NCBI RefSeq assembly: GCF_000297025.1
Contig: NZ_CAKD01000020.1
Location: forward strand, 1 to 64,000
Source: Lactobacillus pasteurii DSM 23907 = CRBIP 24.76
Lineage (GTDB): Bacteria > Bacillota > Bacilli > Lactobacillales > Lactobacillaceae
DNA: 64,000 bases
Direction of reading: 5' to 3'
Shown here: positions 1 through 64,000 of the stretch, piece after piece
Layout: each line of letters begins with the position of its first letter
How positions within the stretch are numbered: the first letter of the stretch is position 1
The notes under the pieces: generated by a model
The model's input: only the letters and a program-made list of their open reading frames with translations
The model's database searches: none
What the model was told of the DNA's origin: nothing
Program-made: the position numbers and the translations under genes

Positions 1-2
1 AG

Positions 3-410
3 TTGAATGACGGCTCAACTAAGGTTATCATTAACTCAAAGGGAGACTTTGCCGGCGAAAGCGATGAACTTAAGGAGCTGGCAAAACTCATGAACGATGA
101 AGAAGTAAGCTTGAATGAGCAGTTTATCTGGGCTCAGAATAGAGTTGACGAACTAAACAAGGACAGGAGGTCGAATATCGTGAGCTACGAAAGAAACAAA
201 AACGAATGGTTAATCGAAGGCGAAGGTCAAGGAATACTTAAAGGTCGAGCTCAAGGTAGAGCTGAAGGGCTCACAAATTTGATCATTATCTTAGGTGAGT
301 CTGACTTTTCAGATGAGCAAATATTTGCCAAGGTTAAATCTAGATACGGTAAATACTTCACTGACGAACAGATCAAGCAGTTCATGGATGAAGCTAAGCT
401 TGGCGTGTAA
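3..410 (+). CDS. Rpn/PD-(D/E)XK nuclease-transposase family protein, C-terminal part
   Basis: The reading frame is open at the window edge, so the gene begins upstream; the TTG at position 3 is just the first possible start codon in view. What remains (135 residues) is the variable tail of the Rpn (recombination-promoting nuclease) / PDDEXK transposase family. It is charged and helical, with a Gly-Arg-Ala repeat (GILKGRAQGRAEGL, about residues 77-90) followed by a C-terminal helical segment ending at AKLGV. The nuclease core lies outside the window, so activity cannot be judged. Family members promote RecA-independent DNA transfer in E. coli. A decayed paralogue follows directly at 464-616. 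The tail motif fits well; the family call is by eye. Confidence 0.7.
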   Translation: MNDGSTKVIINSKGDFAGESDELKELAKLMNDEEVSLNEQFIWAQNRVDELNKDRRSNIVSYERNKNEWLIEGEGQGILKGRAQGRAEGLTNLIIILGESDFSDEQIFAKVKSRYGKYFTDEQIKQFMDEAKLGV

Positions 411-415
411 ACGGA

Positions 416-446
416 AAGGACGGGAATAATCTCGTCTTTTCTTTTT
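416..446 (+). terminator. Terminator after the Rpn-family gene
   Basis: A short stem (GACGGGA / TCTCGTC, one G-T pair) with an ATAA loop is followed by a T-rich run, six bases after the stop codon. Confidence 0.6.
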
Positions 447-463
447 GCCCTTCATTTTCGCAA

Positions 464-616
464 AGTTGAATGACGGCGCAACTAAGGTTATCATTTACTC
501 AAGATGATGATGCTATCTTAAATAAGGTCAAATCTCAGTACGGCAACTACTTCAGCGATGATGAACTCAAAGAATTTATCGCCCAAGCCAAAGGCAAAAC
601 TTTGCAAGAGGTATAA
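464..616 (+). pseudogene. Internally deleted Rpn-family paralogue
   Basis: Positions 464-502 repeat the first 39 bases of the window with two differences, encoding the same LNDGATKVIIYS start of the tail. The frame then hits TGA at once. From 503 a second frame reads 37 codons to TAA at 614-616, with the motif KVKSQYGNYFSDDELKEF, clearly homologous to the last 35 residues of the upstream gene (KVKSRYGKYFTDEQIKQF). Roughly 80-90 codons between the two blocks are missing. This is a deletion remnant of a second copy, not a functional gene. Confidence 0.75.
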
Positions 617-629
617 TTTATCAAACTAA

Positions 630-672
630 AAAGATCCAAGATTCCTTAATCGGGAAATTGGATCTTTTCTTC
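630..672 (+). terminator. Terminator after the Rpn remnant
   Basis: Stem AAGATCCAA / TTGGATCTT with additional inner pairing, followed by TTTCTTC. It sits 14 bases after the remnant's stop codon and just before the oppositely oriented tRNA gene. Confidence 0.7.
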
Positions 673-676
673 TATA

Positions 677-747
677 AGCGGATAGCGTGAATCGAACCCG
701 CATCTTCAGCTTGGGAAGCTGACGTTCTACCATTTAACTATACCCGC
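677..747 (-). tRNA. tRNA-Gly (anticodon CCC)
   Basis: Read on the minus strand: acceptor GCGGGTA pairs with TATCCGC (one G-T pair), the D arm is GTTAAATGGTAGAAC, the anticodon stem TCAGC/GCTGA encloses loop TTCCCAA (anticodon CCC), and the T loop is TTCGATT. The discriminator is T, as in bacterial tRNA-Gly, and no CCA is encoded. The T stem is GCGGG against CACGC, which leaves a G52-A62 mismatch where a G-C pair is expected. Otherwise the cloverleaf is complete. Confidence 0.9.
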
Positions 748-789
748 ATTACGCATCTTATTTTACCATGATTGTAATTTGAAAGCGAA

Positions 790-1383
790 TTATTTTTCTA
801 CTTTGCTAACATCAAGTTCGATCTGACTGCGATCAATTAAAGCTGTGAAATTCTGAAATAGCCAGCGGCGCAATTCGCTAGGCTCTACTACTAGGGGCAT
901 ACGCTGATGGATCGAAGCCATTGTACTATTAGGCTTAGTCGTTACCATCGAAAAGTGATCCTGCTCATAAATTCCGGCTAGCAAAGTCAGGGGTTGCTCT
1001 TTATTAGAAAATCGATACTGCTGACGGTAATAGCGACCGTTGGCTTTTTTGATGCGGTCAGATCCATATTCAAAAAATGACTGGCAAACAATCAAGCAGC
1101 GCTGGCGCTTGAAAGAATCATCCCAAATTGAGGGCTTACTTTCATAGAAGCGCTCGATTCTTGCATTAAACAAAAGCTTTTTATCGACAGGACTTGGATA
1201 GCCCCACTTTTTGTCGACTAGTTGCAATTTATCTTGGTCATACAGCAAGACCGGTGCTTGTTGTCCAGGAAAAATGTCCTTGCTTGCAAAATCTTCCCTA
1301 TAATCAGAAAGTGGCAAAGCTAAGTCCTCTTGTAAATATTGTCTGATTTGAGCATAGTTTGGCAGGGTAAATTGATTACACAT
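790..1383 (-). CDS. SOS response-associated peptidase (SRAP/YedK-HMCES family)
   Basis: SRAP proteins cross-link through the N-terminal cysteine to abasic sites in single-stranded DNA, shielding them during replication. The start at 1383 gives MCNQF, with Cys2 exposed after Met removal, and has GAAAGGATCGCT before the ATG; a start further upstream would bury the catalytic Cys. Other expected active-site residues are present: Asn73 (NARIE), Glu105 (SFFEYG) and His159 (HQRMPLVV). The length of 197 residues is a little short of the usual 210-230. It is monocistronic, divergent from trpS, and follows the tRNA-Gly gene in the same orientation. Despite the family name, an SOS box was not identified. 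Confidence 0.88.
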   Translation of the reverse strand: MCNQFTLPNYAQIRQYLQEDLALPLSDYREDFASKDIFPGQQAPVLLYDQDKLQLVDKKWGYPSPVDKKLLFNARIERFYESKPSIWDDSFKRQRCLIVCQSFFEYGSDRIKKANGRYYRQQYRFSNKEQPLTLLAGIYEQDHFSMVTTKPNSTMASIHQRMPLVVEPSELRRWLFQNFTALIDRSQIELDVSKVEK

Positions 1384-1505
1384 AGCGATCCTTTCAGAAA
1401 CGGTTACAATTGTTTGTCCTTTATTCAATAATATGTCATAGTTTGATAAAATGAAAACAATAACATTAGATCAGTAAGATGATTGAAAAAGAAAGAGAGA
1501 TTATT

Positions 1506-2525
1506 ATGGCAAAGGAAATTTTGCTTACCGGAGATCGACCAACTGGCAAACTTCACATTGGTCACTATATTGGCTCTTTAAAGAACCGTGTTAAATTACA
1601 GAATTCAGATAAATACGAACCTTACATTATGATTGCTGATACGCAAGCTTTAACTGACAATGCGCGCAATCCAGAAAAGATTCGCAACTCCTTAGTCCAA
1701 GTTGCTCTTGACTACTTGGCTGTTGGTATTGATCCAGCTAAGTCAACGATTTTTGTTCAATCTCAAATTCCAGCCTTGTTTGAATTGACTGCTTACTATA
1801 TGGACCTTGTTTCTGTAGCTCGTCTTGAAAGAAACCCAACTGTTAAGTCAGAAATTCAGCAAAAAGATTTCAAAGATTCAATTCCAGTTGGCTTTTTGAA
1901 TTACCCAGTTTCACAAGCTGCTGACATTACTGCTTTTAAGGCAACTATCGTTCCTGTTGGAGATGACCAAGAACCAATGCTTGAACAAACTCGCGAAATC
2001 GTTCGTTCATTCAACCGCATCTATGGCAAGGAAGTTTTGGTTGAACCTAAGGGTTATTTCCCAGCTAAGGGACACGGTCGTCTTCCAGGGCTTGATGGTA
2101 ATGCTAAGATGTCTAAGTCTTTAGGCAATGCAATTTACTTGGCTGACGATGCCGAAACAGTTAAGAAAAAGGTTATGTCAATGTATACTGACCCTAACCA
2201 TATCCACGTTGAAGATCCAGGCCAAGTTGAAGGCAACACTGTCTTTACTTACTTGGATGTCTTTGATCCAGACAAGGATAAGGTAGCCGAACTTAAAGAA
2301 GCCTACCAAAAGGGTGGCCTTGGCGATGTTAAGATCAAGCGCTACTTGAACCAAGTTTTGGAAGCAGAACTTGCACCAATTCGCCAGCGCCGTGAAGAAT
2401 ATGCTCAAGACTTGGATAGCGTTTATGAAATGCTTTTGGAAGGCTCTAAGAAGGCAAACGAAAAGGCCAACCAAACCTTGCAAGAAGTTAGAAGTGCTAT
2501 CGGCTTGAACTACTTTGATAGATAA
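1506..2525 (+). CDS. trpS: Tryptophanyl-tRNA synthetase
   Basis: Class I aminoacyl-tRNA synthetase charging tRNA-Trp in the cytosol. The ATP-binding HIGH motif lies at residues 17-20 ([12 protein letters not shown]) and KMSKS at about residue 200 ([12 protein letters not shown]). The ATG at 1506 is preferred over an in-frame ATG at 1479 because it has AAAGAGAG upstream and begins MAKEILLTG, the usual N-terminus. The length of 339 residues is normal. comEB follows after 11 bases, then a TPM-domain gene, so the three may be co-transcribed. No T-box leader was seen in the 120 bases upstream, unlike many Firmicute aminoacyl-tRNA synthetase genes. Confidence 0.96.
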
Positions 2526-2536
2526 GAGGTTAAGTT

Positions 2537-3025
2537 ATGCGTGATCGAATTCCTTGGCGGCAGTATTTTATGATGCAGGCGCTAGTGATTGCTCAGCGCT
2601 CTACCTGTGATCGGGCTTTAGTCGGTAGCGTCTTAGTCAAAGACAACCGCATTATCGGCACAGGTTATAACGGAGCAGTTTCAGGACAGCCACACTGTGA
2701 TGATGTCGGACATCAGATGGTTGATGGCCACTGCGTTAGAACGATCCATTCTGAGATGAATTCTTTGATGCAATGTGCCAAAAATGGCGTTTCAACTAGC
2801 GAGACGGAAATCTACGTTACTCATTTTCCGTGCTACAATTGTACAAAGGCTTTAATTCAGGCGGGAATCAAGCGAATAAATTATTATTTCGATTATCGCG
2901 ACAACCCACTTGCAATACAACTTCTAAAGGATTGTGGGGTAGTATATGAACAAATTCATATTGACCGAAAATACGTTGAACAGTTGTCACATAAATTGGA
3001 AAGCGATGAAGAACATCATAAGTAG
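2537..3025 (+). CDS. comEB: ComE operon protein 2 / dCMP deaminase family
   Basis: Zinc-dependent cytidine/deoxycytidylate deaminase, making dUMP from dCMP for dTMP synthesis. The zinc-binding HSE motif is at about residues 71-73 (TIHSEMNSL) and the PCYNC motif at about 95-99 ([11 protein letters not shown]). The length of 162 residues fits ComEB/dCMP deaminase. The gene sits directly after trpS and overlaps the next gene by 20 bases, so it is not in a competence comE operon here. The name follows the B. subtilis homologue; a competence role is not implied. Confidence 0.88.
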
Positions 3026-3611
3026 TTTCTTTTTGATGTTGATCTTTTTGACTCAGAGTGCTTTTGTTCAGCCAAATATCGATGATCAGTCCAAAATACT
3101 CAATCGAGAAACTAAAGAATTGATTCAAGCTAAGAACAATCGCTACTTGCAAACGCGCGAAAAGCCGCAGATTGTAGTAATGACGGTTAATCGAGCTGAT
3201 AATTTGACGCCTAAGAAGTTGAATTCTTACAAGCGGACTTGTTTTATTGTCGTTGGTCAAAAAGGCAAAAAGCACAATGTACAGATTTTTTCTAGCAAGG
3301 ACTTGCATGGTGCCTTTACCGCGGATTCGCGCATGAATATTCTTAGAGCTGCTAGCGATGATCTTCGCAGCAGCAACAAGCAGACTTTCAACAAGGGCCT
3401 GCGCTTTGTTTTCCGCGCTTGTGCCACTAGAATTGATCAGCAATATCAATATACCTTGGACAAGTACGATTTAACTAATGAAGAGCAAAACAAGATTAGC
3501 CACCCTAACCGCATTGCTTTGCCAGTAGCCATGGGAATTGTAGTGATTGTTTTGGCCTTGGCTTATTTGTTTAAGACCGTCAGAGCTGAGCAAAGAATTT
3601 CTAAAGATTAG
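3006..3611 (+). CDS. TPM-domain membrane-anchored protein
   Basis: The start at 3006 has GGAAAG upstream and gives a clean signal-like N-terminus ([20 protein letters not shown]). The region of about residues 30-165 resembles the TPM (Psb32/MOLO-1 phosphatase-like) domain, with an [11 protein letters not shown] strand and acidic/helical segments. A single transmembrane helix follows near the C-terminus ([20 protein letters not shown]) with a short positive tail. The predicted topology is an extracytoplasmic domain held by the C-terminal anchor. The product is 201 residues. It is translationally coupled to comEB. The biochemical role in Firmicutes is not established. Confidence 0.65.
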
Positions 3612-3620
3612 CAAAAAAAT

Positions 3621-3649
3621 TTGACGATTGGCTTTTTTGAGTTTAAACT
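3621..3649 (+). promoter_or_regulatory. Promoter of the M-box/mgtA transcript
   Basis: TTGACG at 3621-3626, a 17-base spacer and TAAACT at 3644-3649. This places transcription start about 15-25 bases before the riboswitch core. A 12-base palindrome (GAGTTTAAACTC, 3639-3650) overlaps the -10 region. Confidence 0.6.
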
Positions 3650-3671
3650 CAATGCAGAAATAAAAAATAAA

Positions 3672-3893
3672 TAGATCGCAAATGAACTGTTAGGTGAGAC
3701 TCCTACGTGAACACACGCTATCGCCCAGAAACATCTAGAGATGCCAACGGGTTAAATAGGTGTCGTCGACTTAAGGCGAGATCCAGGTAGCTAGCATGTG
3801 CTTACGTCACGTAGTGTTAAAACTGAACGATTAGTTTAAACAAGCCTTATTTGGCATGGAGCTACCTTAGTGCATTTCTAAGGTAGCTTTTTT
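3672..3893 (+). promoter_or_regulatory. M-box magnesium riboswitch with expression-platform terminator
   Basis: The segment contains the conserved M-box blocks in order: CTGTTAGGTGAGACTCCTA (3687-3705), then CGCCCAGAAAC (about 3723-3733), GATGCCAACGGGT and GTCGTCGACTTAAGGCGAGA, then a closing strand. It lies between the upstream promoter and the mgtA start. M-box RNAs bind Mg2+ and switch off Mg2+ transporters; here the off state would be the strong hairpin at 3860-3893. Boundaries are approximate because the P1 pairing was judged by eye. Confidence 0.9.
3860..3893 (+). terminator. Expression-platform terminator of the M-box
   Basis: An 11-base perfect stem (AGCTACCTTAG / CTAAGGTAGCT) with loop TGCATTT and a run of six T. 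It lies 41 bases before the mgtA ATG, so read-through is needed for expression. Confidence 0.88.
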
Positions 3894-3934
3894 AGTTTGT
3901 TTGCCTCGTTGATTAAAAGCAAGGAGGAGTTTGC

Positions 3935-6625
3935 ATGTTAAATGGAAGAACTAAACGAAATGACACTGTAAATTTGCAGTTGGTTCAGAAAATCGCTAAA
4001 GAGACCAAGGGTGAAACTTTAGCGAGGCTTCATGCAAGTGCAGATGGCTTGTCCAGCCAAAGAGCGGAGCAGAATCGGGCAGAATATGGCTCAAATGATA
4101 TCGTCAGCAAGAGAAGAGATTCTCGGCTGAAATTTTTGGCCGAAGCCTTTTTGACGCCATTTACCATTGTATTGCTAATTTTGGCGACGATTTCGCTTTT
4201 TACTGATTATGTCTTTGCTTCAGCTGGCGAAAAAGACTTGAGCACAGTCATCATTATGATTGTGATGGTCTTTATCTCAGGTATTACTAGCTACATTCAA
4301 AATGTTCGTACCTCAAATGCTGTCGAAGACTTGCTTGGTCTGGTCTCAGTTACCACCAATATTCGCCGCGACGGCAAGAATCAAGAATTGCCAACTAGCG
4401 AAGTTGTCGTTGGGGATGTGATCAACTTGTCCGCTGGCGACATGGTGCCAGCTGATATGCGGCTTTTGACTAGCAAGGACTTGTTTTGTTCATCAAGTTC
4501 TTTGAACGGTGAATCAAATCCAGTCGAAAAGATTGCCAGCAAATTTCCTAAGATTGGCAGTGACAATGACTATCTTGATTATCCAAATATCCTTTACGAG
4601 GGAACAACAATTGTTTCTGGTTCAGGTCAAGGGGTAGTTTTTGCGACTGGAAATCAGACGATTTTTGGCAAACTTGCTCAAGACATTGCCAAAAACAAGA
4701 TCAAGGAAACCGCCTTTGATACGGGAATCAAGGATATTTCTAAATTGTTGATCATCATGACGGCGGTAATTGCACCACTTGTTTTTGCCATTAATGGCTT
4801 GACTAAGGGCAACTGGATCGATGCATTGATTTTTGCGATTGCAACAGCAGTTGGTTTGACCCCAGAAATGTTGCCAGTAATCGTGACTTCTAACTTGGTT
4901 AAGGGATCGGTTGAAATGTCCAAGCACGGCACAATCGTCAAGAAGATGAACTCAATCCAAAACTTCGGCTCAGCTGATGTGCTCTGTACTGACAAGACCG
5001 GTACTTTAACTCAAGATCGAGTTGTTTTAGAGCGGCACTATGATTTGGATATGACCGAAACCAACCGTGTTTTGGAATTGTCTTACTTGAATTCTTACTA
5101 CCAAACTGGAATGAAGGATTTGATCGACAAGGCCGTAATTGATGTGGCCGGGGATGAACTCAATGTTGACGATATTCAGCGCGACTACCACAAGATCGAT
5201 GAAATTCCGTTTGACTTTAGTCGCCGGAGAATGAGCGTAGTTGTGGCTAATTCCGATCGTCATCACGGCCAACACCTCTTGGTAACTAAGGGAGCAGCTG
5301 AAGAAATGCTGGATATTTCAACCAGCATCGAAAAGGGCGGACAGATTCTGCCTTTGACCAATCAGCGCAAGGAAGAAATCTTAGATAATATCAACGAGAT
5401 GAATGAAGATGGCTTGCGGGTGATCTTGATCGGCTACAAAGAAACTGATGCGCCAGTTGGAGAATTCTCTGTAGCTGATGAAAAAGAAATGATTCTAGTG
5501 GGCTACTTGGCCTTTCTTGATCCGCCAAAGGAGACCGCTAAGCAAGCTTTAGCCAAGCTAAAAGAAGACGGTATTACCGTTAAGATTTTGACTGGAGATA
5601 ATGAAGCAGTTACTCGGGCAATTGGTTTGCAAGTGGGACTTAATGTCGACACGGTTTATACGGGTGGCGATTTAATCGATAAGAGCGATGAAGAATTAGC
5701 GCAAATGGTGGAAGAATGCAATATTTTTGTTAAGCTTTCGCCAGAACTCAAGACTAAGATTATCGAAGTCTTGAAAGAAAATGGCCACACTGTTGCCTAC
5801 ATGGGTGACGGGATCAATGATGCGCCAGCAATGAAAACGGCTGATGTTTCAATCTCCGTTGATACAGCGGTTGACATTGCCAAGGAATCCGCCGATATTA
5901 TCTTGCTGCAAAAGGATTTAAACGTGCTTGAACACGGGGTTTTGATTGGTCGCAAGATCTTCGGCAATACGATGAAGTATATCAAGATTACTTTGTCATC
6001 TAACTTCGGCAATATCTTGTCGATTCTTGTCGCATCGTCATTTTTGCCATTCTTACCAATGCTTCCTTTGCAATTGCTGATTTTGGACTTGCTTTACGGA
6101 ACTAGTTGCTTGTCCTTGCCATTTGACAGCATGTCGCAGGAATATCTAGAACAGCCAAGAACTTGGTCAACTAAGAAATTGCCTAAGTTTATGTTTTACT
6201 TTGGACCAACTTCCTCAATCTTTGACATCATCACTTTTGCAATTTTGTTCTTTGTCATTTGTCCACACTTAACTGGTGGTGACTACGCTAGTTTATCTCT
6301 AGCCCAAAAGGCCAGCTTTATTGCCATCTTCCACACTGGCTGGTTTGTGGAAAGTCTGTGGACGCAAGAAATGGTCATCCATGCCTTGCGCGACAAGGGA
6401 TTGCCATTTGTTAAGCAGCGTGCTTCTTGGTCAGTGATGATGGCCACCTTTGGCGCTGGAGTGATTGGTACATTGCTTCCATTTTCTGGCTTGCGAGCAA
6501 GCTTAGACTTTGGCAAGTTGCCAATTGACTTTATTTGGATCGTCTTTGTTTTGCTGATTTTGTATATTATGCTGACAATGATCGTCAAGAAGTTCTACAT
6601 GCGCAAAGAGAAGTTTTTAATTTAA
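3935..6625 (+). CDS. mgtA: Magnesium-transporting P-type ATPase (MgtA/P3B type)
   Basis: Membrane ATPase importing Mg2+. It has the phosphorylation motif DKTGTLTQD with Asp at about residue 353, NGES in the actuator domain (LNGESNPVEK, as in MgtA where other P-types have TGES), TGDN in the nucleotide domain, and the GDGINDAP hinge at about residue 623. Transmembrane pairs precede and follow these domains. The length of 896 residues is typical. The ATG is preceded by AAGGAGG. Control by the M-box directly upstream supports Mg2+ as substrate. It is followed by a hairpin terminator that is duplicated at 10297-10351. Confidence 0.95.
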   Translation: MLNGRTKRNDTVNLQLVQKIAKETKGETLARLHASADGLSSQRAEQNRAEYGSNDIVSKRRDSRLKFLAEAFLTPFTIVLLILATISLFTDYVFASAGEKDLSTVIIMIVMVFISGITSYIQNVRTSNAVEDLLGLVSVTTNIRRDGKNQELPTSEVVVGDVINLSAGDMVPADMRLLTSKDLFCSSSSLNGESNPVEKIASKFPKIGSDNDYLDYPNILYEGTTIVSGSGQGVVFATGNQTIFGKLAQDIAKNKIKETAFDTGIKDISKLLIIMTAVIAPLVFAINGLTKGNWIDALIFAIATAVGLTPEMLPVIVTSNLVKGSVEMSKHGTIVKKMNSIQNFGSADVLCTDKTGTLTQDRVVLERHYDLDMTETNRVLELSYLNSYYQTGMKDLIDKAVIDVAGDELNVDDIQRDYHKIDEIPFDFSRRRMSVVVANSDRHHGQHLLVTKGAAEEMLDISTSIEKGGQILPLTNQRKEEILDNINEMNEDGLRVILIGYKETDAPVGEFSVADEKEMILVGYLAFLDPPKETAKQALAKLKEDGITVKILTGDNEAVTRAIGLQVGLNVDTVYTGGDLIDKSDEELAQMVEECNIFVKLSPELKTKIIEVLKENGHTVAYMGDGINDAPAMKTADVSISVDTAVDIAKESADIILLQKDLNVLEHGVLIGRKIFGNTMKYIKITLSSNFGNILSILVASSFLPFLPMLPLQLLILDLLYGTSCLSLPFDSMSQEYLEQPRTWSTKKLPKFMFYFGPTSSIFDIITFAILFFVICPHLTGGDYASLSLAQKASFIAIFHTGWFVESLWTQEMVIHALRDKGLPFVKQRASWSVMMATFGAGVIGTLLPFSGLRASLDFGKLPIDFIWIVFVLLILYIMLTMIVKKFYMRKEKFLI

Positions 6626-6719
6626 ATAGAATATTAAAATAGCCAGAATGCATTTTCCCTAGTAGTAGGGATGCATTCTGGCTTTTTGCTAATCTTTGCA
6701 AGGTGAGCAAGTCCTTCAT
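6585..6719 (-). CDS. Possible 44-residue peptide with class III lanthipeptide-like leader start
   Basis: A minus-strand ATG at 6719 has a near-perfect AAGGAGGT ribosome binding site with about 8 bases of spacing. The product begins MKDLLTLQRLAK, which matches the hydrophobic-X-Leu-Gln motif of class III lanthipeptide leaders (RamS and LabA type). The rest is read from the terminator repeat (SQNASLLLGKMHSGY) and then antisense to the mgtA 3' end, closing at TGA. A TATAAT lies upstream on the minus strand near 6787. Either this is a truncated precursor gene whose original core was lost at the repeat, or a chance ORF behind a good ribosome binding site. Translation is unproven. Confidence 0.3.
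   Translation of the reverse strand: MKDLLTLQRLAKSQNASLLLGKMHSGYFNILFKLKTSLCACRTS
6635..6689 (+). terminator. mgtA terminator; left copy of a 55-bp direct repeat
   Basis: A long hairpin: outer stem AGCCAGAATGCAT / ATGCATTCTGGCT, an inner CCCTA/TAGGG stem, then TTTTT. The whole 55-base block recurs at 10297-10351 with one substitution (C here at 6651, T there), bracketing the A+T-rich ABC-transporter segment. Confidence 0.9.
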
Positions 6720-6744
6720 ATGTGCCACCTCCTTCTTAAATTTT

Positions 6745-6762
6745 ACAAATACGAATATTTGT
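6745..6762. promoter_or_regulatory. Inverted repeat upstream of the leader-like mini-ORF
   Basis: Perfect 7-base arms (ACAAATA / TATTTGT) with a 4-base centre lie between the minus-strand ribosome binding site and its TATAAT. It could be an operator or a small mRNA hairpin; no regulator gene lies in the cassette. Confidence 0.35.
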
Positions 6763-6858
6763 GTATCTAAATATAGAGCTTTTTATTATAAAAATTAAGA
6801 TAAATGTTGAAAAAATATTATAAATGATTAAAATTATAAAGTGATAGGTGGTGGTACC

Positions 6859-8448
6859 ATGAATTTCTTTAATTTTATAAAGAGAAATAGATTATTTTTA
6901 TTTTTAACTTCGATTGCAATAATACTGATATCGATGTTAAGTTCGATTAATAATTATATTGCTATTCCAATGATATCGGCATTACAATACAGAAAATTGA
7001 ATAAATTTTGGACTTTAATAATTATCAATATTTTTATTGGAATTACATATTATGTAGTTAAAGTATTATTGGACTATTTAATTGAAAGAAAAATTCAAAA
7101 GTACCTTCTTAGTCTAAGAATAAATATTTTATCAAATCTATATTTCTTAAGATCAACCGATGACATTTCAGAATTACAGAATGATTTGATTAATAAATTT
7201 CAGGAAATTGAAAATGGCTATTTTTTGCCTATTTTTAGTATTATTCAATCTATAGTAACGATCATAGTTATATTTTTAACGATTAGTAGAATAAATATTG
7301 GTTTAAGCTTTTTTTTGATTATAACGGCTACGTTAACTTTGATAACATCTAAGATATCTGGAAGAAGATTGGATGCAATAGTTAAAATTGTTGCTGATAA
7401 AAAAGAGGTATTAATCAAACAAATAGGAGAATGGTTTCCAACTTTGAATTTAGTTAGAGATTTTCATGTAGAAGCTGTTTTGTATGATGAAATTCTAGCT
7501 AAAAGTCAAGAACTAGAAAATGCAAAAATTGATAAAGCTAAAATAGAACAAGACAATGATTTCTTGATTGATAATTCAGCGAATTTGATAAAAGTCATTT
7601 TGCTCATGATAGTTGCGTTTTTGGTTTACAGGAATTATTTAACAATTGGAGTGTATTCTGCAATTGGTGGATTTTTATATAGCATCTTAGAATCGATGAG
7701 AACAATTACTAGTGGTTTGACTTTAATAAGAGGAACAAAAGATATTAGAAATCAAATCGATAAAAAATTGTCTGATCACAATCAGAGAGAAGAAATCAAT
7801 AGTAGAGATTTTCAGATGCTCAAGGTTAGTGATTTAAAAGTTTACTTTAAGACTGGTGAAAACATTTCTTTTCCTGATTTTGAAATAAAAAAGGGAGAAA
7901 AAGTGTTACTTACAGGTGATTCGGGAGTAGGTAAGAGTACATTGCTGCGAGCTATATTAGGGCTTGAGAAAAATATTACAGGAAAAATTGAGTTTATAGC
8001 ACCGGATCAGAGAATCGTGAAGTTCAATTCATATGATATAGGATATATACAACAAAATCCTGTTCTATTTCCGGGAACAATTAAAGACAACATATCGATG
8101 TTTGATGACGATAAACAGTTAATGTTGCGTATAAATAAAAAAATAGAACTAATGTGCTTTAATTCAGATCTTTTAACGTTTTCTCAAGGACTAAATACAA
8201 GAATTGAGTCATCGGATTCTTGGCTATCTGGTGGGCAAAAACAAAAAATTGTGCTAATCAGAAATAGTATTATAGAAAAACCAATTTTTTTAGTAGACGA
8301 AGCAACAAGCGCTATTGATGCAAAAGCAAGGGTAAAAATTATTCAAGAGTTTTTAAAAACAGATGCGACTGTAGTATGGATAGAACATAACTTGAATAAG
8401 CAGATAGTTAATTTATTTGATAGAGAGATAAATTTGAATAATGGGTAG
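6859..8448 (+). CDS. ABC exporter half-transporter (permease-ATPase fusion) 1
   Basis: Fused six-helix membrane domain (about residues 1-300) and ATPase domain, the layout of type IV exporters that work as dimers. The ATPase is complete: Walker A GDSGVGKST at about 353, a Q-loop in YIQQNPVLF, signature LSGGQKQK at about 455, Walker B IFLVDEATSAID with catalytic Glu at about 480, and a switch His in VWIEHN. The start at 6859 follows AGGTGGTGG; the GTG at 6841 in the same frame lacks a ribosome binding site. Length is 529 residues. It is followed within 11 bases by the lanthionine synthetase-like fragment and then the second exporter, so the pair may form a heterodimer. The substrate is unknown; a peptide is inferred only from context. 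Confidence 0.85.
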   Translation: MNFFNFIKRNRLFLFLTSIAIILISMLSSINNYIAIPMISALQYRKLNKFWTLIIINIFIGITYYVVKVLLDYLIERKIQKYLLSLRINILSNLYFLRSTDDISELQNDLINKFQEIENGYFLPIFSIIQSIVTIIVIFLTISRINIGLSFFLIITATLTLITSKISGRRLDAIVKIVADKKEVLIKQIGEWFPTLNLVRDFHVEAVLYDEILAKSQELENAKIDKAKIEQDNDFLIDNSANLIKVILLMIVAFLVYRNYLTIGVYSAIGGFLYSILESMRTITSGLTLIRGTKDIRNQIDKKLSDHNQREEINSRDFQMLKVSDLKVYFKTGENISFPDFEIKKGEKVLLTGDSGVGKSTLLRAILGLEKNITGKIEFIAPDQRIVKFNSYDIGYIQQNPVLFPGTIKDNISMFDDDKQLMLRINKKIELMCFNSDLLTFSQGLNTRIESSDSWLSGGQKQKIVLIRNSIIEKPIFLVDEATSAIDAKARVKIIQEFLKTDATVVWIEHNLNKQIVNLFDREINLNNG

Positions 8449-8459
8449 GTGTGGTTGCT

Positions 8460-8684
8460 GTGAAAACTTTGCAAAACACAAAAGAATATAATCGTGTAGA
8501 TATTCTACCAAGTTTTATAACAGATGTAGATTTGCTAAATATAGCAAGAGATGAAGGAGAAACATTTTTACAAATAAACCTCTCAGATTGCAAATTGCCA
8601 GATCAGGGTTTTAAAATACATATTTCGACAACTCTAGCTAATTATCAAAGAACATTAGATGCGGTTTTTAATTTTTGTTATTGA
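8460..8684 (+). pseudogene. N-terminal fragment resembling a class III lanthionine synthetase (LanKC)
   Basis: The 74 codons from GTG 8460 (AGGTG ribosome binding site in the end of the preceding gene; GTG 8451 is an alternative) end at TGA right before the next gene's ribosome binding site. Residues 46-62 read LPDQGFKIHISTTLANY, which I recognise as the N-terminal signature of LanKC/RamC-type enzymes (LPxQGWKIHVSxTxDNA), followed by a helix ending in a Cys. Full LanKC proteins are around 850-900 residues with lyase, kinase and cyclase domains; all but the first part is missing. Either a deletion removed about 2.4 kb, or this is a stand-alone small protein sharing that fold. Not confirmed by any search. 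Confidence 0.5.
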
Positions 8685-8705
8685 CATGGCAGAAAGGTTA
8701 AAAAT

Positions 8706-10304
8706 ATGATTTCAATAAATAATATGTTGAGACAAAACCTAGTTAGATCTGCTACTATTCTTTTATCATGTATACTTTCAGCATTACTAACTGTTTTCGT
8801 ACGATACAATCTAACTTGGCAGGCTAACCTGTTGCAAAAAAATGATTTTAAAGGATTTTTCTTTCTATCAATAATTAGTCTATTGGCATACATATTAGGA
8901 ACTTTTTTAAACTATTTCGGTACATATTATTTACTTTCGAAAAATATTCAGCAATATTCTCATTCAATTCGAGCAGAACTATTAAAAAGGTATAGCAGTG
9001 ATCTTGTTGTTAGCAAAGCTAAGAATGATATGGTTAACAATATTGAAATTATTGAAAATAGGTACTTTATTTTATTGGTAGCATTATTTGATAATTTTTG
9101 TTTACTAATATTCTCTATTTTAGCCATTTTGTCTTTACACTGGATAATTGTAATTACAACTTTAGCCTTAGCAATTATATTATTAAAATTACCAGATATA
9201 TTTAAAAGAGTTTTGGAAGAGACAAGTTTCTCTACCTCAAATCAGACAAAAAATTATATTGAGTCCATTGCAAATTGGGTTAATGGGTTAGATATTTTGC
9301 GTAGATTTAATAAATATGATGTATATACTAGAAAATTGAGTATAGCTTCAAAACTATACACTGATGCATGTATAAAAAATATAAGAGTAGGCAAAAGTGC
9401 ATCATTAGTAGTAATTGTAGGTAACGTTGTTGCTCAATTAATGATTTTAGCTTTAACAGGTATATTGATAATTAATAGCGCAGTGCCTTTTGGTGCGATT
9501 TTTAGCATAGGTACGCTCATTGGTTATACTTTTAGTTATGTTGTAATACTTGCTAATGGATTAATCCAGATGAAGAGTGGTGGAGCAGTTGTTAAACAAC
9601 TTAACTCACAATTAAATCAAGGACCTGTAAAGGTGAATGAAGTTTCGGATTACCAAGTTGAAAAATATATAATTAAAGATGTAAGCATTAAGTTCGATAA
9701 TGGTACTAAAATTTTATATCCAAATATAGATATTGACTATGGCGAAAAAATACTATTAACCGGGCAGTCGGGCACGGGAAAATCTAGCCTATTCAAGGTG
9801 TTGTTAGGTCAGTTGCAAACTGCAACTGGAGAAATTGAAGTTATTGATAAAAATGGAAAAACTTATCCATTAGAAAGCGCTAATATCGGTTATGTACCTC
9901 AAGATCCAATTTTATTACCCGCCTCGATTATTGATAATATTACGATGTTTTCTTCAAATTTACGAGCACAGGCTCTGGAGATAATTGAACAAGTAAAGCT
10001 GAAAAAAGATATAAATAAGTTTAGAGACGGTGTTGATAGCTTGATAAATGCGGCTGGTAGTAATTTATCAGGAGGACAAAAGCAAAAGATAATTTTAGCA
10101 AGGACATTACTTTATAAAAAGCCGTTAATTCTAATAGATGAGGGTACAAGTGCAATTGATGCGCGCAGTTCTGAAGAAATATTAAGAGTTGTAACTAATA
10201 TTGATGCGACTGTTATTGTGATTGGACATAATTTATCAAGTAGTATGAAGAAACTATTTGATAAGGAGATTACATTACAACCCATTGATCCAGATCTAAA
10301 ATAG
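8706..10304 (+). CDS. ABC exporter half-transporter (permease-ATPase fusion) 2
   Basis: Same architecture as the exporter at 6859: six predicted helices, then an ATPase domain with Walker A GQSGTGKSS at about 353, Q-loop YVPQDPILL, signature LSGGQKQK at about 454, Walker B LILIDEGTSAID and switch His in VIGHNL. All catalytic residues are present in both proteins, so neither is an obviously degenerate half. An AGAAAGG ribosome binding site precedes the ATG. The length of 532 residues matches exporter 1, but the sequences are only distantly similar, as in heterodimeric exporters. The last two codons and the TAG stop lie inside the right-hand copy of the terminator repeat, so the gene's end is also the cassette junction. 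Confidence 0.85.
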   Translation: MISINNMLRQNLVRSATILLSCILSALLTVFVRYNLTWQANLLQKNDFKGFFFLSIISLLAYILGTFLNYFGTYYLLSKNIQQYSHSIRAELLKRYSSDLVVSKAKNDMVNNIEIIENRYFILLVALFDNFCLLIFSILAILSLHWIIVITTLALAIILLKLPDIFKRVLEETSFSTSNQTKNYIESIANWVNGLDILRRFNKYDVYTRKLSIASKLYTDACIKNIRVGKSASLVVIVGNVVAQLMILALTGILIINSAVPFGAIFSIGTLIGYTFSYVVILANGLIQMKSGGAVVKQLNSQLNQGPVKVNEVSDYQVEKYIIKDVSIKFDNGTKILYPNIDIDYGEKILLTGQSGTGKSSLFKVLLGQLQTATGEIEVIDKNGKTYPLESANIGYVPQDPILLPASIIDNITMFSSNLRAQALEIIEQVKLKKDINKFRDGVDSLINAAGSNLSGGQKQKIILARTLLYKKPLILIDEGTSAIDARSSEEILRVVTNIDATVIVIGHNLSSSMKKLFDKEITLQPIDPDLK

Positions 10305-10351
10305 CCAGAATGTATTTTCCCTAGTAGTAGGGATGCATTCTGGCTTTTTGC
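10297..10351 (+). terminator. Right copy of the 55-bp terminator repeat
   Basis: 54 of 55 bases match 6635-6689. The single change turns one stem pair into G-T, so the hairpin is retained and would terminate the ABC transcript 81 bases before metG. Confidence 0.9.
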
Positions 10352-10401
10352 ACTATTAATACTAGCCTAGCAAGTTTTGCATGGTGTATTATAGTAGATA
10401 A

Positions 10402-12416
<2,015 letters not shown>

Positions 12417-12417
<1 letters not shown>

Positions 12418-13199
12418 TGAAATTAATCGACAACCATACTCATTTAAATGATGAGCCATTCCGCGGAAAAGAATTGGCTTATTTGGAGCGGGCCGTTAGC
12501 TTGGGCGTTGATCAAGTAATTTGTGCTGGGCAAGATCCTGAATTCAACCAGCGCGCCATTGACCTAGCTGAACGTTTTGATGATGTATTTGCTACAGTTG
12601 GCTACTGCCCTGATGTGGCTAAGGACTACGACGACAAGGCAGAAGAGCTATTAATCAAGCAGCTTAAGCATCCTAAAGTCGTAGCCTTAGGAGAAGTGGG
12701 GCTAGACTATTATTGGGATGAGTCGCCAAGAGACGTGCAAAGGGCAGTCTTTGAAAGACAGGTTGAAATCGCTCATCAGATGCATTTGCCAGTTAACATC
12801 CATACTAGGGATGGTTTTGAAGATTGCTACGAAATCTTGAAGAAGGCTAACCTAGAATATGGCGCAATTTTGCACAACTTCAATGGAAATAAGGAGTGGC
12901 TGGAGAAGTTCTTGCCATTGAATATCAACTTTTCTTATTCTGGCGTTGTTTCCTTTACTAAGGCAACTGACGTGCATGAATCGGCTAAGCTAGTCCCACT
13001 TGACCGTATGCTAGTTGAAACCGATGCGCCATACTTAACGCCAAAGCCATATCGTGGCAAGCAAAATGAACCAGGCTATGTGCATTATGTTGCAAAAGCA
13101 ATTGCAGACTTGCGCGGAATGACTTTGGAAGAAGTTGCCCAAGTAACTTATGACAATACAAAGAGGATATACAATCTTGATAAAGAAGAAGCAATTTAA
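12417..13199 (+). CDS. tatD: TatD-family metal-dependent DNase
   Basis: TIM-barrel hydrolase of the amidohydrolase superfamily acting on DNA ends. Metal ligands are visible: the DNHTHLN start (His7, His9), GEVGLDYY (Glu at about 93), NIHTRDG, a HNFNG segment where HCFSG is more common, and VETDAPYL. The length of 260 residues is standard. It overlaps metG by one base and the start of rnmV by about 23 bases, indicating translational coupling. Confidence 0.92.
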
Positions 13200-13740
13200 T
13201 GCTGTTGTCGTGGTTGAAGGCAAGGATGATACCATCAGATTGCAGCAATTTTTCCCAGGAATAGAGACAATTGAAACCAATGGTTCAGCTGTTTCTGCTC
13301 AGGTTCTAGCGCAAATTAAACAGCTCAGTCAAAGTCGCGAGATTATTGTCTTTACAGATCCGGACTTTAATGGCGAAAGAATCCGCCGAATCGTTACTGA
13401 AGCTGTGCCGACTGCTAAGCAAGCCTTCATCACTCGTAAAGAGGGCGAGCCAGACAAGGCGGGATCTTTAGGAGTAGAACATGCTTCTAAAGAGGCTTTG
13501 GAGCGGGCTTTATCTGATTTGCACGAAGAAAAAGCAAGCTCAAGCGATCTGACTGAAGCAGATTTTCGCGACTTGGGCTTAGCCGGTGGCGCAGAAGCAA
13601 GAAAGCTGCGCGAAGCAGTGGGGATTAAACTGGGAGTTGGCTATGGTAACGCCAAGACTTTTTATAAGCGCTTGCAGACCTTTGGAATTTCTAAAGAGCA
13701 GTTGCTAGCAGCAATTAAGGTGGTAAAGAATGCAGAATAG
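13177..13740 (+). CDS. rnmV: Ribonuclease M5 (5S rRNA maturation)
   Basis: Toprim-domain nuclease that trims precursor 5S rRNA. The catalytic Glu is in VVVVEGKDD (Glu14 from the chosen start) and the DxD pair in [15 protein letters not shown] at 13177 is chosen: it has AAGAGG upstream and gives 187 residues beginning [15 protein letters not shown], close to the usual family length; the in-frame ATG at 13150 has no ribosome binding site and would be embedded deeper in tatD. It overlaps ksgA by 11 bases. Confidence 0.92.
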
Positions 13741-14611
13741 AATTGCAATTGATTCGCCAATTAGAACTCAAGCAATCGTTAATCGTTATTTTGTCAAAGC
13801 TAAAAAGAACCTTGGCCAAAACTTCTTGGTCGATCATGCAGCTATTATGGGAATTGTCGAAGCAGCTGAGGTCAAGCCAGGCGATCAAGTAATCGAAATC
13901 GGCCCTGGAATTGGGTCTTTGACTGAACAATTGCTTTTGGCTGGGGCTAAGGTTTTTGCTTATGAAGTGGACGATTCCTTGCCGGAAATTTTGCACAATG
14001 AACTTCCACAAAAAATTGGCGACGATGAACTAGCAGATCGTTTCAAGCTTTTGCTCAAGGATATCTTGCAGGCAGACTTTAGAAATGATATCGGCGATTT
14101 CTTTGACTTTGATCAGGAAATTAAGGTCGTAGCCAACTTGCCATACTACATTACAACTCCAATTATTTTTAGCTTGGCTAATTCCGACTTGAACTTTTCA
14201 TCCTTGACTTTGATGATGCAAAAAGAAGTCGCAGAGCGCCTTGAAGCGGGTCCTAATAGCAAGGATTATGGTCCATTGACCATTGCCGTTCAAACGCAGA
14301 TGCAGGTAGAGCTTGCCTTGACGGTTGGCCACAATTCCTTTATGCCAGCACCAAAAGTTGACTCTAGCGTAGTAGTGCTGAAGCCATTGGCCGAAAAGGT
14401 TGATGTTGGCGATGTGAAACATTTCAATCGAATTGTTAAAATTTGCTTTGCCCAAAGAAGAAAGACCTTGAACAACAACTTGAAGAATTTGGTTCAAGAT
14501 GCAGATAAACGTGCGGAAATTATTGAAAAATTAGGTCTTAAACCAACAGTTCGTCCAGAGAACCTGACCATTCAGCAGTTTATTGATTTGGCTAAAATGA
14601 TTCAATCATAA
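13730..14611 (+). CDS. ksgA: 16S rRNA dimethyladenosine transferase
   Basis: Methylates two adjacent adenosines near the 3' end of 16S rRNA (A1518/A1519 in E. coli numbering) using SAM. Motifs are GQNFLVD, the SAM-binding loop [13 protein letters not shown], and the catalytic NLPYYITTP segment. The ATG follows AAGGTGG. The length of 293 residues is typical. It is the last gene of the metG operon; veg follows with its own promoter. Confidence 0.95.
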
Positions 14612-14628
14612 TTTTTTCATGAAACATA

Positions 14629-14657
14629 TTGCTATATAGCTTAAAATATGGTAAAAT
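14629..14657 (+). promoter_or_regulatory. Promoter of veg
   Basis: TTGCTA at 14629-14634, a 17-base spacer and TAAAAT at 14652-14657, starting 17 bases after the ksgA stop. Confidence 0.6.
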
Positions 14658-14679
14658 TGACTCCAAAGGAGTTGTTTTA

Positions 14680-14940
14680 ATGCCAACATCTATTACTACA
14701 ATTAAACATAAGCTGGATTCTCACTTGGGTGACCAAATTACTGTGGTGGCACAAGCGGGTCGTAAGAAGACTACGAAGCGCCGTGGAATTTTGAGAGAAA
14801 CTTTCCCAGCAGTTTTTGTAGTTGATTTAGACCAAGATCAGAATAACTTTGAACATGTTTCTTACAGTTATACTGACTTGTTAACTAAGAACATCGCTTT
14901 AGAATTTGACGACGATGAACTAGAAGAAGCTGAAGCTTAA
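14680..14940 (+). CDS. veg: Veg family protein
   Basis: Small conserved Firmicute protein (86 residues), named from B. subtilis where it is strongly transcribed and affects biofilm genes. The pattern IKHKLDSHLGDQITVVAQAG (residues 8-27) followed by a basic KKTTKRRG stretch is characteristic. ATG 14680 has AAAGGAG upstream; the longer frame from 14629 would run through the promoter. The position between ksgA and purR is conserved. Confidence 0.9.
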   Translation: MPTSITTIKHKLDSHLGDQITVVAQAGRKKTTKRRGILRETFPAVFVVDLDQDQNNFEHVSYSYTDLLTKNIALEFDDDELEEAEA

Positions 14941-14956
14941 TTAGGAAGATAAAAAT

Positions 14957-14993
14957 AACACTAGCATTTTTAAAAATGTTAGTGCTTTTTTTT
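14957..14993 (+). terminator. Terminator after veg
   Basis: Stem CACTAGCATTTTT / AAAAATGTTAGTG with eight T residues following. Confidence 0.88.
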
Positions 14994-15047
14994 GGCTTTT
15001 AGAGTATATTGTATAAGACAAATACAAACATTAAGAAAGGAATTAAC

Positions 15048-15878
15048 ATGAAACGTTCAGAAAGACTTGTTGATATGACCAAATTTTTGATGGAACGTCC
15101 ACATAAATTGATTTCATTGCCATTTTTTGCTCAACGCTACGACGCTGCCAAATCTTCGATTTCTGAAGACCTAGCCATCTTAAAGCACACTTTAGCCAGC
15201 AACCAAGATGGAATCCTTGAAACTGTTGCTGGTGCAGCCGGAGGAGTTCGCTATATTCCATATTTGGGCAAGAGTCATGCCGAAGAATATTTATCTGATC
15301 TAGCATCTAGAGTAGAAGACCCTAGCCGAATTTTGCCAGGAGGATTCGTCTATCTGTCAGATGTCTTATCAAACTCTCAAGACTTGCAACAGATCGGAAA
15401 GCTATTTGCGACTAGATATGCTTATTCCAACGTTGATGTCGTAATGACCGTTGAAACTAAGGGAATTTCGCTTGCTCAATCAGTTGCTAGATACTTGAAC
15501 GTGCCATTTGTGATTGCCAGAAAGCGCTCAAAGGTAACTGAAGGCGCAACAGTTTCTGTAAACTACATCTCTTCATCTTTAGATCGCGTATCCAAGATGG
15601 AATTGCCTACTAGAGCCTTGAAGAAGGAATCTAACGTCTTGATTGTCGATGACTTCATGAAAGGCGGCGGCACTTTGACTGGAATGGAACAGCTTGCACA
15701 CGAATTTGACTGCGACGTTGTGGGAATCTGCGTTCTTTGCGAAGCCGACTTTGACAAGGATAAATTGGTCGACGACTACATGTCTTTAGTCAAGATCAAC
15801 AAGATCGATACCCAGAAGAAGATAATTTTAGCAGAACCTGGCAACTTCTTGACCGAAACCGACTTCTCCCATTTATAA
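15048..15878 (+). CDS. purR: Purine operon repressor PurR
   Basis: Gram-positive PurR: an N-terminal winged helix (about residues 1-75) joined to a phosphoribosyltransferase-like domain that binds PRPP instead of catalysing. The PRPP loop is VLIVDDFMKGGGTLTG at about 199-214. The start at 15048 follows AGAAAGG. Length is 276 residues. It represses purine biosynthesis in B. subtilis and is relieved by PRPP, the product of prs in this window. It is followed after 49 bases by glmU. Confidence 0.94.
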   Translation: MKRSERLVDMTKFLMERPHKLISLPFFAQRYDAAKSSISEDLAILKHTLASNQDGILETVAGAAGGVRYIPYLGKSHAEEYLSDLASRVEDPSRILPGGFVYLSDVLSNSQDLQQIGKLFATRYAYSNVDVVMTVETKGISLAQSVARYLNVPFVIARKRSKVTEGATVSVNYISSSLDRVSKMELPTRALKKESNVLIVDDFMKGGGTLTGMEQLAHEFDCDVVGICVLCEADFDKDKLVDDYMSLVKINKIDTQKKIILAEPGNFLTETDFSHL

Positions 15879-15927
15879 AAAATGGTATACTTAAAGTTGA
15901 TTTTGATAATAAGAGGTTACAAAAACA

Positions 15928-17313
15928 ATGAAGAAATTTGTAGTTATCCTTGCTGCTGGTAAGGGGACCAGAATGAAGTCAAAACTTTACAAGGTTTTGC
16001 ACCAAGTTTGCGGCAAAACAATGGTCGAACACGTAGTTGATGCTGCTAAGGGCACTGATCCTGAAAAGATCATCACAGTTGTAGGAACTGGTGCAGAAAA
16101 GGTTAAGGAAGTTTTGCAAGGTCAATCTGAGTTTGCCTTCCAAGAAAAGCAATTAGGTACAGGTCACGCAGTTTTGACCACTAAAGATATCCTAGGTGAT
16201 TTAGAAGGCGAAACTTTGGTTGCAACTGGCGACACTCCTTTATTTACTAGCGAAACTTTCAACAATTTATTTGCCTACCACCAAGAAAAGGGCAATGCAG
16301 CTACTGTTTTGACAGCTGAAGCTCCAGACCCATTTGGCTATGGCCGAATCATTCGCGACGACCAAGGCAATGTGCTTAGAATCGTTGAACAAAAAGACGG
16401 CAAGCCAGAAGAATTGAAAGTTAAAGAAATCAACACTGGTATTTTCTGCTTTGACAACAAGAAGCTCTTTGAAGCTTTGTCACATGTTGGCAACAACAAC
16501 TCTCAAGGTGAATACTACTTGACTGACGTTTTGGAAATCTTGCGCAATGAAGGTCAAAGAGTTGGCGCATACAAGATGCACGACTTTAGCCAAAGCCTTG
16601 GCGTCAACGACCGCGTTGCTTTAGCGCAAGCAAGCAAGATCATGCAAAAGCGTATCAACGAAGAACATATGCGTGAAGGCGTAACTTTCATTGACCCTGA
16701 TACAGCTTATATCGATAGTGATGTAAAAATTGGCAATGACACGATCATCGAAGGCAACGTTGTAATCAAGGGCAGGAGCGAAATCGGCAGCGAATGCTAC
16801 ATCACTAGTGGATCAAGAATCGTTGATTCCAAGGTAGGCAACAAGGTTACTATTACCTCATCGACTTTAGTTGAAGCTGAAATGGATGATGAAAGCGACA
16901 TCGGCCCTAACTCTCACCTTCGTCCACTTGCTAAGATCGGCAAGGGCGTTCATATCGGCAACTTTGTTGAAGTCAAGAAGGCAGAAATTGGCGAAAACAC
17001 CAAGGTTGGTCATTTGACTTACATTGGGGATGCAACTTTAGGCAAGGATATCAATGTTGGTTGTGGTACCATCTTCTCTAACTTTGATGGCGTTAAGAAG
17101 TTCCACACTAACGTTGGCAACAAGTCCTTTGTTGGTGCAGGTTCAACTTTAATTGCCCCAATCAATGTGGCAGATCATGCCTTTATCGCAGCTGATACAA
17201 CTGTAACTAAAGATGTTGGCCGCTACGAAATGGCAATTGGTCGTGGCCGTCAAGTCAACAAGGAAGACTACTGGCACAAGTTGCCTTTGTCAGAAGGTAA
17301 AGATTGGCAATAA
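15928..17313 (+). CDS. glmU: Bifunctional UDP-GlcNAc pyrophosphorylase / GlcN-1-P acetyltransferase
   Basis: Makes UDP-GlcNAc for peptidoglycan and teichoic acid. The N-terminal nucleotidyltransferase has [15 protein letters not shown] (residues 7-21). The C-terminal left-handed beta-helix has hexapeptide repeats from about residue 250 and the acetyltransferase segment with [19 protein letters not shown]. The length of 461 residues is full. A hairpin terminator follows. Confidence 0.96.
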
Positions 17314-17320
17314 TCACGAA

Positions 17321-17347
17321 AGCTAGCAAAGCTGCTAGCTTTTTTGT
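17321..17347 (+). terminator. Terminator after glmU
   Basis: Stem GCTAGC / GCTAGC with loop AAAGCT-like centre and TTTTTTG tail. Confidence 0.75.
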
Positions 17348-17384
17348 TTCGGTTATAATGGTGGTAGATAGGCAGGTGATCGTA

Positions 17385-17999
17385 GTGAAAAAGTTTCTAC
17401 TCCTTTTTTGTTTATTTTTGAGTCTAACTGCAAGCCCAGCTTTGGCTGACAGCAAGAAAACTAAGTCCAAGACTAGCAGTCCAGTTGTTAAAGTTAGCAA
17501 TAAAGATATCAAAGTCGACAGCAAGCGCAGCTATGTAATTTTGCTAAAAGATCAAGCATATCTTACCAGCAAACTGAAGGCCAGCAAAAAGTTAATCAAG
17601 AAAAAGGCAATTTTTAGCGTGGCTTATGTGCGCTTTACCGATAAGCAGATTTACTATGCTAATAAGAATCATCAATGGATTCCAGCTGCAAGCACCCATG
17701 GTACGGTTTGGTATCAAGAAGATGCCCATACGATGATGGTTTTGTCGACTGACAAAAAGGGTAAATTAAGCTACATCCTTTATAATCCAGCTAAAGTAAC
17801 GCGTCTTCTTTTGACCCATAATTCCTACGTTTACGATGCTCAAGGACAATTATTTTTATCCAAAAAATCAACCATTACCAACCTGAAAAAAGGACAAGTC
17901 CTGGACGGATATTCCTCCCAAACAGTTAGTGGAAAGAAATTTTACCTAACTAATAAGGGCTGGATCAAGGCAAGTAACGCTAAAGTAGTAAAGAAATAG
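17385..17999 (+). CDS. Secreted SLAP-domain-like protein 1
   Basis: GTG at 17385 follows CAGGTG, with TATAAT at 17353-17358 as a probable -10. The product starts with a signal peptide (VKKFLLLFCLFLSLTASPALA then DSKK), followed by a very basic mature chain of about 180 residues. The C-terminal repeat carries THNSYVYDAQGQ and KGWIKASNAKVV, the hallmarks of the Lactobacillus SLAP module that binds cell wall polymers non-covalently. The middle segment (residues about 45-130) is a divergent module. It is first of three adjacent SLAP-type genes, all after glmU. Function beyond wall binding is unknown. Confidence 0.7.
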   Translation: MKKFLLLFCLFLSLTASPALADSKKTKSKTSSPVVKVSNKDIKVDSKRSYVILLKDQAYLTSKLKASKKLIKKKAIFSVAYVRFTDKQIYYANKNHQWIPAASTHGTVWYQEDAHTMMVLSTDKKGKLSYILYNPAKVTRLLLTHNSYVYDAQGQLFLSKKSTITNLKKGQVLDGYSSQTVSGKKFYLTNKGWIKASNAKVVKK

Positions 18000-18086
18000 T
18001 AAAATCGAAAAAATTGGCTACAATTTTTCCGAAAAAGGTCTACAATATTCAAGTAATCTGAGATACATATAAACGAGGTAAAAACT

Positions 18087-18773
18087 ATGAAGTTAGATCG
18101 TAAATTGATGATGGTTTCTGTTGCAGCTTTGATGAGTGTTAGTCCTGTCTTGACTGTTGCAACTAATGCCACCAGCACAGTTCAGGCTGCTAGCGTTTAT
18201 AAGACTTACGGCAAAAATAGCTCAGTTAAGACTGTTAAAGCTGGCTACTTTGTTGACAAAAATGGCAAGAAGACCAGCAAGAAGATGCCAAAGGGTGGCC
18301 AATACACTATTTGGGAAGTTGAACAAATCAAGGGTCAATACTACTTCAGCATTCAATCTGACTTGAAGTATTGGATGCCAGCTTCAGTAACTAAGGGCTC
18401 AGTTCAATACAAGTCTGGCAACAAGACCATCACCATTGTTACTGATGGCAAGGGTGGCGTTAAGACTAGCACAGCTCAAGCTAAGAGCAGTAAGAAAACT
18501 GTAGTTAAGACTACTAAGACTACCAAGAAGTCAACCAAGACTGCCAAGGCAACAACTAGTAAGCCAGTTACTTTAGTGACTATTAGAAAGGCCCAAGTTT
18601 TTGACCAAAACGGCAAGAAGGCTAAGTCTTACATGGGCAGCAAGAAGTGGACTGTCATTGGCAAGGGCGTAACTGTTAAGGGGTTAGGCACTAAGAAGAT
18701 CAATGGCGAAGATTACTACGCTTTGCAACCAGGCAAGTACTACATCAAGGTTAGCGACGTAAAAGTTAAATAA
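18087..18773 (+). CDS. Secreted SLAP-domain-like protein 2
   Basis: ATG with a GAGGT ribosome binding site. Signal peptide about residues 1-35 ending TSTVQAAS. The mature protein has a module with AGYFVDKNGKKTSKKMPKGG, a Lys/Thr-rich linker (about 130-155: KTTKTTKKSTKTAK), and a C-terminal SLAP module (IRKAQVFDQNGKKAKSYMG ... YYIKVSDVKVK). Length is 228 residues and the charge is strongly positive, fitting attachment to acidic wall polymers. It has its own terminator, so the three SLAP genes are probably separate transcripts. Confidence 0.75.
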   Translation: MKLDRKLMMVSVAALMSVSPVLTVATNATSTVQAASVYKTYGKNSSVKTVKAGYFVDKNGKKTSKKMPKGGQYTIWEVEQIKGQYYFSIQSDLKYWMPASVTKGSVQYKSGNKTITIVTDGKGGVKTSTAQAKSSKKTVVKTTKTTKKSTKTAKATTSKPVTLVTIRKAQVFDQNGKKAKSYMGSKKWTVIGKGVTVKGLGTKKINGEDYYALQPGKYYIKVSDVKVK

Positions 18774-18797
18774 ATTACAAATATTAATATTTAGTCA

Positions 18798-18833
18798 CAA
18801 AGACCGTTTCTTACTGAACGGTCTTTATTTTTG
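18798..18833 (+). terminator. Terminator after SLAP protein 2
   Basis: Stem AAAGACCGTTT / GAACGGTCTTT, loop CTTACT-like, then ATTTTTG. Confidence 0.85.
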
Positions 18834-18913
18834 CGTTATAATGGTAGATGTTAAACTTAGCTAGATTTAGGTAAAATTTTAGCAATTATTTGATTTACGA
18901 GGTAAAAGTATAC

Positions 18914-20434
18914 ATGAAATTAAGTCATAAATTAGTGATGGTTTCGGCAGCTGTGTTAATGGGGGTTAGCCCACTTGTTGGGGCTAGCCAAGCAGTAGTA
19001 GAAGCTGCTCCCAAAAAGACCACTACTAGCGCTAAGAGCACAGGTACAATTGTTTTAGGACGCAATGCATATGTTTACTTTGCTAATGGTAAGCGCAACA
19101 AAAACTACAAATTCGACGGCAAGACTTGGCCAGTAATTGGCAAGGGCGCTAGCCTTAAGACTGCTGGTCTTAAGACAATTAATGGCGTTGATTACTACGA
19201 TATTGGTGGTGGCAACTACATTAAGGCAGCTAATGTTGCTACTCTTAATGGCAAAAAGGTGACTGCTTCAACTTCAAGCACTACTAAAGTTAAGACTGTT
19301 AAGTTGACCAAGAATGCCTATGTTTATAGCAAAACTGGCGTGCGCATCAAGTCAGCAGCAACTTTGAAGAAGGGTACTACTATCAAGTACTACGGCACTA
19401 AGAAAATCAAGGGTAAGCAATACTTTAAACTTGCTAACAACCAATTTGTTAAAACTGCTAATGCCAAGGTAGCTACTGAAGAAGTTCAAGACGATATGAC
19501 TATGATCAATATCGTGAAGAACTCAATCATTTACGATGGCAATGGTAGTGCTTATGAACCAAAACAAAAGATCATCAAGGGTGCACAATACGTAGCCTTG
19601 AAGGCTAAGCAAATCGACGGCAAGTGGTACTACATGATCGGCAACAGTGATGCTGGCGAACAATGGATCAAGGCGGTCAACACTACTTTAGCTTCAGGCA
19701 AGGCTTTGATTCCTGACACTACTCCAGACAATGTTAGCCAAGATGATGTTGATGCTGACTCAACGATTGCCATTTTGAGCCAAAAGACTAATACTTATGA
19801 TGGCAACGGCGTAGCTACTTCAAACACTTTCAACGCTGGTCAAAGATTGAGAGTTAGCTCATTACGCTACATCTGGGTAGCTTCTGAAAACAAGGCGGAA
19901 TTGTTCTACGAATTATCTAGTGCTCCTAAGGGTTACTTCATCAAGCAAAGCGCAGTTTCAAGCATTTCAGGCAAGCCATTGAATGCAACTAACACTGCTG
20001 ATGAAGCTCGCTTGGGCGGCGTAGTAGCAACTGCTAACGACAAGGCAAACTTGAACACTGCTATCAAGGATAGCGCAACAGTTAAGGTTTCAGACAGCTA
20101 TAAGCTTTCAGCTAAGACTGCCAGAGATGCATATGACGCAGCTATTACTGCTGGACAAGTTGCTGCTAACAGCGACAAGTCAAGCTTATTGCAAGTTAAC
20201 AACGCTTTGTCTGCAATCAACAATGCCAAGGCAGCTTTGAATGGTGCTAAGATCAAGGTAGCTTCTTTAGCAAGCTTGACTACTAGCGAAGCAGATCAAA
20301 TTATCAACTTGGCAGCTACTGTCAACGGCGTAGCTACTAGCCAAGTACAATTTGCTAACAACAACCAAAACTTGATCATTACTCAATCAAATGGTTTGGT
20401 TCAAACTCTCAACGTTAGCGACTATGCTGGCTAA
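18914..20434 (+). CDS. Secreted multi-SLAP protein 3 with C-terminal helical repeat
   Basis: ATG 18914 follows GAGGTAAAAG. Signal peptide about residues 1-32 (ending VVEAAP). At least three to four SLAP-like modules follow, each with an Asn-Ala-Tyr-Val-Tyr type strand: LGRNAYVYFANGKR, LTKNAYVYSKTGVR, VKNSIIYDGNGS and LSQKTNTYDGNG. The C-terminal part (about 360-450) is an Ala-rich helical unit with YKLSAKTARDAYDAAITAGQ and NNALSAINNAKAALNGAK, resembling FIVAR-type modules of surface adhesins. The last 55 residues are unassigned. There is no LPXTG, so retention is by SLAP binding. Length is 506 residues. Confidence 0.75.
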   Translation: MKLSHKLVMVSAAVLMGVSPLVGASQAVVEAAPKKTTTSAKSTGTIVLGRNAYVYFANGKRNKNYKFDGKTWPVIGKGASLKTAGLKTINGVDYYDIGGGNYIKAANVATLNGKKVTASTSSTTKVKTVKLTKNAYVYSKTGVRIKSAATLKKGTTIKYYGTKKIKGKQYFKLANNQFVKTANAKVATEEVQDDMTMINIVKNSIIYDGNGSAYEPKQKIIKGAQYVALKAKQIDGKWYYMIGNSDAGEQWIKAVNTTLASGKALIPDTTPDNVSQDDVDADSTIAILSQKTNTYDGNGVATSNTFNAGQRLRVSSLRYIWVASENKAELFYELSSAPKGYFIKQSAVSSISGKPLNATNTADEARLGGVVATANDKANLNTAIKDSATVKVSDSYKLSAKTARDAYDAAITAGQVAANSDKSSLLQVNNALSAINNAKAALNGAKIKVASLASLTTSEADQIINLAATVNGVATSQVQFANNNQNLIITQSNGLVQTLNVSDYAG

Positions 20435-20460
20435 TTTGATTACAATTTGAATACAAAAGA

Positions 20461-20488
20461 CACAACTGACTACTCGGTTGTGTTTTTT
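20461..20488 (+). terminator. Terminator after SLAP protein 3
   Basis: Stem CACAAC / GTTGTG followed by TTTTTT. Confidence 0.8.
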
Positions 20489-20544
20489 CTTTATAAAATA
20501 AATGCTTGGGGTAAGAATTTTGTAAAAAAGTATGTGAGGAAACT

Positions 20545-21555
20545 ATGTTAGGTTTTTCAATATATCTTGACCATGCCATGACGGCTGAGGATTACAATTA
20601 CTTGATTGCCATGCGAAATGCTGGCTTTAATCAGGTATTTGTCTCATTGCTCAGCCTTAAAGGCGTTGCTGAAGAAATAAAGCCGCGCCTGATGGAGCTT
20701 ACGAAGTGGTGTGAGAATTTAAACTTAAAGGTCGAACTGTTTGCTTCGCCAGAAATTTTGACAGAAATTGGGGCCAGCTTAGATAATGTCGGCCAGATTC
20801 AGGCGCTGCATATTAACTGCTTGCGCTTGTCAGGCGAGGTTGCCATTGATGTTTTAGCAAGATTATCCAAGTCGCTAGAAGTGGCAATTAACGCTAACCA
20901 AATCGACCGCGAGATGGTCAATCAATTGCGCGAGTATAATGCAGCCTTTGATCATTTGATTGCTGGCTATGCCTATTATCCACAAGTTGAAACTGGAATT
21001 GATGAAGCTTGGTTCAAAAAGCGGAATAAATGGTTAAAGCACCAAGGTTTTAAGGTTGAAGTCTTTATAGCTAGCAGCAATAGCACAAGACAGGATGTAA
21101 CTTTAGAATGTTTGCGCCAGCAAAATCCGCTATCTAGCATGCTTTATTTGAAAAAGTATTGTGAGCGCATAATCGTTAGCAGCCATTTAGATAGCAGCGA
21201 GATTTTGGTCTTCAATAATTATTTGCAAAAATCCGCCATTAGCCTGCACCTAGATAGTGAAGCAGATTGGCTGTATGATCGCCCTTGGATCAATGCAGAT
21301 TATTTAGCTAGAGATATCGTGATGCTAGGAGAAGTTAGCGACAAACAATTTGATCAAGATAATGGCCTAGCTCGGCCTGCTGGCAGCGTCTGCGTGACCA
21401 ATAGCAGCTATGAAGGCTTTAGCAATTATCTACAAATCAGCAAAAGAGATCTACCAGCCGATCCAAGAATTACCCTTTTAGGTCAGATCAAAGCTGAAGA
21501 TTTGTCACTATTAAGGTTAATTGATCCAAAAAAGCCAGTATTTTTTGTTAAATAG
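20545..21555 (+). CDS. mupG: MupG-family TIM-barrel protein (DUF871)
   Basis: Family of 6-phospho-N-acetylmuramidases that split MurNAc-6-P-GlcNAc during wall recycling in S. aureus. Family features are LGFSIYLDHAMT at the N-terminus, YAYYPQVETGID (family usually has HNYYPRPETGL), and the C-terminal domain ending LQISKRDLPADPRITLLGQI. Length 336 residues, slightly shorter than usual. It is alone here, without a MurNAc PTS or murQ nearby. The His/Asn to Tyr/Ala change in the HNYYPRPETG-like motif means activity should not be assumed. Confidence 0.75.
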   Translation: MLGFSIYLDHAMTAEDYNYLIAMRNAGFNQVFVSLLSLKGVAEEIKPRLMELTKWCENLNLKVELFASPEILTEIGASLDNVGQIQALHINCLRLSGEVAIDVLARLSKSLEVAINANQIDREMVNQLREYNAAFDHLIAGYAYYPQVETGIDEAWFKKRNKWLKHQGFKVEVFIASSNSTRQDVTLECLRQQNPLSSMLYLKKYCERIIVSSHLDSSEILVFNNYLQKSAISLHLDSEADWLYDRPWINADYLARDIVMLGEVSDKQFDQDNGLARPAGSVCVTNSSYEGFSNYLQISKRDLPADPRITLLGQIKAEDLSLLRLIDPKKPVFFVK

Positions 21556-21607
21556 ACAATTTTTTTGCTAAAATAGAGGTTGTTAGCATATTTTTATGGA
21601 GGAAGCT

Positions 21608-22576
21608 ATGTCTTATAAAGACGATTTAAAGATTTTTGCCCTTAATTCAAATGTTCCCTTGGCTAAGAAAATTGCTGATCGCGTTGGGGTTGAACTCAGC
21701 AAGTCAAGCGTAGAGCGTTTTAGCGATGGCGAAATTCAAATTAACATTGATGATTCTGTTCGTGGTAAGGATGTTTATCTGGTTCAATCAACTAGTGATC
21801 CAGTTAATGACAACTTGATGGAACTCTTGATTATGATCGATGCAGTTCGCCGTGCAAGTGCTAGAACGATTAACTTGGTAATTCCTTACTATGGTTATGC
21901 GCGTCAAGACCGCAAGACTCGTGCGCGTGAACCAATCACAGCTAAGTTAGTAGCAGACATGTTGCAAGCAGCTGGTGCTGATCGTGTCTTGTCACTTGAC
22001 TTGCACGCACCACAAATTCAAGGATTCTTCGACATCCCTGTTGATAACTTGATGGGTGCACCATTACTAGCAGATTACTTCTTGAGCAATCACCTTGAAG
22101 AAAATGCCGTAGTTGTTTCACCTGACCACGGCGGTGTTACTAGAGCTAGAAAGTTAGCTGAATTCTTAGGTACCAATATTGCCATTGTTGACAAGCGTCG
22201 TCCTAAGGCTAATGTAGCTGAAGTTATGAACATTATCGGTGATGTTAAAGGCAAGCGTGCGATCATTATCGACGATATGATCGATACTGCTGGTACAATT
22301 ACTTTGGCTGCTCAAGCTTTGATTGATGCTGGTGCAACTGAAGTTTACGCTTCAGCAACCCACGCAGTTTTGTCAGGTCCTGCAGTTGATCGTTTGAACA
22401 ATTCAGTTATCAAGAACTTGGTCTTGACTGATTCAATCAACCAACCTGAAGAAAAGAAGCTTGATAAGATGTTGCTAGTAACGGTTGGCTCAATCATGGG
22501 GGATGCAATCAAGTGCATTCAAGAACACAAGCCACTTAGTCCTTTGTTCAATACTAGATACCAAGCTAATAAATAA
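21608..22576 (+). CDS. prs: Ribose-phosphate pyrophosphokinase
   Basis: Makes PRPP from ribose-5-P and ATP for purine, pyrimidine, His, Trp and NAD synthesis. Motifs are DGEIQINI near residue 45, the flexible loop [16 protein letters not shown], the [12 protein letters not shown] segment and the PRPP-binding [17 protein letters not shown] 21608 has TGGAGGA upstream. Length 322 residues. The order usually seen, glmU then prs, is interrupted here by SLAP genes and mupG. Confidence 0.96.
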
Positions 22577-22580
22577 TAAA

Positions 22581-22616
22581 AAAGGAATTGATCAAAGTTG
22601 ATCAATTCCTTTTTGC
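22581..22616. terminator. Bidirectional terminator between prs and the HD-domain gene
   Basis: Stem AAAGGAATTGATCAA / TTGATCAATTCCTTTTT; A-run on the left and T-run on the right serve both converging genes. Confidence 0.88.
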
Positions 22617-22617
22617 T

Positions 22618-23967
22618 TTATTCTGTCTTAAATTGAAGCTGGCCATTATGAACATATTTGGCAAATTCTTGATAGATTGGATCAAAAATTTGTGGGTCAA
22701 TATTTTTGGCTAGCATGGTCTTAGGGAAGAAGAAGCGCTCATCCCCTTGGAAGGTACCGTTTAAGGCCTTAACTAAGGGACTCATTTCTGACAATTCAAT
22801 CAAGGAGCCGTCGTCTTGCATAATTTCAATCTGGCTGTTGGCATTTTTGCCAGTTGGCTTGTAGGCATCATAAGGCTCATCAAAGGCGGAATTGACTTCG
22901 GTATAGTAAGTTGGGTCAAAGCCGGCTTCTTTGATCAACTGCTTCAATTTTGGCAAAAGTGGCTTAGTGCTATCGGTGATCTTGATGCTAGCTAATTGCT
23001 TTCTAAACAGATAGCGATTAGCTAAGTCAGCCAGAATCTCATCGCTAGAATCAGTCCACATTGAGAAGTTGGTCTCCATCACGCCGTCATCAAGCTTGAG
23101 ATAATCAGCTAAAGTCCAATTTCCTTCAAGAAACTTAGCTAGTTCTGGCGTAACTAGAATTTTGCCTTCTTGATAGACATCTTTAGCTCTTTGCAAAAGG
23201 TGATGCAAGATAACTTCCATTGACCGGCCAACGCGGTGGAAGTAAACTTGTTGGTACATTTGGTAGCGAGAAACAATGTAGTCTTCAACGGCATGCATCC
23301 CATTGTTGTTAAAGCAAATGCCATCTTTATATGGACGAATTACGCGCAAGACCCGGGAAATATCAAAATGCCCATAGCTAACGCCAGTAAAGTAGGCGTC
23401 GCGCTGCAAGTAGTCCATTCGATCGGCATCGGCTTGACTGGAGATCATCTTGACGACTTGTGGGTTAGGGTAGGTCTTGGCAATAACGCTTGCGACAAGC
23501 CCAGGAAATTCTGGATCGACTTGTCTGAGGGCCTGATTGACTTCGGTATTTGGATTGGTAATGATTTCTTGGCCGATTTTTTCGTGATTGGTGCCAAATA
23601 AATGCTCGAAGGTGTGAGAATATGGGCCGTGACCAATATCATGCAAGATAGCTGCACATTCGACTAATAGCCGGTTATTGTCATCCCATAGGCCATCTGC
23701 TGGAGTTTGGCTTGGATATTTTTTAGCAAAAATATTGCAAATTTGTCTAGTCAATTCGTAAACGCCAAGATTATGTTCAAACCTTGTATGCGTTGCTCCA
23801 GGAAAGACATAGCTAACCGGACCTAATTGCTTGATGCGGCGCATGCGCTGGAATTCTTTTGATTTTAAAATATCTAGAATAACCTTATCCTCAATATGGA
23901 TATAGCCGTGAACTGGGTCGCGCAGGACGACTTCGTTGTGCAATTTTTCGCTGGTAAATTTTTTCAT
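22618..23967 (-). CDS. HD-domain phosphohydrolase (dGTPase-like, YwfO type)
   Basis: 449-residue HD protein of the dGTP triphosphohydrolase-like group. Metal ligands: His in ATHTRFEHNLGVYEL (about 60-70), HD in ILHDIGHGPYSHTFEH (about 108-123) and Asp in SSQADADRMDYLQRD. The start at 23967 has CGAGGAATTACT before the ATG. Firmicute relatives such as Enterococcus EF1143 hydrolyse dNTPs and are allosterically activated by nucleotides; this specificity is not provable here. It is monocistronic and divergent from the DUF1934 gene. Confidence 0.82.
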   Translation of the reverse strand: MKKFTSEKLHNEVVLRDPVHGYIHIEDKVILDILKSKEFQRMRRIKQLGPVSYVFPGATHTRFEHNLGVYELTRQICNIFAKKYPSQTPADGLWDDNNRLLVECAAILHDIGHGPYSHTFEHLFGTNHEKIGQEIITNPNTEVNQALRQVDPEFPGLVASVIAKTYPNPQVVKMISSQADADRMDYLQRDAYFTGVSYGHFDISRVLRVIRPYKDGICFNNNGMHAVEDYIVSRYQMYQQVYFHRVGRSMEVILHHLLQRAKDVYQEGKILVTPELAKFLEGNWTLADYLKLDDGVMETNFSMWTDSSDEILADLANRYLFRKQLASIKITDSTKPLLPKLKQLIKEAGFDPTYYTEVNSAFDEPYDAYKPTGKNANSQIEIMQDDGSLIELSEMSPLVKALNGTFQGDERFFFPKTMLAKNIDPQIFDPIYQEFAKYVHNGQLQFKTE

Positions 23968-24059
23968 AGTAATTCCTCGAATTTTTTCTTTATGTTTTTT
24001 TGCAAAAATGTCTTAAAATAGTATACAACTAACAAAATTATAACAAAAAAGGAAACGGT

Positions 24060-24464
24060 ATGACGAAAATTAAGGTAGATTTAACCAGTACAATTATTCA
24101 AGACGACAATAGCGAAACTTTCCACCAGCAAGCTCCAGGCGAATTGACCATTCAGCAAGGAATAATTCGCGTGTCATATTTAGAAGATGAACAAATTCCG
24201 GTCAAGTTGCTGATTAAGGGAAAGGAAATGATTATTAGAAGAGGAGTTGATCATAGCAACTACTCGCAAATGCGCTTTGTTTTAGGCGAAAAGAGTGCTT
24301 GTCGCTACGTGGTTAGTGGCCGGCAGATGGATTTGACTAGCGTGACTAATTTATTTTCTGCAAGATTAGATCAATCAGGCAAAGGAAAAGTTCGGCTTGA
24401 ATATGATCTCTTCAATGGTCTATACTTAGTAGGTAATTATGCTGTCACGTTGATTTTTGCTTAG
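24060..24464 (+). CDS. DUF1934 (YwiB-like) beta-barrel protein
   Basis: 134 residues, predominantly beta, with ELTIQQGIIRVSYLED and LVGNYAVTLIFA at the end, matching the YwiB/DUF1934 family (a calycin-like barrel). The start follows AAAGGAAACGGT. In many Firmicutes it sits just upstream of rpoE and pyrG, as here. Function unknown. Confidence 0.75.
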   Translation: MTKIKVDLTSTIIQDDNSETFHQQAPGELTIQQGIIRVSYLEDEQIPVKLLIKGKEMIIRRGVDHSNYSQMRFVLGEKSACRYVVSGRQMDLTSVTNLFSARLDQSGKGKVRLEYDLFNGLYLVGNYAVTLIFA

Positions 24465-24509
24465 ATAATTAGTAAAATAAAGAGATTACATAAGAGAGGA
24501 CGAACTACT

Positions 24510-25070
24510 GTGGGATTAGAAGACTTTAAAGACAAGAACCGCAATGAATTGTCAATGATCGAAGTTGCTCGTGCAATTTTGGAAGATAGTGGTAAGAGAA
24601 TGCCTTTTGCAGACATCGTTAATGCAGTGCAAAAGTACCTAGAAAAGAGCGATGAAGAAATTCGCGAACGTTTGCCACAATTTTATACTGATATGAACAC
24701 TGATGGTGAGTTCATTTCAATGGGTGACAACGTTTGGGCCCTTCGTTCATGGTTCCCATACGAATCAGTTGATGAAGAAGTTAACCACCCAGAAGATGAA
24801 GAAGAAGACGAAGATTCACAACGCAAGCACCACAAGAAGGTTAATGCCTTCTTGGCATCTGCTACTGGCAGTGACGACATTATCGACTACGACAACGATG
24901 ACCCAGAAGACGAAGATCTTGAAGTAGACGACGATGATACTGAAGACTACGATGCAAGCGATGATGACGATTACGATGAAGATGATGATGAAGAGGATTC
25001 ATTGCCAGACGGCATCGAAGGCCAATTGTCACAATTAAGCGATGATGACGAAGAGGAAGAAGAAGAGTAA
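24510..25070 (+). CDS. rpoE: RNA polymerase delta subunit
   Basis: Gram-positive accessory subunit that speeds RNA polymerase recycling and start-site selection. The N-terminal winged-helix (HARE-HTH) domain covers about residues 1-90 (MIEVARAILEDSGKRMPF; GDNVWALRSWFPYESV), and the C-terminal half is a highly acidic disordered tail (long Asp/Glu runs, about 92-186). GTG start with AGAGAGGA upstream. 186 residues. Located directly before pyrG as in B. subtilis. Confidence 0.95.
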   Translation: MGLEDFKDKNRNELSMIEVARAILEDSGKRMPFADIVNAVQKYLEKSDEEIRERLPQFYTDMNTDGEFISMGDNVWALRSWFPYESVDEEVNHPEDEEEDEDSQRKHHKKVNAFLASATGSDDIIDYDNDDPEDEDLEVDDDDTEDYDASDDDDYDEDDDEEDSLPDGIEGQLSQLSDDDEEEEEE

Positions 25071-25075
25071 TTTGC

Positions 25076-25155
25076 TTGACTTAACTGTCAAAAGCAGTTA
25101 GTATGTTTTTTGGGCACCATTAGTGCGTTTCGCTCCCGTAAGGGAGCCTTTTTTA
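25076..25155 (+). promoter_or_regulatory. pyrG promoter and CTP-responsive attenuator leader
   Basis: TTGACT (25076-25081), a 17-base spacer and TAGTAT (25099-25104); seven bases later the transcript would begin GGGC (25112-25115). A hairpin GCTCCC / GGGAGC with loop GTAA and a T tract follows at 25132-25155. This is the arrangement described for B. subtilis pyrG: low CTP stalls polymerase at the first C, G residues are added by slippage, and the poly-G 5' end pairs with the C/U-rich left arm (GCUCCC), preventing termination. Sequence evidence is strong; regulation itself is inferred by homology. Confidence 0.8.
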
Positions 25156-25192
25156 TTTATTCAGTGAATGTTTTTTGAAGCGAGGCATGTAA

Positions 25193-26812
25193 ATGACAAA
25201 ATATATCTTTGTTACCGGTGGAGTTGTTTCATCATTAGGAAAAGGTATTACTGCATCAAGTTTGGGCCGTTTGCTTAAGAACCGCGGTCTTAAGGTTACT
25301 ATGCAGAAATTCGATCCTTACATTAACATTGACCCAGGTACTATGAGCCCATACCAACACGGTGAAGTTTATGTAACCGATGATGGTACTGAAGCTGACC
25401 TTGACCTTGGACACTATGAAAGAATCGTTGACGTTAGAACAAGCAAGTACTCTAATGTAACTACTGGTAAGATTTATAAGGAAGTATTGGAAAAGGAACG
25501 TCGCGGCGACTACAATGGTTCGACTGTTCAAGTTATTCCACACATTACTGACATGATCAAGCAAAAGATCATGCGCGCAGCTTTGACGACTGATTCAGAT
25601 GTAATTATTTCTGAAATCGGTGGTACTGTTGGTGATATCGAATCTACGCCATTCATGGAAGCAATTCGTCAAATGCGTCGTGAAGTTGGTTCAGACAATG
25701 TAATGTACATTCACTGTACTTTATTGCCATACTTGCATGCTGCACATGAAATGAAGACTAAGCCAACTCAACACTCAGTTGCTGAACTTCGCAGCATCGG
25801 TATTCAACCAAACATGATCGTTTTGCGTGCTGAACAACCAGTTGCACAAGAATTGAAGGACAAGATTTCTACTTTTACTGATGTGCCAGTTGAACGCATC
25901 ATCGAATCAATCGACGCACCATCACTATTTGACTTGCCTTTGGCCTTCCAAGCTCAAGGCATGGACCAAAAGGTTTGCGACTTCTTGCACCTTGAAAGCC
26001 CACTTCCAGAAGCTGATATGGAAGCTTGGAAGAAGCTTGACGAACGTGCAAAGAACTTGAAGCACAAGACTAAGATCACTTTGGTTGGTAAGTATGTAGA
26101 ACTTGAAGATGCTTATATCTCAGTAACTGATGCCTTGCAACACGCAGGTTACTTGTACAACACTAAGATCGAAGTTGAAAAGATCCAGGCTGAAGATATT
26201 ACTGAAGACAACATTGCTGACTTGATGAAGGATTCAGCTGGTTTGATCGTTCCTGGTGGTTTTGGTGTTCGTGGTCTTGAAGGCATGATCACTGCAATCA
26301 AGTATGCCCGCGAAAACGATATCCCATTCTTGGGTATCTGCCTTGGTATGCAAATGGCCAGTGTTGAATTTGCTAGAAACGTGCTTGGCATGAAGGATGC
26401 ACATTCAACTGAAGCTGATCCTAACACTACTCACGGCATCATCGACATCATGGCTGACAAGCGCGATGAAGAAAATATCGGTGGTACTTTGCGTTTAGGT
26501 CTTTACCCTGCAACTTTGAAGAAGGGTACTAAGACTAGAGCTGCCTACGATGATCAAGAAGTTATTCAAGAACGTCACCGCCACCGTTACGAATTCAACA
26601 ACAAGTACCGTGAAGAATTTGAAAAGGCTGGCTTGGTCTTCTCAGGCGTTTCACCAGACAACCACTTGGTTGAAATTATTGAATTGCCAGACAAGAAGTT
26701 CTTTATCGCTGCTCAATACCATCCAGAATTTTTGAGTCGTCCTCAAAGACCTGAAGGCTTGTTCAAGGCCTTCATCGGTGCAGCTAGTGGTTTGCCAGCT
26801 GAAGAATTCTAA
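25193..26812 (+). CDS. pyrG: CTP synthase
   Basis: Glutamine-dependent amination of UTP to CTP. The N-terminal synthase domain starts with [19 protein letters not shown]; the C-terminal class I amidotransferase domain has nucleophile Cys in [11 protein letters not shown] and the His-Glu pair in QYHPEF. 539 residues, full length. It is controlled by the leader at 25076-25155. Confidence 0.97.
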
Positions 26813-26833
26813 GTTTGATCATACAAAATCTTA

Positions 26834-26874
26834 AAAATACAAGACTTCCCATGGTGGAACTCTTGTATTTTTTT
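26834..26874 (+). terminator. Terminator after pyrG
   Basis: Stem AAATACAAGA / TCTTGTATTT with inner partial pairing and TTTTTTT tail. Confidence 0.8.
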
Positions 26875-26933
26875 CGTTTTTCCTATAACATTATTATGAT
26901 TATTGAAAAGTAGAAAAGGATTTGTTTTCGCCA

Positions 26934-28226
26934 ATGAAGCAGATGATAATTCATGGTGGAAAGCCTCTGCAGGGTGATGTTTGGATAGGTGGAGCTAAGA
27001 ATTCGACTGTTGCGTTGATCCCAGCGTCGATCTTATCGAGAACCAAGGTAACTTTGGAAGGCGTTCCAAGAATCGCTGATGTAGACAACTTGATGGACCT
27101 ATTGTCCGAGATGGATGTACGATGCGATTTTAAAGAAACCACATTGCATATCAATCCAGAAGATATCAAGATGAGTCCATTGCCAGCAGGTAAGATCAAG
27201 AGTTTGCGTGCCTCATATTACTTTATGGGCGCTTTGCTAGGCCGTTTTGGTAGAGCGGTAGTAGGCTTTCCCGGTGGTGACGATATTGGCCCACGTCCCA
27301 TCGATCAGCATATCAAGGGCTTTGAAGCTTTAGGTGCAACAGTAAAGAATGAAAATGATCAAATCATTATTACTGCACCTAGTGAAGGTTTGCATGGAGC
27401 AAAAATTCACTTAAAAATGCCATCAGTTGGCGCAACCATGAATATTATCATGGCTAGCGTAACTGCTCAAGGACAAACAATTATCGAAAATGCAGCTAAA
27501 GAGCCAGAAATTATTGATTTGGCTACATTTTTGAATAATATGGGTGCAACTATTCGTGGTGCTGGAACTGATACGATCAGGGTTGAAGGGGTAGCCGAAT
27601 TGAGAGCCCAGATTCCTCACACGATTATTCCAGATCGAATTGAAGCCGGAACATATGTTTCTTTAGCAGCCTGCATAGGTAATGGTATTCGCATTCACAA
27701 TATCATTGAAGAACACTTAGATGCATACCTAGCTAAGGTAGAAGAAATGGGCGTGGTCATCGATGCTGATGAGGATTCCCTTTATGTTTACCCAGCAGGG
27801 GATTTGAAGATGGTGCAAGTGAGAACCGATGTTTATCCAGGCTTTGCGACTGACTTGCAACAACCAATTACGCCACTTTTGTTAACAGCTAAGACAGGCG
27901 AGGGCGTAGTTATCGATAATATCTATCCTAAGCGCGTGGGACATATTGCCCAATTGCAGAAGATGGGTGCAGATATTAAGGTTGAAGACAATATTATTTT
28001 GGCTCATCCAACTACTAAGTTGCATGGTGCAGAAGTAACTGCAGGGGAAATTCGAGCAGGTGCTTGTTTGATGATCGCTGGTTTGATGGCTGAGGGTAAG
28101 ACAGTCATCAACAAGGCTGGCAACATCTTGCGTGGATATGACCGCGTAGAGCAGAAATTGCGCCAACTTGGTGCGGATGTCGAGATTGTTGATGATCCTG
28201 ACGTACCGGGAATTTTTGATATTTAA
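26934..28226 (+). CDS. murA: UDP-GlcNAc 1-carboxyvinyltransferase (MurA family), Asp-type active site
   Basis: First committed step of peptidoglycan synthesis: transfers enolpyruvate from PEP to UDP-GlcNAc. Lys/Asn of the substrate site is in WIGGAKNS (residues 17-24). In the catalytic loop, GFPGGDDIGPRP, residue 116 (codon 27279-27281, GAC) is Asp where most MurA enzymes have the fosfomycin-reactive Cys (GGCAIGARP). Asp-type MurA proteins are active but fosfomycin-insensitive in other bacteria. ATG 26934 is chosen by spacing from AAAAGGA; TTG 26922 would be too close. 430 residues. Many lactobacilli carry two MurA genes; whether a Cys-type copy exists elsewhere cannot be seen here. Confidence 0.9.
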   Translation: MKQMIIHGGKPLQGDVWIGGAKNSTVALIPASILSRTKVTLEGVPRIADVDNLMDLLSEMDVRCDFKETTLHINPEDIKMSPLPAGKIKSLRASYYFMGALLGRFGRAVVGFPGGDDIGPRPIDQHIKGFEALGATVKNENDQIIITAPSEGLHGAKIHLKMPSVGATMNIIMASVTAQGQTIIENAAKEPEIIDLATFLNNMGATIRGAGTDTIRVEGVAELRAQIPHTIIPDRIEAGTYVSLAACIGNGIRIHNIIEEHLDAYLAKVEEMGVVIDADEDSLYVYPAGDLKMVQVRTDVYPGFATDLQQPITPLLLTAKTGEGVVIDNIYPKRVGHIAQLQKMGADIKVEDNIILAHPTTKLHGAEVTAGEIRAGACLMIAGLMAEGKTVINKAGNILRGYDRVEQKLRQLGADVEIVDDPDVPGIFDI

Positions 28227-28235
28227 ATCTAAAAC

Positions 28236-28280
28236 AAAAAAACTGATAGATTGCTTTTTAAAAGCATCCTATCAGTTTTT
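28236..28280. terminator. Bidirectional terminator between murA and pepD
   Basis: Stem AAAAACTGATAG / CTATCAGTTTTT with inner TTGCTTTT/AAAAGCA pairing. Flanking A and T runs suit both converging genes. Confidence 0.88.
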
Positions 28281-28292
28281 ATTTTGCTCAAA

Positions 28293-29714
28293 TTAATCTA
28301 GCAAATCGTATTTCAAAGTCATCAAGCCGTGGCCTTCATTGACCATTGAGCCAAGCAAATCAACGGTGTTTTGATATACTAATTCAGCCATTTGCTTGTT
28401 TGCTTCTTCAAGCTTAGCCACTAATTCATCGCCACTAAGGCCTTTTACTGCACGATCAGTTTCGTGTTGAATCTTGTGGCATTGAGCTAGGCTCTTTTGT
28501 TCGAAGTCGTTTTCTAATTCGCCATAAACGCGGTAATTAGTGTCACCAAGTTGAGCAGCTAATTTGTTAACCCAAAAAATTTGCTTCAAGTCAAACTTGC
28601 TACCAGTCTTAAAGCAAGTTGGGGTGTCGGTGATGTTGGTGTAGAATGGCACCATTGTGTTAAAGGTATTAGGGCCAAAAGCTAACCATTGAACGCCGGC
28701 TAGTTCTGCTGGTACATCATTTCTAAGTTGCAAGATGTGAGTTTCGAAGTTACGGTTGATACCTACTGGACGGAAGGTCTTCTTTTGTTCAGGAGTACCT
28801 TGGTCGCCGTATGCATCGTATGGAGTATCTTGGTAGTGTGAGCTTTCAGCCCATTTGATATCTTCAATACTGATCCTGCGGTTAGCGTAACAAATAAATG
28901 GTTGATCTTGATCGCCAGGTTGGCCGCCAAATTCTGGATTGAAGAAGTTGTGCAAGTACCAAGCACGAGGATTGTTGTAGTGAGCGTCTTTAATGGTTGA
29001 AGAACCAAAAATGTGACGCATGTTGTAGCCTTCCTTATCAGGATTCAAGTGATAAGTTTCAATCAATTCCTTAAGGTCGCTGCTTGCCATGAAATCAGGA
29101 TCGTCAAACTTGAATTCGTCGATGTTCAAGCGGTTAGGTGCAACAACGTAGGCGTCATCTGGAATACGACGAGCGATCCAGTGGTGACCACCGATAGTTT
29201 CTAGGTACCAGATATGGTCATTGTCAGAAAAGGCCATGCCGTTCATTTCGTAGGTACCATATTTTTCTAGAAGGTAACCAACGCGCTTAACGCCTTCTTC
29301 AGGAGTGTGGATGTAAGGCAAAGTCAAAGTGACGAAATCTTCTTCGCCAAGGCCCCCTTCACTTGGATCAAGCACAGGATCTACACCCTGGATTCTAGCG
29401 TTAGTGGTGATAGTTTCAGTTGCAGTCATTGCGATGTTAGCTGAATTGATTCCAGCTGCTGCCCAGATACCTTTTTCGCGGGTAGCGTCTGGTGCACTAG
29501 TATAGCGCAAAACTTCGCCAGCCAAGTCTTCATCATCGATCTTTTGCTTGCTGATGACGCTAGTGTAGTGTCTTGGTTGGTCAGCTGGGTTAACAACTTC
29601 AAAGCTCTCAGGGATGATTACGCGTCCACCATCTTCGCTTCGAGCAATCATGGTTGAACCGTCAATTGTGGCATTTTTTCCCACAAGGATAGTAGTACAT
29701 TCAGTTTGTTTCAT
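28293..29714 (-). CDS. pepD: Dipeptidase, C69 family (PepD type)
   Basis: Cysteine N-terminal-nucleophile dipeptidase of lactic acid bacteria. The expected nucleophile is Cys6 in MKQTECTTILVGKNATIDG, exposed by removal of a short N-terminal piece, followed by the conserved ARSEDGG. ATG 29714 has AAAGGACA upstream at suitable distance; ATG 29720 is also in frame. 473 residues, matching L. helveticus PepD (about 474). Monocistronic; supplies amino acids from peptides in a fastidious host. Confidence 0.92.
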   Translation of the reverse strand: MKQTECTTILVGKNATIDGSTMIARSEDGGRVIIPESFEVVNPADQPRHYTSVISKQKIDDEDLAGEVLRYTSAPDATREKGIWAAAGINSANIAMTATETITTNARIQGVDPVLDPSEGGLGEEDFVTLTLPYIHTPEEGVKRVGYLLEKYGTYEMNGMAFSDNDHIWYLETIGGHHWIARRIPDDAYVVAPNRLNIDEFKFDDPDFMASSDLKELIETYHLNPDKEGYNMRHIFGSSTIKDAHYNNPRAWYLHNFFNPEFGGQPGDQDQPFICYANRRISIEDIKWAESSHYQDTPYDAYGDQGTPEQKKTFRPVGINRNFETHILQLRNDVPAELAGVQWLAFGPNTFNTMVPFYTNITDTPTCFKTGSKFDLKQIFWVNKLAAQLGDTNYRVYGELENDFEQKSLAQCHKIQHETDRAVKGLSGDELVAKLEEANKQMAELVYQNTVDLLGSMVNEGHGLMTLKYDLLD

Positions 29715-29761
29715 AAACATTGTCCTTTCTTTATTTATATCTATTGTAGAGAAAATTTGTG

Positions 29762-29792
29762 CAAAAGAAAACCTGATCAAGTAAGATCAGGC
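29762..29792 (-). terminator. Terminator of the xpt-pbuX operon
   Basis: On the minus strand CCTGATC / GATCAGG with loop TTACTT is followed by TTTTCTTTT, 80 bases after the pbuX stop. Confidence 0.75.
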
Positions 29793-29871
29793 TAGGAAAA
29801 AATATTGCAATTACAAGTAGGAAACTTGTTTAGATAGAGATTGTAAGTAACATTGAGTTTTTTTCAGGGAA

Positions 29872-31149
29872 TTAGTGTTTATCACCCCTTCCCCTAAGCA
29901 AGAGGTTAAGAATTGTTGATGATAGAGAAGCAATTACGATTCCGTTGCTCAAGAACAATTGAACGGTTTGTGGTAATTTTTGGAAAATTTGTGGGTAGAC
30001 GGTAACCCCTAAGCCCAAACCGATTGAGATTGCCACAACTAAAATGTTGCGGTTGTCTTCAAAGTCGACTTTAGCAAGCATCTTGATACCTTGAACGGCA
30101 ATCATCGTAAACATAACTAGCATGGCCCCGCCCAAAACTGGGGTAGGGATGATGGTTACTAGGGCACCAACTTTAGGAAGTAATCCCATTCCCATCAACA
30201 AGCCAGCTGCCCAGAAGATTGGACGCTTGGTCTTGATGCCTGACAATTGAAGCAAACCAACGTTTTGTGAGAAGGTAGTGTAAGGGAAGGTGTTGAATAG
30301 TCCACCTAAAACTTGCGCCAAACCTTCGGCGCGGTAACCTTTTTTGAGGTCTTCTTCGGTGATGTCTTTTTGCAATAAGTCACCAATGGCAAAGAAGACA
30401 CCAGTTGATTCAACCATGGAAACTAAGGCGATGATGATCATGGTTAAACAAGATGACCATTCGAATTCAGGCATTCCAAAGTAGAAAAATTGTGGCAAGT
30501 GGAACCATGCAGCTTCTTTAACTGGTGCAGTAGAAACCATGCCCATCATGGCAGCAACTAAACTTCCGCCGATCAAACCGAACAAAACAGCAATTGAACG
30601 GATGAAGCCTTTAGTAAAGATTTCTACTAAAAGAATAATCGCAATCGTAAGAAAGCCGAGGATCAAGTTTTGGCTACTACCAAACGCCTTGTCGGCCGCA
30701 TTTCCGCCGCCGATATTTTGAATGGCAACAGGAATCAAGGATAAACCAATGACAGTAATCAAAGTCCCTGTAACTACTGGTGGAAAAAGCTTTTTGATCT
30801 TAGAGAACCAGCCGGCAACTAAAAAGACGAAAATTCCGGCGACAATGATTGCACCATACATGGCATTGATTGAGAACTTTTGTCCAATCAAGATCAAAGG
30901 CGCAACTGCTTGAATGGCACAACCAAGCACGACTGGCAAGCCAATACCGAAGTACTTGTTTCTGAACAATTGTACCAAGGTGGCTAACCCGCACATGAAA
31001 ATATCGATTGAAACTAAGTAAGTCATGTGGGTAGCGTTGAATTTCAAGGCAGTCCCGATCAATAATGGCACAGTAACTGCACCAGAGTACATGGCTAATA
31101 GGTGTTGTAAACCTAAAACGGCAGCTTTCTTATGATTGACTTCTTGCAT
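29872..31149 (-). CDS. pbuX: Xanthine/uracil permease family, xanthine permease
   Basis: NCS2-family proton symporter importing xanthine. About 12-14 hydrophobic helices; conserved GLQHLLAMYSGAVTVPLLIG near the N-terminus and ATGxF-like ESTGVFFAIGDL in helix 8-10 region. 425 residues. Its start overlaps the xpt stop by one base, and the pair lies behind a guanine riboswitch, which supports purine base uptake; xanthine is inferred from the xpt partnership known in B. subtilis. Confidence 0.9.
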   Translation of the reverse strand: MQEVNHKKAAVLGLQHLLAMYSGAVTVPLLIGTALKFNATHMTYLVSIDIFMCGLATLVQLFRNKYFGIGLPVVLGCAIQAVAPLILIGQKFSINAMYGAIIVAGIFVFLVAGWFSKIKKLFPPVVTGTLITVIGLSLIPVAIQNIGGGNAADKAFGSSQNLILGFLTIAIILLVEIFTKGFIRSIAVLFGLIGGSLVAAMMGMVSTAPVKEAAWFHLPQFFYFGMPEFEWSSCLTMIIIALVSMVESTGVFFAIGDLLQKDITEEDLKKGYRAEGLAQVLGGLFNTFPYTTFSQNVGLLQLSGIKTKRPIFWAAGLLMGMGLLPKVGALVTIIPTPVLGGAMLVMFTMIAVQGIKMLAKVDFEDNRNILVVAISIGLGLGVTVYPQIFQKLPQTVQLFLSNGIVIASLSSTILNLLLRGRGDKH

Positions 31150-31727
31150 TATTCCTCTCCTACAAAGTGGACTTGACCATCTTTAAAACTATCGATTTCT
31201 GCTAAAGCTTCAAAACGCAAACCGGCATCCTTGATCCAGTCGCTGCCTCCTTGGAAGATCTTGGCAACTACACCGCCCACGCCGACGATTTCGCAGCCAG
31301 CTTGCTTTGCGATGTTGACCATACCCTTGACAGCCTCGCCGTGAGCAATGAAGTCATCAATGATTAAAATTTTATCGTTTTTATCGAGGAACTTTTCTTC
31401 TACGCAAATCTTGTTGTTAACTTTCTTGGTGTAGGAGAAAACATCAGCCCAGTAGACCGCATCATTCAAAGTGGATGGCTTTTTCTTTCTAGCAAAAACC
31501 ATTGGCACCTTCAATTGATAAGCAACCATCACCCCTGGAGCAATTCCAGAAGCTTCACAGGTCAAGACCTTGGTTACCCCACTATCAGCAAATAGACGGG
31601 CAAATTCCTTGCCGATTTCCATCATTAATTCAGGATCGACTTGATGGTTCAAGAAAGAGTTGATCTTTAAGACATCTCCATCTAGAACTTCCCCATCTCG
31701 TCTAATGCGCTCTTCTAATAACTTCAC
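31149..31727 (-). CDS. xpt: Xanthine phosphoribosyltransferase
   Basis: Salvages xanthine to XMP using PRPP; XMP is then aminated by GuaA, encoded next door. PRPP motif KILIIDDFIAHGEAVKG at about residues 123-139, and the family segment LTCEASGIAPG for base recognition. GTG 31727 is preceded by AGGAGG with 5 bases spacing, giving 192 residues; the in-frame ATG at 31748 has no ribosome binding site. Confidence 0.94.
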   Translation of the reverse strand: MKLLEERIRRDGEVLDGDVLKINSFLNHQVDPELMMEIGKEFARLFADSGVTKVLTCEASGIAPGVMVAYQLKVPMVFARKKKPSTLNDAVYWADVFSYTKKVNNKICVEEKFLDKNDKILIIDDFIAHGEAVKGMVNIAKQAGCEIVGVGGVVAKIFQGGSDWIKDAGLRFEALAEIDSFKDGQVHFVGEE

Positions 31728-31742
31728 TTTTTCCTCCTGTTG

Positions 31743-31790
31743 AAACAAAATAGGCCTCTTCTACCCAAAATAGAGTAAAAGAGGCCCTTA
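31743..31790 (-). terminator. Expression-platform terminator of the guanine riboswitch
   Basis: On the minus strand GGGCCTCTTTTACTC / GGGTAGAAGAGGCC forms a long hairpin followed by TATTTTG, just before the xpt ribosome binding site. Confidence 0.8.
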
Positions 31791-31818
31791 AGCGTATAAA
31801 ACGCAACTGACTTCCAAT

Positions 31819-31884
31819 TACCTATAGTCCAGAATTAACGGTTCTGGGTAGAGACTGTTGACCATATTACAACGATATATAGAT
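31819..31884 (-). promoter_or_regulatory. Guanine riboswitch aptamer
   Basis: On the minus strand: P1 CTATA / TATAG, P2 GTTG / CAAC with loop containing AATATGG, J2/3 AGTCTCTACC, P3 CCAGAA / TTCTGG with loop CCGTTAA, and J3/1 GACTAT. The C in GACTAT (position 74 of the xpt aptamer) specifies guanine rather than adenine. With guanine bound, the downstream hairpin would form and shut off xpt-pbuX. Confidence 0.92.
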
Positions 31885-32042
31885 ATTTTGACTTGATGTT
31901 TGTATTCTAGCAGAAAAAATTACCGAACACAAGGCAATAATTTTTTGAAAACGTTCGCTAAATAAAAAGTTTCTAGTTGACCAAAATTCTTTTTCTTAGT
32001 AAAGTAGATGAAAAAGTGTAGAAGAAAAAAGGAGTTGCGAAC

Positions 32043-33596
32043 GTGGCTAATAAAAATCTAGATGATTTTGATAAGATTATTGTCCTTGACTTTGGTAGTC
32101 AATACAACCAACTAATCACTCGTCGTTTACGTGATTTTGGTATTTACTCAGAGTTATTGTCTCATGATCTTGATTTAGACAAGATCCGCCAAATGAAGCC
32201 AAAGGGTATTATCTTTTCAGGTGGTCCAAACAGTGTTTATGAAGATGGCGCATTGAGAGTTGATCCGGAAATCTTTGAATTAGGTATTCCGATTTTGGGG
32301 ATTTGTTACGGAATGCAATTGATGGCCCATGATCTTGGCGGCAAGGTTGAAAGTGCTGATAATTCAGAATATGGCCGAGCAGACATTGAAGTTACTGATC
32401 CTGAAGCTAAGCTATTTGCTGACTTGCCAAAAGAGCAATATGTTTGGATGAGTCATGGAGATTTGGTTACTAAGGTTCCAGAAGGCTTTTCAGTTATTGC
32501 TTCAAGTGCCAACTGCCCAATTTCTGCAATGGCTAACGATGAAAAGAAGTTGTACGGCGTACAATTCCATACTGAAGTTCGCAACAGTGAATACGGCTTA
32601 GACATCTTGAAGAACTTCGCCTTTGGCATTTGTCAGGCTGAAGCTAACTGGACTATGGACGACTTTATCGAAATGCAAGTCGCTGAAATTAGAGAAAAAG
32701 TTGGCGACAAGAAGGTTATCTTAGGACTTTCTGGTGGGGTTGACTCCAGTGTAACGGCAACACTTCTACATAAGGCAATTGGTGACCAATTGACAGCGAT
32801 TTTTGTTGATCATGGTATGCTTCGTAAAGACGAAGGCGACCAAGTAATGCAAGCTTTAAACCGCGACTTGGGTGTTAACATCATCCGCGTCAATGCGCAA
32901 AAGCGCTTCTTAGATAAGCTTAAAGGTGTTACTGAACCAGAAAAGAAGCGTAAGATTATCGGCCGTGAATTTATCGAAGTCTTCAACGAAGAAGCAATGA
33001 AGCTTAAGGATGTTGATTTCTTGGCTCAAGGTACGCTTTATACTGACGTAATCGAAAGTGGTACTAACACCGCTCAAACAATCAAGTCACACCACAATGT
33101 TGGGGGCTTGCCAGAAGACATGCACTTTGAATTGATTGAACCACTTAGAAAATTATTCAAAGACGAAGTTCGCGTCTTAGGTGAAAAGTTGGGTATTCCA
33201 CATGACTTAGTTTGGCGTCAACCATTCCCAGGCCCAGGTCTTGGCATCAGAGTAATCGGCGAAGTAACTGAAGACAAGTTGAAGATCGTGCGCGAATCAG
33301 ATGCGATTTTGCGTGAAGAAATCAAGAAGGCCGGCTTGCAAGAAGATATTTGGCAATACTTTACTGTTTTGCCAGGCATCAGATCAGTTGGCGTTATGGG
33401 CGATGGCCGAACTTACGACTACACAATTGGTATCAGAGCTGTTACTTCAATTGATGGAATGACTGCAGATTTTGCGCATATTCCATGGGATGTGATGAGC
33501 AAAATTTCAACTAGAATCATTGATGAATGCGACCACATCAACCGCGTAGTTTACGATGTAACCAGTAAGCCACCTGCAACTATTGAATGGGAATAA
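32043..33596 (+). CDS. guaA: GMP synthase (glutamine-hydrolysing)
   Basis: Converts XMP to GMP. N-terminal class I amidotransferase (Cys in [11 protein letters not shown] at about residue 89, His-Glu in QFHTEV), central ATP pyrophosphatase with P-loop SGGVDSSV at about 231-238, and C-terminal dimerisation domain ending [12 protein letters not shown] start with AAAGGAG. 517 residues. Divergent from xpt; together they complete xanthine salvage to GMP. Confidence 0.97.
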
Positions 33597-33602
33597 TAAA
33601 AT

Positions 33603-33635
33603 TAACGTTGGAAAAATTTCCAGCGTTTTTTATTT
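33603..33635 (+). terminator. Terminator after guaA
   Basis: Stem AACGTTGGAAA / TTTCCAGCGTT followed by TTTT. Confidence 0.8.
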
Positions 33636-33648
33636 TGCAAAAATGGCG

Positions 33649-33761
33649 TTTTGTTAATAATTATCGTGGATTGAAGAGCTGATTATTGACAAAAGTAGGG
33701 TTTTGTTAATAATTAATTGAAACAGCGGTTATGATTATTAACAAAAGACAGTTTTGTTAAC
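33649..33761. repeat. Alternating inverted/direct short repeats, 52-bp period
   Basis: Five matches to one short motif, alternating in orientation: TTTTGTTAATAATT (33649), its complement GATTATTGACAAAAG (33681), TTTTGTTAATAATT (33701), GATTATTAACAAAAG (33733) and TTTTGTTAAC (33752). Same-strand copies are 51-52 bases apart. The 16-18 base stretches between arms are unrelated. It is two and a bit tandem units of a loose palindrome. No cas genes are present; a protein-binding array or short mobile palindrome is possible. Confidence 0.7.
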
Positions 33762-33807
33762 AAAAAAGCAAAAGTTCTTAGTACGTTGAAACTAAGGACT
33801 TTTTGCT
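33762..33807 (-). terminator. Terminator facing the broken membrane-protein gene
   Basis: On the minus strand AGCAAAAAGTCCTTAGT pairs with ACTAAGAACTTTTGCT (one offset) and is followed by TTTTTTG, 8 bases past the stop codon at 33815. Its presence argues that a real minus-strand gene once ended here. Confidence 0.65.
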
Positions 33808-33814
33808 ATGGTGA

Positions 33815-33996
33815 TTATTTTTTATTCAGTCGATAGCGATTAATGAGATAAGAAATAATGGGTGCTACTATCCCTCCTAATGAGCCTAATCTATAATGAC
33901 CAAAGCCGATTAGGGTAAATGAGACGATTCCGATGACAAGGAAAACTATTAGAACTACAAAAAGTCCTGTTTTATCAACTTTTATTGTTTTTTCAC
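33815..33996 (-). pseudogene. Small two-helix membrane protein gene, start disrupted
   Basis: The minus strand encodes about 56 clean residues from KVDKTGLFVVLIV to NRYRLNKK and TAA, with two hydrophobic helices (GLFVVLIVFLVIGIVSFTLI and a GSLGGIVAPIISYLI segment). No ATG, GTG or TTG opens this frame: a GTG at 33996 is one base out of frame across a run of six A, and the in-frame codon at the expected site is ATA. One extra A would fuse the GTG to the frame. Either a homopolymer deletion, a sequencing error, or a rare start codon. Confidence 0.4.
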
Positions 33997-34205
33997 TGCC
34001 TTTCTAAATTACCGGCTTTTCTTGTCTTAATTATATAATTTTGAGGCAAAAATAACCTAGTAGAACACCTGACTGATGAAAAGTTTACTCAATCCACGCT
34101 ACATATCAAGATGGTGCATGAGGGCTTGAGCAAAATATCTCAATAGCAAAAGTGGCTGTTTTGATCTAGAATAGAATGATGACTTTGTTGAAAGGATTAT
34201 GTCTA
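33997..34205. other. Intergenic stretch with no clear gene
   Basis: About 210 bases. A TATAAT (about 34033-34038, plus) and an open 33-codon piece (34045-34146) ending SLHIKMVHEG-like residues are visible, but no start codon, ribosome binding site or recognisable homology. The permease ribosome binding site AAAGGA lies at its right end. Confidence 0.4.
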
Positions 34206-35783
34206 TTGAAAAATCAACAACATAAAATCAGCTTATTTTCAGCCGTGATGCTAGCCTTGAACTCATTGATTGGGTCAGGCTGGCTCTTTGGATCAGGTTC
34301 AGCTGCTAAGATTGCTGGACCTGCTGCGATTATTTCTTGGATACTTGGTGCGGTAATTATTATTGCAATAGCGATCAATTATATTGAACTTGGCGCCATG
34401 TTCCCAGAAAGTGGCGGGATGAGCCGCTATGCGCAATATAGCCATGGACCTTTGCTCGGCTTTATCGCAGCTTGGGCAAACTGGATTTCTTTAGTTACCT
34501 TGGTTCCCATGGAAGCTGTTGCTGCTGTCCAATATATGTCGACTTGGCCCTGGAGCTGGGCGAATTGGACCAAGCACTTTATGGCTAATGGCGATATTAC
34601 GACTGCCGGACTAGGGATCGTTTTATTATTTATGATTATCTTCACCTTGATCAATTTTTGGTCAATTAGAGTGATGACTAGGTTCACTAACTTGATTTCT
34701 GTTTTTAAAATCCTGCTTCCAACTTTAACCATTATGACTTTGCTGTGTACCGGCTTTCACTCATCGAACTTTGGCAGCAATTTGCATGAGTTCATGCCAT
34801 ATGGGTCAAGAGCGATTTTTGAAGCGACGTCGATTTCAGGAATTATCATGTCCTATGATGCCTTTCAGACTATCATCAATATGGGTGGAGAATTGGAAAA
34901 TCCGCGCAAGAACATTGTTCGTGGAGTTTTAATTTCGATGCTAATCACGGCAGCGATTTATATTCTCTTGCAGGTAACCTTTATCGGAGCAGTTGATCCA
35001 CAAATTTTGGCTAAAACTGGTTGGCATGGAATTAACTTTACTTCGCCATTTGCGGATCTAGCAATTTTATTAGGCTTAAATTGGTTAGTAATTTTGCTTT
35101 ATCTAGATGCTTTTGTATCACCATTTGGAACAGGGGTGGCATTTGTAGCTACTGCTTCTAGAGCCTTGGCAGCGATGACTTATACCAAGCACTTGCCTAA
35201 ATGGCTAGGCAAATTGAATCGCACTTATCTAACGCCAAGATATGCGATGATCTTTGATTTGGGCTTAGCTATGATTTTAGTTAGCGTCTTTAGAAACTGG
35301 AACTTGCTAGCAACAGTCATTGCGACAGCAACTTTGATTGCTTATCTAACTGGACCAGTAACGGTTATTGCACTAAGAAAACTAGCCCCTAATCTTAATC
35401 GGCCATTTGCACCTAACTATATGAAATGGCTAGCGCCAATGGCTTTTGTTTTGACTAGTTTAGCCATTTATTGGTCAATGTGGCCAACAACGATTGAGGT
35501 GATTTTGGTAATTGCAATCGGTTTGCCCGTTTATTTATACTACGAATTTAGACTTAAAGATGGGCAGATGAAGAAGCATGTTTATCAAGCTTTATGGCTG
35601 TTAGTCTATTTAGTATTCTTGTCAGTAATTTCTTATGTCGGAAGTACCGGTTTTGGCGGACAAGATTGGATCAAGTATCCATGGGACTTTGTTTTGATAA
35701 TTGTAATTAGCTTAGCCTTTTATTCTTGGGGTGTTAGAAGTGCATCACTAGATCATCTTAAGAAGGATAAAAATAGCAGATAG
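34206..35783 (+). CDS. APC-family amino acid permease
   Basis: Amino acid-polyamine-organocation transporter with about 12-14 helices. The helix 1 signature LNSLIGSGWLFGSG (substrate backbone-binding GSG) and helix 2-3 motif YIELGAMFPESGGMSRYA are clear. TTG 34206 follows AAAGGA with 9 bases spacing; an upstream ATG pair at 34176 lacks a ribosome binding site. 525 residues. The stop codon lies inside the left copy of the 100-bp repeat. Substrate cannot be told. Confidence 0.85.
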   Translation: MKNQQHKISLFSAVMLALNSLIGSGWLFGSGSAAKIAGPAAIISWILGAVIIIAIAINYIELGAMFPESGGMSRYAQYSHGPLLGFIAAWANWISLVTLVPMEAVAAVQYMSTWPWSWANWTKHFMANGDITTAGLGIVLLFMIIFTLINFWSIRVMTRFTNLISVFKILLPTLTIMTLLCTGFHSSNFGSNLHEFMPYGSRAIFEATSISGIIMSYDAFQTIINMGGELENPRKNIVRGVLISMLITAAIYILLQVTFIGAVDPQILAKTGWHGINFTSPFADLAILLGLNWLVILLYLDAFVSPFGTGVAFVATASRALAAMTYTKHLPKWLGKLNRTYLTPRYAMIFDLGLAMILVSVFRNWNLLATVIATATLIAYLTGPVTVIALRKLAPNLNRPFAPNYMKWLAPMAFVLTSLAIYWSMWPTTIEVILVIAIGLPVYLYYEFRLKDGQMKKHVYQALWLLVYLVFLSVISYVGSTGFGGQDWIKYPWDFVLIIVISLAFYSWGVRSASLDHLKKDKNSR

Positions 35784-35874
35784 TTTTCTATCTGCTTTTT
35801 TTGTTGTATGAATTTTTATTCGATATAACTGATAAAATATAAAAAATATAATTTTTGTTCAGTATATCTGATAA
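35775..35874. repeat. 100-bp direct repeat, left copy (contains terminator)
   Basis: Starts with hairpin AGCAGATAG / CTATCTGCT plus a seven-T run (terminator of the permease), then an A+T-rich part with two CTGATAAAAT elements 45 bases apart. It recurs at 37114-37211 with about seven differences, on the other side of the ATPase gene. Confidence 0.9.
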
Positions 35875-35895
35875 AATTAGAATGAGGTGGTAACA

Positions 35896-37107
35896 ATGAT
35901 TCAACGAGAAACATACATTAATCAAATTCGACCATACTTTAACACTGACCTAGTTAAGGTGTTGACGGGGATTAGAAGATCGGGTAAGTCGGTTATGCTT
36001 AAATTGATTCAGGATGAATTAGAGAAAGAAGGAATCGATCGCTCACGATTTATTAGCTTTAATTTTGAATCTTTGAGATATGCCAAATTAAGAGATGGAA
36101 TGGCCCTGTATGAGGCAATTTCTTCTAAGATTGAACATATGACTGATAAAGCCTATATTTTTATTGATGAAATTCAAGAGGTTACGGATTGGGAAAAGGT
36201 AATTAACTCGCTTAGAGTTGACTATGATTGCGATATTTACATTACAGGATCTAATGCAAAGTTGTTGTCTGGAGAATTAGCAACATATTTGGCAGGACGC
36301 TATGTGAGTTTTGAAGTTTATCCATTTTCATTTAAAGAATTTTTGAATGTTTTAGATAAAAGCCCAGCAGATCCTGCTTTGCAACAGGACTTCAATCAAT
36401 ACATTCAATTTGGTGGGATGCCTGAAATTGCAAATATTAAAGACTATCAAACTAATGCAGATAAGTATCTGCAAGATGTATATTCGACAATCATGTTGAA
36501 GGATATTATTCAGCGTAATAACATTCGTAATGTTGATTTACTAGAAAGAATTATTCAATACGTCTTAGCAAATGTGGGACACACGTTTAGCTCGAATAGT
36601 CTGGCTAAATACTTTAAGTCAGAGTATCGTTCAGGATCAACAGAGACGATTCTAAATTATTTAAAGGCATGTTGCGATGCATTTCTATTTTATAAAGTTA
36701 AACGAGAAGATGTGGCAAGCAAGCGACTTTTATCAGTCAATGAGAAATATTACATAGCTGATCATGGTATTAGACACGCTATCTTAGGTAATAATCAGGC
36801 AAATATTGACCAAATTTTAGAAAATATCGTTTTTTTAGAATTAAAAAGACGAGGCTATCAAGTGAGAGTCGGCAAAGTTGGAAATCTAGAAATTGATTTT
36901 GTTGCAGTAAAAGCAGATAAAAAGATTTATGTTCAAGTTTCGTATTTACTAGCTAGCGAAAAAACAATTCAAAGGGAATTTGAGCCACTTTTAGAAGTTA
37001 GAGATAATTATCCTAAATATGTGATTACAATGGATCAGTTGAATTTTAGCCGAGATGGAGTTATTCATCAGAATATCGTTGATTTTTTGCTGTCCGATCA
37101 GTATTAA
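35896..37107 (+). CDS. AAA-family ATPase with DUF4143 domain
   Basis: 403 residues. AAA_14 domain with Walker A GIRRSGKSVM (about 25-34) and Walker B YIFIDEIQEV (about 89-98), a sensor segment DIYITGSNAKLLSGEL, and a C-terminal DUF4143 part with LELKRRGYQVRVGK and IDFVA, resembling a degenerate nuclease-like fold. ATG 35896 has GAGGTGG at 5 bases. These ATPases are widespread, often in variable copy number; function unknown. Here the gene sits alone between two 100-bp repeats, a cassette-like arrangement. Confidence 0.88.
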   Translation: MIQRETYINQIRPYFNTDLVKVLTGIRRSGKSVMLKLIQDELEKEGIDRSRFISFNFESLRYAKLRDGMALYEAISSKIEHMTDKAYIFIDEIQEVTDWEKVINSLRVDYDCDIYITGSNAKLLSGELATYLAGRYVSFEVYPFSFKEFLNVLDKSPADPALQQDFNQYIQFGGMPEIANIKDYQTNADKYLQDVYSTIMLKDIIQRNNIRNVDLLERIIQYVLANVGHTFSSNSLAKYFKSEYRSGSTETILNYLKACCDAFLFYKVKREDVASKRLLSVNEKYYIADHGIRHAILGNNQANIDQILENIVFLELKRRGYQVRVGKVGNLEIDFVAVKADKKIYVQVSYLLASEKTIQREFEPLLEVRDNYPKYVITMDQLNFSRDGVIHQNIVDFLLSDQY

Positions 37108-37113
37108 TAAAAA

Positions 37114-37211
37114 AGCAGATAGTTTTCTATCTGCTTTTTTGTTGCATGAATTTTCATTCGATATAACTGATAAAATATAAAAAACATATTTTTTGTTCAG
37201 TATATCTGATA
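37114..37211. repeat. 100-bp direct repeat, right copy (contains terminator)
   Basis: Same hairpin AGCAGATAG / CTATCTGCT with six T, here terminating the ATPase gene 7 bases after its stop, then the A+T-rich part ending TATATCTGATAG. Beyond 37211 the two copies diverge. Confidence 0.9.
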
Positions 37212-37228
37212 GATTTTGTGGAAATAAT

Positions 37229-37432
37229 TCAACCGAATTTTCGCTTAAACCAATTACTTATCCTTTGGCTAAGCTGATGCTTGTCCCACCAGTAGAAGAT
37301 TATAAATTCGATGATTATTACTAACAATAGTATTAACGACCAAGTTAGATCTCTATATTTGAAGTAAAAGAAAATGTCTAAAGCTAGAGCGGTAACAAGT
37401 CCAATGATGTTTTTGCGCCAGAATGACTTCAT
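37229..37432 (-). CDS. Small two-helix membrane protein
   Basis: 67 residues with two hydrophobic segments (IIGLVTALALDIFFYF and SLILLLVIIIEFIIFYWW) and a basic tail RISNWFKRKFG. A TGGAGG ribosome binding site precedes the ATG at 37432. It is last of a three-gene run behind a secreted protein. Size and topology are like bacteriocin immunity proteins, but no family was recognised. Confidence 0.65.
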   Translation of the reverse strand: MKSFWRKNIIGLVTALALDIFFYFKYRDLTWSLILLLVIIIEFIIFYWWDKHQLSQRISNWFKRKFG

Positions 37433-37454
37433 TTTGTGCCTCCATCAGTTCATA

Positions 37455-37706
37455 CTATTGCAAAGTGTAAAGCCAAATGCTAAGGGCAACAGCAAGGATA
37501 ATAACGCAAATTATTAGAAAAATTTTCAAAGGGCCTTTTGGCAAATGTTCTGATAGTAGATAACCGATAAAACCACCGATGTAGATGGGGAAACCTTTGA
37601 ACCAAAAAGATAATGATTTGCTAGTTATCTGCGTGAGAATGAGTGTTCCAATTAGTAAGAGCAAAAAGTAAATCAGATCTTTAAATATGAGGTTGCTTTT
37701 TTTCAT
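37455..37706 (-). CDS. Small three-helix membrane protein
   Basis: 83 residues, nearly all hydrophobic: LIYFLLLLIGTLILTQI, a central GFPIYIGGFIGYLL and LKIFLIICVIILAVALSIW. Its start is 13 bases after the stop of the secreted-protein gene and its ribosome binding site is weak (GAAAGTGA), suggesting coupled expression. No recognised family; possibly immunity or export accessory. Confidence 0.6.
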   Translation of the reverse strand: MKKSNLIFKDLIYFLLLLIGTLILTQITSKSLSFWFKGFPIYIGGFIGYLLSEHLPKGPLKIFLIICVIILAVALSIWLYTLQ

Positions 37707-37719
37707 ATTTGGTCACTTT

Positions 37720-38319
37720 CTAAAAGTTTATTCTACCGTTATTTGGATATGCGTCGTGTTCATCCCAATATTTTGCAATTTGATAGCCTGGGCTAGCATA
37801 ATTTAGCGCATACTCTATTGCAGTTGCAGGGACACTACTTCCTAAAACTTTTATTACAGCCTTTTTTACTATACTTTTTGCTGCTGATTTAGACATTGAA
37901 CCTAATGCAGCTTTAATACCAGCGGCAGCAATTCCACCTAAAGCAATTGAAATTGCTGTATCGATTGCTGCTCCCATTTGTGACACGGTAATTCCTTTCC
38001 ATCCTCCTTGAACAGCGAAGCTTACAAATGGAGAGGTACTCGTAGCGTTCTCTAGTGGTGGAATTTTATAATCGCCATTCAATTGGGCCACAACCATTTT
38101 CTTTAGATAGGAGCGTCCTAAATCTGAATAATTCTTTTGAAGCTGATCAACTAGTGACTCAATTTTATCTTCTGACCATCCTTGATTCGTTTTAGTTATT
38201 CGGGTAACTTCAGATGAATGTATTTCATCAGCCATAACTTTACCAGGCATAATAGATGCAGAGCAACTCAAAAGAGTCATAAAAGTAACGGAATATGCTA
38301 TAGATTTACTGATTTTCAT
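37720..38319 (-). CDS. Secreted protein with Ala/Gly-rich helical region, bacteriocin-like
   Basis: 199 residues. ATG 38319 follows GGAGGAAAAATC. Signal peptide about 1-32 (ending PGKVMA then DE). A charged helical region follows, then a Gly/Ala-rich amphipathic-hydrophobic stretch (GAAIDTAISIALGGIAAAG; about 128-146) and a C-terminal YWDEHDAYPNNGRINF. The composition resembles membrane-active secreted proteins. It is followed by two tiny membrane proteins and preceded by an Rgg-type regulator, a setting seen for quorum-controlled secreted peptides. No catalytic motif. Function is inferred from context only. Confidence 0.55.
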   Translation of the reverse strand: MKISKSIAYSVTFMTLLSCSASIMPGKVMADEIHSSEVTRITKTNQGWSEDKIESLVDQLQKNYSDLGRSYLKKMVVAQLNGDYKIPPLENATSTSPFVSFAVQGGWKGITVSQMGAAIDTAISIALGGIAAAGIKAALGSMSKSAAKSIVKKAVIKVLGSSVPATAIEYALNYASPGYQIAKYWDEHDAYPNNGRINF

Positions 38320-38480
38320 GATTTTTCCTCCTATCATGAATTCTAACAATGACAAAGCAAATCAAGCAAAGTCTCCTACCGAACGAATCTTACTATGACT
38401 AGGCTTTAAACTATCATCACTTAATAAAGCTACTTGCTTTATCTGCTTACATTTTACAACCGCTTACAATCGTAGAAATA

Positions 38481-38504
38481 ATTATGCCAATATATTGGCA
38501 TAAT
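38481..38504. promoter_or_regulatory. Perfect 24-bp palindrome between rgg and the secreted-protein gene
   Basis: Two 12-base arms (ATTATGCCAATA and its exact complement) with no spacer, 27 bases past the rgg stop and about 160 bases before the secreted-protein start. It may be an operator for the Rgg protein or another regulator; a weak terminator for rgg is the alternative, since a short T run follows only on the plus strand. Confidence 0.55.
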
Positions 38505-38531
38505 TTTAAAATGAGGCGAAATTCAACTATG

Positions 38532-39422
38532 CTAATTATGCAATCCAAGATGATTATCTATTCGTCCTAATGCAAATCTTAATCCCTCTTCTAGATCGGA
38601 TAAATTGAAGAGATTAAGGCTTTCAAGCATTTCTTTGATTATTTGTCTATTTTGTTTACTTGGATTTTTAGAGTAGATGATGAACTCTTTGATGAATGCA
38701 AGGCGAATTTTTTCATTAGCGTATAGATCGCTGAACTTATTTTTATTGCTGTCCAGTAATTTATAAAGGGATTCCGCCTTTTTAAGATCTTTGACAATCA
38801 ATATGAAATTTGCATTCAGAAGCGAACTTATAATAGCTACTTTCCACTCTTTAGATTGATACTTATGTTCAAGTCCATCAAAAACTAGAGAGTAGGAAAG
38901 ACTGTAAATTTCACTTGAAGACATCATGTGTTGGGTGTTGCCGAAGACATAGACATCTTTCATAGTCCAATTGCGCTCACCGGAATCAATATTACTGAAA
39001 AATGATCGAAGTCGAACTTTATCTTGCTTAGATGAAATATCTTTTTGAGTTAATTCATAATAGAAGTTACAGGCGATTATTCCTTTAAGAAAGCGATCTT
39101 TATCAGTTAAATGACCCTGTGCTTGGGTCAAAGTATCAGATGCATAATTCTTTAAATAAGCCGTGTCGTTATTGATATATGCGGATTTTATCTCAGATGT
39201 TAAATCATAGAATTTAAGTGACGAATCGATAAATTCAGTTGGATTGATTTCGAAATATTTGAGTAGTTGAATAACTTCTTCAAAGCCTAGATTACCTCTG
39301 CCATTTTCCCAATTTCCTAGTCTTTGTCTAGAGGTGTTGATTACTTGAGCTGCTGTTTTAAGGCTGATATTTCGCTGCTTGCGTAATTGCTTGAATTTTT
39401 GCCCGTAATCGTAGTATTTCAT
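38532..39422 (-). CDS. Rgg/MutR-family transcriptional regulator
   Basis: Cytosolic peptide-responsive regulator of the RRNPP group. HTH (XRE type) at about 1-63 (FKQLRKQRNISLKTAAQVIN; SRQRLGNWENGRGNLGFEEV, the Rgg-typical S-x-x-x-L-x-x-W-E-x-G), followed by a long all-helical TPR-like domain to residue 296 that binds short hydrophobic peptides in streptococcal relatives. A 29-codon hydrophobic-peptide gene starts 21 bases away on the opposite strand, and a secreted-protein operon follows on the same strand. Confidence 0.85.
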   Translation of the reverse strand: MKYYDYGQKFKQLRKQRNISLKTAAQVINTSRQRLGNWENGRGNLGFEEVIQLLKYFEINPTEFIDSSLKFYDLTSEIKSAYINNDTAYLKNYASDTLTQAQGHLTDKDRFLKGIIACNFYYELTQKDISSKQDKVRLRSFFSNIDSGERNWTMKDVYVFGNTQHMMSSSEIYSLSYSLVFDGLEHKYQSKEWKVAIISSLLNANFILIVKDLKKAESLYKLLDSNKNKFSDLYANEKIRLAFIKEFIIYSKNPSKQNRQIIKEMLESLNLFNLSDLEEGLRFALGRIDNHLGLHN

Positions 39423-39442
39423 AAAAAGGGGGGCCTCCTAAC

Positions 39443-39532
39443 ATGAAGCATAAGATAATAAAAATTTTGACAGGAATATTAATTAGTGGTGGCATTATTG
39501 TAGTAGATGCAGTGGCAAAATACTTACTATAA
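39443..39532 (+). CDS. Candidate short hydrophobic peptide (SHP-like pheromone precursor)
   Basis: 29 codons from ATG 39443: Lys-rich start MKHKIIKILTG, then a hydrophobic core ILISGGIIVVDAVAKYLL. An AAGGGGGG run about 11 bases upstream can act as ribosome binding site. It is divergent from and 20 bases away from an rgg gene, the arrangement of streptococcal Rgg/SHP systems. A strong terminator follows at 39569. The mature peptide is not predictable, and whether export uses PptAB is unknown. Confidence 0.6.
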   Translation: MKHKIIKILTGILISGGIIVVDAVAKYLL

Positions 39533-39568
39533 TTCACAATTTATTATACCACCTTACCGGGTTTATCA

Positions 39569-39605
39569 AAGCAAGACTGGCTGCAAGCTAGCCTTGCTTG
39601 TTTTT
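39569..39605 (+). terminator. Terminator after the SHP-like gene
   Basis: Stem AAGCAAGACTGGCT / AGCTAGCCTTGCTT (one bulge, one G-T) followed by GTTTTTG. It separates the peptide gene from dexB. Confidence 0.8.
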
Positions 39606-39619
39606 GTTATCGATAACAA
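39604..39619. promoter_or_regulatory. Palindromic operator candidate upstream of dexB
   Basis: TTGTTATCGATAACAA, a perfect 16-base palindrome 80 bases before the dexB start. It has the form of sugar-regulator sites (LacI or GntR families); no such regulator is in the window. Confidence 0.5.
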
Positions 39620-39632
39620 TTTGTTTAGCCTT

Positions 39633-39646
39633 GTAAAGCGTTTCCA
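39633..39646 (+). promoter_or_regulatory. Possible catabolite-responsive element (cre) upstream of dexB
   Basis: GTAAAGCGTTTCCA matches 12 of 14 positions of the TGWAARCGYTWNCW consensus; the first two bases are swapped. Position 53 bases upstream of the start suits CcpA control of a sugar gene. Confidence 0.4.
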
Positions 39647-39698
39647 TAAGACTGATAATAAATAATGTTATTTGATATTTTATGGAGGTTTTTTGCTT

Positions 39699-41315
39699 AT
39701 GACTCCTTGGTGGAAGAGCGCAGTTGTTTATCAAGTTTATCCTAAATCATTCCAAGATAGTAACGGTGATGGAATTGGTGATTTAAAGGGTATTACTTCA
39801 AGATTGGACTATTTAGAAAAATTAGGCATCGATGCTATCTGGTTATCGCCAGTATACCAATCTCCAGGCGTTGACAATGGCTATGATATTTCAGACTATC
39901 AAGCAATTGATCCACAATATGGCACGATGGAAGATATGGAAGAATTGATTGCCAAGGCAAAAGAGCACCATATTAGAATTGTGATGGATTTGGTAGTTAA
40001 CCACACTTCGGATCAACACAAGTGGTTTATCGAAGCTAAGAAGAGCAAGGACAATCCTTACCGCGATTACTATGTTTGGCGCGATCCGGTTGATGGACAT
40101 GAACCTAATGATCTTGAATCTACTTTCTCAGGTTCTGCTTGGAAGTACGATGAAACAACTGGTCAATACTACTTGCACTTGTTTGCGGATGCTCAGCCCG
40201 ACCTTAACTGGGAAAATGCTGACTTGCGTCAAAAGATCTACGATATGATGAACTTCTGGATCGATAAGGGTATCGGCGGCTTTAGAATGGACGTAATCGA
40301 TTTGATCGGCAAAAAGCCCGACCAAAAGATCACCAACAACGGTCCAATGCTTCACCCATACTTGCAAGAAATGAACCGTGCAACTTTTGGTGGCAAGGAT
40401 TTGATGACTGTTGGCGAAACTTGGGGTGCGACTATTCCAATTGCTAAGGAATATTCCGATCCAGACCGAGATGAATTATCAATGGTCTTCCAATTTGAAA
40501 ATCAAGGTTTGGATCAACAAGCAGGCAAGTCTAAGTGGGACTTGCGTAAGCTTGATTTGGGCGAACTAAAGCAAGTCTTAGTCAAATGGCAAACAGAACT
40601 TGACTTCAATCATGCTTGGAACAGTTTGTTCTGGGAAAACCATGACATCCCTCGCGTAATTTCTCGCTGGGGCAACGATCAAGAATACCGCGTTCAATCA
40701 GCTAAGCTCTTTGCGATTGTCTTGCACTTGATGCACGGTACCCCATATGTTTATAACGGCGAAGAAATCGGCATGACTAACTACCCAGTTAGCGATATTA
40801 GCGAAGTGTCCGATATCGAAAGTCTCAACATGTATCATGAACGCATCGCCCAAGGCTATGATCCAAAAGAATTGATCAAGGCAATCAACACCAAGGGCCG
40901 CGACAATGCTAGAACGCCAATGCAATGGACTGCTGGTAAGGAAGCTGACTTTACCACTGGCACGCCATGGCTTCACGTCAACCCTAACCATGACAAGATT
41001 AACGTAGAAGCAGCTTTGGCAGATCCAGATTCAATTTTCTACACTTATCAAAAATTGATTAAGCTTCGTCATGAACATGACATTGTCGTTAATGGCGCCT
41101 TTGAACTTATTCCTAGCCAAGACGAAGTTTTGGCATATTACCGCATCCTTGGCGATGAAAAGTGGCTAGTAGTTGCCAACTTCTCTGATCAAGAGCAATC
41201 CTTGTCACTAGCTGATGAAATTGATTCTGCATTGGTTTACAATTATCAAGCACCAAGAGATTTATCCGCTTTAACTCTTAAGCCATACGAAGCTTTTGCA
41301 GTCATTGTCAAATAA
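39699..41315 (+). CDS. dexB: Glucan 1,6-alpha-glucosidase (GH13)
   Basis: Intracellular GH13 enzyme releasing glucose from isomalto-oligosaccharides or dextran fragments. Catalytic Asp in GGFRMDVIDLIG (about residue 194), Glu in VGETWG (about 236), Asp in ENHDIPR (about 313). The sequence, including QPDLNWENADLRQKIYDMMN, follows streptococcal DexB closely from memory. No signal peptide. ATG 39699 follows TATGGAGG. 538 residues. Alternative: oligo-1,6-glucosidase of the same subfamily. A palindrome and cre-like site upstream suggest sugar control. Confidence 0.85.
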   Translation: MTPWWKSAVVYQVYPKSFQDSNGDGIGDLKGITSRLDYLEKLGIDAIWLSPVYQSPGVDNGYDISDYQAIDPQYGTMEDMEELIAKAKEHHIRIVMDLVVNHTSDQHKWFIEAKKSKDNPYRDYYVWRDPVDGHEPNDLESTFSGSAWKYDETTGQYYLHLFADAQPDLNWENADLRQKIYDMMNFWIDKGIGGFRMDVIDLIGKKPDQKITNNGPMLHPYLQEMNRATFGGKDLMTVGETWGATIPIAKEYSDPDRDELSMVFQFENQGLDQQAGKSKWDLRKLDLGELKQVLVKWQTELDFNHAWNSLFWENHDIPRVISRWGNDQEYRVQSAKLFAIVLHLMHGTPYVYNGEEIGMTNYPVSDISEVSDIESLNMYHERIAQGYDPKELIKAINTKGRDNARTPMQWTAGKEADFTTGTPWLHVNPNHDKINVEAALADPDSIFYTYQKLIKLRHEHDIVVNGAFELIPSQDEVLAYYRILGDEKWLVVANFSDQEQSLSLADEIDSALVYNYQAPRDLSALTLKPYEAFAVIVK

Positions 41316-41420
41316 GTTCAAGTTTATATTGAATTTTTTGCTTGAAGATGGTATCATAGCTAACGTTAATCGATTAATCTATGGTCTGAAAGATGACTAT
41401 GGCAAAAGGAGAAATGAATT

Positions 41421-41666
41421 ATGCAACAAGGTATTCACCCAGACTATCAAAAAGTAGTTTTCATGGACTCAGCAACTGGTGCTAAGTTTTTAGCAGGTTC
41501 AACTTTGAGCTCAAAGGAAACTGTAGATTTCGAAGGTAATACTTACCCATTAATTCGTGTTGAAATTTCTTCAGATTCTCACCCATTCTACACTGGTAAG
41601 CAAAAGTTTGCTGCTGCAGATGGTCGAATCGAAAAGTTCAACAAGAAGTATGGTTTGAAGAAGTAA
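41421..41666 (+). CDS. rpmE2: 50S ribosomal protein L31 type B
   Basis: 81 residues, [20 protein letters not shown] start, no CxxC zinc motif, which marks the type B (zinc-independent) form. AAAGGAG ribosome binding site. Own terminator downstream. Confidence 0.95.
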
Positions 41667-41683
41667 AACCGGCGATCTGGTGG

Positions 41684-41714
41684 AAGGCAGTCCCATTAGG
41701 GGCTGCCTTTTTTT
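41684..41714 (+). terminator. Terminator after rpmE2
   Basis: Stem AAGGCAGTCCC / GGGGCTGCCTT with loop ATTA, then TTTTT. Confidence 0.88.
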
Positions 41715-41790
41715 GCAAGTTTATTTGGCAGATAGATTGAAAGAACGTATAATAATTTCTGTAAAATTTTGTTAATGGGAGTTAAGACTA

Positions 41791-43158
41791 ATGAAAATGC
41801 AACTGGCAGAAATTGCCAAAGCTTTAGATATTACGTGTGAAGGCAATAAGGAGCTAGAAGTTACTTCAGTTGCCTTCGACTCTAGAAAAATTTCAGCCGG
41901 CGGCCTCTTTGTTCCGCTTGAAGGTGAGCGTGATGGACATGATTTCGTTGCTAGTGCCATCGGTAATGGCGCAGTAGCCACTTTCTGGAAACAGGGACAC
42001 CCTAACAAGCCTAAGAATATTGCAGTATTGGAAGTTAAGGATCCGCTTAATGCGATGCAAGAACTTGCTCGCTACTATTTGCAAAAAGTTAACCCTACTG
42101 TAGTAGGAATTACTGGCTCTAACGGCAAGACTACCACCAAGGATATGGTGGCGGCTGTTTTGGCTAAGAGATTCAATGTTCATAAGACTCAAGCTAACTT
42201 CAACAATGATATCGGTGTACCTCTAACGATCTTAGAGATGAAGCCGAATACTGAAATTTTGGTTTTGGAAATGGGAATGGATCGTTCAGGCCAGTTGCAC
42301 CACTTAAGCGAATTAACTCATCCAGATGTCACAGTGATCACTATGATTGGGGAAGCTCACATCGAATTCTTTGGCAGCCGCGATAAGATTGCAGATGCCA
42401 AGATGGAAATTACTGATTTCTTACGCGAAGATGGCGAGTTTATCTATAATGGGGATGAACCATTATTAGCAGAAAGAGCCCAAAAATTAACCCAATCAAA
42501 GGCAACTTTTGGCTTTAACAATAACGACACTGTGTATGCAACTGATTTTAGAAGCTACAAGCACCATGCAACTTTTAAAGTAAATAACTCTGACCAGAAG
42601 TTCTCAATTCCAATGATCGGCAAGCACAACATTTCCAATGCCATGGCAGCTTTGAGCGTTGGTCGTCATTTTGGCGAAAGCGACGAAGAAATTGCTGCTT
42701 CACTGGCTAACTTCACGCCAACTGCTAACCGAATGGAATGGGAAAAAGGCGATGTCGGCGAAGATATCATGAGCGATGTCTACAACTCAAACCCAACTGC
42801 CGTAAGAGCTGTACTTACTAGTTTTGGTCAAATTGAAATGCCTAACGGCGGCCAAAGAATTGCCGTTTTGGGCGATATGCTTGAATTAGGCGAGCAAAGT
42901 GCAAGCTTGCATGCAGGCTTAGCTGATAGCTTGGACCCACAAGTAATCAATGACGTTTACTTGTTTGGCGACGAGATGAAGAATTTGTACGAAGTTTTAC
43001 AAGCTAAATATGATCAGGCACATTTGCACTACTACGATCCTGACCATATGGAATTAATGATTAATGATTTGAAAAATGAAATTAAGCCGGATGACATCGT
43101 GGTTTTGAAGGGCTCCCACGGCATGCACTTAGAAAAAGTAGTTGACCGACTTAGATAG
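41791..43158 (+). CDS. murF: UDP-MurNAc-tripeptide D-Ala-D-Ala ligase
   Basis: Adds D-Ala-D-Ala to UDP-MurNAc-tripeptide in the cytosol. Mur ligase P-loop GITGSNGKTTTKDM at about 106-119, middle-domain LEMGMDRSGQLHHL, and C-terminal LGDMLELGEQS. 455 residues. ATG 41791 with GGGAG upstream. cshA begins 12 bases later; alr, which supplies D-Ala, lies 2 kb downstream. Confidence 0.96.
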   Translation: MKMQLAEIAKALDITCEGNKELEVTSVAFDSRKISAGGLFVPLEGERDGHDFVASAIGNGAVATFWKQGHPNKPKNIAVLEVKDPLNAMQELARYYLQKVNPTVVGITGSNGKTTTKDMVAAVLAKRFNVHKTQANFNNDIGVPLTILEMKPNTEILVLEMGMDRSGQLHHLSELTHPDVTVITMIGEAHIEFFGSRDKIADAKMEITDFLREDGEFIYNGDEPLLAERAQKLTQSKATFGFNNNDTVYATDFRSYKHHATFKVNNSDQKFSIPMIGKHNISNAMAALSVGRHFGESDEEIAASLANFTPTANRMEWEKGDVGEDIMSDVYNSNPTAVRAVLTSFGQIEMPNGGQRIAVLGDMLELGEQSASLHAGLADSLDPQVINDVYLFGDEMKNLYEVLQAKYDQAHLHYYDPDHMELMINDLKNEIKPDDIVVLKGSHGMHLEKVVDRLR

Positions 43159-43169
43159 GGGATAATTGA

Positions 43170-44642
43170 GTGAAATTTTCTGAATTAGGATTAAATGATG
43201 CGTTGTTAAAGGCAATTAAGCGATCAGGGTTTGAAGAAGCAACTCCGATCCAAGCCGAAACTATCCCGCTAGCTCTAGCTGGCAAGGATGTAATTGGCCA
43301 AGCCCAGACTGGTACGGGTAAGACAGCAGCTTTTGGTTTGCCAATTTTGCAACAACTTGAAAAGCACAATAAGTCAATTCAAGCAATTGTTGTTGAACCA
43401 ACTAGAGAATTGGCAATTCAGACTCAAGAAGAGCTATTTCGTCTAGGACGTGACCAACATGCTCACGTTCAAGTAGTTTACGGTGGGGCTGATATTGGTC
43501 GTCAAATCAAGGCCTTAAAGCATGCACCAGCAATTTTGGTTGGTACTCCAGGTCGTTTGCTTGACCACTTGAAGCGCAAGACCATCGATTTAAGCGGAGT
43601 TAAGACTGTTGTCTTGGACGAAGCTGACGAAATGTTAGACATGGGCTTTATTCAAGATATCGAAAGTATCTTTGAATATGCAGAAAACCGCAAGCACACG
43701 CTTTTGTTCAGTGCAACCATGCCTAAGCCAATTTTGAAGATTGGCGAAAAGTTTATGCACGATCCTGAGATTGTTCGCATCAAGGCTAAGGAATTAACTG
43801 CCGACTTGATCGATCAATACTTTGTTCGTGCTAAAGAAGCAGAAAAATTCGACATTATGTGCCGTTTGATTGACGTACAAGGTCCAGAACTTGCGGTGGT
43901 CTTTGGACGAACTAAGCGTAGAGTTGATGAATTGACTCACGGCTTGCAAGCTCGCGGCTACAATGCTGCCGGTATTCACGGCGACTTGTCGCAAGCTAGA
44001 AGAATGAGCGTATTGAAACGCTTCAAGTCAAGCAAGCTTGATATTTTGGTTGCAACTGATGTGGCTGCGCGTGGACTAGATATTTCTGGCGTAACGCACG
44101 TTTATAACTACGACATTCCACAAGATCCAGATTCATACGTTCACCGGATTGGTCGTACCGGTCGTGCCGGACAAAATGGTATTTCCGTAACTTTTGTTAC
44201 GCCAAATGAAATTGGCTACATGCGGACAATTGAACAATTAACTAAGAAAAAGATGTCACCACTTCGTCCACCAACAGATGATCAAGCCTTGCATGGCCAA
44301 TTGAAGATTGCCAAGGCTGAAATTGAAAAGTTGCTTGGTGGCGATTTGAGCAAGTATGAAGAAGATGCCAATGAATTGCTAGACAATTATTCAGCAGTAG
44401 ATTTAGTAGCAGCCTTCTTGAAGAACTTGTCCAAGGACTCAACTGAAGTCAAGGTTAAGATTACGCCAGAAAAGCCTTTGCCTTACAAGGGAACTGGACG
44501 AAATCACCGCGGCGGCCGAGGAGGACGCGACAACAATCGTCGTCATGGTCGCTTTAACCGCAATTTTGATCGCAACGAACGTCCAAGAACTAGACGCGGT
44601 CACGGCAATGGACACGACTTTGTGATCAAGAACAAGAAATAG
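43170..44642 (+). CDS. cshA: DEAD-box RNA helicase CshA
   Basis: ATP-dependent RNA helicase linked to mRNA turnover and ribosome assembly in Firmicutes. Q motif FEEATPIQAETIPLAL, Walker A AQTGTGKTAAF, DEAD in VLDEADEMLDMGF, SAT in FSATMPK, and HRIGRTGRAGQNG. The C-terminus (about 455-490) is Arg/Gly-rich (NHRGGRGGRDNNRRHGR), an RNA-binding tail. GTG start behind AGGGGAT. 490 residues. Conserved order murF-cshA-acpS-alr. Confidence 0.95.
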   Translation: MKFSELGLNDALLKAIKRSGFEEATPIQAETIPLALAGKDVIGQAQTGTGKTAAFGLPILQQLEKHNKSIQAIVVEPTRELAIQTQEELFRLGRDQHAHVQVVYGGADIGRQIKALKHAPAILVGTPGRLLDHLKRKTIDLSGVKTVVLDEADEMLDMGFIQDIESIFEYAENRKHTLLFSATMPKPILKIGEKFMHDPEIVRIKAKELTADLIDQYFVRAKEAEKFDIMCRLIDVQGPELAVVFGRTKRRVDELTHGLQARGYNAAGIHGDLSQARRMSVLKRFKSSKLDILVATDVAARGLDISGVTHVYNYDIPQDPDSYVHRIGRTGRAGQNGISVTFVTPNEIGYMRTIEQLTKKKMSPLRPPTDDQALHGQLKIAKAEIEKLLGGDLSKYEEDANELLDNYSAVDLVAAFLKNLSKDSTEVKVKITPEKPLPYKGTGRNHRGGRGGRDNNRRHGRFNRNFDRNERPRTRRGHGNGHDFVIKNKK

Positions 44643-44667
44643 TTGAATAAAATTTGATTTAAGATGA

Positions 44668-44696
44668 GGGATTGTAAGTTTTACAATCCCTTTTTT
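44668..44696 (+). terminator. Terminator after cshA
   Basis: Stem GGGATTGTAA / TTACAATCCC followed by TTTTTTG. Confidence 0.88.
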
Positions 44697-44729
44697 GTAC
44701 TATAATGCTTAACAGTGAGGTGAAAGGGA

Positions 44730-45086
44730 TTGATTAAAGGTGTTGGAATTGATGCAGTTGAAGTTGACCGCATCAAGAAGATAGTTGATCGGGGCGATAG
44801 TTTTGCTAAGAAGGTCTTAACTGAAGCCGAATTTGAGCAATATCAAAAGTTGACTGGCAAACGCAAAGTCGAATATCTAGGTGGCCGTTTTTCTTTGAAA
44901 GAATCATTTTCTAAGGCAATGGGCACAGGCTTAGGCAAGTATATCGGCTTTCAAGATGTTGAGACGCTCTGGGATGACTTGGGACACCCGGTTATGACCT
45001 CGACTAAGTTTGATGGGAAGATTTTTCCAAGTATTACTCACGATAATCACGAAATAATTACATTCGTTGTGTTGGAGGAAAATTAA
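44730..45086 (+). CDS. acpS: Holo-[acyl carrier protein] synthase
   Basis: Transfers phosphopantetheine from CoA to acyl carrier protein. Motifs [16 protein letters not shown] (Mg2+ Asp) and [22 protein letters not shown] start with GAGGTGAAAGGG. 118 residues. Its TAA overlaps the alr ATG by one base, so the two are coupled. Confidence 0.95.
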
Positions 45087-46216
45087 TGATAGCAGGAATT
45101 CATCGACCAGCTGAAGTTCACGTAAACTTGGCAGCTATTGAAGCCAATATTACTAACGAAATGAAGCATTTGGAGCCAGATCAAAAGCTCTTCGCCGTAG
45201 TTAAGGCTAATGCCTATGGGCACGGAGCAGTTGAAGTGGCTAAAGTGGCTTTGAAGGCTGGGGCAAGTGGCTTTTGCGTGGCAATTTTGGATGAAGCTTT
45301 AGAGTTAAGACAAGCAGGAATTGTTAAGCCAATCTTGGTTTTAGGGGTAGTATCGCCAGAATATGCTGATTTAGCCAGCGTTAACGATATTTCTTTGACT
45401 GTGCCAAATCTCGACTGGCTAAAAGAAGCAGAAAAAGTCTTGCAAAAAGAAGATTTGCAATTGAAGATTCATCTTGGCATTGATTCAGGCATGGGCAGAA
45501 TTGGCTTTAATGAGGATGAAGAATTTATTGCAGCCAATAAGTTTTTGGAAAGCAATCCTAACTTCTTTGTGGAAGGGATGTTTGCGCACTTTGCTTCTGC
45601 AGATAGCAACGATGATACTTACTTTAAAAAGCAAGTAGCCAAGTTTGAACATATGAAGAGTTTGTTGACGCTTAAGCCAAAATGGATTCATGTCGATAAC
45701 ACTGCAGCCAGCATTTTCAACAAAAAAATCCACAGCGATTTGGTTCGCTATGGAATTGGTATTTATGGCTTGAATCCATCTTCAAATCCAGCTAGTCCAG
45801 ACCTTGAGCCAGCTTTTGAATTAAAGCCAGCTTTATCATTTGTCAGTGAATTGACTCACGTCAAGACAATCCATGCTGGCGATGGGGTAGGCTATGGTTC
45901 AACTTTTGTGGCTGATCAAGATACGATTATTGGAACAGTTCCAGTGGGCTATGCCGATGGTTGGATTAGAAAGTTCCAAGGCTTCAAGGTCAAGGTTGGC
46001 GATGAATATTGTCCGATTGTTGGCCGAGTTTGCATGGATCAATTTATGGTCAAATTGCCTTACAAGATGCCAGTTGGCAGCAAAGTGGTCCTTATTTCAG
46101 ATGATCCAGCTGCACCTAACAGCATTAAAAAGGCAGCTGATTATGTCGACACGATTCATTATGAAGTTGCGTGCCTCTTAGATGATCGCTTGCCAAGAAA
46201 ATATTTCTACAAGTAG
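45086..46216 (+). CDS. alr: Alanine racemase
   Basis: PLP enzyme making D-alanine for peptidoglycan and teichoic acids. PLP Lys in [17 protein letters not shown] (about residue 40); catalytic Tyr region [15 protein letters not shown]. 376 residues. Coupled to acpS. Confidence 0.96.
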
Positions 46217-46221
46217 AAAAA

Positions 46222-46261
46222 ACGACTAGATTGCACATTGCTGTGATCTAGTCGCTTTTTA
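46222..46261. terminator. Bidirectional terminator between alr and the CBS-domain gene
   Basis: Stem CGACTAGAT / ATCTAGTCG, A-run left and CTTTTT right; serves both converging genes. Confidence 0.88.
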
Positions 46262-46270
46262 TATCTTTAA

Positions 46271-46984
46271 TTATTCAGCTTCTTCTTCAGGCTTTTTGAT
46301 AAAGACGCCAGGATTTTCATCGCTCATGATGTTCATTCCAGCTTGCAAGTCTTCAATTTCAGAAACAACAAAGCCCTTCTTTTGCAAACGGTCAACGACT
46401 GTGTGTAAAGTTTCTTCAGAAACGCCAGCTGGCAAAGTGAACAGTGTGCGACGAACGAAGTCGCCGTTAAGTTCGCCAGCTGCAGCATCCAAAGTCATAA
46501 CGCTTGCCATGTTGGTGTATTTAGAAATAGTCTTAGACATTTTTACCAAGTTACCACGAGTGTTGTCTGACAAAACAGTCAAAACGTATGAACCGTTTCT
46601 GATGTTCCAAGCATCTGACAACATGTCCAACAAGCGTGAGTGAGTTAAGATACCGTAGAACTTGTTTTCTTCGTCAAGCACTGAAATGTAAGGCAAGTCC
46701 TTGATGTTGAAGAAAACTTTGAAGAATGGAGAATTAACCTTGATAGTCTTGGTTGCGTTCTTCAATAGGTAAGTTACAGGTAAAGTCATATCCCCACCTT
46801 GTGACTTGTGACGATAAATGTGCATCTTGTAGATGTTGCCGCGGAAAATTGTTCCAGTGTCGTCGAGGATTGGCACACAACGGTAGCCAGAATCTTCAAG
46901 CACTTGCAAAGCTTCTTCAAGAGTAGCTTTTTCATTGACAGTTGTTAGATAATCCTTCTTACGAACTAATGATTTGATTAGCAT
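46271..46984 (-). CDS. CBS-domain protein, CbpA-like
   Basis: 237 residues: tandem CBS domains (about 1-130; VLEDSGYRCVPILDDTG and YISVLDEENKFYGILT) and an ACT-like C-terminal part (YVLTVLSDNTRGNLVKMSK; about 140-215). This CBS-CBS-ACT layout matches the cyclic di-AMP-binding CbpA proteins of Listeria and lactic bacteria. Monocistronic, oriented against its neighbours. Ligand unproven. Confidence 0.75.
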   Translation of the reverse strand: MLIKSLVRKKDYLTTVNEKATLEEALQVLEDSGYRCVPILDDTGTIFRGNIYKMHIYRHKSQGGDMTLPVTYLLKNATKTIKVNSPFFKVFFNIKDLPYISVLDEENKFYGILTHSRLLDMLSDAWNIRNGSYVLTVLSDNTRGNLVKMSKTISKYTNMASVMTLDAAAGELNGDFVRRTLFTLPAGVSEETLHTVVDRLQKKGFVVSEIEDLQAGMNIMSDENPGVFIKKPEEEAE

Positions 46985-47193
46985 GAGCTTGCCTCCATAA
47001 ATGAATTTTTATCAAGTAATTATAGCATAAAAACGGCGTAAATTAAATATAAATTAAATTGATTGACACAACTATATTCTAGCAGGAAGTCGACTAAGTT
47101 AAAAGTCCAAGCAATTAACAGCCTCAGAATCTATAAAAGAGTCAACTTGTGTTAGAATTAATGAGATTAACTAGAAAGAGAGTAATTAATTCA

Positions 47194-47751
47194 ATGAAAA
47201 TTATTGCAGGTCTTGGAAATCCAGGTGCAAAGTATGATCGCACCAAGCATAATACGGGTTTTATGGCTTTAGAAACCTACTTAAAGAAGAATAGTTTAAC
47301 TTTAGATAAAAATAAATTTGAGGGTCTTTGGACCAAATTCCGAGTAAATGGCGAAGATGTCGTTTTGCTTGAACCACAAACTTTTATGAATGAATCTGGT
47401 CGCTCAATTTCGCAAGTGGCTAATTTTTTTAAAGTGGACCCAGAAGATATTTTGGTCATTCACGATGATATGGACATGCCAATTGGCAAGATTCGCATCA
47501 GAGCTAATGGTAAGTCTGGTGGTCATAACGGCATCAAGAGCATCATTCGCGATTTAGGAACAGAGAAGTTCAATCGTTTGAAGATCGGTATCCGTCACCC
47601 AGAAAAAGTTAGCGTAGTATCTTGGGTATTGACTCCATTTAACAAGGAGCAACAAGAGTTGATGGATCAAGCTTTTGAAGCTAGCGTAAACATTATTGAT
47701 GATTTTATTGCTGGCCGCGATAGTCAGTATTTGATGAACAAGTATAACTAA
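47194..47751 (+). CDS. pth: Peptidyl-tRNA hydrolase
   Basis: Recycles peptidyl-tRNA released from ribosomes. KIIAGLGNPGAKYDRTKHNTGF contains the catalytic His20 (residues 2-23 region); Asn and Asp in FMNESG and HDDMDMPIG. ATG 47194 gives 185 residues; the ATG at 47149 would add 15 non-conserved residues. mfd follows after one base. Confidence 0.95.
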   Translation: MKIIAGLGNPGAKYDRTKHNTGFMALETYLKKNSLTLDKNKFEGLWTKFRVNGEDVVLLEPQTFMNESGRSISQVANFFKVDPEDILVIHDDMDMPIGKIRIRANGKSGGHNGIKSIIRDLGTEKFNRLKIGIRHPEKVSVVSWVLTPFNKEQQELMDQAFEASVNIIDDFIAGRDSQYLMNKYN

Positions 47752-47752
47752 A

Positions 47753-50700
47753 ATGCAATTACAAGATTTTCTGGAAAAAGATCAAGAACTGATCAATTTC
47801 ATTAGTCAAAGCAAACAATACAAAAACTCAATGATCACTGGCGCCAACGCCGGTGCTTTTAGTCTGCTCTTAAAAAGCTTGGTTGAAAATAATCAAGCGG
47901 TGATTCTGCTAGAAGAAAACGAACATAAGGCCCAAAACCGCTATGCAGAGTTGAGCAATCTGCTAGCAGATGATCAGGTGGAGATTTTTTCAATTGATAG
48001 CACCTTGGCAACGCAGAGTGCCGTGGCTTCAGCTGATGAATTAAGCAATCGAATCAAGAGTTTGAATCTATTGCTTACTCGCAAGGCGGGAATTGTGATT
48101 ACTACCCCGCAAGGCTTGCAGTATCCCTTATCGAATCCAGAGAATTTTAGCCAGGCCAAGCGCAAATTTAGCGTGGGGATGGAGTATGAGCTAAGTGAAT
48201 TGACTCAGTGGCTAGTTCGAGTGGGCTATCATAAGGAAGCTCTGGTTGCTAAAGCAGGCGAGTTTGCTTTAAGAGGTGATATCCTTGATATTTACCCACT
48301 AGACTCAGAAAATCCAGTTAGAATTGAATTTTTTGGCGATGAGATTGATACAGTCAAAGAATTCGACCTAGCTACTCAACTGTCCAAGCGAGAAATTGAT
48401 GATATTTGGGTTGGTCCTGCCTTGGACCGGGTCTTTTCAAAGGAAAGCATCTCTCAAGCTGCTAAGCAAATTGCTAAAGAAGTAGCCGAAGCTGAAAACG
48501 TGGACGCAGCCAAGAAGCATTTTACCCAGACAATTGACTTGCTTAATACTGGTGCTTTGCCAGATGATTATGCCTTTTTGGTTGACTATCTGCTCAAAGA
48601 TCCAAGCAACTTGCTAGCATATTTGGCTGGACCGGGTTTGATTTTTATTGATGATTTGCCTTTGATTAGACAGGCAGTTGAAGCAGTCGACAAGCAAAAT
48701 GGCGCCTTTATTGCCGAAGAGCAAAAGCTCGGCGCTATGCTTGCTAGTCAAAAGTTGCGCCTAGATTTTAATCAGGTGATAAATGCGGACAACCACCACC
48801 GAATCTATTATTCAGTCTTTCAGCGCAGCTTAGGCCGGGTTAGACTAGGCCAGCTATTTAATTGGAATACCCGCGAGCCGGAACAATTTTTTAGTCAGAT
48901 GCCACTAATTAAGGCTGAGATTGATTCTTATTTGCAAGCTGGACAAACCGTGATCGTGCAAGCCGATAATGAAAAAAGGGCCAGCCAAATGAAAGAAACG
49001 CTGGCAGATTTTGACTTAGTTGCTCCAATCGTTTCTTCAGATCAGCTTTTAGCTGGGCAATGCCAGATCCTAGTAGGAAACTTTAGCCAAGGTTTTAATT
49101 TGCCAGCTAGCAAGTTGATCTACTTGACTGAGCGAGAACTATTCAATAAGCGCGTTCAGCGCAAGAAGGCAATCCGCACCTTAGAAAATGCCCAGCGCTT
49201 GCGCAATTATACTGAATTGAAGCCTGGCGACTATGTAGTTCACGTCAACCACGGAATTGGTCGTTTTGAAGGAATTCAGACTTTAGAAAATAACGGAGTA
49301 AAGCGCGACTACATTACCATTACTTATCAAAAAGGCGACCAGCTCTTTGTTCCAGCTGATCATTTGCGCTTGGTGCAAAAGTATGTCGGCTCTGAAAGCA
49401 AAACGCCCAAAATTAACAAACTTGGTGGTAGCGAATGGGCTAAAACTAAGCGCAAGGTTCAATCCAAGGTAGAAGATATTGCCGATGAATTGATTCAGCT
49501 TTATGCCAAAAGAGAAGCTGAAAAAGGTTTTGCTTTTTCGCCAGATGACGACCTTCAAAGACAATTCGAAGACGCCTTTCCATATGTCGAAACTAATGAC
49601 CAACTGCGCTCAGTCAGAGAAATCAAGGCCGATATGGAAAAGCCAAGGCCAATGGACCGACTAGTGGTTGGAGATGTTGGCTTTGGCAAGACTGAAGTGG
49701 CGCTTAGAGCAGCCTTTAAGGCGGTGCAAGACAACAAGCAAGTTGCCTTTTTGGTGCCAACGACTATCTTGGCCCAGCAACACTATGAAACGATTTTGGA
49801 CCGCTTCAAGGACTTCCCAGTCAATGCGGCCTTGCTGTCAAGATTCCAATCAGCTAGCGAGTCCAAGAAGATTATTGAAGGCTTGAAAACTGGCAAAATC
49901 GATGTCGTAGTTGGTACGCACCGAATTTTATCAAAAGACGTTAAGTTCAAAAACTTGGGCTTATTGATTGTTGATGAAGAGCAGCGCTTTGGCGTTAAGC
50001 ATAAAGAACGACTCAAGCAGCTTAGAGCCAATATTGACGTTTTGACCTTGACGGCTACGCCAATTCCGCGGACTTTGAACATGTCGATGGTTGGAGTTAG
50101 AGATTTGTCAGTGATGGAAACTCCGCCTAAGAACCGCTATCCAATCCAAACTTACGTAATGGAAGAAACTGAAAGCGTGGTTAGGGATGCCTGCTTAAGA
50201 GAAATGCAGCGCGATGGCCAGATCTTCTTTTTGCATAACCGGATTGGAGATTTGGATGATGTGGTTTTGCGCTTGCAAAAATTGCTCCCAACGGCCCGGA
50301 TTGCTTCAGCTCACGGCCGAATGAGTCAGCATCAGCTAGAAGATGTCTTGTATCGCTTTTTGAATCGGGAGTTTGATATTTTGGTAACGACTACCATTAT
50401 TGAAACGGGTATCGATATGCCAAATACTAACACCATGATCATTGAAGATGCAGATCATTACGGCTTAAGTCAGCTCTATCAGCTTAGAGGACGAATTGGC
50501 CGTAGTGCCAGATTAGCTTATGCATATTTTCTTTATCAGCCAAACAAGGTGCTGACAGAAGTCAGCGAAAAAAGGCTGGAAGCTATCCGCGACTTTACTG
50601 AACTTGGGTCAGGCTTTAAGATTGCGATGCGAGATTTGTCCATTCGCGGTGCCGGCAATATGCTCGGAGCCCAGCAGCATGGCTTTATTGATAGCGTTGG

Positions 50701-51244
50701 GTATGATCTTTACTCTCAAATGCTTGAAGACGCGATCAAGGAGCGCAAAGGCAAAAAGAAATTGCGCCAAACTGACACCCAGCTTGATCTTGGCTTAGAA
50801 GCCTATATTCCAGAGTCTTATATTGCCGATCAAGAAGAAAAAATCGAGTTTTACAAAAGAATTAAGAGTATTGATAATCAGTCCGAACTTGATAAAATTG
50901 AGGATGAGTTAATCGATCGTTTTGGAGATTATCCAAAGGCAGTAGAGATGCTACTTCAGCTAGCCAAGATTAAATTAGAGGCAAATTACGCTCAAGTGAA
51001 GTTGATCTCTAAGCTAGCAAAAGATCGAATTAAGGTCGAATTTGATGGACCAGCTTCGCGCGAATTAGAAGGGCCGAATATTTTTAAGGCATTGGAACAC
51101 GTTAACTTAAAGGCTAGAATCAATCTTGCGCCAAACAAGGACTTGATTGTCTTGCTCGATGTTCCAGATAAGGTTAACAGTCGCATGCTCTTTAAAGAGC
51201 TTAATACCTTTTTAGAAGCAGCAAGCGACATTATACAAAGGTAG
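47753..51244 (+). CDS. mfd: Transcription-repair coupling factor
   Basis: Displaces RNA polymerase stalled at DNA lesions and recruits UvrA. UvrB-like N-terminus (about 1-350), CarD-like RNA polymerase-interacting domain (about 490-550: LKPGDYVVHVNHGIGRFEGI), helicase with Walker A GDVGFGKTEVALRA (about 640), DEEQRFGV, and C-terminal TRCF domain. 1163 residues. Preceded by pth and followed by rqcP 7 bases later. Confidence 0.97.
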   Translation: MQLQDFLEKDQELINFISQSKQYKNSMITGANAGAFSLLLKSLVENNQAVILLEENEHKAQNRYAELSNLLADDQVEIFSIDSTLATQSAVASADELSNRIKSLNLLLTRKAGIVITTPQGLQYPLSNPENFSQAKRKFSVGMEYELSELTQWLVRVGYHKEALVAKAGEFALRGDILDIYPLDSENPVRIEFFGDEIDTVKEFDLATQLSKREIDDIWVGPALDRVFSKESISQAAKQIAKEVAEAENVDAAKKHFTQTIDLLNTGALPDDYAFLVDYLLKDPSNLLAYLAGPGLIFIDDLPLIRQAVEAVDKQNGAFIAEEQKLGAMLASQKLRLDFNQVINADNHHRIYYSVFQRSLGRVRLGQLFNWNTREPEQFFSQMPLIKAEIDSYLQAGQTVIVQADNEKRASQMKETLADFDLVAPIVSSDQLLAGQCQILVGNFSQGFNLPASKLIYLTERELFNKRVQRKKAIRTLENAQRLRNYTELKPGDYVVHVNHGIGRFEGIQTLENNGVKRDYITITYQKGDQLFVPADHLRLVQKYVGSESKTPKINKLGGSEWAKTKRKVQSKVEDIADELIQLYAKREAEKGFAFSPDDDLQRQFEDAFPYVETNDQLRSVREIKADMEKPRPMDRLVVGDVGFGKTEVALRAAFKAVQDNKQVAFLVPTTILAQQHYETILDRFKDFPVNAALLSRFQSASESKKIIEGLKTGKIDVVVGTHRILSKDVKFKNLGLLIVDEEQRFGVKHKERLKQLRANIDVLTLTATPIPRTLNMSMVGVRDLSVMETPPKNRYPIQTYVMEETESVVRDACLREMQRDGQIFFLHNRIGDLDDVVLRLQKLLPTARIASAHGRMSQHQLEDVLYRFLNREFDILVTTTIIETGIDMPNTNTMIIEDADHYGLSQLYQLRGRIGRSARLAYAYFLYQPNKVLTEVSEKRLEAIRDFTELGSGFKIAMRDLSIRGAGNMLGAQQHGFIDSVGYDLYSQMLEDAIKERKGKKKLRQTDTQLDLGLEAYIPESYIADQEEKIEFYKRIKSIDNQSELDKIEDELIDRFGDYPKAVEMLLQLAKIKLEANYAQVKLISKLAKDRIKVEFDGPASRELEGPNIFKALEHVNLKARINLAPNKDLIVLLDVPDKVNSRMLFKELNTFLEAASDIIQR

Positions 51245-51251
51245 GTAAGAG

Positions 51252-51494
51252 ATGAGAGTTGATAAGTTTTTAAAGATTTCCCGATTAGTCAAAAGAAGAA
51301 CCGTTGCTAAGGAAATGGCTGATCAAGGTAGAATTAAAGTTAATGGTCGAGTAGTTAAATCAAGCTATGATGTCAAGATTGATGATATCATTGAAGTAGG
51401 TTATGGAACTCGTCAAGTTAAGGCTAAGGTCTTGGATTTGCGCGAGACCACGAAAAAGGCTGAAGCAAGCGATTTATACGAGCTCGTTGATTAA
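51252..51494 (+). CDS. rqcP: S4-domain RNA-binding protein RqcP (YabO)
   Basis: 80-residue S4 domain: MRVDKFLKISRLVKRRTVAK and DQGRIKVNGRVVKSSYDV. In B. subtilis RqcP works with RqcH in adding alanine tails to nascent chains on stalled 50S subunits. Position between mfd and divIC is conserved. Confidence 0.92.
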   Translation: MRVDKFLKISRLVKRRTVAKEMADQGRIKVNGRVVKSSYDVKIDDIIEVGYGTRQVKAKVLDLRETTKKAEASDLYELVD

Positions 51495-51526
51495 TTTTTA
51501 AGTAATTGTGAGTAGGGGGGATGCAA

Positions 51527-51907
51527 ATGAGCAAATTGAGAGTTGTCAGACAAAATGAATACGGTGCCCCTAGAAGGTTTGATGACGAAGAGCGGATGCG
51601 TTTGCGTCAAAAGCAAATCGAAAAACGCAAGCATAAGGCGCGTCGTGCCAAGATAATTGGCTTTTTCTCCATCCTCTTCGTTATCTTGGGGATTCAAATC
51701 GCCATCAAAACGGCTCAAACAAACCGGATCAGACAAGAAGTTCAAGCTTCTAAAGTCACTTTAGCTAAGCTAAACAAAGAAAAAGAAAAGTTAAATGACA
51801 AGTATGTGGACTTGAAGGATCCAGATTATGTGGCGAAGTTGATCAGATACCGCTTCTATTACTCTAAGCCAAACGAAACAATTTATAACGTACCCGAGGG
51901 CAAGTAA
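51527..51907 (+). CDS. divIC: Septum formation initiator DivIC/FtsB family
   Basis: Bitopic division protein: basic cytoplasmic N-terminus (residues 1-42, Arg/Lys-rich), one transmembrane helix (about 43-60, IIGFFSILFVILGIQIAI), then a coiled coil (about 65-95) and the conserved DPDYVAKLIRYRFYYS. ATG 51527 has AGGGGGG at 6 bases; ATG 51521 is inside that spacing. 126 residues. Confidence 0.9.
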   Translation: MSKLRVVRQNEYGAPRRFDDEERMRLRQKQIEKRKHKARRAKIIGFFSILFVILGIQIAIKTAQTNRIRQEVQASKVTLAKLNKEKEKLNDKYVDLKDPDYVAKLIRYRFYYSKPNETIYNVPEGK

Positions 51908-52273
51908 ATGGCGAAATATCAAGTTGGAGAAAGGGTTACGGGAGTAATCAACAATATAACTGATTTAGGAATCTTTGTGACTTTGGATGCTAGAAAGTCA
52001 GGCTTGATTCATCATAGCGACTGGGACGGTAGTTGGCCTAGCCAAAGGGGACGCTACCGGATTGGGGATGAGATTAGAAGCGTGATCGTTCATGTCAATA
52101 AAGGCAAGCTAGGTTTATCGCTTGCTAGAATCAATGATCCGGATTTGATCGATCCGACTAATCAATACACCCAAGTAAAAGCAGCCGATTTTGCCAAAGT
52201 CTTGAATCAAACTTCTGCTAAGGCAAAAAAGGCTATTTCAGACTTAGAGCAAGTTTTAGAAGAATATAGATAG
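51908..52273 (+). CDS. S1 RNA-binding domain protein (YabR-like)
   Basis: 121 residues: one S1 domain (about 1-75; YQVGERVTGVINNITDLGIF) and a helical tail. Directly abuts divIC with no gap. Relatives in this operon position (YabR) are of unclear function; RNA binding is inferred from the fold. Confidence 0.85.
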   Translation: MAKYQVGERVTGVINNITDLGIFVTLDARKSGLIHHSDWDGSWPSQRGRYRIGDEIRSVIVHVNKGKLGLSLARINDPDLIDPTNQYTQVKAADFAKVLNQTSAKAKKAISDLEQVLEEYR

Positions 52274-52275
52274 GC

Positions 52276-52315
52276 AAAAGGCAGACTAGTCAAAAGATTA
52301 GCTGCCTTTGTTTTT
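52276..52315 (+). terminator. Terminator between the S1 gene and tilS
   Basis: Stem AAGGCAGACTAGTC / GATTAGCTGCCTT (one G-T, one bulge), loop AAAA, then TGTTTTTA. It lies 10 bases before tilS, so it may attenuate rather than fully stop. Confidence 0.7.
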
Positions 52316-52324
52316 AGGAAAGAA

Positions 52325-53578
52325 ATGGATTTAAAGAAGTTTTTTCAAATGCATAATTTGCCATTAGCGCATAAGAAGCTAGTGGTTGCTAGTAGCGGTG
52401 GGCCAGATTCGATGGCTTTGACGCATTTATTAATTGAATTAAAAAAAGACGTGCAGTTTGATCTTTTCGTGGCGCATTTTGACCATCAATTGCGCCAAGA
52501 TTCTATGAAAGAATCAGATTTATTGCAGGCATATTGCCAAAGTCAGAACTTGCCCTTGATTGAGGGCAGATGGCAGCACGGTCAAATAACTAGCGGCCTT
52601 GAATCAAGGGCAAGAGCTGCTAGATACGACTTTTTAAAGCGGGTCATAGATCAAGTTCAAGGCGATTATTTATTAACGGCCCATCATAATGATGATCTGT
52701 TGGAAAATATATTGATCAAGCTAATTAGATCAGGCAATCCAGCCGAGATGAACTCCTTGCAGGCTGTCAGCAACTGGCAGGGGGTTAAATTGCTTAGGCC
52801 ATTGCTGGCTTTTGTCAAAGATGATTTGCTAATGTATGACCAGCAGCATCATTTGCCTTATATCGAAGACGAAACTAACAAAGAAGACGATATCTTGCGC
52901 AATCGCTTAAGACATCATGTTTTGCCACTGCTAAAAAAAGAAAATCCGCTTTTAGCTGACAACGTTTTGCGCTTTAGCCAGCAGATGAATCTGTTGACTG
53001 ATTTAGCCAAAAAGCAAATTGATCATTTACCACTAAGTCAGCCATTTTTAGGTAGCTTTCGCATTAAAGAGGATGCCTTAGCCAATCTTTTGCCGAATGA
53101 AAAAAGCTACTACTGGCAAAGGCAAGTCTGGTATTATCGAAAAAGGCATATCGGCTTTGATCTGCGCGGCTGGCAGCTTTATTCTTACCAAGGATATGAA
53201 TATTTGCTTGCTGGAGGGCAAAATCTGCCCCAAGAAAAGGCAATGATTAAGTTGAATGAAAAATTTGAATTTTGCAATGAGCAGTTTGTCTTAACTAGTG
53301 AGATAATGGAAGGAGAGCTGGTTGATAGCTTCTATGCAGAAGGCGAATGTTTTTGGGTTGGATCTTTGCCATCTGGCAGCAAATTGCCATTGAAAAATGG
53401 CCAGCATGCCAAGGCTAAGAAGATGTTTGCTCGAGCAGCTATCCCGCTTCAATTAAGAAATCGCTGCTTGAGCGTATTTGATGAAGATGATCAGGTGCTT
53501 TTTGTTCAGTATGCTTATCGCAACCAGAGAATTACTGCTGCAAGCCGAAAAATCTACCTTTATCGAATTTTTTCTTAG
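52325..53578 (+). CDS. tilS: tRNA(Ile)-lysidine synthetase
   Basis: Modifies C34 of tRNA-Ile(CAU) to lysidine using ATP and lysine. PP-loop SSGGPDSMALTHL at about 24-36, HHNDDLLEN, and C-terminal domain with KKMFARAAIPLQLRNR. 417 residues. GGAAAG precedes the ATG. In most relatives hpt lies between tilS and ftsH; here ftsH follows directly after 85 bases. Confidence 0.93.
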   Translation: MDLKKFFQMHNLPLAHKKLVVASSGGPDSMALTHLLIELKKDVQFDLFVAHFDHQLRQDSMKESDLLQAYCQSQNLPLIEGRWQHGQITSGLESRARAARYDFLKRVIDQVQGDYLLTAHHNDDLLENILIKLIRSGNPAEMNSLQAVSNWQGVKLLRPLLAFVKDDLLMYDQQHHLPYIEDETNKEDDILRNRLRHHVLPLLKKENPLLADNVLRFSQQMNLLTDLAKKQIDHLPLSQPFLGSFRIKEDALANLLPNEKSYYWQRQVWYYRKRHIGFDLRGWQLYSYQGYEYLLAGGQNLPQEKAMIKLNEKFEFCNEQFVLTSEIMEGELVDSFYAEGECFWVGSLPSGSKLPLKNGQHAKAKKMFARAAIPLQLRNRCLSVFDEDDQVLFVQYAYRNQRITAASRKIYLYRIFS

Positions 53579-53662
53579 ATCTTGTTAAAATATTAGAGCT
53601 AAACGCGTATTTGTGTTAAACTTTTAGGCGTATATCTTATATAAACTTTGCGGAGGTTTTAT

Positions 53663-55759
53663 ATGAAAAATAACCGGAATCGGCTATTGTCAAATGGCCT
53701 TTTCTATATAGTTGTGTTCCTTTTACTCCTATGGGGAATCAACTGGGCACTAGGCGGAAGTGGCAACTCATCAGGTAGTCAAAGTATTTCCTACTCTGAA
53801 TTTGTCAGTGACTTGCGCCAAGGCAAAGTTAAAAACTTTAGTGTTCAGCCTGCAAATGGCGTTTATGTTGTTTCAGGTAGTTACAAGAAAGCACAAACAA
53901 CAAAGAGTCAAAAGAACAGCAATTTCGACTTCTTTAATGGTAGCACTAGCCAAAGCGTGACACGTTTTACTACAACGATGTTACAAAATGATTCTAGCGT
54001 ATCAACTGTGCAAGACTTGGCACAAAAAAATGATGCTCGGATGACTACCCAAGGAGAGTCGCAATCAGGCAATTGGATTTCGACCATTGTCATGCTCGTT
54101 CCAACTATCCTGTTTATTGTGATGCTTTGGATGATGATGAACCAAGGCGGAGGTGCTCGCGGCAATGGCGGCATCATGAACTTTGGTCGTTCACACGTCA
54201 AGCCTGAGGATCCAGCTAAGAACAAGGTACGTTTCTCAGATGTTGCCGGTGAAGAAGAAGAAAAACAAGAATTAGTCGAAGTAGTTGAATTTTTGAAGAA
54301 TCCATCCAAATACACTAAATTGGGTGCAAAGATTCCATCAGGTGTCTTATTGGAAGGCCCTCCCGGAACAGGTAAGACTTTGCTTGCTCGTGCCGTAGCT
54401 GGTGAAGCTAACGTTCCATTCTATTCAATTTCTGGTTCAGATTTCGTGGAAATGTTCGTCGGTGTTGGTGCTAGTCGTGTACGTGACTTGTTTACTAATG
54501 CTAAGAAGAACGCTCCAAGTATTATCTTTATCGATGAAATTGATGCCATCGGTCGCCGTCGTGGCAACGGTATGGGCGGAGGAAACGACGAACGCGAACA
54601 AACTTTGAACCAATTGCTAGTTGAAATGGATGGTTTCCAAGGCGATGAAGGCGTAATCGTTATTGCCGCTACTAACCGTTCAGACGTTTTGGACCCTGCT
54701 TTGCTTCGTCCAGGTCGTTTTGACCGTAAGGTTTTGGTTGGTCGTCCAGATGTTCGCGGCCGTGAAGCTATCTTGAAGGTTCACGCTCGCAACAAGCCTT
54801 TGGCTAGCGATGTTGACTTGAAGGAAGTTGCTCGTCAAACGCCAGGTTTCGTTGGTGCCGATTTGGCCAACGTTTTGAACGAAGCTGCTTTGGTAGCTGC
54901 TCGCAGAAACGGTAGCGAAATCACTGCTTCAGATATCGATGAAGCTCAAGACCGCGTCATTGCTGGTCCTGCTAAGACAGATCGAATTATTTCTGAACAA
55001 GAAAGAAAGAGAGTCGCTTTCCACGAAGCAGGTCACTCAATCTGTGGTTTGGTTCTAAGCGATTCAAGAACTGTCCGCAAGGTTACCATCGTTCCTCGTG
55101 GCCGTGCTGGTGGATACAACATCATGCTTCCTAAGGATGATCAATTCATTTTGACTAAGAACCAATTGTTTGAACAAATTGTTGGTTTGATGGGTGGTCG
55201 TGCCGGTGAAGAAGCAACTATTGGCGACAAGTCAACTGGTGCTTCAAACGACTTCGAACAAGCAACAGCTATTGCTCATAGCATGGTAGTCAACTACGGT
55301 ATGACTGATGCTTTGGGTATGGTTGAACTTGAAAAAGAAGGCGAAAACCAATACGGTATGAAGCCATACAGTGAAGCAACTGCAGCCAAGATCGACGAAG
55401 AAGTTCGCAAGATCTTGGATGAAGCTCACGAAAAGGCGCTTGAAATTGTTCGCGACAACAAGGAAAAGCACAAGTTAATTGCGGATGCTTTGCTCAAGTA
55501 CGAAACTTTGAACGAAAAGCAAATTTTAGCTTTGTACCAAACTGGCAAGATGCCTGAAAAAGACGATGAAGAATATCCTAGCGAATCAAAGGCTTCAACT
55601 TACGAAGAAGCTAAAGCTGCTGCTGAGAAGAAGGAAATTCAAAAGGCTGAAAAGAAAGAAGAACCAGTTGAACCAGAAATTACTAGTTCTTCATCAGAAG
55701 ACTTGGATGAACCTGATACTCAAGTAAAGCCAAATGAAGATGACACTAAGGACGAATAA
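53663..55759 (+). CDS. ftsH: ATP-dependent zinc metalloprotease FtsH
   Basis: Membrane-anchored AAA protease degrading misfolded membrane and regulatory proteins. Two helices (about 13-31 and 138-160) flank an extracellular domain; Walker [14 protein letters not shown] at about 232, Walker [14 protein letters not shown], zinc motif HEAGH at about 453-457. Acidic/Lys-rich C-tail. ATG 53663 has GCGGAGG; 698 residues. Own promoter is likely in the 84-base gap before it. Confidence 0.97.
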
Positions 55760-55760
55760 G

Positions 55761-55790
55761 AAAATAGAGCCTAGTTGGGCTCTATTTTTA
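55761..55790 (+). terminator. Terminator after ftsH
   Basis: Stem AAAATAGAGCC / GGGCTCTATTTTT with loop TAGTT. hslO starts 16 bases later. Confidence 0.85.
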
Positions 55791-55805
55791 TAGGTGAGAA
55801 TATAT

Positions 55806-56678
55806 ATGACAGATTATTTAATTAAAGCAATTGATAAAACAAAGAATTTACGACTTTTGACAGTTTATGCTAAGGACATGGTAGCTGAAGCTCAACGTCG
55901 GCACGACACTTGGTCAGCTTCATCTGCTGTATTAGGCAGAACAATGATTGGTGGTGTTTTGCTAGCAGCAGCTGGCCTAACTGAAGGCCAAGAATTGACG
56001 GTTCGCTTGCTTGGTGATGGTCCAGTTGGTCCAACTGTTGTAACAGCTAAGGCGGATTTGACAGTTAAGGGTTACTTGAGAAACCCACATATTGCCTTGC
56101 CACCTAAGCCAAATGGCCACATCGATGTCAAAAAAGCCGTCGGTCAAGGCTGGCTTGAAGTAACTAAGGATATTGGCTTAAAGCAGCCTTACACTGGCGA
56201 AGTGCCAATCACTTCAGGCGAAATCGGCGAAGACTTCACTTATTATTTAGCTAAGTCTGAACAAATTCCTTCTGCAGTTGGGGTATCGGTTTTTGTTAAC
56301 CCTAACAATACGATCGCAACGGCTGGTGGTTTTATGCTTCAAGCCTTGCCAGGAGCTAGCGATAGCTTAATTGAAGAAGTGACTAAGAGAATCAATGACT
56401 TGCCTGCTTTGTCAACCGCCTTTATGGATGGTATGACGCCAGAAGATTTGGCCAAAAAGATTTTGGGCGATGATTGCAAGATCCTTGAAAAAGATGACGT
56501 GGCCTTTAAGTGCGATTGTTCAAAAGAAAAGTACAAGAACATTATGGCAACTTTGGATCGCGCCCAGCTTAAGGAAATGATCGAGGAAGATCATGGAGCA
56601 GAACTTACTTGCAACTTCTGCGGCCAAAAGTATAATTTCAGCCAAGCAGAATTGGAAGAAATTTTGAAGAATCGTTAA
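55806..56678 (+). CDS. hslO: Redox-regulated chaperone Hsp33
   Basis: Holdase chaperone activated by oxidation. The zinc-binding Cys switch is intact: FKCDCS (about 236-238) and LTCNFCG (about 269-272). 290 residues. ATG 55806 with TAGGTGAG upstream. dusB follows. Confidence 0.95.
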   Translation: MTDYLIKAIDKTKNLRLLTVYAKDMVAEAQRRHDTWSASSAVLGRTMIGGVLLAAAGLTEGQELTVRLLGDGPVGPTVVTAKADLTVKGYLRNPHIALPPKPNGHIDVKKAVGQGWLEVTKDIGLKQPYTGEVPITSGEIGEDFTYYLAKSEQIPSAVGVSVFVNPNNTIATAGGFMLQALPGASDSLIEEVTKRINDLPALSTAFMDGMTPEDLAKKILGDDCKILEKDDVAFKCDCSKEKYKNIMATLDRAQLKEMIEEDHGAELTCNFCGQKYNFSQAELEEILKNR

Positions 56679-56759
56679 AAGAGGATAATCAAATAAGCAA
56701 TTATTTTGTGATAAGCAGCTTTTTTGTTACAATGTTTAGGTATTTGAAAGGATGATTTG

Positions 56760-57785
56760 GTGGATAACAGTTGGAAGATTCGCGAAATCACCATTCCTAA
56801 TCGAGTTGTTGTCGCTCCAATGGCTGGGGTTTCGAATTCAGCCTTTAGAGTTGTCTGCAAAGAATTTGGTGCTGGTTTGGTAGTTTGCGAAATGATCTCT
56901 GATCATGGAATTATTTATCAGAATAAAAAAACCTTGGAAATGTTGAAAGTTGATCCTAGTGAACACCCAATGAGCATTCAAATTTTTGGTGGGACAGAGG
57001 AAACTTTGCTTCAAGCTGCTCAGTATATCGATCAACATACCCAAGCAGATATTATTGATATCAACATGGGATGCCCAGTTCCTAAAGTAACCAAGACTGA
57101 TTCTGGTTCAAAATGGCTACTTGATGCCAACAAGATTTATCAAATGGTGCACACAGTTGTGCAAAACGTATCTAAGCCAGTTTCAGTTAAGATGCGTTTA
57201 GGCTGGGATACCAAGCATATTTTTGCTGTGGAAAATGCCTTGGCTGCTCAAGAAGCAGGAGCATCAATGCTAGCAATGCACGGCCGAACAAGAAAGCAAA
57301 TGTACCAAGGCCAAGCTGACTGGGAAACTTTGCATGATGTAGCTAATGCCTTGGATATTCCTTTTGTAGCTAATGGCGATATTACAACGCCAGAATTAGC
57401 CAAAAAGGCCCTAGACGAGATTGGCGCAACTGCGGTAATGGTTGGCCGCGCTGCTTTAGGTAATCCTTGGATGCTTAAGGACATGGTGCATTATCTTGAA
57501 ACAGGCGAAAAGTTGCCAGAACAAACAATTCGTGAAAAAATTGAAACAGCTAAGCATCAGCTTGATGGCCTAGTTGAACTTAAGGGCGAAAGAATTGCTG
57601 TACCTGAATTTAGACAACAAGCTGCTTATTATTTAAAGGGAGTTCCCCGTTCTGCGCGTACTCGTGCTAAAATAAATGAGGTTTGGACGCGACAAGAAGT
57701 TTTCGATTTGTTGGATAATTTTGCTGACGAATATGAAAAGCATCAAAAAGAGCGTGAGGCTATGAAGGCAGCCTTAAACAAGTAA
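56760..57785 (+). CDS. dusB: tRNA-dihydrouridine synthase
   Basis: Flavin enzyme reducing uridine in tRNA D-loops. FMN barrel with VVVAPMAGVSNSAFR, catalytic Cys in NMGCPVPKV (about residue 103), and HGRTRKQMYQG. GTG 56760 sits 7 bases after AAAGGA; TTG 56757 is also possible. 341 residues. Followed by lysS in the standard order. Confidence 0.92.
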   Translation: MDNSWKIREITIPNRVVVAPMAGVSNSAFRVVCKEFGAGLVVCEMISDHGIIYQNKKTLEMLKVDPSEHPMSIQIFGGTEETLLQAAQYIDQHTQADIIDINMGCPVPKVTKTDSGSKWLLDANKIYQMVHTVVQNVSKPVSVKMRLGWDTKHIFAVENALAAQEAGASMLAMHGRTRKQMYQGQADWETLHDVANALDIPFVANGDITTPELAKKALDEIGATAVMVGRAALGNPWMLKDMVHYLETGEKLPEQTIREKIETAKHQLDGLVELKGERIAVPEFRQQAAYYLKGVPRSARTRAKINEVWTRQEVFDLLDNFADEYEKHQKEREAMKAALNK

Positions 57786-59303
<1,518 letters not shown>

Positions 59304-59309
59304 TTTTGA

Positions 59310-59339
59310 AAATCCCTTGCTTTGGCAGGGGATTTTTTG
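59310..59339 (+). terminator. Terminator after lysS
   Basis: Stem AATCCCTTGC / GCAGGGGATT followed by TTTTTG. Confidence 0.85.
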
Positions 59340-59351
59340 TAGGTAAGAAAA

Positions 59352-59819
59352 ATGGAATTAGTGACTCTGACTGTTATTGGACTTAACTTCATAATTAGCG
59401 TGATTTTTGACTATAGCTGCTTTTATACGATTTCAAGAGTGCATTTTAAGAGTAAGGATCTATGGCTGCTGGTATATTTTATTTTTGGTTTAGAAACTGA
59501 GCAGATAAACAAGTGATTTTAGGGGCTGTTTTGCTAATTGCTAGCATTGAATGAACTGATCAATTTGTTAATTAGTATCTTGCAAATAGGGCAGGCATAT
59601 TCGACAAGCGGGATATTAATCTCTGAAATAAGCAATATGGTTTTGCTAGCAATAGTCATGACAGTGATTTATTGGAAAAAAGATACTATCTTTAGACTAT
59701 TGTCAGATAAGGTAGATAAGAGTGCATTTTTTATTGTTGCTTATTTTTATCTTTCGATTGAACTTTTTTCGTTAAGAAATGGTAATGATAAATGTAAAAT
59801 GATTGAAATGTTTTTGTAA
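59352..59819 (+). pseudogene. Frameshifted remnant of a bacteriocin-type sensor histidine kinase (membrane domain only)
   Basis: ATG 59352 opens 54 codons (MELVTLTVIGLNFIISVI, then KSKDLWLLVYFIFGLETE) and stops. A second frame continues KQVILGAVLLIASIE and stops; a third resumes LALNELINLLISILQIG and runs to 59819, with further helices (NMVLLAIVMTVIYWKKD, SAFFIVAYFYLSIELFSL). Together these read like the multi-helix N-terminal half of an AgrC/HPK10-type peptide-sensing kinase with two frameshifts; the catalytic half is gone. It sits before a secreted-peptide gene and an immunity-like gene. The family call rests on helix pattern and context. Confidence 0.5.
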
Positions 59820-59902
59820 TAAGAACTATAATACTTGCAGTAAGTTGAAAAAGCGGGGGGAGTGAGCTGTATAAGTTTTAGGCTCGAAAAAATATCTATA
59901 AA

Positions 59903-59923
59903 GATGAATTTATTATATTCATC
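59903..59923. promoter_or_regulatory. Inverted repeat upstream of the secreted-peptide gene
   Basis: Perfect 7-base arms GATGAAT / ATTCATC separated by TTATTAT, about 135 bases before the start at 60058. Possible operator. Confidence 0.35.
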
Positions 59924-60057
59924 AAGAGATTTTCAATGGATTATAGACTTATAATTTCAATTGAGTGAAGATGATTATCTTTCTTGATAAAATATTTGAT
60001 CGAGATTATCAATGTTGGTATAAAATAATGAAAGATAAAAAGAAAAAGGTGTGGATT

Positions 60058-60678
60058 ATGATAAGCGGTAAAATGTTGAATAAAATTGTAGTGGCATCTG
60101 TAAGCACTGCCTTATTTATGGATATGAGTATTCTTCCGGTGCAAGCAGCGGTTAGCCAAGAAGCTATTGATCAAACAAAAATCTCAAGTACTTTGGCTAA
60201 TAGATTGGATAGCTATGTAAAAATCGAAGAAGGTAAGTTTGTATTAGATATCCCATCGAATAGCGGTTTAGATCAGACTCAAATAGATCAAGCAAAAGAT
60301 ATCATTGAAAAAGCTAATTCTAAACTACAGGAAGAAAATGTTGAAGTTGAATCTGAATCCTTAGACGATTCAAATCAGGATTTAGATAATCAAGATCAAG
60401 CTCATTCTGTTTTTGGAAATATATTTATGGCAAGATCCAAGAAAAAACATCATAAATCAAGTTCGAGTTCGATGCCAAAATATATTATTCCGGAAGCTAA
60501 TGGATATGGTTATAGAAGTAAAAATGGCAAGTGGCATTATGTTGTAACCAAGAGTCCATTTGAAGCAGCTTTTGGTGTTGCGCTTCATGGCTGGGAATCA
60601 GCCTTGGGCGGAGGATGGATCTCGGGACAAGAAAATGCACCAGCGTATAAAAACTTTATTAATGGAAAATATAGGTAA
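60058..60678 (+). CDS. Secreted peptide-like protein of unknown family (bacteriocin-like context)
   Basis: 206 residues. ATG 60058 has AAGGTG at 6 bases; the longer frame from 59965 has none. Signal peptide about 1-31 ending SILPVQAAV. Then an acidic, Asp/Glu/Gln-rich stretch (about 60-115), a basic KKKHHKSSSSS linker (about 130-140), and a C-terminal Gly/aromatic block (GYGYRSKNGKWHYVV ... ALHGWESALGGGWISGQ). The order acidic-then-basic/Gly-rich hints at a propeptide and a mature C-terminal peptide, but no cleavage site is certain. No family was recognised. Confidence 0.5.
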   Translation: MISGKMLNKIVVASVSTALFMDMSILPVQAAVSQEAIDQTKISSTLANRLDSYVKIEEGKFVLDIPSNSGLDQTQIDQAKDIIEKANSKLQEENVEVESESLDDSNQDLDNQDQAHSVFGNIFMARSKKKHHKSSSSSMPKYIIPEANGYGYRSKNGKWHYVVTKSPFEAAFGVALHGWESALGGGWISGQENAPAYKNFINGKYR

Positions 60679-60720
60679 TATTCAAATAAGTTTTAATACC
60701 TAATTATGGAGGTTAACGAA

Positions 60721-61047
60721 ATGTTTTTTGAACATAAAAAAGAAAATCAAGATGACGATGGTAGAACTCTTTTACTTTCGCAACTAATCGATGCAATTTA
60801 TGAAGATATGCCAGATGATGAAAGACAAGTTGTGCTAGATGCAAAGAGAGACCTTGAATCAGGTGCATATCTTGGAAAGGTTATGCGTGATATTCGAATA
60901 GGACTTGAACCATATGCAATTAAAGGTCAATTATCACCTACAACTAAGTTGATTTTTAACAATATTACTAAGGCAGCCAACCAATCCTCAACCACTGGTT
61001 CAGGTATTGGAATGGTCTTTGGCACAATGCTTGGCGGGGGTCATTAA
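60721..61047 (+). CDS. Putative bacteriocin immunity-like protein
   Basis: 108 residues. ATG 60721 has GGAGG about 9 bases upstream. Soluble and helical: LLLSQLIDAIYEDMPDDERQ, a central helix with LESGAYLGKVMRDIRIGLE, then QLSPTTKLIFNNITKAAN and a Gly-rich tail. Helix order and the LSPTTK-like turn resemble class IIa bacteriocin immunity proteins (four-helix bundle), though this is a visual match. It follows the secreted-peptide gene by 42 bases. Confidence 0.5.
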   Translation: MFFEHKKENQDDDGRTLLLSQLIDAIYEDMPDDERQVVLDAKRDLESGAYLGKVMRDIRIGLEPYAIKGQLSPTTKLIFNNITKAANQSSTTGSGIGMVFGTMLGGGH

Positions 61048-61075
61048 TTAAATTGAAAAAAATCACAAAAAATGT

Positions 61076-61103
61076 TTGCAATCTCAAAAATGTTTGCTAT
61101 AAT
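61076..61103 (+). promoter_or_regulatory. Promoter of tRNA-Gly copy 1
   Basis: TTGCAA at 61076-61081, 16-base spacer, TATAAT at 61098-61103; the tRNA begins 13 bases on. Confidence 0.75.
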
Positions 61104-61115
61104 ATTTTTTGTATT

Positions 61116-61187
61116 GCGGAAGTAGTTCAGTGGTAGAACACAACCTTGCCATGGTTGGGGTCGCGGGTTCGAATCCCGTCTTCCGCT
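61116..61187 (+). tRNA. tRNA-Gly (anticodon GCC), copy 1
   Basis: Acceptor GCGGAAG / CTTCCGC, anticodon loop TTGCCAT in stem CAACC/GGTTG, T stem CGGGTTCGAATCCCG paired perfectly, discriminator T, no encoded CCA. Identical to the copy at 61265. Confidence 0.95.
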
Positions 61188-61224
61188 TAGGATTTGTTTT
61201 CAATCCTAAGCTTTAAAAAAGGGC

Positions 61225-61252
61225 TTGCAATCTATAAGTTGTTTGCTATAAT
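61225..61252 (+). promoter_or_regulatory. Promoter of tRNA-Gly copy 2
   Basis: TTGCAA at 61225-61230, 16-base spacer ending GTTTGC, TATAAT at 61247-61252; near-duplicate of the first tRNA promoter. Confidence 0.75.
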
Positions 61253-61264
61253 AATATCTGTATC

Positions 61265-61336
61265 GCGGAAGTAGTTCAGTGGTAGAACACAACCTTGCCA
61301 TGGTTGGGGTCGCGGGTTCGAATCCCGTCTTCCGCT
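61265..61336 (+). tRNA. tRNA-Gly (anticodon GCC), copy 2
   Basis: All 72 bases match copy 1. The promoter is duplicated too, so the unit arose by tandem duplication of about 149 bases. Confidence 0.95.
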
Positions 61337-61345
61337 TAAGAAAGA

Positions 61346-61373
61346 AAAAACTCGCCTGATGGTGAGTTTTTTT
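61346..61373 (+). terminator. Terminator between tRNA-Gly copy 2 and tRNA-Pro
   Basis: Stem ACTCGCC / GGTGAGT (one G-T) with loop TGAT and a TTTTTT tail. It would separate the glycine and proline tRNA genes, yet no promoter is obvious for tRNA-Pro in the 5 bases left, so read-through is probable. Confidence 0.7.
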
Positions 61374-61378
61374 GTTAT

Positions 61379-61452
61379 CGGGAAATGGCTCAGCTTGGTA
61401 GAGCGCTGCGTTCGGGACGCAGAGGCCACGGGTTCAAATCCCGTTTTCCCGA
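61379..61452 (+). tRNA. tRNA-Pro (anticodon CGG)
   Basis: Acceptor CGGGAAA / TTTCCCG, D arm GCTCAGCTTGGTAGAGC, anticodon stem CTGCG/CGCAG with loop TTCGGGA (anticodon CGG), T arm ACGGGTTCAAATCCCGT, discriminator A, no CCA encoded. 74 bases. Confidence 0.94.
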
Positions 61453-61565
61453 CTGCTAGTCTGCGATGGCAAATGCTGTCGTGGACTTTTTCTTTGGTTG
61501 TAATTAATAGCCAAGTAGCCGATGGTTTGTTATAATTGATCAAACTTGAAGAAAGGATCAGGCAA

Positions 61566-62021
61566 ATGACAGCAATGAACGAAGAAGATTATAAGTTGTT
61601 GGTTAAGCAGGTTGAGAGTTTATTAGATGGAGAAAGCGATTGGATTGCTAATACCGCTAATGTTTCAGCCTTGCTTTTTGATCAATTGAGCAATGTCAAT
61701 TTTGCTGGCTTTTACCGTTTTGAAAATGGTGAATTGATTTTAGGACCCTTCCAAGGCAAGCCAGCCTGTGTGCACATTGCTTTAGGAAAAGGTGTCTGTG
61801 GAACGGCAGCTCAAAATGAAGCAACAGTCATTGTACCTAACGTACATGAATTTGCTGGTCATATTGCCTGCGATAGTGCTTCTAATTCAGAGATTGTTGT
61901 CCCAGTTTTTAAAGATGATAAATTATGGGGAGTTTTAGATATTGATTCTCCTAAGCTTGAAAATTTTGCTCAAGTAGACAAAAAATATTTAGAACAAATT
62001 AGTAAGTTATTGTTTGCATAA
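61566..62021 (+). CDS. msrC: Free methionine-(R)-sulfoxide reductase (GAF domain)
   Basis: Reduces free Met-R-sulfoxide. GAF domain with the three conserved Cys in GKPACVHIALGKGVCGTAA and HIACDSASNSEIVVPV. ATG 61566 gives 151 residues with GAAAGGA upstream; the longer frame starts at 61536. clpC follows after 40 bases. Confidence 0.88.
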   Translation: MTAMNEEDYKLLVKQVESLLDGESDWIANTANVSALLFDQLSNVNFAGFYRFENGELILGPFQGKPACVHIALGKGVCGTAAQNEATVIVPNVHEFAGHIACDSASNSEIVVPVFKDDKLWGVLDIDSPKLENFAQVDKKYLEQISKLLFA

Positions 62022-62060
62022 ATTAGATATATTAGTTAAAGGTCATAAGGTGGGATTTGT

Positions 62061-64000
62061 TTGGATATTTCATACAGTAATAGTGCAAATCAAGTATTAG
62101 AGATTGCTCGTCAGCAAGCACAATATTTTCAACATCGAATGATTGGAACAGAGCACGTGCTCTTGGCGATGATCATTGAGTCAGATGGGGATGCTGGCAA
62201 GGCGCTTCGTTCATGGGGACTTACTCCTTCTGCGGTAAGCGACGAGATTGAGCGTTATACTGGCTACGGTTCAGCTGCTAAGGCCAATTACATCGAAATG
62301 TCTCCTAGATTAGCGATGGTGCTAGATTTTGCTAGAAGAAGTGCCAATGAATCTTCCAGCGATGAGATTACGACCAGTCATATCTTGCTGGGCTTGATTG
62401 CTAATGAGCAGATTTTGTCAGCTAAGATTTTGCTTAACTTTAATGTTGACCTAGATCAATTGAGATCAGACTTAGAGGAAAACATCAACTTTTTCCAAGC
62501 TGGCCAAGAAGATAATGCTCCGCAAAGATCTAGATATGGTCAAGCTGGTGGTCCTACTAGAAACACGGGCAAGCGTTCTACAACGCCAACTTTGGACCGG
62601 GTAGCGATTGACTTGAATCAACGGGTAAAAAATGGCGAAGTTGATCCAGTGATTGGTCGCGATAAGGAAATTAAGCGTGTAATTCAAATTTTGTCTCGCC
62701 GCACAAAGAATAATCCAATGCTTATTGGTGAGCCAGGTGTTGGTAAGACTGCGGTAGCAGAAGCAATTGCAACTGAAATCGTCAACAAGAGAGTACCGGC
62801 AGATTTGCGTAATAAACGAGTAATGACCCTGAACATCGCTAACATGGTAGCTGGAACCAAGTTCAGAGGCGAGTTTGAAGATCGCATGCGCAAGATGCTG
62901 CAAGAAATTGCTCGCGATGGCAAGGTGATTTTGTTTATCGATGAAATGCACACCTTGATCGGTGCCGGCGGGGCAGAAGGGGCAATTGATGCCTCCAATA
63001 TTTTAAAGCCCGCTCTAGCTCGAGGCGATTTACAAATGATTGGGGCTACGACTTTTGACGAATATCAAAAATATGTCGAAAAAGATCAAGCCTTGGCTAG
63101 ACGCTTCCAGCAAGTGCGCTTGAATGAACCAAGCACTAAGGATACTTTGAACATTTTAACCGGTTTGCGTCCAAAATACGAAGAATATCACCACGTAACA
63201 ATTAGCGACGAAAGTTTGCAAGCAGCGGTCAATTTATCAACGCGCTACATTGCAAGTCGCTATTTGCCAGATAAGGCAATCGACTTGATCGATGAAGCTA
63301 GTGCAGCCGTTAAAATTAAAAACAATGCCGGCAGAAGCGACCGTCTAGATCAATTCAATGATCAATTAAAGAAAATCATCGAGAAGAAGAATGCTGCAGC
63401 AGCTAGTCAAAACTTTGTCGAAGCAGCTAAGTTGCAAGAAATGCAGAACAATTTGAATTTGCAACGCAATGATTTAGCTGAAAAATTGCACCAAAAAGAT
63501 GCCGGCAAGGCAGTTGTGACTCCTGAAGATATTGCTGTGGTCGTTTCATCTTGGACTGGCGTGCCAGTAACGCAAATGAAAACTAGTGAAACCAAGCGTT
63601 TAGCTCAACTGGAAGAGATTTTGCATCAAAGAGTCATTGGCCAATCAAAAGCTGTGTCAGCTGTGGCTAAAGCAATTAGACGTAGTAGAAGTGGCATTAA
63701 AGATGAACGCCGGCCAATTGGTTCATTCTTATTCTTAGGACCAACTGGTGTTGGTAAGACTGAATTAGCTAAGGCAGTTGCTCATGCAGTCTTTGGCTCA
63801 GATGCCAACATGATCAGAATCGACATGTCAGAATACATGGATTCTATTGCCAGCAGCAAGTTAATCGGTTCAGCTCCTGGATATGTTGGCTATGAAGAAG
63901 GCGGTCAATTATCCGAACAAGTTCGTCGTCATCCTTACTCAGTTATTTTGCTTGATGAGGTTGAAAAGGCGCACCCAGATGTCTTCAATTTGCTATTGCA
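62061..64000 (+). CDS. clpC: ATP-dependent Clp protease ATP-binding subunit ClpC (incomplete at window end)
   Basis: Hsp100 unfoldase feeding ClpP. TTG 62061 with AAGGTGGG; start [19 protein letters not shown]. Two N-terminal ClpN repeats (about 1-145), first AAA module with Walker [14 protein letters not shown] (about 225), a linker with a UVR-like motif ([14 protein letters not shown], about 455-468), and the second module with [14 protein letters not shown] and [12 protein letters not shown] before the sequence runs out (646 codons seen). The UVR-type linker fits ClpC rather than ClpB. No ctsR gene precedes it. Confidence 0.95.

Follow-up and report, generated by a model that had tools for sequence, protein, structure and literature searches.

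A very probable remnant of a foreign class III lanthipeptide locus between mgtA and metG of Lactobacillus pasteurii: synthetase and core peptide lost, two ABC exporters kept

The window, that is, the whole stretch of 64 kb analysed here, is part of contig 11 (170,009 bases) in a draft genome of 1.9 Mb and 30 contigs. Between the end of mgtA at 6625 and the start of metG at 10432, it carries an A+T-rich block with two ABC exporter genes (called here ABC1 and ABC2), two remnants of the synthetase gene lanKC and the start of a putative precursor gene on the other strand. The features of this region are listed below, the lengths of the exporters being counted from the ATG.

6585..6719, minus strand: truncated class III precursor ORF, which starts with MKDLLTLQRL and continues into the repeat and antisense mgtA in place of a core
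6635..6689, plus strand: left copy of the 55-nt repeat, the mgtA terminator
6690..10296, no strand: foreign insert rich in A+T (distance between the repeat copies 3607 bp), delimited by the GC profile, third-position GC and the single terminator in relative G015
6859..8448, plus strand: ABC1, ABC exporter of 529 aa, intact
8460..8684, plus strand: N-terminal lanKC remnant of 74 codons, with homology up to codon 73
8668..8709, plus strand: C-terminal lanKC remnant, read in the +1 frame as LIFVIDMAERLKI plus a stop codon; it shares 11 nt with the N-terminal remnant and also overlaps the ABC2 start codon
8706..10304, plus strand: ABC2, ABC exporter of 532 aa, intact except for its C-terminal end, which is altered by the repeat
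10297..10351, plus strand: right copy of the 55-nt repeat, with the ABC2 stop codon in its first bases

The base composition of the block sets it apart from its surroundings. Measured over 500 bases, the GC content was 0.42-0.44 just before 6500, 0.21-0.35 within the block and 0.43 beyond 10500. At third codon positions it was 22.3% for ABC1 and 21.4% for ABC2, versus 47.2% for mgtA and 43.4% for metG, and by this measure both ABC exporters are foreign. The two copies of the 55-nt direct repeat are 98% identical and fold as the terminator hairpin located 3' of mgtA. The preliminary description of this DNA had reported a repeat-bounded, A+T-rich block of 3.6 kb unlike both neighbours, in agreement with these profiles and with the repeat. 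In relative G015 (metG 85% identical), a gap of 133 bp with one terminator separates mgtA from metG; the joined flanks of the window align there, and the bases 3' of both repeat copies resemble G015. The DNA from 6585 to 6860 gave short matches only in other genomes of the genus.

Relatives' metG loci were compared in 29 of the 73 relatives with a metG match. An mgtA match lay no more than 1.5 kb upstream of metG in 20 of the 29, and no LanKC or exporter frame was found at 1e-5 in any of them. The comparison with relatives that the preliminary description had proposed thus showed no intact locus at these 29 metG loci; full lanKC-exporter loci do exist elsewhere (see below). An insertion sequence or integrase-borne element was rejected: among the ORFs of at least 40 aa (searched from 3000 to 14000), those between the repeats are the two exporters, the lanKC remnant and short frames, with no transposase or integrase. 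A known RNA element was likewise rejected, with no Rfam match at the gathering score from 6500 to 10500. Promoter-like sites numbered 31 compared to 22.9 (sd 6.2) in shuffles, which is little above expectation, and therefore no promoter is claimed.

The ORF of 74 codons at 8460-8684 was found as previously described and its product was searched against profiles, as had been proposed. It matched Pfam RamC_N above the curated cut-off (35.8 bits for a cut-off of 27, E=7.2e-9, 45 of the 191 profile positions). The score with the NCBIfam LanKC model was 33.8 bits, with 45 residues aligned and a cut-off of 575 set for the full-length protein. Alignment with LanKC proteins of the genus revealed homology along the whole ORF to Cys73, with 38-51% identity. 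A chance resemblance is rejected by the RamC_N match and by the alignment to LanKC N-termini and, judged by this homology, the product of the 74 codons is a genuine piece of LanKC. It should be noted that the LPxQGWKIH segment, earlier placed at the start of the synthetases, is situated instead some 45-65 residues into these enzymes.

The other end of lanKC follows directly. After the N-terminal remnant, the +1 frame encodes LIFVIDMAERLKI and is closed by a TGA sharing bases with the start codon of ABC2. In the LanKC of L. kefiranofaciens, the last residues are IIYVIDLAKKMKIIS, the counterpart of the window's LIFVIDMAERLKI, and in this reading the last 13 lanKC codons survive in the window, out of frame. 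When compared with six LanKC tails, this stretch obtained a BLOSUM score of 43 and was the sole stretch scoring at least 33 on both strands of the 64 kb; 43 was reached in none of 3000 shuffles of the 120-bp local region (best 36). This pairwise test made use of the same six tails as a position-specific profile, with another score, and was run after the match had been noticed. The profile is weak alone, placing the window tail at rank 8 of 20051, with 89 of 3000 local shuffles reaching it and 248 hits in 30 window shuffles. As the six-tail profile is far less telling, the strength of the tail match comes from one closest relative. LanKC frames of the nearest relatives have 737-796 aa, which means that about 650-710 codons are missing from the window lanKC. 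As read from these homologies, both ends of lanKC remain, while roughly 650-710 internal codons have been deleted and the frame has been broken. A stretch of 11 nt (8668-8678) belongs to both the N- and the C-terminal homology and suggests that short repeats mediated the deletion.

An assembly artefact, with a full lanKC present here in the source strain, would be conceivable in a draft genome of 30 contigs. This explanation is nevertheless highly improbable, since the junction lies inside a 170-kb contig and the LanKC profile matches, over the assembly, only the window remnant and a separate full-length lanKC on contig 30. No remainder of the window's lanKC was found elsewhere in the assembly with this profile.

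According to the available text of PMC10604976, the lyase residues of ThurKC are Lys65, His67, Lys94, Lys117, Asp152, Arg163 and Arg191, the alanine variant of Lys94 yields only unmodified peptide and the leader is bound by the kinase domain. Counterparts were taken from an alignment to a solved LanKC chain, which was taken as ThurKC by its name and residue numbers. Lys52 and His54 of the window fragment correspond to Lys65 and His67, so that two of the seven lyase residues are retained, and the fragment stops eight residues short of the position that corresponds to Lys94. The preliminary description had raised the possibility of a stripped-down peptide exporter with a stand-alone LanKC-like domain; in such a system, the 74-aa protein would act together with the exporters, and its peptide substrate would be encoded at another place. 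In favour of this idea, no stop interrupts the frame, a ribosome-binding site may precede it and the Lys65 and His67 counterparts are retained. A fragment that lacks the essential lyase lysine, the kinase domain (leader-binding in ThurKC, PMC10604976) and the cyclase is nonetheless unlikely to work on its own, and the lanKC tail right behind the ORF marks a deletion. In addition, no second 74-aa protein of this kind was found in 397 genomes of the family, where the closest matches are parts of longer frames. We consider such a stand-alone domain scarcely credible, and this part of the preliminary description is not maintained.

On the minus strand, AAGAAGGAGGTGGCACAT precedes the ATG of the ORF 6719-6585. 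The ribosome-binding site and MKDLLTLQRL, both pointed out in the preliminary description, are present there and exceed what shuffled sequences yield. All seven lactobacillus loci read in the nearest LanKC group have, upstream of lanKC and divergent from it, a small ORF whose product starts with an LQ leader: MEEMLKLQKL (L076 and L080), MELMTSLQEL (L077), MEELDKLQKL (L078), MKELHKLQML (L084), MKELLALQTL (L108) and MQELIELQEL (L164). In all seven, a stretch with Cys and Ser/Thr comes next. With a leader profile built from five of these seven, the window leader ranked first (14.5, the next one 9.1) when all 64 ATG codons preceded by a ribosome-binding site in the 64 kb were scored, and its score was reached in none of 100 shuffles of the window and none of 2000 shuffles of the local region. 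MKDLLTLQRL thus has the LQ leader of a class III precursor. No core with Ser/Thr and Cys was found behind it: the ORF reads into the repeat and antisense mgtA, which indicates that the native core is gone.

The two exporters were described as complete and of equal length; they are indeed complete and nearly equal (529 and 532 aa), with the Walker A, LSGGQ, Walker B and H-loop motifs all present in both. ABC_tran was above its cut-off in ABC1 and ABC2. For ABC_membrane (Pfam cut-off 28), ABC1 scored 32.3, over the cut-off, and ABC2 16.5, below it. Both genes thus encode an ABC exporter with fused membrane and ATPase parts, the membrane score of ABC2 being under the cut-off. These proteins are members of an exporter family (roughly 530 residues) that is abundant in the genus, ABC1 having a match at 1e-25 in 61 of 75 genomes. 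Among 20 exporter neighbourhoods, picked from the best exporter matches not adjoining a known lanKC, 17 had exporters in tandem and 19 had no lanKC frame; the exception is L203, a locus with the best ABC2 relative (36%), which is intact and divergent from a lanKC in pieces. In the exporter tree, ABC1 and ABC2 fall on long branches, without a resolved position, among both lanKC-linked and lone exporters. No closer relative was found for ABC2 in 397 genomes of the family or for ABC1 in 395 genomes of the order.

The frequency of lone exporter pairs without lanKC means that retention of an exporter needs no lanthipeptide link. Together with the wide occurrence of ABC1 matches and the position of ABC1 and ABC2 among such exporters in the tree, it favours an alternative that accepts the same origin, namely that the exporters now serve general efflux of drugs, lipids or peptides, with no lanthipeptide link left. 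By contrast, both lanKC ends and the precursor leader remain, indicating that this link is not old enough to be erased, and we regard general efflux as possible, though not the likely outcome. The preliminary description had also considered that relatives might have the two exporters alone and never a synthetase. Lone pairs are common, as expected in that case, but lanKC-linked exporters do exist and both ends of lanKC are found here.

Taken together, these results make it very probable that the block is the remnant of a foreign, broken class III lanthipeptide locus that has lost its enzyme and its core and has kept two exporters. The origin proposed earlier, a class III locus deprived of its core peptide and of the greater part of its synthetase, agrees with the two LanKC ends, the divergent leader and the full loci of relatives. 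A working class III locus has a LanKC with lyase, kinase and cyclase; here, 73 N-terminal and 13 C-terminal codons are left. With the internal loss and the lost frame of lanKC, no lanthipeptide is expected from the window locus and a thioether-bridged product appears in practice excluded.

We infer the mechanism of the deletion, the order of events and the substrate and role of the exporters as follows. A foreign class III fragment, in which the ancestral order would have been precursor (in reverse), exporter 1, lanKC and exporter 2, would have come to rest between mgtA and metG, within the terminator of the former. This terminator would have been duplicated, and the precursor core and the native stop of exporter 2 lost. 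From lanKC, all codons after 73 and ahead of the final 13 would have been removed, slippage between short repeats being the probable mechanism. As the deletion ends just short of the ABC2 start signal, both exporter genes should still be translatable. The exporters may have been kept as an orphan immunity remnant that pumps out kin class III peptides or similar compounds.

Loci carrying lanKC were then surveyed in the genus. RamC_N was detected in 29 of 75 genomes at E 0.01, 28 of them over the cut-off. A full-length lanKC frame was found at 29 loci (28 if two L. kefiranofaciens strains, L078 and L163, with one locus, are counted once), 24 of which have an intact family exporter within 3 kb. 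At the five others, the exporter is cut by the contig end (L080), a partial match is found with another ABC gene (L109), or no family exporter is seen beside the full lanKC (L112, L176 and L190, the last on a 6-kb contig). A visibly broken exporter beside a full lanKC was observed at none of the 29 loci. Seven further loci have a lyase-kinase frame without a cyclase frame, or with the cyclase separate, and the exporter is intact in five of them.

Ten loci have a broken or partial lanKC; L111, cut by a contig end, was dropped and nine were counted. An intact exporter is present in five of the nine (G011, L086, L093, L203 and the window). As for the other four, the exporter is broken in L188, no family exporter is nearby in L085 and L187, and in L110 the gene after lanKC is taken for an MFS transporter. 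L187 begins at a contig end. Before the counts, G054 (L177) and G017:C4 (L094) were dropped for masked stretches and the lack of a scoreable lanKC frame; the G055 locus, for want of long flanks, and L171 (Saccharicrinis) were left out, and L079 and L084, two pieces of one locus, were counted once.

A second locus of the same genome, on contig C16, was missed by the profile. Its precursor is complete (MKELHKLQLLAQKEVHSDVRRVTFYCKTNTVSCVK), the first codons of its lanKC are joined to the last ones, and its exporter is intact, with 92% DNA identity to an L. delbrueckii exporter. Similarly, the lone exporter of G034 is 96.2% identical in DNA to the lanKC-linked exporter of an L. gasseri plasmid, the identity starting 30 bp ahead of the exporter start codon. 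The dN/dS values were 0.10 (C16 versus L. delbrueckii) and 0.14 (G034 versus L. gasseri), both of which cover the whole divergence, including the time before the loss. In the window and in C16, the lanKC deletions stop just before the exporter and leave its start region intact. Loss of the synthetase with an intact exporter has thus been seen repeatedly, in a second locus of the same genome and in relatives.

This recurrence bears on a further alternative, in which the locus would simply be dying, with recent deletions and exporters that are intact merely because they have not yet been hit. Such decay would fit with lanKC remnants that can both still be recognised, with L188, where lanKC and exporter are both broken, and with the lack of close ABC1 and ABC2 relatives that could show selection. 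The same outcome has arisen repeatedly, though, the reverse combination of an intact lanKC and a visibly broken exporter amounts to 0 of 29, and the deletions in the window and C16 both end just before the exporter; a dying locus is therefore judged unlikely. The repeated loss with an intact exporter, the absence of the reverse case and the sparing of the start regions are what would be expected if the exporter protects its host, although the same pattern could come from chance combined with the usefulness of any exporter. Given the origin proposed above, that the exporters protect against kin class III peptides is a reading to which we would assign a little under an even chance. More tentatively, and with the balance against it, class III loci of lactobacilli might repeatedly become exporter-only immunity islands by lanKC deletions ending before the exporter start signal, with exporters that would persist and spread as orphan resistance to neighbours' peptides and would be the origin of many lone exporters and pairs.

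We know of no established mechanism by which lactobacillus producers of class III lanthipeptides protect themselves. A candidate open to testing comes from the window and its relatives, in the form of roughly 530-residue exporters that outlive the synthetase, and a ten-residue leader with two lanKC ends makes an exporter pair recognisable as the relic of a peptide locus. In the publications consulted, class III lanthipeptides of Lactobacillus are known mostly through genome mining (PMC8960859, PMC10673953), which has provided, in the sections available, a list of precursors with Pre_181 (PMC8960859) and a description of LanKC with conserved residues in bee-gut lactobacilli (PMC10673953). For class III loci of Bacillus and Staphylococcus, an ABC transporter and no protease are described in the available text of PMC7268733, and PMC11594732 reports an LQ-leader precursor of class III from a pig isolate named P. 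lentus. Enterococci are known to have orphan immunity transporters (PMC10598978) and decayed Lactobacillus bacteriocins are the subject of PMC6036575. In the accessible portions of the open-licence literature, no report was found of lactobacilli that have lost lanKC by deletion and kept the exporter.

Among known systems, the locus of L. kefiranofaciens ATCC 43761 (L078) and of the ZW18 plasmid NZ_CP123736.1 (L163) encodes a LanKC 51-53% identical to the window remnant. As in the window, an LQ precursor is divergent from lanKC and two exporters are in tandem; by contrast, lanKC is full length, the precursor has a core, and the exporters, only about 32-35% identical to those of the window, are both on one side and divergent from lanKC, whereas the window exporters flank it. 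The L. gasseri plasmid NZ_CP087960.1 (L164) has a LanKC related over residues 15-73 (48%), a divergent LQ precursor and an exporter directly downstream, and differs from the window by its single exporter and full-length lanKC. C16 (L095), together with L. delbrueckii DSM 20074 (L084, L079), resembles the window in the internal deletion of lanKC and the intact exporter; unlike the window, C16 has a complete precursor, one exporter and identical flanking repeats of 1604 bp. ThurKC, as far as described in PMC10604976, shares with the window fragment the lyase KxH pair and the fold segment around it, and possesses the rest of the lyase, the kinase and the cyclase, which the fragment lacks. Finally, Mr10EFGH of enterococci (PMC10598978, available text) is, like the window pair, an ABC transporter of a bacteriocin locus without the bacteriocin gene; it involves other bacteriocin classes and another transporter, and the self-immunity role reported there is the one that the window exporters may have retained.

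The genome that contains the window carries, on another contig (C30), a full-length class III-type locus (L005, 7637-14199), in which a precursor gene, lanKC, an ABC exporter, an open reading frame of 242 amino acids without a Pfam match and an Rgg regulator gene were found. The precursor lies as follows.

L005 13581-13700: C30 precursor, MSKNTEALEELLEKLEAEDKESEQLSWSTLSQNCFNQTN

This locus is flanked on both sides by 291-nt direct repeats (98% identity), each bearing a 37-aa open reading frame whose product presumably resembles the short hydrophobic Rgg pheromones. On a third contig of this genome (C16, locus L095), a second lanKC remnant is accompanied by a complete precursor and an intact exporter; the remnant adjoins a 639-aa EF-G-like GTPase and is flanked by 1604-bp repeats identical to each other.

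Short or split LanKC frames also occur in other loci fetched for comparison. Four LanKC-like frames of about 440-450 aa (L088 8040-9356, L089 7998-9341, L186 and L191) retain the lyase and kinase and gave no cyclase match, and lanKC is in two pieces of 505 and 376 codons in two genomes (L183, L184). A 214-aa protein with RamC_N alone (L110 7452-8096) represents either a lyase-only frame or a further truncated lanKC, and its gene overlaps one for an apparent MFS transporter of 416 aa.

Other repeats are present in the window, namely an 82-nt direct repeat (35797-35878 and 37135-37216; 93%, copies about 1.3 kb apart) and two 126-nt units (within 61067-61341; 90% identity, 149-nt spacing). Elsewhere, terminator-like 47-nt direct repeats (96%) flank both sides of a lanKC-exporter block in two loci.

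L087 4644-4690 and 9229-9274: 47-nt repeat copies
L093 8201-8246 and 12786-12832: 47-nt repeat copies

These repeat-flanked lanKC-exporter blocks are reminiscent of the repeat-bounded block in the window.
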